IMG/VR virus record: IMGVR_UViG_3300042475_000595
Location: 1-22,932 of that record
DNA length: 22,932 nt
Source: a virus
Reading direction: 5' to 3' (one strand)
Below the pieces are notes generated by a model. That model worked only from the letters and a program-made list of their open reading frames with translations, did not search any database and was not told where the DNA came from. Numbering within the stretch: position 1 is the first letter of the stretch; the number at the start of each line of letters is the position of its first letter. Below are positions 1 through 22,932 of the stretch, in pieces. Made by a program: the position numbers and the translations under genes.

Positions 1-544
1 TAGCAAGACCATTATTTACGCTATTGTTAATCGCAAGGGATTCGTAGTTACCGACAAGCACCTGCCGATTGCGATTCGTGGCAAGCACGGCCTGCGTTAC
101 CGCAACAGGGGCGATGTTATCACGGGTAGCCCATCCATCAGTTGTGAGGTATGCGTATGCGGTAGGGGATTCATCTGGGAAGGTTGCGTTGGCGGGTGCT
201 GCTCCGTTATTAGAGAATGTCACAGAGCCTTCGGGTACTATCCACAACGCCTCACCCTGTGGGCTTTGCGTGTAGCCTATGTCATTCCATACGCTGAAGT
301 CGTGGTAGAACTCCGAGCGCACAAGGTCGCTGATTTCAAAGTTGATAACTTGGTTTATTGAATAGTCTTTGCTCAACGAGTAGTTGAACGAACCCGATGC
401 AGCAAGGACACCCGTGCGAATACGCAGGTTCAAGTCCATCTCGGTAAGCGTGTCAAGCGCAAGAGCGTTGTTCTTTGCCGTGATAAATTGTGGGCTTCTT
501 GCCATAGCAAGGCTGCTCGGTGTGGAAAATACAGGTGTACTCAT
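1..544 (-). CDS. Virion structural protein, partial (C-terminus outside window)
   Basis: The frame is open from an ATG at 544 to the left window edge, giving at least 181 residues. The start forms an ATGA overlap with the stop of the HK97 gp10-like gene, so it is probably translationally coupled. The protein begins MSTPVFSTPSSLAMARSPQF and is rich in Ser, Thr, Asn and aromatic residues, with no signal peptide or membrane segment. This composition suits a beta-rich virion protein. Position right after the two tail-completion-like genes suggests a tail or receptor-interaction protein. I do not recognise a named family, so the function rests on context. Confidence 0.7.
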   Translation of the reverse strand, partial: MSTPVFSTPSSLAMARSPQFITAKNNALALDTLTEMDLNLRIRTGVLAASGSFNYSLSKDYSINQVINFEISDLVRSEFYHDFSVWNDIGYTQSPQGEALWIVPEGSVTFSNNGAAPANATFPDESPTAYAYLTTDGWATRDNIAPVAVTQAVLATNRNRQVLVGNYESLAINNSVNNGLA

Positions 545-1059
545 TTGGTGGTTCTAAAGTCTTCTTCTGTTAGTTTGAATGCCTCTACTAATTCGGGAGG
601 TAATTTTGCAAAGCCAAGTTTGAATGGTGTGGTAAAGAAATTAGTGGGTCTAATACCCTGCCGATAGACCGACTCACGAACTGCAAAAGGATTCAGTCCC
701 TTGCTTTCTGCCCAATCCTTAAATGCAGAGACGGGAGGCTTCTTGTCCTTGTAGGCAAATGGACTGTTAGGTGCCTTCTGCTTCCATATCTTGCCCTTGT
801 TGTTTGTTCTCTTAAATGCGCTTGTAGTCTTTCTTGTGCCTCCTGCGCCCTTTACTCCCTTGTCTTGAAACTCACCATAATCCTCCATAAAGAAACTCAT
901 TGAGAACTTATCATTTGAGTAGTACACGCTATACCGAAGTGAATTGTAAAGGGTCTTGTTGAAGTTGTGCTTGCCTTTGATGAGATTACTCCTCGCCTGT
1001 TGAATGACATATTTGCCAAACTTAATAAGTACCGCAGCAATCAAGTCCTCCCGTGCCAT
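541..1059 (-). CDS. HK97 gp10-like neck/tail-completion protein
   Basis: This 172-residue protein starts at ATG 1059, 1 nt after the upstream stop codon. It has an N-terminal helical part, then a central segment around YGEFQDKGVKG (residues about 60-72), then a C-terminal RQGIRPTNFFTTPF (about 133-146). The pattern 'YG.F.DKGV.G ... GI.P..FF' is what I associate with HK97 gp10-like neck proteins of Bacteroidota phages, which sit at the head-tail junction. It lies between a tail-terminator-like gene and a structural gene, as expected for such a protein. The family call is by recognition and the exact role is inferred. Confidence 0.65.
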   Translation of the reverse strand: MAREDLIAAVLIKFGKYVIQQARSNLIKGKHNFNKTLYNSLRYSVYYSNDKFSMSFFMEDYGEFQDKGVKGAGGTRKTTSAFKRTNNKGKIWKQKAPNSPFAYKDKKPPVSAFKDWAESKGLNPFAVRESVYRQGIRPTNFFTTPFKLGFAKLPPELVEAFKLTEEDFRTTK

Positions 1060-1060
1060 T

Positions 1061-1528
1061 TTAGCAGATGCTTATCTCGGTGTTTGCAAGCAGCACGTCA
1101 AACGTGGCAGTCCACCCTGCAAGCAGGTTCTCAAACCTCTCGCTAAAGGGAACGCAAGAAGCAGTACCATCCAACTGGTAAAGGTCGGTGTACAGAGTAC
1201 CCCTGCGCAATTCTGTGATGACATCGTTGATTACTGCTAGTTGGGTGTTCAGTATGTTTTGCTCGTTGCTGATGCCGTAGAACGGCTCTGCCTGCAAGCG
1301 TGGATTCTCTTTGGTCTCATCTACCAAGTCCATACAAACAATGCTCACGTTCATGCGAACTATCTGTCCCTCGAATGTTGCTTGGTTGATGATAATATGC
1401 GACAAAGGGAAGATGGTCTGCTTGTTTAGGTCTATGTCAAAAATATCCCCTGTTGTTACCACGTTGACTTGGCTATTTGCTTCAAGCGTATCTTTTAATT
1501 TGGTGGTGATGTCGTAGAATTGTCTCAT
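1061..1528 (-). CDS. Tail-completion/terminator-like protein
   Basis: The product has 155 residues. ATG at 1528 overlaps the TGA of the -1-frame ORF upstream as ATGA, which suggests coupling to that frame. It has alternating beta-rich segments and a phrase VNVVTTGDIFDIDLNKQTIFP (split by me as residues about 21-41) typical of small tail-terminator folds. There is no signal peptide or transmembrane segment. Position (after the terminase and chaperone-like genes, before an HK97 gp10-like gene) fits a tail terminator. I cannot assign a Pfam family from memory, so this is a contextual call. Confidence 0.55.
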   Translation of the reverse strand: MRQFYDITTKLKDTLEANSQVNVVTTGDIFDIDLNKQTIFPLSHIIINQATFEGQIVRMNVSIVCMDLVDETKENPRLQAEPFYGISNEQNILNTQLAVINDVITELRRGTLYTDLYQLDGTASCVPFSERFENLLAGWTATFDVLLANTEISIC

Positions 1529-1782
1529 TTTATTGACTTTTTTATTAGGTCGTTTTCAACTTCTTGCTTTTGCTTTTCAAATGTGAGGAAATGAAGACAC
1601 TCTTGGAGTTCCAATTTAGTGACTCCTCCAAACCTTCTAATATCTCCTTGAGCAAGTTGATATATTGTAGCGTACCATCCCCAACGAGCGGCGAATTGTC
1701 CTTGCTTGGAGTATTCGTTTTCTGGTTCCCTTTCTCCAAAGAGGTCAGGGAAGCCCGCAATAATTCGTTCCCTAAACGCCAA
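1525..1782 (-). CDS. -1-frame ORF after the T9 tract; frameshift extension or overlapping gene
   Basis: This frame encodes about 85 residues and overlaps the last 78 codons of the 238-residue gene in the -1 frame. The first available start is TTG at 1782, inside the run of nine T on the minus strand (1781-1789). The upstream part of the frame is open but has no start codon. The protein looks genuinely coding: a central WGWYATIYQLAQGD and a helical C-terminus with ECLHFLTFEKQKQEVEN, a pattern I associate with small conserved proteins of Bacteroidota phages. Its stop overlaps the next gene as ATGA. It could be made by -1 slippage, giving a fusion of about 245 residues, or from the TTG. An assembly error in the homopolymer is a third option. 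Confidence 0.65.
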   Translation of the reverse strand: MAFRERIIAGFPDLFGEREPENEYSKQGQFAARWGWYATIYQLAQGDIRRFGGVTKLELQECLHFLTFEKQKQEVENDLIKKSIK

Positions 1783-2261
1783 AAAAAAAGCGATGCGCCC
1801 ATTGCAACACTCATCGGGGCTTGCTTCATCTGCTCCGAATACCTGCTTGACCCTTCGTATGGCTCTATCAGATACCGATGCTTGACCTCGCTTGTTATTG
1901 GGCGATACAATACTGCCATCACTTTGTGCAGGTCTTGCACATCTTGCAGGTAGCCATCAAGGTCAACGAACTCACCATAGGTGATGTTGTCAATCTCTGG
2001 GATGAACCCGTACTTCGTGTCCCCCATCGTGAAGGTTGGCGTGAGGCTTGGCTTCTCATTTATCATGGCCATTATGTGCTTGCTGATGTGGCTCACATCT
2101 TTGATGCGCACATTGGGCAACTGCGCCAGAGGCACTCCGCAGAATATCTCAAGCATCTTGTGGGTCAAGAACTCCTCATCGCCCTCAAGCCTCGCAAAGC
2201 GTTGGTATTGGTCAAGCGTGATCTCTGATAGGGCGGTGGGTACAATTACCTTTAGTTCCAT
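1545..2261 (-). CDS. Conserved phage protein with slippery tract (tail-assembly-chaperone-like)
   Basis: The product has 238 residues from ATG 2261. The first 160 residues look like a conserved structural-module protein (GFIPEIDNITYGEFVDLDGY at about 85-104; YRPITSEVKHRYLIEPYEGS at about 119-138). Residues L158-F159-F160 are encoded by CTT TTT TTT inside a T9 run. After this point two frames are open: this one continues 78 codons, and the -1 frame continues to 1525. Two-product frameshift genes in the tail module are usually tail-assembly chaperones (G/GT type), but this gene lies directly after TerL and I cannot assign the family, so the chaperone role is inferred. Confidence 0.6.
   Translation of the reverse strand: MELKVIVPTALSEITLDQYQRFARLEGDEEFLTHKMLEIFCGVPLAQLPNVRIKDVSHISKHIMAMINEKPSLTPTFTMGDTKYGFIPEIDNITYGEFVDLDGYLQDVQDLHKVMAVLYRPITSEVKHRYLIEPYEGSSRYSEQMKQAPMSVAMGASLFFWRLGNELLRASLTSLEKGNQKTNTPSKDNSPLVGDGTLQYINLLKEILEGLEESLNWNSKSVFISSHLKSKSKKLKTT
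1781..1789 (-). promoter_or_regulatory. T9 slippery tract, candidate -1 frameshift site
   Basis: The minus strand reads C-TTTTTTTTT-GG. In frame A the codons are CTT TTT TTT TGG. A -1 slip on T TTT TTT leads into TTG GCG TTT AGG, the frame ending at 1525. This is a perfect heptameric slippery sequence and could also cause transcriptional slippage. No strong downstream stimulatory hairpin was obvious by eye. Confidence 0.6.
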
Positions 2262-2284
2262 TGTATTAAAATAACCTTTTAGTT

Positions 2285-3445
2285 TTAGCGTATGGCATAC
2301 CTGCCAAAGTTAGGTCTGCTCAACTTGTTATACGTTGCATAGCGCAGCGCATCTATGGCGTGATTGAATGCATCTATGGGTTTGTTTAAGAGGTTGCCGT
2401 TCTTGTCCTCTACCCATTTGTAGTTCTGAAGTTCCTTGATTAGGTTGCTGCTTCGTGGTGTTACGAATAGTTTGTGCCGCTTTAGCACGTCAATACCCAC
2501 TATGACGCTATCTGCGCCCTTCTGCGTGGGTTTCACGTTCCATCCCATACGATGCAGCTCCTCGATGCTTTTGGGTTCAGCAGAGTCAGCATATATCTCT
2601 GCCCTTCGGTCAAGGCCAAGTGAGGCAAGTACGTTGCTGATGTCGGGGTTGGTCATCCCCGTGCGGTAAATCAATTCATCCACATACAGATTGTCACCCG
2701 ACTTATAGACCGCCACAAGTGCGGTAGGGTCATTGGTGTACCCAAAGTCCATCCCGTGACATAAGAGCGTGGCATCAGTTGGTATCTCTGCCTGCCCGTA
2801 TTGGAAGATGGTGGCTCTGCTCATACCACGTTCTCCGAGTCCGTAGATTCTCCAATAGTCATTGTCCGTATGTTGCAGCCTTTCTATCTCCTCAACGATT
2901 GAGGCATCCAAGAACGGATTATCAAGGTATGTGGATTGGATGTACGTTACGTCATCACGAGTCAGCAACTTGTCGTATATCCAATGGAACGCGTCTGAAG
3001 GGTTGTAGTCAACCCATATCTTGCCTGTGGTACGAATCAAGAGCTGAAAGAAATCCTCCCAAGTGAGTTCGTTTGCCTCGTTGCAGAATAGGTAGTCACG
3101 TCTTGCTCCCCGTTTCTTCTGCGGTTGGTCAAGGCTTATGAACTCAAAGAGGTTGCCATTCAACTCGTAGGTGTAGTCGCTCTTATTATGCCGTGCCTCA
3201 TCGTAAAGATTGTTGGCATTTAGAATCTCAAAGAAGTCACGATAGGCCGTCATCTTCAGAGACGGCAGAGACTTGCGGACAATGGAGTACACCTTGCCTC
3301 TATCCTCCATCGCCATCACGATGAGCATCTGCAAAAGCGAGTACGTCTTACCAGAACGGCTGCCGCCTTGATTGACTACTATCCGAGTTGGTGCGGTGTA
3401 GTTCTTCTCAAAGAGTTCACTACTCTTTAGGTTTAGCTCGGACAA
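2285..3445 (-). CDS. terL: Terminase large subunit
   Basis: The 386-residue packaging motor is of the Terminase_3 (PBSX-like) type. The ATPase half has a Walker A GGSRSGKT at 27-34 and a Walker B plus catalytic Glu in RDYLFCNEAN (D117-E123). The nuclease half has GMDFGYTNDP (D233), IYADSAEP (D287) and KPIDAFNHAIDALRY (D358, D365), the acidic triad of a headful or cos endonuclease. It docks on the portal and cuts and translocates DNA. The start is a TTG at 3445, 26 nt inside the small-subunit gene; no better start exists before the Walker A. The length is slightly short of the usual 400-450 residues but all motifs are present. Confidence 0.95.
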   Translation of the reverse strand: MSELNLKSSELFEKNYTAPTRIVVNQGGSRSGKTYSLLQMLIVMAMEDRGKVYSIVRKSLPSLKMTAYRDFFEILNANNLYDEARHNKSDYTYELNGNLFEFISLDQPQKKRGARRDYLFCNEANELTWEDFFQLLIRTTGKIWVDYNPSDAFHWIYDKLLTRDDVTYIQSTYLDNPFLDASIVEEIERLQHTDNDYWRIYGLGERGMSRATIFQYGQAEIPTDATLLCHGMDFGYTNDPTALVAVYKSGDNLYVDELIYRTGMTNPDISNVLASLGLDRRAEIYADSAEPKSIEELHRMGWNVKPTQKGADSVIVGIDVLKRHKLFVTPRSSNLIKELQNYKWVEDKNGNLLNKPIDAFNHAIDALRYATYNKLSRPNFGRYAIR

Positions 3446-3719
3446 TCTCTACTTTGATTTTGGTTAGCTCATCCGATACCTCGTGTGAGTTCTCCACCCT
3501 TGCGAGTTTGGGAGTCGTATACTCTGCCATCTTGTTCAATAGGTCAAGTGCGCCCTTCGGGTCATCAGCAGCAACTTGCGTGAGCCATAAGGTCATGTTC
3601 TCAAGGTTGGCTTCTATGAGGGTTTGGAATGCCTCTCGTATTTTGTTGGTGGTCTTGTTTGGTGTTCCGCTTGGCCTTCCTGTGTTGCCTGCTATGAACC
3701 TGCCTTTGTCATCTTTCAT
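3420..3719 (-). CDS. Terminase small subunit-like protein (DUF5681-like)
   Basis: The product has 99 residues from ATG 3719. The N-terminus carries GNTGRPSGTPNKTTNKIREAF, a basic 'GRPxGxxNKTT' DNA-binding-like arm (about 11-31; read here as separate pieces GNTGRPSG and TPNKTTNKIREAF). A helical region follows with WLTQVAADDPKGALDLL (about 45-61) and EYTTPKLAR. This arrangement matches small proteins encoded just before TerL in Bacteroidota phages and serves DNA recognition during packaging initiation. Its 3' end overlaps the TerL start by 26 nt. The role rests on the arm and the gene position. Confidence 0.75.
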   Translation of the reverse strand: MKDDKGRFIAGNTGRPSGTPNKTTNKIREAFQTLIEANLENMTLWLTQVAADDPKGALDLLNKMAEYTTPKLARVENSHEVSDELTKIKVEIVRAKPKE

Positions 3720-3751
3720 TTCCGTAGAGTTCCGTTATTTTCGGTTTGTAT

Positions 3752-4012
3752 CTAAATAACCCTTTTTGCGAGGTGGTGATCGTGTGTTGCGGTTAGCATC
3801 TCTTTGTGCTGCTTCTTATCCCCATATTCTGTATGGCAATTACGGCATAGTGCCATCAGGTTTTCTATGGTATCAGCAATTTTGCTTCCACCCATTCCGC
3901 GTGATTCTATGTGGTGAATGTCTTGCGCTTGGGCTTGACATACCTCGCAGGGTATGAAGTCAGTTGTGGAGTAGCCCATCCCTTTGAGATAGACCTTTGT
4001 GTGGTTCTTCAC
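3752..4012 (-). CDS. HNH endonuclease
   Basis: The product has 86 residues if it starts at GTG 4012, which forms a GTGA overlap with the upstream methyltransferase stop; a TTG at 4027 is an alternative. Two Cys pairs, CEVC at 22-25 and CRNC at 56-59, frame DIHHIE (31-36), the HNH beta-beta-alpha metal core, followed by N51 and H60. Small HNH proteins next to terminase genes often work with the terminase in DNA cleavage (known for HK97-like phages). The gene lies immediately upstream of the small terminase gene. Its end carries one of four AAAGRGTTATTTA-like motifs. Confidence 0.88.
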   Translation of the reverse strand: MKNHTKVYLKGMGYSTTDFIPCEVCQAQAQDIHHIESRGMGGSKIADTIENLMALCRNCHTEYGDKKQHKEMLTATHDHHLAKRVI

Positions 4013-4536
4013 CTTTGGTAAATCCAACAGTCATCAATGAACCAAGCACGGGGGAGTAGTTCATCAACGGCTTGGATTACTCCCTTCCAATTCTCGTGGT
4101 AGTCATCTCCTGCGATAAAGCCTCCCTTCTTTACTTTAGGTAGCCATAGCTTAATATCCTCCTTTACGGCCTCATAGGTATGGGTTAGGTCTATGAATAC
4201 CACGTCTAACGATTCGTTGGCAAACTTCTTTGATGCTGCTTTGGATGTTGCTTTGATTGCCTTGTACTTGCGGTCTCCCATATTCTCCACAAAGAGATTG
4301 TAGATATTCTGTTCCGTTGCAAGTTTATGTGTGGTCGTGAGTTCGTTTGGCGAACCCTTCCAAGTATCTATGATTGTGATGTTTTGGTATGTTGCTTTGT
4401 CGCATAGGTAGGCTGATGACTTACCGAGCCAAGCACCCAGTTCAACGAAGGTGCCGTCTTCGGGCATATTGGCAAGGAGGTAGTCGTATGCTGCTTGGTG
4501 GTTGAACCACCCGTCTATTTGTTTGCTCGTTTTCAT
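4009..4536 (-). CDS. Class I SAM-dependent methyltransferase (Methyltransf_24-like)
   Basis: The product has 175 residues from ATG 4536, which overlaps the stop of the glycosyltransferase gene as ATGA; a longer frame reaches 4557 but lacks support. Motif I is FVELGAWLGKSSAYL (about 30-44), the SAM-binding loop. A central VFIDLTHTYEAVKEDI and a late GGFIAGDDYHENW give the 'H.YE.v..D' and 'GDDY' signatures of the family that methylates sugars or small molecules. With two glycosyltransferase genes directly upstream, a glycan or capping substrate is likely. The substrate is not visible in the sequence. Confidence 0.8.
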   Translation of the reverse strand: MKTSKQIDGWFNHQAAYDYLLANMPEDGTFVELGAWLGKSSAYLCDKATYQNITIIDTWKGSPNELTTTHKLATEQNIYNLFVENMGDRKYKAIKATSKAASKKFANESLDVVFIDLTHTYEAVKEDIKLWLPKVKKGGFIAGDDYHENWKGVIQAVDELLPRAWFIDDCWIYQR

Positions 4537-5060
4537 TTTAGGGCGTTGTAGTAGCAAAGGTACTGCTCTACGCAGATAAGTGTACCGAGCCTTGCGGCTT
4601 CACTTGCAAAGATACCATCGGCCTCATAGGACATTTCAAAGCGTAGGTTGGGCAGGTCGTGTGGCTTGAACATATAGCAGGCGGTATCTATGTTTCCGAC
4701 TTGTGGTTGGTCGGTAGGGCGTAGCCTACCTATTTGCCCCCACGTTACGATTGAGCAATCAAGAGAATGCAAGTTGCTCCACTCCTCAAGGAACTTTGGA
4801 TGCAGCACATTGTCATCATCCAGATAGTAAACCCAATCCTCTTTGGTAAAAGATTCAGCATACAAGTCAAGGAACTCATTGCGTAGGGGATTGCCCATAT
4901 CCCCCGTGCGTGTGGAGTAATGTGTGATTGATGCGCCTGTTGCTCCCTTGAAGTCGGTAGCAGCATCCATCATGACAACCCACGTTGCATAGGCAGGGAT
5001 ATGTTGTTTTAGCCTAACGAGGTTATGAGGTCGTGAGCAGGGCGTGACTATGTAAAGCAT
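4533..5060 (-). CDS. Glycosyltransferase, GT-A fold
   Basis: The 175-residue protein starts MLYIVTPCSRPHNLVRLKQH, a typical GT-A N-terminus with an early nucleotide-binding strand. YYLDDDN at 79-84 is the DxD motif (D81-D83) that binds the metal and nucleotide-sugar. Later EMSYEADGIFA is a candidate catalytic acid region. The protein is shorter than most family 2 enzymes (about 250 residues) yet has the core fold. The start overlaps the upstream glycosyltransferase end by 13 nt. The acceptor is unknown; it could be a phage structural protein, host surface glycan or DNA. Confidence 0.78.
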   Translation of the reverse strand: MLYIVTPCSRPHNLVRLKQHIPAYATWVVMMDAATDFKGATGASITHYSTRTGDMGNPLRNEFLDLYAESFTKEDWVYYLDDDNVLHPKFLEEWSNLHSLDCSIVTWGQIGRLRPTDQPQVGNIDTACYMFKPHDLPNLRFEMSYEADGIFASEAARLGTLICVEQYLCYYNALK

Positions 5061-5986
5061 CGTAGTTCGTTTATCTTATCCATCGTGAATTCCTGCACAT
5101 ACTCGTATAACGATTCCGTTAGGTCAGCAACTTGGTTGGGGTTTTCTTTTAGCCTCTTGATTGCTCCTGCCCATTCGCTTGGGTGCTTGATGGCAATGCA
5201 GTTCTCTTTGGTGATGTATGGTGAATAGGGTTGTGTGTTGCTCACTATCAAAGCGCATTTGCTAAAGCCTGCCTCAAGCATCTTTAGGTGCGACTTGCAC
5301 TTTGCAAACTCTGATGTTGTTAAAGGCACAAGGCTCACGTCAAAGTAATTGTAGAGCTTGTGGTAGTGCGTTGGTGGCATAGTGGGCAGCCTATGGCTTG
5401 CCTTCATAATGTCGGGATAGCCATCTACCTCTGCCACATACCCTTGATAGCCTTCAAGGTTAATTGTGGAATCCTTTACGTCTGCTGCGTGGTGATTGCC
5501 TCCGATATACCCAAAGCGTACTTCTTCGCTTGGCTTTCTCTCTACCTGCCACGTTGCTACGCTAATTGCATTGGGGATGATTCGGATGTTGGTATTGTAC
5601 TTCTTGACCTTTGAGGCAAGGTGCTTGTTTGTCACCCATACCTCATCTGCTGCTTTCATAGAGCGCACGATGCGAGTTCTCATCCGCTCAACGTACAATC
5701 CCTGCAAAGGATGCGTAGGAGGCAGAACCCACCAGTCATCATTGTCAACGATTAACTTGATGCCTTCCTTGCGGCAGAGTTTCACGAAGTCATCAAACGG
5801 CTCAACAGGGAATGCACGGCTTGCAAAGATGTGAGTGACTTTAGGCCACATTTCGGGGTCTATGTCGGTAATCTTCTCAATGAAAAAGACATCTACATCC
5901 TTGTGGCATATCAAGGGTGCAAATGTCCTGTGGTGAGAGACTCCAGAGTTCTGCTTGTGGAAGGCAAGCACAAAGGGTCTAATCAT
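5048..5986 (-). CDS. Glycosyltransferase, GT-B fold (GT4-like)
   Basis: The product has 312 residues from ATG 5986, overlapping the preceding stop as ATGA. The N-terminal Rossmann half includes KLIVDNDDWW (78-86) and ADEVWVTNKHLASKV (about 113-127), the latter like the inter-domain strand and helix of GT4 enzymes. The C-terminal half has RFGYIGGNHHAADV (157-170) and, near 238-258, a KSHLKMLEAG region matching the E-containing nucleotide-sugar site. A phage enzyme of this size next to a GT-A enzyme and a methyltransferase suggests sequential glycan building. The donor and acceptor cannot be read from sequence. Confidence 0.8.
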   Translation of the reverse strand: MIRPFVLAFHKQNSGVSHHRTFAPLICHKDVDVFFIEKITDIDPEMWPKVTHIFASRAFPVEPFDDFVKLCRKEGIKLIVDNDDWWVLPPTHPLQGLYVERMRTRIVRSMKAADEVWVTNKHLASKVKKYNTNIRIIPNAISVATWQVERKPSEEVRFGYIGGNHHAADVKDSTINLEGYQGYVAEVDGYPDIMKASHRLPTMPPTHYHKLYNYFDVSLVPLTTSEFAKCKSHLKMLEAGFSKCALIVSNTQPYSPYITKENCIAIKHPSEWAGAIKRLKENPNQVADLTESLYEYVQEFTMDKINELRCFT

Positions 5987-6174
5987 AAATTAGCCTCTTG
6001 GTCTTTGAACCATTGCGACATCGCTTTGCGGTCTAAATACTTTACCCACATCCGAGCAGCTACTGCTCTGCGTTGGGGCTTGAAGGGGTAGGTGCTACGG
6101 AGCTGCGCCATAGCAATCCTCATAAACTGATCTTGCATTATTCTTTGGTATTTGAGGTGTTGCAAAAAATGCAA
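5983..6174 (-). CDS. Small basic protein of unknown function, TTG start
   Basis: The product has 63 residues and I recognise no family. The first start is TTG at 6174, and a leader motif copy (AAACCAATCG) ends 1 nt before it, which supports this start; an internal ATG (M13) is the alternative. The protein is basic, with Arg and Lys spread throughout (KPQRRAVAARMWVKYLDRK at about 33-51) and it is predicted helical. Its stop overlaps the GT-B start as ATGA. DNA or RNA binding is possible but only by charge. Confidence 0.55.
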   Translation of the reverse strand: MHFLQHLKYQRIMQDQFMRIAMAQLRSTYPFKPQRRAVAARMWVKYLDRKAMSQWFKDQEANL

Positions 6175-6175
6175 C

Positions 6176-6185
6176 GATTGGTTTG
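6176..6185 (-). promoter_or_regulatory. Leader motif copy (CAAACCAATC)
   Basis: The motif lies 1 nt upstream of the TTG at 6174. It shows 9 nt of complementarity to the GATTGGTTT repeat found 3' of the SSB-like gene. Confidence 0.5.
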
Positions 6186-6188
6186 ATG

Positions 6189-6341
6189 TTAAAGTTTAGT
6201 GTTCCAATAGTATTCGCATTGGCCGTGCTTGACAGGTATGCCAACAAAGAACGATTGGTACATATCCGTAGGTGCGGTGAATCGATAGCAGGTTTCTTTT
6301 AGAGGGCAACCTTCTCCTGTGCATTTGGTGATGTCGGTCAT
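6189..6341 (-). CDS. Cys-rich mini-protein (50 aa)
   Basis: ATG 6341 overlaps the exonuclease stop as ATGA; the TAA is at 6189. Four Cys at C7, C12, C18 and C42 (KCTGEGCPLKETCYRFTAP ... HGQCEYYW) suggest a zinc or disulphide-bound mini-domain. The pattern 'C....CPLK..CYR.TAP....YQS.F ... C.YYW' matches small proteins I recall from Bacteroidota phages, whose function is not known. It follows the RecE-like exonuclease gene and could be a cofactor of recombination, but that is only context. Confidence 0.7.
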   Translation of the reverse strand: MTDITKCTGEGCPLKETCYRFTAPTDMYQSFFVGIPVKHGQCEYYWNTKL

Positions 6342-7108
6342 AACGTGCCTACTATTGTGTACGAATCCAAGTCCTCACCCAAGATAAAGAACTGCTTGTA
6401 CAATTCTATTGCCTCCATAGTCTTGCGCTCACCCTCTGCCACAAACTCGGGACTCACCGAGTAAATGCCTATGTCAAGGCTTGCCTTGTCAATAGCGACA
6501 AAGAAGAACTTATCAATAGGAACTCCGAATAATCGGGTGTAGATAAACGCCTGCACATCGTAGCCGTACTTCTTTGCAGAGTAGGGGAATGCCCGTAGGT
6601 CGGTTGTTGTTTTCAAATCAGCCAAGAATCCTTCAGCATAGATGTCAGCCTTCGCCCTAAAGGGCAGGCCGCCAATCATACCAATCTTTGGCACCTCAAA
6701 CTCGCAGCCAGTTAGCAGGCCAAGCACGTTCTCGTTGCGCAGGAGCGCATCAGATATTCGTTGCGCCTCGTTGTACTCTTTACGGGTGCATAGGTTACGC
6801 TTGCCCTTTGCATCCTGCCACGCCTTTGCGTTCTTACTCTGCACCTCAATGACCTCGTAGTCCGCTACTCGGTGCGGCTCAAGAGCCATCAAGTGTACCA
6901 AGCGACCGACTGCAAACGCATCGGATTCATCGCTGCCGTACTTGGTGACGTAGTGGTATGTCTTTGGTGATGTCAGAAGCAGTTTACACGCAGAGGAGGA
7001 TAGGGCGTTCTTGCCCAGTACTCCGTAGTAAAAGTCATCATCTTGCATCTTTTCAAGGACTGTCTCCATGTCCCAAGTGCTTCCGTCAAGTAGTTCTATG
7101 ATTTTCAT
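6338..7108 (-). CDS. RecE-like PD-(D/E)XK exonuclease
   Basis: The product has 256 residues starting at ATG 7108. The longer frame to 7171 is rejected because the leader motif AAAACCAATC lies at 7111-7120 and the methyltransferase stop at 7122 sits just before it. Signatures are ALSSSACKLLL at 35-45 (RecE entry helix), GRLVHLMALEP (68-78), E136/E138, FRAKADIY with D155, LADLKTT with D164 and K166, and YDVQAFIYTRLF (183-194). These are the YqaJ/RecE 5'-3' double-strand exonuclease motifs that start recombination. No RecT or Beta annealase gene is visible nearby, so the SSB-like protein or a host factor may be the partner. Confidence 0.88.
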   Translation of the reverse strand: MKIIELLDGSTWDMETVLEKMQDDDFYYGVLGKNALSSSACKLLLTSPKTYHYVTKYGSDESDAFAVGRLVHLMALEPHRVADYEVIEVQSKNAKAWQDAKGKRNLCTRKEYNEAQRISDALLRNENVLGLLTGCEFEVPKIGMIGGLPFRAKADIYAEGFLADLKTTTDLRAFPYSAKKYGYDVQAFIYTRLFGVPIDKFFFVAIDKASLDIGIYSVSPEFVAEGERKTMEAIELYKQFFILGEDLDSYTIVGTL

Positions 7109-7110
7109 AA

Positions 7111-7120
7111 GATTGGTTTT
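7111..7120 (-). promoter_or_regulatory. Leader motif copy (AAAACCAATC)
   Basis: A perfect copy 2 nt upstream of the exonuclease ATG at 7108, in the short gap after the methyltransferase stop. It fixes the start of the exonuclease gene. Confidence 0.7.
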
Positions 7121-7121
7121 G

Positions 7122-8432
7122 TTAATTAAATAAAGGTAAACATTTTTTAGCGACTGCTGCAACCACGTCAACTGTTACTGCGTTACCGCATTGCTTGTAT
7201 CGTTGGGAGTTGCTCATAGGCTTTACTTCTCCATCGTAGTTGCCATAGGCCGTATGCTGATCTGGGAATCCCTGTAAGCGTTCACATTCAATAGGTGTTA
7301 GCCTACGGATTCGGTAGCCATCAAATAGGCTGATGCCGTTGTGTTCGGGTTGCGTTAGTGTAGGTGATTCATCACGCAGGGTTTTGTTGTACAAGTCCAT
7401 TGCCTTAACCTCTCCCTCCCTAAAGTCATTCCGTCTGATGGTCTCGTTGACTTTCTCGTAGGTATAATTTGGTTGAACTACTGCTTGATTGCAACTCGTT
7501 TCAAGTGTCTGCGCCTTCTGCTTTCCTACACGGCCTCTGCGAGTTTCGCTTTGGGTGCGAGAAGTGTAAATGGTATCACCGCTTGTTGCTTCTTCGTACC
7601 CTAAACTTGTGGCTGACTTTACTCGTAGAATCAAATCACTTTTACCTTGATTAAGAGCAGGAACAATACCATCAGCATCGTACACTCGGTCTTGCTGGTA
7701 GGGTTGAGTGCCGCTATTAGAATCAAGTCTAGTTCCGATTTGCTTGACCTGTACTTTTGTTGGGTCTTTGTAGCAGCAAGCACTCAACGTAGGGGCAATC
7801 CCAGCTTCGCCATAGATGAATCCTTGCTGACCGCCTGTACCACGATGACCTACTATTTCAACCCCGTGTTGTTCAGTATTTGATTTATTGTTTTCTGCGA
7901 TAGGAAGTACTCCTCGCCAATCTCCTCCTGTGGTTGTAGAATATCCGACAAGGTATATCCGCTCTCTATTTTGGGGTAGAAACCAACTTGTATTAAGCAG
8001 TTGCCATTCAAGTCTATAACCCCCAATGTCGGTAAAGGCTTGGATAATCGCCCAAAAGTCTGCGCCATCATTTGAGGAGAATGTCCCTTTAACATTTTCC
8101 CAGACAAATACACTTGGTCGGCATTCGCTAATAAGACGGATTGCTTCGAGGACAAGAGAACTTCTTTGTCCTTCCATCCCCTTTCGGTTTCCTGCCAATG
8201 AGAAATCTTGGCAAGGACTTCCAAAAGTGATGAGGTTGATTCTTGGAAGGTCTGCTCCTCGAACATTGGTAACTGAACCGACATAGGTTGAGGTTGGGAA
8301 TTGATGTTTGTAAACTGCGATTGCGTGTTTGTCTATCTCCGAGAAGTAGGATGTTATTTCATATCCTGCTCGCTCAAAGCCTAAATGGAATCCACCTATC
8401 CCACTAAACAAATCAAGGTGGTTGATCTTCAT
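7122..8432 (-). CDS. C5-cytosine DNA methyltransferase
   Basis: The product has 436 residues from ATG 8432 (ATGA overlap with the preceding stop; an ATG at 8456 is possible). Motif I DLFSGIGGFHLGFERAG (7-23), motif IV GSPCQDFSLAGNR with catalytic C74, motif VI ENVKG (112-116), motif VIII QNRERIYLVGY (154-164), and late motifs IX-X RRLTPIECERLQGFP and QCGNAV are all present. Between VIII and IX lies a region of about 230 residues with target-recognition sequence and three 'GIAPTLSA', 'GIVPALNQ' and 'SPTLTQP' repeats, as in many phage enzymes. It methylates cytosine to evade host restriction. No matching restriction nuclease is seen. Confidence 0.93.
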   Translation of the reverse strand: MKINHLDLFSGIGGFHLGFERAGYEITSYFSEIDKHAIAVYKHQFPTSTYVGSVTNVRGADLPRINLITFGSPCQDFSLAGNRKGMEGQRSSLVLEAIRLISECRPSVFVWENVKGTFSSNDGADFWAIIQAFTDIGGYRLEWQLLNTSWFLPQNRERIYLVGYSTTTGGDWRGVLPIAENNKSNTEQHGVEIVGHRGTGGQQGFIYGEAGIAPTLSACCYKDPTKVQVKQIGTRLDSNSGTQPYQQDRVYDADGIVPALNQGKSDLILRVKSATSLGYEEATSGDTIYTSRTQSETRRGRVGKQKAQTLETSCNQAVVQPNYTYEKVNETIRRNDFREGEVKAMDLYNKTLRDESPTLTQPEHNGISLFDGYRIRRLTPIECERLQGFPDQHTAYGNYDGEVKPMSNSQRYKQCGNAVTVDVVAAVAKKCLPLFN

Positions 8433-8596
8433 TTGTTGAATGTTGCTTCGTGCCATTGCTCAAATGGAACACTAACTGATGAATCGCGGTAAGCGTAACG
8501 CAAGTGTATGGTCTCAATAGTTTCAATGTCTTTTAGGATTGATTCTGACAGGCCACAGGTCTTGAGGTCTCGGAGTATTTGGGAGATAGTTTGCAT
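8429..8596 (-). CDS. Small protein of unknown function (55 aa)
   Basis: ATG 8596 is chosen over the longer frame to 8653 because a leader motif copy at 8602-8611 lies just upstream. The protein begins MQTISQILRDLKTCGLSESI and is helical. It ends with an ATGA overlap into the methyltransferase gene, so the two may be translated together. I recognise no family. Confidence 0.65.
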   Translation of the reverse strand: MQTISQILRDLKTCGLSESILKDIETIETIHLRYAYRDSSVSVPFEQWHEATFNK

Positions 8597-8601
8597 TGTG
8601 T

Positions 8602-8611
8602 GATTGGTTTT
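8602..8611 (-). promoter_or_regulatory. Leader motif copy (AAAACCAATC)
   Basis: A perfect copy 5 nt upstream of the ATG at 8596. The match to the antisense repeat at 12960-12972 extends to 12 nt. No promoter-like -7 element is visible upstream here, so the motif is not simply part of a promoter. Confidence 0.65.
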
Positions 8612-8613
8612 AA

Positions 8614-8940
8614 TTATTCTTCTGATGCGACTTGAGTTGCCCAGTTCATCCACTTGATGTAGATGTCATTGTCAAGGTTTGGTATATTCCTGTAAATGGA
8701 TGTCGTGGGGTATGCGGTGGTATTGGTATAGCCATCCTCGTTGTATGACTCCTCTATGTATGTGATTTGCATCTCGTACTCGTAGAAGTCAGCAACGTGG
8801 GCAAAGCCAAGCCACTTGGCAAGAATCTCATCGGAGTTCTTGTCATCAGGGTTGTAGTCCTCAAGGGCATCCCAATAAGACTGTGGTAGCAGGTCGGCAT
8901 CTTCTAGCCAAAACTTTAGGTCGTTGTAGGTAAAGGTCAT
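8614..8940 (-). CDS. Acidic protein of unknown function (108 aa)
   Basis: The 108 residues contain about 22 Asp/Glu and only 5 Lys/Arg, a net charge near -17, and many Tyr and Trp. It starts at ATG 8940 directly after the stop of the 34-residue membrane protein. The strongly acidic, aromatic make-up recalls DNA-mimic anti-restriction proteins, and the cytosine methyltransferase gene lies two genes downstream. This is only a composition argument and I recognise no family. Confidence 0.72.
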   Translation of the reverse strand: MTFTYNDLKFWLEDADLLPQSYWDALEDYNPDDKNSDEILAKWLGFAHVADFYEYEMQITYIEESYNEDGYTNTTAYPTTSIYRNIPNLDNDIYIKWMNWATQVASEE

Positions 8941-8941
8941 C

Positions 8942-9046
8942 TTACAGGTTAATTAGAAATTCAACAAGGGCAAGACTGCCAATAAGGGTAAAGATAATCG
9001 CTAATGAAGCAACTGTCTTTGCAATAAGAACTTTGAATTGGTACAT
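8942..9046 (-). CDS. Single-pass membrane mini-protein (34 aa)
   Basis: An ATG at 9046 with leader motif copy at 9049-9058 opens a 34-residue frame ending at TAA 8942. The sequence MYQFKVLIAKTVASLAIIFT is followed by a second half rich in Leu, Ile and Gly (LIGSLALVEF), forming one transmembrane helix over about residues 7-33. It is conserved-looking only in its architecture; I recognise no family. A role at the inner membrane, such as superinfection exclusion, is speculative. Confidence 0.65.
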   Translation of the reverse strand: MYQFKVLIAKTVASLAIIFTLIGSLALVEFLINL

Positions 9047-9048
9047 CT

Positions 9049-9058
9049 GATTGGTTTT
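9049..9058 (-). promoter_or_regulatory. Leader motif copy (AAAACCAATC)
   Basis: A perfect copy 2 nt upstream of the ATG at 9046, overlapping the TAA of the preceding gene. Complementarity to the 12960-12972 repeat is 13 nt. Confidence 0.7.
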
Positions 9059-9314
9059 AATTGATTTTAATAATTCCTTTTGGCAAGTTGTTTTCGTAGT
9101 CAGCCCAAGTAGTAACGATAATCATATCGTTGCCTTCAAACCAACTCATTTCTTCAGCGCACTCCGTGAAGATGCAGTCTTTCTCAAGGATAGAGAACAA
9201 ACGCTTGTACAAGCCATTGTATCCCTTGTCCTTTTGATTCTCCAAGCGGTAGATAGCAAAAGAATTTTGACCTAATTCTTGGTAAACTTTGTTGACAATT
9301 TTGTTGCGGTTCAT
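9057..9314 (-). CDS. Small protein of unknown function (85 aa)
   Basis: The product has 85 residues from ATG 9314, just downstream of two leader motif copies and a Bacteroidota-type promoter. The sequence has a basic helical N-terminus (MNRNKIVNKVYQELGQNSFA) and a mixed charged middle with CIFTECAEEMSWFEGNDMII. I recognise no family. Being first after a terminator and a promoter, it probably heads a transcription unit that continues through the 34-residue membrane protein and the methyltransferase. Confidence 0.72.
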   Translation of the reverse strand: MNRNKIVNKVYQELGQNSFAIYRLENQKDKGYNGLYKRLFSILEKDCIFTECAEEMSWFEGNDMIIVTTWADYENNLPKGIIKIN

Positions 9315-9316
9315 CT

Positions 9317-9326
9317 GATTGGTTTT
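9317..9326 (-). promoter_or_regulatory. Leader motif copy 1 of a tandem pair
   Basis: A perfect AAAACCAATC 2 nt upstream of the ATG at 9314. Complementarity to the 12960-12972 repeat is 12 nt. Confidence 0.7.
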
Positions 9327-9330
9327 GTAT

Positions 9331-9340
9331 GATTGGTTTA
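9331..9340 (-). promoter_or_regulatory. Leader motif copy 2 of a tandem pair (TAAACCAATC)
   Basis: A second copy 14 nt upstream of the first, in the same orientation. It is the only tandem pair in the window and lies just below the promoter at 9349-9380. Confidence 0.6.
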
Positions 9341-9348
9341 TCTATACC

Positions 9349-9380
9349 CAAATATATAACAACTTTACTAATTATTCACA
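9349..9380 (-). promoter_or_regulatory. Bacteroidota-type promoter
   Basis: The -7 element TATATTTG lies at 9349-9356, matching TAnnTTTG. A TGTG at 9377-9380 is spaced by N20 and is a near match to the -33 TTTG. It lies between a terminator and the 85-residue gene, as expected. Confidence 0.6.
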
Positions 9381-9398
9381 CTCCAATAAAAAATAAAT

Positions 9399-9424
9399 AA
9401 AAAAAAGAGGACTACTTGCCCTCT
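9399..9424 (-). terminator. Intrinsic terminator
   Basis: On the minus strand AGAGG pairs with CCTCT around a 9-nt loop, followed by a run of T (9399-9405). The stop codon TAG of the 45-residue gene lies in the loop. It closes the transcript coming from the sigma factor region. Confidence 0.75.
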
Positions 9425-9549
9425 CTGAATTGCGTGTAGCAAACTGCTACCGCTTGGTCTTTATCTGGGTACTCGCTTCCGATAGCCTCCAAGCAGCGTT
9501 GGATGTATTCGGATTGCTTTTCACCACTTTTGGGTTGAGGGATTGGCAT
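9412..9549 (-). CDS. Stand-alone mini-protein with 'EYPD..QAVAVCY' motif (45 aa)
   Basis: ATG 9549 and TAG 9412 give 45 residues, MPIPQPKSGEKQSEYIQRCL followed by EAIGSEYPDKDQAVAVCYTQ. The pattern 'P.P..GE....+I.RC......EYPD..QA.AVCY.QF' is one I know from the N-termini of phage head-maturation proteins and from small stand-alone phage ORFs. Two conserved Cys (C19, C37) are visible. It overlaps the preceding nuclease-like gene by 29 nt and ends within a terminator. Function is unknown. Confidence 0.75.
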   Translation of the reverse strand: MPIPQPKSGEKQSEYIQRCLEAIGSEYPDKDQAVAVCYTQFREGK

Positions 9550-10024
9550 AGGTTAAAACTTTGAATGAAACTAATCTTTGAATGTCTGGCAACTCAAGTC
9601 TGCTTATCACATCCTCTCTGCCTTCTCTTTGGTAGTATTTTCTTGTAGCATCTTGCTTTGTGACAAACACAGGCTCTACAATCTGCTCACATAGCCGTGC
9701 AAGTTCTTGCGTTCTTACCATGACAAAACCACCAAGCTCTGGCATATCAAATGCGATGTACTCGGCTTTGCCGTACATCCATCCATTGTCACCTTTTACG
9801 TTCTTGAACTCAACCCAGATGGTGTTAGGGTGGTTGCCCCCCTTTACATCTACGGATGTTGTTCCGTTTAGCCGTGTAACGAAGTAGTCAATGTGATCGT
9901 AGATGTCGGTGTTGCGGTCTGACTTCTCACAAGAGTAGCCGATGGCCTCGCAAGCCTCTACAAATCTCTTTGCGGTGATGTCCCCAACTTGATTAGAGTA
10001 CACCCTGCGCTCGTTACTGACCAT
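9521..10024 (-). CDS. PD-(D/E)XK nuclease-like protein
   Basis: The 167-residue protein has an N-terminal helix and then a possible catalytic core: HIDYFV with D46, SVDVKGG with D59 and K61, and WVEFKNVKGDNGWMYGKAEYIAFDM with E72 and K74. This D...D/E-x-K pattern and the 'WVEFKNV.G..GW.YGKA.YIAF' phrase match a family of phage PD-(D/E)XK proteins I recall from marine phages. It overlaps the next upstream gene by 11 nt. A Holliday-junction or host-DNA role is possible. Confidence 0.7.
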   Translation of the reverse strand: MVSNERRVYSNQVGDITAKRFVEACEAIGYSCEKSDRNTDIYDHIDYFVTRLNGTTSVDVKGGNHPNTIWVEFKNVKGDNGWMYGKAEYIAFDMPELGGFVMVRTQELARLCEQIVEPVFVTKQDATRKYYQREGREDVISRLELPDIQRLVSFKVLTYANPSTQKW

Positions 10025-10418
10025 AAGCGTTGTATAGGGTCTCTAGTTCCTGCAACCTACCACGAAGGCAAGAGCCGCAGTTGGTGGGCTTCACGGAGTC
10101 TTTGAATACTCGGTTGTAGATTCTATTCACCTCCGTCTGCTCAATAGCGGTCACGGTGTTCCTGCCTCGCATCTTGCCCACAAACTCGTATTCTTCTTTA
10201 GTCAAGCATTCTGGCTTCCTGTACCTAAATAGCTTGTTCAGTTTCTCCTTACGCGCATCGCATCCGCAATCAACGCCTGTGGCTTCGCTAAACCAATCCA
10301 CCGCAGCCTTGATGCCTGTGGCGGTTGTGATTTGCTCAATGGTATCACCCAAGCCGCTTGGCTTCTTTGTACGCTTGGTAGGTGTCTTGGCAGTCTTCTT
10401 GGATTCGCTCTCTTGCAT
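10014..10418 (-). CDS. Cys-containing conserved phage protein (134 aa)
   Basis: After a Lys/Thr-rich N-terminal tail (about 1-20), the protein has GLGDTIEQITTATGIKAAVD (22-41), then GVDCGCDARKEKLNKLFRYR with CGC, and a C-terminal TNCGSCLRGRLQELETLY. Two Cys clusters suggest zinc binding. This layout is one I recognise from Bacteroidota phages but with no assigned role. It overlaps the 3' end of the sigma-like gene by 74 nt in another frame, and its tail end overlaps the nuclease-like gene by 11 nt. Confidence 0.75.
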   Translation of the reverse strand: MQESESKKTAKTPTKRTKKPSGLGDTIEQITTATGIKAAVDWFSEATGVDCGCDARKEKLNKLFRYRKPECLTKEEYEFVGKMRGRNTVTAIEQTEVNRIYNRVFKDSVKPTNCGSCLRGRLQELETLYNAYGQ

Positions 10419-10881
10419 TTTTTAGTGTGTTGAAAATTGATCTTGCTGAAATCTTGGTCTCATCCGCTAACGTGCGAATAGACATATCGGTGTTGTGGTA
10501 CAAGGCAAATATCTTTTTGTCGTACCAATGCCAGTCAGTTTGGGTTGACCACACCCTGTCGTAAAGTTGGATGAGTTGCACCTCTGCATCTTCATTGGTG
10601 TCCTCGTAGATAAACTCCTCAAGGATGTCCACATCTACAAACTCAAACCTTGCCCTCTGGCGCATCAGGGTCGCGTACATATTGCGCAGAGTAACGTACA
10701 CGAAGAAGGTGTTGACCTCCGTTTCGTTGTACATTATTTTCTCGGCATCATCAACATACTTGTACAACCGAACGTACATCTCCTGCACAAGCTCTTGAGC
10801 AAGGTCATCACTCGCCCCGAAGCTCTTGCACATCCGAATCCAATCGGTCTGCCGCTTTGCTAATACTGCGAGGAGTCCCAA
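10345..10881 (-). CDS. Sigma-70-like factor, phage-encoded
   Basis: The 178-residue protein looks like a small sigma factor. A region-2-like segment runs from WIRMCKSFGASDDLAQELVQ to EMYVRLYKYV (14-43), with the DLAQELVQEMY core-binding helix. A region-4-like helix-turn-helix is TDMSIRTLADETKISARSIF (131-150) followed by NTLKNARERI. The start is a TTG at 10881; the segment from W14 onward needs it. It would redirect host RNA polymerase to phage promoters. Its start overlaps a 52-residue gene by 22 nt. Which promoters it reads is not known; the two promoter styles in the window are candidates. Confidence 0.82.
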   Translation of the reverse strand: MGLLAVLAKRQTDWIRMCKSFGASDDLAQELVQEMYVRLYKYVDDAEKIMYNETEVNTFFVYVTLRNMYATLMRQRARFEFVDVDILEEFIYEDTNEDAEVQLIQLYDRVWSTQTDWHWYDKKIFALYHNTDMSIRTLADETKISARSIFNTLKNARERIQEDCQDTYQAYKEAKRLG

Positions 10882-11018
10882 GTGATTTCTACAATTACAA
10901 CAAACAGAGCAAATTGCACCGTGTGCATCACAATATCTTCTTCAAGGTAGTCGGTCTTTGACCAGTTAGCCCCTACGATAAGCCCATAGATTGGGTAAAG
11001 TCCTACGTTAAAATTCAT
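10860..11018 (-). CDS. Membrane mini-protein of unknown function (52 aa)
   Basis: ATG 11018 lies within the last codons of the DnaA-C-like gene (11-nt overlap). The TAG is at 10860. The sequence begins MNFNVGLYPIYGLIVGANWS and has a second hydrophobic stretch HTVQFALFVVIVEITW (32-47). This 'YPI(Y/F)GL..G.N ... HT.QF.LF ...' layout is one I know from small phage proteins. It sits upstream of the sigma-like gene and overlaps it by 22 nt. Function is unknown. Confidence 0.72.
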   Translation of the reverse strand: MNFNVGLYPIYGLIVGANWSKTDYLEEDIVMHTVQFALFVVIVEITWDSSQY

Positions 11019-11421
11019 CAAATGTGCGTTTAAGAGTTAGATACAATTCCTTGTATTTAGATAACTCTGCAACGACTTCATTGAGTTTATTTAGTTCCAA
11101 TTCTAAAGATTGAAAGTCGGGCTTATCAATGCAGGCCATCGGGTTCTCCTCAAGAACGCAGCAGGCTACTTTGTAGTAGTGCTGATAGTCCCCGTAGATA
11201 AGGCGGTCTTTGTGCATCCTTACGGCATAGGCTACGCTTGAATGGTCTTTGTCTATGGCCTCACCCAGTTCGTGCAGGGTGGCGTGATTGCGGAATGCTG
11301 ATACGAATGCTGCTCTAGCGGTGGATTCTTTATGCGCACGGCTTCCGTTATCAGAAAAGCCCAGACGGGCGAAGTATTGCTCTTTAGATACTTTTAGTTG
11401 ACGTAGTTCGAATGGTCTCAT
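11008..11421 (-). CDS. DnaA domain IV-like DNA-binding protein
   Basis: The product has about 137 residues starting at ATG 11421 (ATGA overlap), or 139 from ATG 11427. In the middle, FVSAFRNHATLHELGEAIDK precedes DHSSVAYAVRMHKD, which matches the DnaA C-terminal signature 'IG..(F/D).+DHS+V.YA...'. A coiled-coil-like tail follows (ELELNKLNEVVAELSKYK). It may bind phage DNA at DnaA-box-like sites or recruit the helicase. It has no AAA+ domain, so it is not a full DnaA. The helicase gene lies three genes upstream. Confidence 0.78.
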   Translation of the reverse strand: MRPFELRQLKVSKEQYFARLGFSDNGSRAHKESTARAAFVSAFRNHATLHELGEAIDKDHSSVAYAVRMHKDRLIYGDYQHYYKVACCVLEENPMACIDKPDFQSLELELNKLNEVVAELSKYKELYLTLKRTFDEF

Positions 11422-11648
11422 TTGCATTTACAGAGTCTTGCTCTGCCCTCGTTGTAATTGGTTATTATTTTAGCGATTGGCATAGTGAAGTGCTTGTGAT
11501 CTTTTAGTCTTTTGAACTTCATCTCACTCGCCCATTCAACTAAATTGTCATCTTTGTCTTGTACGATAGTGTAGTCAACCACTAGGTAGTCCACCCCATC
11601 TACTGCAAAGCATTCGTACTTCTGAAAGGGTGAGAGGATTTGCTTCAT
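11418..11648 (-). CDS. Hypothetical protein (76 aa)
   Basis: The product has 76 residues from ATG 11648, coupled by ATGA to the previous gene and ending by ATGA into the DnaA-C-like gene. It is predicted to be beta-rich in the first half (KYECFAVDGVDYLVVDYTIV at 10-29), basic in the second half, and ends in two Cys (CKCK). I recognise no family. Confidence 0.7.
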   Translation of the reverse strand: MKQILSPFQKYECFAVDGVDYLVVDYTIVQDKDDNLVEWASEMKFKRLKDHKHFTMPIAKIITNYNEGRARLCKCK

Positions 11649-11974
11649 AGCGAGTCCTCAATAATCCCTTGCAGGCGTTGTATCTCATAAATCATTTGTT
11701 CGCTATCAACTCGTAGCTTTGAGTTAGCCAAGTACATCTCATTCATCTTGCCTTCGGTGAACTGGCGGTAGTCAATGAACTGCTGCAAGAGTAGGTCTGC
11801 GTAATGGCAAGACATAACATGGTGCAGTAGGTCATCCTGTACCTCCCTGCCGTTTGCTTTGTCTGCTGCTTGCTTCGCCAACCACATCGCAGTTCCTGCA
11901 AGCATAAGTTGCTTCTCCCGAATGTAAAGGTCGTGTGAGTCATCAGAAGGGTACATCGCTCGCAGGTGTTTCAT
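11645..11974 (-). CDS. Hypothetical helical protein (109 aa)
   Basis: The product has 109 residues, all predicted helix, with a C-terminal coiled coil (NSKLRVDSEQMIYEIQRLQG at about 84-103). The start at 11974 lies 32 nt inside the helicase gene and the end couples by ATGA to the next gene. It could be a helicase loader or partner because of position and length, but no motif shows this. Confidence 0.7.
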   Translation of the reverse strand: MKHLRAMYPSDDSHDLYIREKQLMLAGTAMWLAKQAADKANGREVQDDLLHHVMSCHYADLLLQQFIDYRQFTEGKMNEMYLANSKLRVDSEQMIYEIQRLQGIIEDSL

Positions 11975-12875
11975 CTAATTTTATTGGCAGCAAGTTACGG
12001 CCGTTTATCACAAACCCAACATTACCTAATACGCTCTGCAAGATTAAGGGAGTTTCAAGGGGCGTGATGCGCCCACCAGATTCCATCTCCTTGACCTTAC
12101 GAACATGGATGTGCGTGTAAATCCAATCGGTTTCGTGTGCAGCGAATCGGTGAATCACGATTACGCAGTCTGATCTGTTGCCCCACTTACCGCCACCTTC
12201 AATGTCTGATGTGTTTGGCGGCATCGCCATACCCTCGTACTTGTGGCCTTTGTAGAATGTCTTGCGCATCGCCTCCGTAACTGGGTGAGCGTTGACTATT
12301 GTGGTGACGTTGTTCTGATGGGCAAACACCCGAAGGGCAGAGGCTACCTCGTAATGGTATTCGTGCATCCCTGTCTTGCCTAATTTCTTTTGGTCGGTTG
12401 ATAGGGAGTTGTATGGGTCTATCAATGCCCCCGTATAGTTCCATTCGTTCTTGATAGAGTTCATCACCTCAAGAAGTTCGAATGCGGTAAATAGCCTGTT
12501 GCCGTCAATAAATTGGAAGTACTCGTTGATGAAGTCCAACTTGCGGAACATCATGCCCTCATCAATCCCTTGAATGGGTTTGCAAACTAGGAACTCAATT
12601 AACTTTCGCTTGAGGCTTGGCACTTCATTCTCTGCGGAGTATATCAGCCACTTCTTGCCGAAGTTATACGACTGCAAAAGCATAAGGTAAAGTAGCGTGT
12701 GGGTCTTGCCCACGTTAGCGTGGCCGACCACTACGACAAACTCACCATCTTTAAGTCGTAGGTACTGATCTACTTCATAAACACCGAGCTTGCCCGTGTC
12801 ATAGTACTTGCCTTTTAAGGCTCTCTGGAGGTATGGTAACGAAGATTCGTTAGATAGTAGGTCGGGATGTATCAT
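11943..12875 (-). CDS. RecA-fold replicative helicase (DnaB-like)
   Basis: The product has 310 residues from ATG 12875. Walker A GHANVGKT is at 51-58, a candidate catalytic Glu at SAENEVPS (80-87), Walker B GALIDPYNSL with D153, a sensor NAHPVTEA (195-202) and the late SDIEGGGKWGNRSDCVIVIH (223-242) with IHR. This fits a DnaB or RepA-type hexameric helicase core without the N-terminal primase-binding domain. The protein ends SDVPF, resembling the acidic-Pro-Phe tip of SSB proteins. A terminator and a promoter lie just upstream, so it heads its own unit. Confidence 0.85.
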   Translation of the reverse strand: MIHPDLLSNESSLPYLQRALKGKYYDTGKLGVYEVDQYLRLKDGEFVVVVGHANVGKTHTLLYLMLLQSYNFGKKWLIYSAENEVPSLKRKLIEFLVCKPIQGIDEGMMFRKLDFINEYFQFIDGNRLFTAFELLEVMNSIKNEWNYTGALIDPYNSLSTDQKKLGKTGMHEYHYEVASALRVFAHQNNVTTIVNAHPVTEAMRKTFYKGHKYEGMAMPPNTSDIEGGGKWGNRSDCVIVIHRFAAHETDWIYTHIHVRKVKEMESGGRITPLETPLILQSVLGNVGFVINGRNLLPIKLDETPASDVPF

Positions 12876-12882
12876 TGATTCT

Positions 12883-12892
12883 GATTGGTGAG
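12883..12892 (-). promoter_or_regulatory. Degenerate leader motif copy (CTCACCAATC)
   Basis: ACCAATC is preserved 7 nt upstream of the helicase ATG at 12875; the A-rich half is changed. Complementarity to the 12960-12972 repeat is 9 nt. Confidence 0.45.
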
Positions 12893-12923
12893 CAAATATA
12901 ACAAAATAATTGACATAAAAAAA
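12893..12923 (-). promoter_or_regulatory. Bacteroidota-type promoter overlapping the terminator T-tract
   Basis: The -7 element TATATTTG (12893-12900) matches TAnnTTTG. At the right distance (N19) only T residues of the terminator tract are found, so the -33 box is weak. The promoter would serve the helicase operon. Confidence 0.5.
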
Positions 12924-12939
12924 CCCCTCCGTAGAGGGG
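12917..12939 (-). terminator. Intrinsic terminator with UNCG-type loop
   Basis: CCCCTC-TACG-GAGGGG (12924-12939) forms a 6-bp stem closed by a cUACGg tetraloop, one of the most stable loops, followed by T7 at 12917-12923. It ends the SSB-like transcript. Confidence 0.88.
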
Positions 12940-12959
12940 CTTCACACAACGACCTAATA

Positions 12960-12972
12960 TAAAACCAATCAG
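12960..12972 (+). repeat. Opposite-orientation copy of the leader motif (TAAAACCAATCAG)
   Basis: The plus strand carries the leader motif here, so the minus-strand mRNA reads CTGATTGGTTTTA across the SSB-like stop codon and into the 3' UTR. This is complementary over 9-13 nt to the leader copies of the early genes. It lies about 20 nt upstream of the terminator hairpin. Confidence 0.75.
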
Positions 12973-13397
12973 AAAGGGTCGTTGCGATTTGCGAAATGCT
13001 CGGTGTGTGATGCAGGAGCAGCACTCTGACCAGTCATCCAAGCATTGAAGGTCTCTGCGTTGGCAAGGATGGTGTTGACATCGTGTTGCGCTGCACAAGC
13101 GTACTCAACCGCAGCCTTTAGAGCAACCTGTCGGATGATAGAGGCGGAACGCTCATCGTTGCCTTTAGGGGCTGATGGGGTGTAGCTTGAACCAGTAGAT
13201 GCACCATAAGGATTGGCACGTTGGATTTTAACGGTTCCCTTTTCGTTCTTGGTGTACTCTACCTCATCGCCTACTGCGTAGGGAGGGGTTTGGGATTTTG
13301 CAAAGGCAGTACCGAAGTCTCCGTTGTCAAAGCGAACCTCAAGCTTGAATAAATCCTGCCATTGGCCTGTGGGGGTGATTGAAATAATTTTTGACAT
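12969..13397 (-). CDS. SSB-like single-stranded DNA-binding protein
   Basis: The 142-residue protein has a beta-rich N-terminal part (GQWQDLFKLEVRFDNGDFGT at about 11-30, DEVEYTKNEKGTVKIQRA at about 44-61) that could form an OB-like fold, a low-complexity linker (PYGASTGSSYTPSAPKGNDE), a helix, and a C-terminal NRNDPF. The final acidic-Pro-Phe resembles the SSB C-terminal tip that binds partner proteins. The family is one I recall from Bacteroidota phages but the assignment to SSB is inferred. It is preceded by a leader motif and followed by the antisense copy and a terminator. Confidence 0.65.
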   Translation of the reverse strand: MSKIISITPTGQWQDLFKLEVRFDNGDFGTAFAKSQTPPYAVGDEVEYTKNEKGTVKIQRANPYGASTGSSYTPSAPKGNDERSASIIRQVALKAAVEYACAAQHDVNTILANAETFNAWMTGQSAAPASHTEHFANRNDPF

Positions 13398-13401
13398 AAT
13401 A

Positions 13402-13411
13402 GATTGGTTTT
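13402..13411 (-). promoter_or_regulatory. Leader motif copy (AAAACCAATC)
   Basis: A perfect copy 4 nt upstream of the ATG at 13397. It overlaps the TAA of the coiled-coil gene. Confidence 0.7.
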
Positions 13412-13550
13412 AGATAAATAGAATTGATTGCTGCTCCAAAACCTCAATACGAGCTTCAAGCTCTTGTACCTTGTTTTGTAGTGCTTGGATTTGTGCTTGT
13501 TGCACCTGCACCATCTCGGTGTAAACGTCTGAACTGAAAGATAAAGTCAT
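13410..13550 (-). CDS. Coiled-coil mini-protein (46 aa)
   Basis: ATG 13550 and TAA 13410 give 46 residues. Residues 14-41 (VQVQQAQIQALQNKVQELEA ...) have a clear heptad pattern with Leu, Val and Ile at a and d positions and many Gln and Glu, so a parallel or antiparallel dimeric coiled coil is likely. It has its own promoter and leader motif and precedes the SSB-like gene. No family is recognised. It may be an oligomeric regulator or scaffold of the SSB-like protein. Confidence 0.72.
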   Translation of the reverse strand: MTLSFSSDVYTEMVQVQQAQIQALQNKVQELEARIEVLEQQSILFI

Positions 13551-13554
13551 AACT

Positions 13555-13564
13555 GATTGGTTTT
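13555..13564 (-). promoter_or_regulatory. Leader motif copy (AAAACCAATC)
   Basis: A perfect copy 4 nt upstream of the ATG at 13550 and 8 nt downstream of the promoter -7 element. Complementarity to the 12960-12972 repeat is 13 nt. Confidence 0.7.
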
Positions 13565-13572
13565 AAGTTATG

Positions 13573-13603
13573 CAAATATACAACTTATTCTGATACCACC
13601 AAA
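13573..13603 (-). promoter_or_regulatory. Consensus Bacteroidota promoter
   Basis: TTTG (13600-13603), N19, TATATTTG (13573-13580): a perfect match to the Bacteroidota -33 TTTG / -7 TAnnTTTG consensus with the ideal spacing. The start of transcription would be near 13568, giving a leader of about 20 nt that begins with the AAAACCAATC motif. It overlaps the end of the RusA-like gene. Confidence 0.85.
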
Positions 13604-13944
13604 CCTGTGAAGGTTATTTCTGCCGTGTCTTTAGGAATTGATTTGTCATGAACCATCTTCAGCGACTGGACATAGGTGCGTGAGTCATCCTTTACGCCAC
13701 CCCAAGTCTTGAATGCATCCAGAGCAAACTTCACCGCCATTATCGCATTGTCAATATCGTATCGGTAGTTGACCTTGCAAAAAATTTGCACATCCGTTAT
13801 CTGCTCAAGATCATACTCTGCTAGTTGCAGCATCACCTCATCGCAATGTTTGGTCTTTGCCTTTGCACGGACTGTCCAATGCTTGGAAGCGTAGAAAGCA
13901 TTGAGGCTTGGAACCTTACCGACTACGACCTTGTAGCTTTTCAA
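13585..13944 (-). CDS. RusA-like Holliday junction resolvase
   Basis: The 119-residue protein has YRYDIDNAIMAVKFALDAFK (61-80) and then WGGVKDDSRTYVQSL, with D63, D65 and the DD at 86-87. This matches the RusA acidic catalytic set 'D-x-DN ... G...DD', which cuts four-way junctions during replication and packaging. The start is a TTG at 13944 that overlaps the preceding TGA as TTGA. The length of about 120 residues is typical. Confidence 0.88.
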   Translation of the reverse strand: MKSYKVVVGKVPSLNAFYASKHWTVRAKAKTKHCDEVMLQLAEYDLEQITDVQIFCKVNYRYDIDNAIMAVKFALDAFKTWGGVKDDSRTYVQSLKMVHDKSIPKDTAEITFTGLVVSE

Positions 13945-14189
13945 TTATCGGGGATAAGGTATCCGCATTGTATAGCGAAGTGCAGGTCTATCTTGGCAAT
14001 CTCACCGAGTAACTCTTGTTCTTTGTACTTCGCCTGTTGGCGAGCGTTGTATGTGGCTTCGCAGTTAGACATGAGCGTAGCGCACTCCTCAAGGATAAAG
14101 TCAATCTTCCTGCGTTTGGCAGGGTTAGTATAGTACTGCATATTTTCCTGTTGTTGTTTGGCTTCCTTCGCTTGTTGCTCGTTGCTCAT
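13941..14189 (-). CDS. Hypothetical protein (82 aa)
   Basis: The start ATG 14189 (MSNEQQAKEAKQQQENMQYY) is preferred over a longer frame because the extra N-terminus falls within the DUF3310 gene and looks non-coding. The protein is helical with two Cys (ECATLMSNCEA) and ends near a hydrophobic LHFAIQCGYLIPDN. It overlaps the DUF3310 gene by 65 nt and ends in TTGA overlap with the RusA-like gene. I recognise no family. Confidence 0.65.
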   Translation of the reverse strand: MSNEQQAKEAKQQQENMQYYTNPAKRRKIDFILEECATLMSNCEATYNARQQAKYKEQELLGEIAKIDLHFAIQCGYLIPDN

Positions 14190-14427
14190 TCTGTCGTTCA
14201 AGTTCAAATTGTAGGTGAGCGATAGCCTTGCGGATGTCATCGCAGATAGGGTTGTGAGGTTTCTTGCCTGCACGCATTAGGTAGGTTAGAGCCGTACCCA
14301 AGTTGTAGTTGTCAGGTTGGAAGTCCATCACCACATCCTTCGCCTCTATCTTCAACGTCTTGCCGATGTAGTACTTTGGTGTCATTAGCCAAAGGTACAT
14401 CATCCCAATAAATGTAGATGTGGTCAT
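14125..14427 (-). CDS. DUF3310 protein
   Basis: The 100-residue protein carries the DUF3310 pattern: YYIGKTLKIEAKDVVMDF (19-36), NYNLGTALTYLMRAGKK (40-56), and DDIRKAIAHLQFELE (63-77). The family is known as a small phage protein, sometimes called nucleotide kinase-like, with unknown function. It starts at ATG 14427 (M15 at 14385 is an alternative). Being the first gene after the long non-coding region, and just downstream of a TTGACA/TAATAT pair, it probably heads the early operon. Confidence 0.82.
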   Translation of the reverse strand: MTTSTFIGMMYLWLMTPKYYIGKTLKIEAKDVVMDFQPDNYNLGTALTYLMRAGKKPHNPICDDIRKAIAHLQFELERQNEQRATSEGSQTTTGKYAVLY

Positions 14428-14447
14428 TCATTATTTAGAATCATTAC

Positions 14448-14476
14448 ATATTAGCATAAGGACTTGCGTATGTCAA
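14448..14476 (-). promoter_or_regulatory. Sigma-70-like promoter (TTGACA-N17-TAATAT)
   Basis: TTGACA (14471-14476) and TAATAT (14448-14453) on the minus strand are spaced by exactly 17 nt, giving a near-consensus proteobacterial-type promoter directly upstream of the DUF3310 gene. Bacteroidota sigma factors do not normally prefer this form, so it may be read by the phage sigma-like factor or be coincidental. Confidence 0.45.
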
Positions 14477-14702
14477 TTTTATTTTGTTTTTTTTACAAGT
14501 TAACTTGATTAGTTACTTAACTTAATCAACTTTCAAGTTGATATTAGTTAGTAGTTAGTCAACTCTTAACTTAACCAAACAACTTAAAGAAAAAGAAACT
14601 TAATAAAGAAAAAGAAAGAAGTTTCGTTTTAACGCATCCAAATACCTCAAGGCATACACTTATACCATTTTAGTATTTAAGTGCAGCAGAAGCCAAATAA
14701 AC
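14477..14702. other. AT-rich non-coding region with palindromes, candidate origin/control region
   Basis: No reading frame on the minus strand survives here; the ATG codons are followed at once by stops. The region holds a perfect 12-bp palindrome CAAGTTAACTTG (14496-14507), an inverted repeat ATCAACTT-TC-AAGTTGAT (14525-14542), several further AGTTA/TTAACTT variants up to 14580, and a direct purine repeat ACTTAAAGAAAAAGAAA / ACTTAATAAAGAAAAAGAAA (14583-14620). It separates late lysis genes from early genes. A replication origin or a control region is inferred from its position and repeats. Confidence 0.5.
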
Positions 14703-15122
14703 CTACTCTACGAGCTTATCTATCCACTTCTTTACGAAGTACGCAGCGACCAAAATAAATATAAGCAAAACTGCTCCTCCCTCAAGAGTCCATCCCCTCT
14801 GCTTCTTCTCCTTCGTGAGAATCTTGGTCTGTGTGACTCGGATGGTGTCGGGCAAGCAGGTGGCCTCAACGTACACCTTTCTGTCTATGTACTGGAGTTG
14901 AAGGCGTACCTTGTCTTGGTAAATTGTCGTGTCCTTGTAGAGTTCGAGCGTGTCGGTTAGGTACTTTGTCTTGGTTACAATGACCGTGTCCCGAACAACT
15001 ACACTCTGAAGGACTGGTTTCACAGTAGCGCAACTGCTAACTACCGCAAGAGTCGCAGTCAGCAGGATTGTCCACATTGCAAGTCGGTTGGGGTTTAGTT
15101 TCAAGGGAGTCAAGCCATTCAT
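14703..15122 (-). CDS. u-spanin-like lysis lipoprotein
   Basis: The product has 139 residues from ATG 15122 (TGATG overlap with the endopeptidase stop). Numbered from the TTG three bases earlier, it has a hydrophobic signal (AMWTILLTATLAVV, about 16-29), a lipobox VSSC with C32, a beta-rich middle (about 36-105, many TVIVT/KVYVE strands), and a C-terminal transmembrane helix GAVLLIFILVAAYFVKKW (117-134). An N-terminal lipid anchor plus C-terminal transmembrane helix in one protein is the u-spanin architecture of T1 gp11, which fuses inner and outer membranes. It follows the endolysin gene directly. Confidence 0.75.
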   Translation of the reverse strand: MNGLTPLKLNPNRLAMWTILLTATLAVVSSCATVKPVLQSVVVRDTVIVTKTKYLTDTLELYKDTTIYQDKVRLQLQYIDRKVYVEATCLPDTIRVTQTKILTKEKKQRGWTLEGGAVLLIFILVAAYFVKKWIDKLVE

Positions 15123-15547
15123 CAAAAGAGGAGGTATTTAGTTTTGCCATTGTGCTTTACTGCTTTTAGGATTTGTTTTCGGTTCTTGCTACTTGAGTAA
15201 CTAACGTGAACCCACGATGGCGCAGTATCAGAGCCAAATTCCCAAATGAGTTGGTCAAAGTCCAAATTGTCCTTAATCCAATGGAACAACACATCATTGC
15301 CTGCTTCGCACTTGAGGTCGGCTGCTTGGCCTTGAACGTGCTGCGAGGTCTTCGCTCCCCCTACTTTGCTATTCACCGCAGGGCTGCGGTATGCACTCGT
15401 TACTTTCACCGCACCCAATGCGTCTCTCGTGGGTTGTAAGACCTTTTCTGCAAGCGCACGAAGGTTGGGTTCCAAGTGCTTGGGTAAAGCGTTAGGAAGC
15501 CCTGTTTTTGTAGCAGTCAGTTCTGCGAGGGTAAAGTTCTTGGTCAC
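15122..15547 (-). CDS. M15-family peptidoglycan endopeptidase (endolysin)
   Basis: The 141-residue protein is a compact M15 peptidase (Peptidase_M15_3). TSAYRSPAVNSKVGGAKTSQ (50-69) followed by HVQGQAADL gives the zinc ligands H70 and D77; H114 in WVHVSY completes the set, with R54 in the 'YRS' motif. It cleaves peptide crosslinks of the host wall. No signal peptide is present, so export needs a holin. The start is GTG at 15547; no other start exists in the open frame. It is followed by the u-spanin-like gene and preceded by a regulatory gap. Confidence 0.9.
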   Translation of the reverse strand: MTKNFTLAELTATKTGLPNALPKHLEPNLRALAEKVLQPTRDALGAVKVTSAYRSPAVNSKVGGAKTSQHVQGQAADLKCEAGNDVLFHWIKDNLDFDQLIWEFGSDTAPSWVHVSYSSSKNRKQILKAVKHNGKTKYLLF

Positions 15548-15580
15548 GTTTTTAATATCAAAAGTTGGACATTTTACACA

Positions 15581-15740
15581 TTATGCTCATTTGACTTTAC
15601 ACTTTGCGTGATTTATGCTCATTTGAATTAGCATTATTCGCTTTTTGCATAGTGCTTAATGTGCCTTTAATTGCACAATTTGTAGTCATAATGTACATTA
15701 AAACGTACATTAACAGGTAAAGTGCGTCTTAATGCACATT
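15581..15740. repeat. Cluster of ATGNNCAT dyads upstream of the endolysin gene
   Basis: Five related sites lie in 160 bp: ATGCTCATT (15583 and 15615), ATGTACATT (15691), ACGTACATT (15703) and ATGCACATT (15732). Two are part of a 14-bp direct repeat TTATGCTCATTTGA (15581-15594, 15613-15626), and one is a perfect 12-bp palindrome TAATGTACATTA (15689-15700). The stretch 15548-15740 has no convincing gene. It most resembles an operator or promoter region that controls lysis. Confidence 0.6.
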
Positions 15741-15869
15741 TTAACGACCTTGACTCTTGTAAGGCTTGGAGTAGTTCTTACTCGCTTTGTTGGCAGATGC
15801 ACTCTTGGAGTGCTTGCCTCGCTTCTTGCTCTTACTTATTCGTTGGCTTACCGCCTGCTGCTTTGCCAT
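15741..15869 (-). CDS. Small very basic protein (42 aa), overlapping a membrane-protein gene
   Basis: The frame begins at ATG 15869 (or ATG 15881 for 46 residues), inside the end of the upstream membrane-protein gene, and stops at TAA 15741. The sequence is full of Lys, Arg, Ser and Gln, ending KNYSKPYKSQGR. Similar Lys-rich mini-proteins with a terminal 'Y....GQGR' are ones I recall from Bacteroidota phages. It may bind DNA or neutralise it in the capsid, but function is unknown. Its last codons lie at the edge of the dyad cluster. Confidence 0.6.
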   Translation of the reverse strand: MAKQQAVSQRISKSKKRGKHSKSASANKASKNYSKPYKSQGR

Positions 15870-16035
15870 CTTCTTTACCATCTTTAAAAAAGAAAAGTGC
15901 GAATGCACCCATCATAAACGCACTCACCTCCGTGAGCGTGGCCTTCTCGTAAAACACAAGCACAAAACAAAGGCCGATAATAATCAGCCCAAGTAGAGTA
16001 GTCTTCGGGTTACCGAAGATGCGCTCAATTAGCAC
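15832..16035 (-). CDS. Two-helix membrane protein (holin candidate)
   Basis: The product has 67 residues from GTG 16035, which overlaps the stop of the gene upstream by 11 nt; a TTG at 16083 is possible but would add a segment that overlaps that gene. Two transmembrane helices are visible (TTLLGLIIIGLCFVLVFY and SAFMMGAFALFFF) with the charged KATLTEV turn between them. The C-terminus is Lys- and Gly-rich. It is close to the endolysin and spanin genes. Holin-like proteins of this form are known in Bacteroidota phages, but the role is inferred. Confidence 0.68.
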   Translation of the reverse strand: MLIERIFGNPKTTLLGLIIIGLCFVLVFYEKATLTEVSAFMMGAFALFFFKDGKEDGKAAGGKPTNK

Positions 16036-16195
16036 CTTTGTCCTTCTTGTAGTCCCTTCGCCACTTCCAAAGAGTGTACGCAAGTGAGGTTACAAGTACG
16101 GCTAAACCCAACATTTGGTGGGCGTAACTTACGAGAAGTCCTGCTCCAGTTAAAGACCAAGACGTGATTACGCTATCTGCTGACTCCTTCGTCAT
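16025..16195 (-). CDS. Small membrane protein (holin candidate)
   Basis: The product has 56 residues if it starts at ATG 16195 (MTKESADSVITSWSLTGAGL); the longer frame to 16288 covers a neighbouring gene. Two hydrophobic stretches (about 13-28 and 31-46) precede a strongly basic tail WKWRRDYKKDKG, which fits the positive-inside C-terminus of class II holins. It lies next to a second membrane protein, and the two may act as holin and antiholin. Both assignments are by topology. Confidence 0.66.
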   Translation of the reverse strand: MTKESADSVITSWSLTGAGLLVSYAHQMLGLAVLVTSLAYTLWKWRRDYKKDKGAN

Positions 16196-16340
16196 CGCTT
16201 GAGAATTCAATCGTTGGCAGTTTGTGGAGTTCCTCCAACGCCTTGACAATGTTGGTGACCTCAACCAAGTTAAAGCAGCCCTTTGCAATGGCGATGTTTA
16301 ACGCTTCGGTCGTTACTTGTAGTGCTACTGAATGCTCCAT
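16173..16340 (-). CDS. Hypothetical protein (55 aa)
   Basis: ATG 16340 follows the TAA of the DUF7936-like gene with no gap, and TAG 16173 is 23 nt inside the holin-like gene. The protein MEHSVALQVTTEALNIAIAK is helical, with a phrase GCFNLVEVTNIVKALEELHK and an acidic tail FSSDDEGVS. Similar short proteins with 'L.EA..IAI.KG.F.L.EV..I...L..L' are ones I remember next to phage fibre or lysis genes. Function is not known. Confidence 0.68.
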   Translation of the reverse strand: MEHSVALQVTTEALNIAIAKGCFNLVEVTNIVKALEELHKLPTIEFSSDDEGVSR

Positions 16341-16664
16341 TTAGAAAGGCAACGGGGTGTTGACGGGATATACGGGGGGATTGATAAGGGAATCAATTTG
16401 CCCTTGAATGCAAGCCTCAAGATTAGCAACGCCATCAACGCCAAGTTGCTCTTGAACCCAACCGATAACGATTTCGTTGGTTAGGTCAGCGTAAGGGATG
16501 AACTCCGATACTGATTCGGTAGAGAATCGTGCGGTGTTAGATAGTGATGCGGTATACTCGCCATCAACGCCTACCACTTCGTAGTTTGCGATTACAACGT
16601 AGTCAGATTCGGTGCCGATGGTTTCGGTGTAAAGGGCAGTTACTGCCCAAGTGAAGGTTGTCAT
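16341..16664 (-). CDS. DUF7936-like conserved phage protein
   Basis: The 107-residue protein begins MTTFTWAVTALYTETIGTES; the TAATG overlap with the fibre gene fixes this start and makes a longer frame unlikely. The features are a Trp in the first strand, DYVVIANYEVVGVDGEYTAS (21-40), then IPYADLTNEIVIGWVQEQLG (56-75) and a tail ending PVNTPLPF. This corresponds to the DUF7936-type pattern common in phages next to fibre genes. The function is unknown; an association with the fibre or its assembly is likely from position. Confidence 0.75.
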   Translation of the reverse strand: MTTFTWAVTALYTETIGTESDYVVIANYEVVGVDGEYTASLSNTARFSTESVSEFIPYADLTNEIVIGWVQEQLGVDGVANLEACIQGQIDSLINPPVYPVNTPLPF

Positions 16665-17956
16665 TATGCTTTTAATAAGATTTTGTATGCTACTCCGTTG
16701 ATGCGAACGCTCCAAGTTGTATCTGATACGACTACTTCGGTTGCGATGGCTCCTGCGTTGTAACTTGTGCTACCAACTACAAATTGGTTTGATGCGGTCG
16801 CGGTTGCTTCACGGCCTAAAATAACAGAACCACTAAAATTACCCGATTGAGTATCTTTACCAACCGCAGTATTACTAGAACCCGTTGTATTTGCATCTAA
16901 AGAAGAGCCACCCAAAGCGGTGTTGGCTGCACCCGTAGTATTTGAATCCAACGCTTGAAATCCAACGGCAGTATTGTTATTTGCCGTACTCACCAGCAAA
17001 GCTTGGTAACCGATAGCGGTGTTTTGAATGGCAATAGTATTGGCTTTTAACGCTTGGAATCCAAGAGCGGTATTATTATTACCCGTAGATAATGTCAACG
17101 CTTGGTAGCCTATGGCAGTAACTCCCGTTCCACTCGTGTTGGAGAGTGCAGCTTCAAAGCCTACGGCAGTATTGTTAGATGCGGTGTTAGAGAATAAAGC
17201 AGATTGACCTATGGCAGTATTATTTGAACCCGTTGTATTGGAATCAAGCGCACTTCTGCCCATTACTGTATTAAAACTACCCGTACTTGTTAAACGTGAA
17301 GAGTTTAATCCTATTGAGGTGTTATCAAATCCCGTTGTATTTGATGATAGCGAGGAATTACCTACCGCAGTATTGCTCGCTGCCGTACTCAACTTCAATG
17401 CTTGGTAACCGATGGCAGTAACTCCCGCGCCACTCGTGTTGGTGAACGCTGCTTCATAACCTACGGCTACGTTGTTTGCGGCAGTGTTGGCGAATAAGGC
17501 ATTACTACCTACTGATGTATTATTTGAGGTTGTAGTTACTGCGCTCAATGCGCCATTACCAATGGCAGTATTATGAGAACCCGTAGAATTTACAATCATT
17601 GCAAATCTTCCAAGTGAGGTATTAAATTCACCCGTTGTATTTGCCTCTAAAGATTGTGTACCAATTGAAGTGTTATATGACCCCGTAGTGTTTGCGGTCA
17701 ATGAAGAAGCACCAACTGACGTATTTTGAATACCTGAAGTGTTGCTATCAAGAGCCGTAGCACCAAAAGCAGTATTAGACGTAACCGCCCCTGCACCATA
17801 GTTGGTCAGCGACCCCGTTGATACAAGCAAAGGCAAATCGTTGCCTAAGCCATCAGATAAACGCTGAAGCGTTCCATCAATCGGCCCGTTATCACCTACC
17901 TTAATAAGGCTATCGTATGTGTCCTGTGGGGTTGTCCCCGTTAAAGTTGTTCCCAT
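16664..17956 (-). CDS. Tail fibre with YadA-like beta-roll repeats
   Basis: The 430-residue protein has an N-terminal MGTTLTGTTPQDTYDSLIKV region (1-20) and then about 19 copies of a 16-17 residue repeat, N-T-(A/S)-(V/I/L)-G-x-x-(A/S)-L-x-x-N-T-T-G. Such repeats form left-handed beta-rolls in YadA and Hep_Hag head domains. The last part (ATASNQFVVGSTSYNAGAIA ... RINGVAYKILLKA) is not repetitive. It is probably a trimeric receptor-binding or decorating fibre. Two repeat blocks (GYEAAFTNTSGAGVTAIGYQ and its GFEAALSNTSGTGVTAIGYQ counterpart) are nearly identical, so the gene grew by duplication. Confidence 0.8.
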   Translation of the reverse strand: MGTTLTGTTPQDTYDSLIKVGDNGPIDGTLQRLSDGLGNDLPLLVSTGSLTNYGAGAVTSNTAFGATALDSNTSGIQNTSVGASSLTANTTGSYNTSIGTQSLEANTTGEFNTSLGRFAMIVNSTGSHNTAIGNGALSAVTTTSNNTSVGSNALFANTAANNVAVGYEAAFTNTSGAGVTAIGYQALKLSTAASNTAVGNSSLSSNTTGFDNTSIGLNSSRLTSTGSFNTVMGRSALDSNTTGSNNTAIGQSALFSNTASNNTAVGFEAALSNTSGTGVTAIGYQALTLSTGNNNTALGFQALKANTIAIQNTAIGYQALLVSTANNNTAVGFQALDSNTTGAANTALGGSSLDANTTGSSNTAVGKDTQSGNFSGSVILGREATATASNQFVVGSTSYNAGAIATEVVVSDTTWSVRINGVAYKILLKA

Positions 17957-17960
17957 AATT

Positions 17961-18170
17961 TTATGCTTCCCAAGTTGTTGACCAAGTGTTCCAAATTTCT
18001 ACTATTGACTGCCAAACCTCCTGCTCGTTAGCACCATAAAGGTTTGTAGTCGGATGGCCATAAGACAATGGCTGAACCATACCCCAAGAGATACTATTCG
18101 TTGCAGCAGCTTGACCCCAATAGATGTCATTGTTTGCTGCTCCCTGTCCCCAATCGCCTTGTATGCCCAT
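17961..18170 (-). CDS. WG-rich small structural protein
   Basis: The 69-residue protein MGIQGDWGQGAANNDIYWGQ is Gly, Asn, Trp and Gln rich: three WGQ/WGM elements and the phrase AATNSISWG repeat with slight changes. I recall this form from Bacteroidota phages, encoded next to fibre genes, where it is likely a virion component. A leader-like motif AAAGAGTTATTTA (18176-18188 on the minus strand) lies just upstream of the ATG. Function is not assigned. Confidence 0.68.
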   Translation of the reverse strand: MGIQGDWGQGAANNDIYWGQAAATNSISWGMVQPLSYGHPTTNLYGANEQEVWQSIVEIWNTWSTTWEA

Positions 18171-18240
18171 TGTCTAAATAACTCTTTAACTTCACGATGT
18201 TGCTACGCTTCGGAGTGTAGGTCTGTTTCTTGCCACTCAT
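18127..18240 (-). CDS. Possible basic mini-protein (37 aa)
   Basis: ATG 18240 overlaps the connector gene's stop as ATGA and the frame runs to TGA 18127, overlapping the next gene by 44 nt. The product begins MSGKKQTYTPKRSNIVKLKS and is basic. The coupling geometry is like the other real genes here, but no family is recognised and the length is small. Confidence 0.42.
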   Translation of the reverse strand: MSGKKQTYTPKRSNIVKLKSYLDNGHTRRLGTGSSKQ

Positions 18241-18737
18241 AAAACCCAAGAGCTGAAGTTAGAGTCAGTATCTGGGTAAACGTCAGCATTGTTGTTGGCG
18301 TTGTATTCTGGGAATGAGGCTTGGTTGTAGCTCATATAAGTGATAAACCTGTCGGTGTAGTACTTTGCCAAGTCCCGTGCCTTGCCGACCAAATAGTCAA
18401 CCTCAATCTTCTCTGCCGTTGTGCTATTCTCGGAGTTGTGCTTGAACACACCACCATTGCCGATGGTATACGCAGCAAAAGGCAAGTACTCTACCATTGC
18501 AAAATGGATTAACATCGGCTGAAGATAGTCGTTGACCAATGCCAAGTAAGGGTTGGCAAGAGTATTGGCGATGATGTCGTTGCTGATCTTGTCGTAGAGT
18601 TTTGTTCCTGTATAGTTTTGCAGGTGTATCTCCTGCGCAATCTTGATGAACTGGATGAACTTGTCCGTGTCCACGTTACCGCCAATCGCGGTATTGCGAA
18701 CCAAGTCCTCTCTTTTAATAAATAATGCCGTTGCCAT
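18237..18737 (-). CDS. Head-tail connector-like protein (DUF6712-like)
   Basis: The 166-residue protein from ATG 18737 begins MATALFIKREDLVRNTAIGG and is mostly helical. It has YLQPMLIHFAMVEYLPFAAY (70-89) and GNGGVFKHNSENSTTAE (93-109). This fits the DUF6712 pattern of small proteins encoded after the portal in Bacteroidota phages, which are taken to be head-tail adaptors. It starts 9 bp after the portal stop. The assignment is by recognition and position. Confidence 0.75.
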   Translation of the reverse strand: MATALFIKREDLVRNTAIGGNVDTDKFIQFIKIAQEIHLQNYTGTKLYDKISNDIIANTLANPYLALVNDYLQPMLIHFAMVEYLPFAAYTIGNGGVFKHNSENSTTAEKIEVDYLVGKARDLAKYYTDRFITYMSYNQASFPEYNANNNADVYPDTDSNFSSWVL

Positions 18738-18746
18738 TTCTATTCT

Positions 18747-20516
18747 TTATTTTGGTAAAAATCCCTCATCATCCATATCAATGGGGCGTTTCGCTACTTT
18801 AGAGGGATTGGTCTCAAGTACCACGCCCTCTGCCTTTGCCTTGTTTACACTCACCTCTGCGTTGGGGTTGCCGACATCGGGAGTTACGCCTTCGCCTTTT
18901 GCCAAGTACGTCTTGCGCATCCAGAAGTGATGACACCTAGCACCGCCCTTGTACAACCAGATAGAATAGGTCGCTGCGCCTCTTGGCCCGAAGCCTTCGT
19001 TGACGGCTTGACCATCCATACGAAGCACATCCTCCTTGCGGTATACCTTGCCTGCGGCTATCATTTTCTTGCAGAACTCGCGGCTATTAGATTTCTGAAG
19101 TGCTGCGGATTCGGGAGCGTAAGCATAACGAACCTTGTACCTCTTGCCGTCAGCCGTTACTCCATCTTGGCTGCTATTAGCGTTAGGGAATGCGCTGCCT
19201 GTTGATGCGAATGCGTACTTGCTCAATGCCTGCTCTGCATCGTAGTCAACAGGTCTCTCATCTACAAGCTCCCATTCATCTTCGTTGATGACCTCACCTA
19301 ATATCTCAAGCTCTGCGAACATAGCATCGAAATGCTCATCGGTAGGCTCTTGGCTTGACAACTTCACGCCTGTCTCCTCCTCGCGAGTCTCCAAATCCAT
19401 AGGCGTTACCACGTCTTCCGTGAACTCCAAAGGCTGAATGGTCTTGAAGTACAAGTTGAGGCTGATGTCATTGTAGGCCAAGATTTGGTCTAGGCCATCA
19501 ATAATAATCTCCTGCTTGGGGCGAATAACAAGATTGTCTAAAAGCGTAGATGCGGTCTTCAACTCCTCTGCGTTGTTGCCAAGTCCCGAATTGTCTTTGA
19601 TGCCTAAAAGCATAGGGCTGACAATACGATGCGACACCATTATCTTCTGCGTTGATTCAGCACTCAAGAACTGATATTGCTCCGCAGCATCCGACAACTG
19701 CACAGGGTCAACCGTAGCAGCAAGGTCTTTGTTGTCGTTGAACGCAAGAATAAACTTACCAGAGTTTGAACTACCGCTGAACTTCGTGGCAATCTGCTGC
19801 TCTATGCTCCTGCGCTCCTCCTCACTTGGGACTCCGTTGTTGAAGTTAATCAACATGGAAGGCGCAAGGCCATTCTGAATGTTGTTGATGTGGTAGTTGG
19901 CAATCTCCTCCTCTAGTTCCGCATAGGGCAATCCACCTTGATAGTCAACGGGGGAGTAGTAGTAGAATCCTGCTCGGTAGGGTTTGATGTAAAGAATCTC
20001 CAATCCATCACGGCTCTTGCCAAATGCAGGGATGCGGACAGGTGTCTCTTTTCTGCTGCTCACCGCAAGCCAATCCTTTGCGTAGTAGTACGCTTCAATC
20101 TCACCATCTTCGTTGCACCTTGCGGCTCTCAACGTCTCTACTGGGATGTGCTGCACCTCTACGATGGTGTTGTGATCTTGGGAGTACACGACCTGCAAAG
20201 AGCATTGCCCCATCATCACATAATCGGCCACAACCTTCTGCAAGCAAGACTTGGTGAACAAGCCACGCATCGCTGCGTACTCGCTCGGCTTCTTGGCAGA
20301 ATCCGTTGCATCTAGTCCCTTGCCAAAAGTCAAATCCATCAACGAGTTGAGGATAGCGTTGTTCGTAGGTGAGCCGTTGTACCTGTCAATCAGATACCCG
20401 AAATAGTCGTTGTTATCTCCGTATTCTACGAAGTCCTTACCCTGCACCTCTTTAACAACAGGTGTGGTGTATGAACTGAAGTTCACAACGTGAATTTTAG
20501 ATGATGATGTACTCAT
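18747..20516 (-). CDS. Portal protein with an extra C-terminal domain
   Basis: The 589-residue protein is a portal by its core: an N-terminal region with EYGDNNDYFGYLIDRYNGSP (31-50), ILNSLMDLTFGKGL, a wing and stem region with NGLAPSMLINFNNG (215-228), then SHRIVSPMLLGIKDNSGLGN (295-314). Portals make the 12-fold vertex through which TerL packs DNA. Residues about 456-540 add a domain not usual in portals, with SREFCKKMIAAGKVYRKEDV (478-497), then IWLYKGGARCHHFWMRKTY (519-537), a CHHxW motif. The start overlaps the upstream gene by 20 nt. Confidence 0.85.
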   Translation of the reverse strand: MSTSSSKIHVVNFSSYTTPVVKEVQGKDFVEYGDNNDYFGYLIDRYNGSPTNNAILNSLMDLTFGKGLDATDSAKKPSEYAAMRGLFTKSCLQKVVADYVMMGQCSLQVVYSQDHNTIVEVQHIPVETLRAARCNEDGEIEAYYYAKDWLAVSSRKETPVRIPAFGKSRDGLEILYIKPYRAGFYYYSPVDYQGGLPYAELEEEIANYHINNIQNGLAPSMLINFNNGVPSEEERRSIEQQIATKFSGSSNSGKFILAFNDNKDLAATVDPVQLSDAAEQYQFLSAESTQKIMVSHRIVSPMLLGIKDNSGLGNNAEELKTASTLLDNLVIRPKQEIIIDGLDQILAYNDISLNLYFKTIQPLEFTEDVVTPMDLETREEETGVKLSSQEPTDEHFDAMFAELEILGEVINEDEWELVDERPVDYDAEQALSKYAFASTGSAFPNANSSQDGVTADGKRYKVRYAYAPESAALQKSNSREFCKKMIAAGKVYRKEDVLRMDGQAVNEGFGPRGAATYSIWLYKGGARCHHFWMRKTYLAKGEGVTPDVGNPNAEVSVNKAKAEGVVLETNPSKVAKRPIDMDDEGFLPK

Positions 20517-20832
20517 TGTTGTAGCTTGTTTCTTCGGTGTAGACGTTTTGGTTCACCGTAAATTTATCGAAATCAGTTTGTGAAGTTACGAATACCCTGT
20601 CCCGATATATTAGATTTCCCGATGCAAATACCTTCAAGCCATAGAATCTATTGTTGACAAGGCTGAACGTGCCTGTGAGGGTCATAAAACCATTAGCAGA
20701 GGCAGCAGTAACCGCAGGTGTTGCGGTGGTGTTTGTTGATTCATCAATCAGCGCAATCGTAACGCTCGCAGGGAACGTGCGTGGTATGATTACTATTGCT
20801 TGTGGCGAGGCTGATACTTGAAGGATATGCAT
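20497..20832 (-). CDS. Small structural protein, beta-rich (111 aa)
   Basis: The product has 111 residues from ATG 20832. Beta strands such as AIVIIPRTFPASVTIALIDE (12-31) and NRFYGLKVFASGNLIYRDRV (61-80) dominate. I recall this type from the head region of Bacteroidota phages but have no family name. It lies between the tail-tube-like gene and the portal gene, after a terminator. A leader-like AAAAGGTTATTTA motif lies 7 nt upstream of the ATG. It may be a head decoration or adaptor protein. Confidence 0.65.
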   Translation of the reverse strand: MHILQVSASPQAIVIIPRTFPASVTIALIDESTNTTATPAVTAASANGFMTLTGTFSLVNNRFYGLKVFASGNLIYRDRVFVTSQTDFDKFTVNQNVYTEETSYNNEYIII

Positions 20833-20874
20833 CTTAAATAAATAACCTTTTACTTTGGATTTGTTTGAAAATAG

Positions 20875-20892
20875 AAAAGGGGCTTGCGCCCC
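20875..20892 (-). terminator. Intrinsic terminator (GNRA loop)
   Basis: GGGGC-GCAA-GCCCC on the minus strand followed by TTTT (20875-20878). The GCAA is a GNRA tetraloop. The short T-tract makes it a moderate terminator, between the tail-tube-like gene and the next gene. Confidence 0.7.
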
Positions 20893-20917
20893 TTCAACTA
20901 TTCTGCCTTGTGGTAGG

Positions 20918-21466
20918 TTACGAGTTTGAACCTACAACAATCGTGTCGTTAGCAGCTGCAAGTCCTGCGAATGGATTGGCAGTAGTAGCACCTGCGATGA
21001 AGTTGGCAGGCATTGTCTCCTGTCCCTCCATTGTCAAAGTGTAACCCGATAGGTCACCCATTGCTGCACCAGTTACAATCGTTCCACCCGTTACTTCAGC
21101 TCCGTTGTTCATGCCCATAAGGAATGCGTTGCCGTTGTAGTCTTGTACGATAACGTAAGGGCGGCCATAAGCAAGCAACTTCAATTCTTTGTTGTCCTCC
21201 TTTGTGAGTTTGGTCAACGTCAAATTCAAGGTTTGAGTGAAGAACGTAGTTCCGTTGTCACGGCTTGAGTTAAAGGTTTGCTCAAAAGAGCTATTGCCTT
21301 TTACCAAGTATTGGTAAGCAGAGAAAGTACCACTAATGTTGGTTACCTCATCGTTGGTGAGGGTAATAGTACCCAAGTCACCATAATCTACAAAGTACAC
21401 GGCACGGATGCCACCTACTACGTCTTTACAGGGTACTGCCCTGCCTTTTGTTAAATCACAAGCCAT
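20918..21466 (-). CDS. Tail-tube-like/major tail protein
   Basis: The 182-residue protein MACDLTKGRAVPCKDVVGGI has a beta-rich body: IRAVYFVDYGDLGTITLT (20-37), LLAYGRPYVIVQDYNGNAFL (97-116) and GAEVTGGTIVTGAAMGDLSG (122-141). It lies between the capsid and portal genes, ends before a terminator, and has an A-rich leader. These features fit an abundant virion protein, most probably a tail tube. I recognise the family as a conserved Bacteroidota phage protein; the tube role is inferred. Confidence 0.7.
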   Translation of the reverse strand: MACDLTKGRAVPCKDVVGGIRAVYFVDYGDLGTITLTNDEVTNISGTFSAYQYLVKGNSSFEQTFNSSRDNGTTFFTQTLNLTLTKLTKEDNKELKLLAYGRPYVIVQDYNGNAFLMGMNNGAEVTGGTIVTGAAMGDLSGYTLTMEGQETMPANFIAGATTANPFAGLAAANDTIVVGSNS

Positions 21467-21489
21467 TGTTTCTTTGTTTTATTAGAATT

Positions 21490-21523
21490 AAAAAAGGGGG
21501 CGAGGACATAGCCCAAGCCCCCC
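21490..21523 (-). terminator. Intrinsic terminator after the capsid gene
   Basis: On the minus strand GGGGG (21518-21523) pairs with CCCCC (21496-21500) around a long loop, then T6 (21490-21495). It lies between the capsid and tail-tube-like genes and could partly attenuate transcription so that capsid message is most abundant. Confidence 0.7.
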
Positions 21524-21543
21524 TTGATTTACGTTAATTCGGA

Positions 21544-22470
21544 TTAAGAGTAAAGAACTACGTCTGCTCCGATTCCGTACTGAACTCCTGCGAAGAAGCG
21601 AAGGATTACGCGAATATTGGCACTTCCGTCAAGGTCGGCCATGTCAAGGACACGCACTTCGTTTCTCTCATCAGCCAAACCGCAGCCGAAAAATAGGTTT
21701 GAAGCTTCAGCAGCAACCATCTTGTTAGAAGGAAGACCGTTTGCCATAGCAACGCGGATGCCATCAAAGTACAAGTCTCCGTTGCCGTACCACATTGTGC
21801 CTTGATTGTCAACACCATTTGCTCCAAGACCCGAAGTTCCGAATCCACCTAGCGCACGGACATAAGCCTTTGCGACATTCTGTGGAACGTAGATGGTCAA
21901 GTCCTCTTTGCCGTAAAGGGCAGAAGGGATAGCATCTACAACTTTACCAAGCTCGGTGATTACGTTTGCAGCAGTTACGGTGGTAGCGGTTACGTCAATA
22001 ACGTCAGAGTCAGCAGTCATCAAAGAAAGGAATCCGCTGAACTCACCTGCACTTGCAGCGTTACCGTTCCAAATGTTCTGCTCAATCTTTTGGGCAGTCT
22101 TTGAAGCAACGTGGGCAATCAAGAAATCAGCAAAAGAAGTAGGGATGCTATCGTAAGCAGAGACTCCCATCTGACCACCAATCCAAGATGAGTAGTAGTC
22201 TTTCTTGCAAAGCTGCAAGTTTACCTGAAAAGGCTCAACTGCAAGTACGCGGTCGGTCAAAGTCAAAGTAGAAGTTGCATCGAAATCACAAGTGCCATCT
22301 TTTACGATGTCGTTGGTGTTCACCTTCTGCAAGGTGGTTTTGTAGTTTACGTTTGGAAGAATCTCAATGAGTCCTTTGTCCAAAGTGTTAGCAGAAAGAA
22401 GTGCGGCAGAAATGTACTTCTGCGCAAAAATACCTGCATAGTTTGTGGTGATTGAAGTGGTCGTAGCCAT
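21544..22470 (-). CDS. Major capsid protein
   Basis: The 308-residue protein fits an HK97-fold capsid protein of the Bacteroidota phage type: an N-arm, then CDFDATSTLTLTDRVLAVEP (60-79), LCKKDYYSSWIGGQMGVSAY (87-106), a central AKAYVRALGGFGTSG, and a C-terminal NIRVILRFFAGVQYGIGADV, near which 'L..MADLDGS' occurs. It forms the head shell. Directly upstream is a scaffold-like gene and downstream a terminator, as in high-level late genes. No protease cleavage site can be fixed by eye. Confidence 0.88.
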   Translation of the reverse strand: MATTTSITTNYAGIFAQKYISAALLSANTLDKGLIEILPNVNYKTTLQKVNTNDIVKDGTCDFDATSTLTLTDRVLAVEPFQVNLQLCKKDYYSSWIGGQMGVSAYDSIPTSFADFLIAHVASKTAQKIEQNIWNGNAASAGEFSGFLSLMTADSDVIDVTATTVTAANVITELGKVVDAIPSALYGKEDLTIYVPQNVAKAYVRALGGFGTSGLGANGVDNQGTMWYGNGDLYFDGIRVAMANGLPSNKMVAAEASNLFFGCGLADERNEVRVLDMADLDGSANIRVILRFFAGVQYGIGADVVLYS

Positions 22471-22482
22471 TTTTTATATTTA

Positions 22483-22932
22483 TTATTTGTTGATTCGTGC
22501 AAGGACTCGGTCAATCGTCTTTTGGGGGCGGTTGGTACTCATCTTTTGGACTTGCTTTGTTTCGGGGTTGTGCTTGATGGCTTTCGCAGCAGGTGCGGCA
22601 GATAGTTCTGCTTTAACCGCAGCCATCTCCTCCTTCTTGGCGTATCCGCCCATCTCCTCACGCATTCCTTTCATCTCCTCGCGCATCATGGCAATCTCCT
22701 CAAGAACTCTCTCAATGATTGCAACTACCGCAGGGGCTTCTTCTTTTACCTCTACCTCTGCGAGTTCTACCTCTGCTTCGGGGGCTTCAACTTCTACCTC
22801 TACTTCAGTTTCGGTAGCGGCTTCTTTGATTTCAGCGATCATACCTTCTTCTGTGATGACCAAAATACGGCCATCAGCAAGTAGGTGTTCGCCAACTGGA
22901 GCAGCAACTCGGTCTTCGCCACTAATGACAAA
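22483..22932 (-). CDS. Scaffold/prohead-protease-like protein, partial
   Basis: The frame is open to the right edge: the visible 149 residues begin FVISGEDRVAAPVGEHLLAD and the N-terminus lies outside. After GRILVITEEGMIAEI, a long Glu- and Val-rich stretch (VEVEVEAPEAEVELAEVEVK region) is followed by a helix with MMREEMKGMREEMGGYAKKE and a basic end HNPETKQVQKMSTNRPQKT. The acidic segment and coiled helix are typical of capsid scaffolds or the scaffold part of a protease fusion. It is directly upstream of the capsid gene. The 'LADGRILVITEEG' phrase is one I associate with such proteins. Confidence 0.72.
   Translation of the reverse strand, partial: FVISGEDRVAAPVGEHLLADGRILVITEEGMIAEIKEAATETEVEVEVEAPEAEVELAEVEVKEEAPAVVAIIERVLEEIAMMREEMKGMREEMGGYAKKEEMAAVKAELSAAPAAKAIKHNPETKQVQKMSTNRPQKTIDRVLARINK

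Follow-up and report, generated by a model that had tools for sequence, protein, structure and literature searches.

The window analysed here is a single 22.9-kb virus record from IMG/VR, whose main genes lie on the minus strand. A coiled-coil gene (13410-13550) is followed by an SSB-like gene (12969-13397) and then by a helicase gene (11943-12875), and further downstream are genes for small proteins of 85 residues (9057-9314), 34 residues (8942-9046) and 55 residues (8429-8596) and an exonuclease-like gene (6338-7108). The SSB-like protein (142 amino acids) has a putative OB-like N-terminal domain and ends in DPF, with the Pro-Phe pair at its very C-terminus; its structural model (mean pLDDT 73) gave weak OB-like matches, among others, with Z of 5-6, while searches of the same protein found no match in Pfam, nothing in the PDB by Foldseek at E <= 0.001 and no match in the phages collection. 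Other genes in the window include a 178-residue open reading frame at 10345-10881 with weak sigma factor-like matches, possibly a regulator, a glycosyltransferase-like gene (5048-5986) and a cytosine-5 DNA methylase gene (7122-8456). By portal protein, the nearest cultured phages are the Nonlabens phages P12024S/L (39-40% identity), and together with the promoter type described below this points to hosts within Bacteroidota; a helicase scan of genome contigs found no relative.

The exact 13-mer TAAAACCAATCAG occurs once on the plus strand (12960-12972), at the 3' end of the SSB-like gene, and twice on the minus strand, directly before the coiled-coil gene (13553-13565) and the 34-residue gene (9047-9059), so that each of these two leaders is a perfect 13-nt complement of the RNA made across the SSB-like stop codon, just as a sequence-only reading of this DNA had claimed. 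Near copies with one or two mismatches precede the 55-residue gene (8600-8612), the 85-residue gene (9315-9327) and the SSB-like gene itself (13400-13412, TAAAACCAATC, with 11 nt complementary). Shorter forms precede the helicase gene (ACCAATCAGAA, 12879-12889) and the exonuclease-like gene (about 7111-7120), and a second shorter copy makes the leader of the 85-residue gene a tandem one (9315-9341); this last gene was found in only one of the loci scored. With up to two mismatches allowed, the 13-mer has 7 matches in the window, against a mean of 0.80 in dinucleotide-shuffled sequences, none of 100 of which reached 7; a two-mismatch match on the plus strand within the helicase gene (12118-12130) is taken as chance. 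A chance origin of the match between leaders and anti-leader was rejected on the basis of these shuffles, of the duplex energies given below and of its conservation across loci. Leader-like sequences were also noted at a 63-residue open reading frame (5983-6174, in a region at about 6110-6185), CAAACCAATC preceding a TTG and AGACCAATTC an ATG, and relatives carry a similar AGACCAATTTATG there; this possible further target is not included in any count.

Three leaders in the window follow a box of the form TATATTTG, a motif match to what we take to be the Bacteroidota -7 type of promoter: those of the coiled-coil gene (box at 13573-13580), the helicase gene (12893-12900) and the 85-residue gene (9349-9356), all on the minus strand. 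The remaining leaders are internal to operons and stand directly before start codons. The box at 13573-13580 fits a transcript start near 13568, as had been proposed, and the leaders of both the coiled-coil and the SSB-like genes lie downstream of it, so that the predicted transcript would carry two leader copies in addition to the anti-leader at its 3' end. The minus strand of the SSB-like gene contains no exact TAnnTTTG box that might serve as an internal promoter for a separate RNA.

In the minus-strand RNA the anti-leader core UUCUGAUUGGUUU (12962-12974) is predicted to lie in the loop of a hairpin (12945-12986) whose 5' arm (12977-12986) is coding and whose 3' arm (12945-12954) is not. 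The arms CAACGACC (12977-12984) and GGTCGTTG (12947-12954), which as RNA read CGCAACGACC pairing with GGUCGUUGUG, form 10 bp when flanking pairs are included, and enclose a 22-nt loop (12955-12976) that holds UUUCUGAUUGGUUUUAUAUUA and, within it, the UGA stop codon of the SSB-like gene (12969-12971); the CGCAACGACC arm encodes residues near the end of the protein. An intrinsic terminator, CCCCUC-UACG-GAGGGG followed by U7 (12917-12942), comes directly afterwards. The fold of 12905-13010 is more stable than expected (z = -3.29, with 1 of 200 shuffles as stable), and Rfam, which includes a C4 model, has no family matching the window at its gathering score. The earlier proposal of a 3'-UTR-derived seed is sound as regards complementarity to the leaders and the terminator with its T7 tract, whereas the seed itself has to be redrawn, since it is a hairpin loop that includes the stop codon and not plain single-stranded RNA.

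Related loci were collected from IMG/VR by four protein scans with SSB-like queries (from the window and from loci L083, L162 and L113), at most the best 80 being kept from each, which together with L113 itself gave 161 distinct loci after rows repeating counted contigs (L243, L278 and L283) were dropped. A scan for the leader pattern, with at least 120 matches, had yielded L113 and L162 as entry points to clades B and C, and later members of the clades were found by protein and not by leader pattern. The helicases of clades C and F, used as queries, led to clades E and F. Over five scans the relatives taken were the best 80 of 239, 258, 249, 286 and 342, so that all type counts given below describe the best-scoring relatives among related phages.

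The sequence TTCTGATTGGTTT is present at the SSB-like stop codon in 159 of the 161 loci, and these 159 fall into 30 hairpin haplotypes; the two exceptions (L241 and L242) are the most distant loci, 32-34% identical to the clade C query, and have neither anti-leader nor leader. The bases flanking the loop core vary among loci. The SSB-like proteins of the window and of clade C have only 64 of 138 aligned residues in common, and their genes agree at 7 of 29 fourfold degenerate sites, which is near random; the identity of the loop against this background of divergence argues that TTCTGATTGGTTT is under selection. Each of 16 type-1 records (those with the loop of the window) and each of 8 type-2 records (described below) has exactly one inverted copy, with none for the reversed pattern used as a control, and two distant records have no inverted copy at all; the type-3 8-mer AAACACCT is too unspecific for this test (1-3 copies on either strand, control up to 2). 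In Nonlabens phage P12024S and in the part of Maribacter phage Panino that was covered, both distant relatives by portal or helicase, a simple count of 8-mers before starts showed no comparably clear pair of leader and anti-leader.

The stem that presents the loop has been replaced between clades: it is CAACGACC/GGTCGTTG in clade A, GTCCG/CGGAC or GCCCG/CGGGC plus an outer arm in clade B, GGTGCC/GGCACC in clade C and GAGTCACC/GGTGACTC in clade D. In every one of 65 distinct haplotypes of the hairpin a stem of 5 bp or more encloses an unpaired core, and the case for the stem rests on this together with the replacements between clades. Covariation within clades A and B is weak, with one double change each (39 of 500 and 27 of 500 shuffles were as good), and when arms were swapped those of clades A and B proved largely exchangeable, clade C alone giving a clear result. 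The stop codon lies in the loop of 235 typed loci, as UGA in type 1 and as UAG in types 2 and 3, a count obtained with a script that keys on Pro-Phe-stop and would miss other layouts. An intrinsic terminator follows at the mRNA 3' end in all 158 loci long enough to look. In clade D and part of clade F, a sequence similar to the 3' portion of a tRNA (GGTTCGA...) lies between the SSB hairpin and the helicase (at about 5880-5950 in L430, and in L432, L494, L498, L512 and like loci); ARAGORN called no tRNA there in four loci.

Scored by orthology, the leader is nearly universal before the coiled-coil gene (150/151), the SSB-like gene (159/159) and the helicase gene (156/156 after correction of starts, seven initial misses in clade C having been script offsets), and is found less regularly before the exonuclease gene (37/78), the 34-residue gene (15/23), the 55-residue gene (50/60) and gene g139 (5/136). 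No leader was found in the scored orthologs of g109, g76, g178, g134, g167, g45 and g108 (0/82 for the last), nor in those of the methylase, g50, g312, the RusA-like gene, g100, the portal gene and g166. In one locus (L229, upstream of 2488) a RusA-like sequence replaces the coiled-coil start, probably through a deletion or an assembly join. When a gene sits in a gap the leader is present before 29 of 29 exonuclease genes, 50 of 50 genes for the 55-residue protein and 12 of 13 for the 34-residue protein, but when the start overlaps an upstream open reading frame these numbers fall to 8 of 49, 0 of 10 and 1 of 8, the overlap call being unreliable for the helicase (82 starts flagged) and the SSB-like gene (26 flagged) because of open frames taken as spurious. 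Exceptions to the rule are g108, which is always leaderless although 1 nt separates it from the 34-residue gene in the window, and the 5 overlapping g139 starts and 8 overlapping exonuclease starts that do. Within the window, by our own gene calls, which include two doubtful starts (16288 and 15547), leaders precede 7 of the 8 non-overlapping starts between 13550 and 7108 and none of the 13 in the structural regions. The window loop forms duplexes with those 8 starts that average -14.5, and none of 2000 shuffled loops did as well, whereas with 12 other starts the mean was -6.6 and 1578 of 2000 shuffled loops were as low; where the stem must open, the gains upon cofolding were small or nil.

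Thus the leader is found on starts that are independent and is mostly lost on overlap, which favours an element of translation over a DNA operator. The alternative that the inverted copy is a DNA-level operator for a phage repressor, which had been raised together with the RNA proposal, draws on an inverted 11-bp match (12879-12889 and 12964-12974) that flanks the promoter-like box of the helicase gene, but it is very improbable: the SSB-like, 34-residue, 55-residue and exonuclease leaders of the window have no promoter-like box, the presence of leaders mostly tracks gene overlap, so that they follow translation starts and not promoters, the structural-region starts (by the same gene calls) are bare, and the inverted copy falls in the loop of an RNA hairpin, together with a stop codon, on a stem that differs between clades.

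That leaders mostly follow independent starts would also suit a simple ribosome signal, for example one complementary to 16S rRNA, with the resemblance of the loop being incidental. The leaders are A/C-rich, as good start sites may be regardless, and Shine-Dalgarno sequences reportedly go unrecognised by Bacteroidota ribosomes (PMC9976891). Among 103 Bacteroidota-type 16S sequences, however, the longest run complementary to the leader averaged 6.1, which is nothing special; one 16S sequence had a run of 9, against an average of 7.2 for shuffled leaders, 5 of 100 of which also reached 9. Pairing with 16S rRNA was rejected because the complementarity is within chance, and a mere ribosome signal is hardly credible given that loop and leader differ among phages in matched fashion.

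This matched variation is the strongest evidence that the two sequences pair as RNA. In two further clades the leader is different (AAACACACACA or AACACCTAAAAC), and the loop has become its new complement: type 2, found in clade E, has the loop AGUGUGUGUGUUU and leaders that contain AAACACACA, and type 3, found in clade F, has the loop GUUUUAGGUGUUU and leaders AACACCUAAAAC. Thus relatives with an altered leader carry a correspondingly altered loop, which is the outcome that the sequence-only reading had set as a check on complementarity, and its proposal of RNA pairing between the leaders and the end of the SSB-like mRNA is borne out to the extent that loop and leaders differ in step across clades. 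In clade E, with the loop UUUUUAGUGUGUGUGUUUUUUA, the helicase start follows CCAAACACACAGA, a 42-residue gene follows AAACACACACACA and the coiled-coil gene follows CCAACACACUCACUUU, with one mismatch in the pairing. In clade F, with the loop CGUUUUAGGUGUUUCAU, the coiled-coil and nearly all 42-residue starts come after AACACCUAAAAC or close forms, with a perfect match of 12 nt to the loop in the loci read, and the helicase sequence AUGAAACACC itself pairs with the loop. The leader of the 42-residue gene is accordingly AAAAACCAAUCA in clade C, AAACACACACACA in clade E and AAACACCUAAAAC in clade F. Among the coiled-coil, SSB-like and helicase leaders there are also the core variants ACCAATT (23) and ACCAGTC (7), in both of which pairing is kept as G-U; this is modest evidence for pairing, both being transitions.

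Where the adjacent hairpin could be assigned a type, the leader before the coiled-coil gene matches it in 208 loci (159, 14 and 35 for types 1, 2 and 3), with no conflict and 18 leaderless, and that of the 42-residue gene matches in 41 (10, 11 and 20), with 2 of another type and 4 untyped, one of which (L511, AAACACCTATG) is type 3 by eye. For the helicase, 246 loci were pooled and 238 scored: the start matches the loop type in 179 of 179 type-1 and 16 of 16 type-2 loci. The 40 of 40 type-3 helicase starts, which have none of the older leaders and pair partly through coding bases (AUGAAACAC), constitute weak evidence of agreement, since these bases are partly shared by type-1 clade B and the label used (GAAACA[CT]C, applied after type 1 had been tried) also occurs in clade B starts. 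Three scored loci (L426, L437 and L510) have no hairpin within 420 nt, but it was found further upstream and is of the type of their clade; three others (L461, L472 and L479) were left out and are type 1 for both elements by eye. Inserts between the SSB-like gene and the helicase were seen in L426, L437, L510, L454 and L457, with the hairpin further upstream in the last two as well; behind its insert the L510 helicase has a full upstream type-3 leader (TGAAACACCTATAATG) and that of L437 has none. In two type-3 phages (at L481:9656 and L501:6061) one small gene has the type-1 leader AAAACCAATC, and looks like an acquired gene that has kept its old tag.

Duplexes between loop and leader of the same type have energies of -11 to -21 kcal/mol, compared to -4 to -14 kcal/mol for loops of another type, with the clade E helicase pairing about equally with the clade F loop (-13.7) and its own (-13.9). 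Most pairs within a phage are rare among shuffled loops, but the clade E helicase (101/1000), the clade D upstream gene (69/1000) and the clade C SSB gene (27/1000) are unremarkable. A tree of 66 helicase rows, rooted at its midpoint, places type 1 to either side of the root and unites types 2 and 3 as sister clades. It needs only two changes of type, each affecting a loop together with leaders of two or three genes.

A loop at the end of the mRNA thus very probably controls the leader-tagged genes by RNA-RNA pairing. The mechanism that we favour, with a probability of roughly 0.7, is that the antisense 3' end of the coiled-coil/SSB-like mRNA pairs with leaders both in cis and in trans and thereby brings about a feedback shut-off. 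The stem would keep open a loop of about 16-22 nt complementary to the leader tag, which sits a few nucleotides before (in one case over) the start codons of several genes of the replication and recombination module, called early on the basis of function. Pairing in cis would involve the coiled-coil gene, and in type-1 phages the SSB-like gene too, on the loop's own transcript; pairing in trans would involve the helicase, small membrane genes and the exonuclease, behind other promoter-like boxes. Since the helicase and 42-residue genes have promoter-like boxes of their own, pairing with them should act in trans. A restricted version, in which the loop pairs only with the 5' leader or leaders of the mRNA that carries it, as a means of autoregulation or stabilisation, and the other genes merely share a start signal, would account for the coiled-coil leader and the loop being on one transcript, for the retention of that leader in all but one ortholog and for its duplexes being among the strongest in types 1 and 3. 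It is nevertheless unlikely, as the helicase and 42-residue leaders behind their own boxes differ in step with the loop, and as, in the loci read from clades E and F, the SSB-like gene lacks a leader and overlaps the coiled-coil gene.

Antisense pairing at a start codon normally hinders initiation, and because the predicted pairing abuts or covers start codons, it would be expected to block the entry of ribosomes and so produce the shut-off. Repression is therefore the more plausible outcome than activation. A positive effect, in which the loop would stabilise or activate leader-bearing mRNAs, for instance by protecting their 5' ends, gains something from the position of those leaders behind promoter-like boxes, near the expected 5' end, and is about as improbable as action in cis only, given that the duplex lies directly beside the start codon, or over it in the case of the type-3 helicase. 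Under the favoured mechanism of feedback shut-off the active form may be a processed piece, such as the 50-60 nt RNA envisaged in the sequence-only reading, or the whole mRNA. Because the loop contains the stop codon and the 5' arm belongs to the coding sequence, ribosomes terminating on the SSB-like gene would, speculatively, open the hairpin and mask the loop, leaving the antisense freest once synthesis of the SSB-like protein ends; the position of the stop codon in all the typed loci suggests such gating.

Elements of this arrangement have counterparts elsewhere. RegA of phage T4, a translational repressor protein, silences a group of early phage mRNAs by acting where their translation begins; the likeness is in the control of a set of early genes at start sites, and the difference is that the recogniser here would be an RNA loop. 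The c4 RNA of phages P1 and P7, as described in PMC12197685, is likewise a phage antisense with complementary stretches that are probably in loops and a target at a ribosome binding region, but it has one target (ant) and a role in immunity, while here several genes on several transcripts would be addressed from the end of a replication-protein mRNA that has no Rfam match. OppZ and CarZ of Vibrio cholerae (PMC7398697) are RNase E-processed, autoregulatory small RNAs derived from 3' UTRs, OppZ involving Rho termination; there an operon's 3' end provides an RNA that pairs with the parent transcript and inhibits translation, as is proposed here, whereas the present predicted element belongs to a phage, has a closed-loop seed that includes the stop codon and would have several targets with one tag. 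Complementarity to the start region of the own operon is present here at the coiled-coil gene in types 1, 2 and 3 and at the SSB-like gene in all 159 type-1 loci. For small RNAs from 3' UTRs in general, a review (PMC9438474) states that conservation just past the stop codon may mark the seed; it describes RNA ends near the stop codons of cellular genes, whereas the phage loop surrounds the stop codon. In keeping with such RNAs, the phage element lies at an mRNA 3' end with an intrinsic terminator and has a conserved seed complementary to translation starts. Among the matches listed in our literature search, which had little coverage of subscription journals, none concerned the leader, the loop or this phage group, and the phage element appears to be a new variant of 3'-UTR antisense control, in which loop and leaders differ in step.

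The shared tag on replication-module genes that start independently, together with a loop that contains the stop codon, would be gated by the terminating ribosome and would serve as a master off-switch, may tentatively be viewed as a private, exchangeable address code that has been rewritten at least twice and that would insulate related phages from each other. The phages described here provide a comparative case in which a probable antisense loop and a number of its target leaders have shifted in concert to sequences that are completely different, and their three ready-made codes of loop and leader may be of use for probing the shut-off of replication genes and the insulation of regulatory circuits among related phages.
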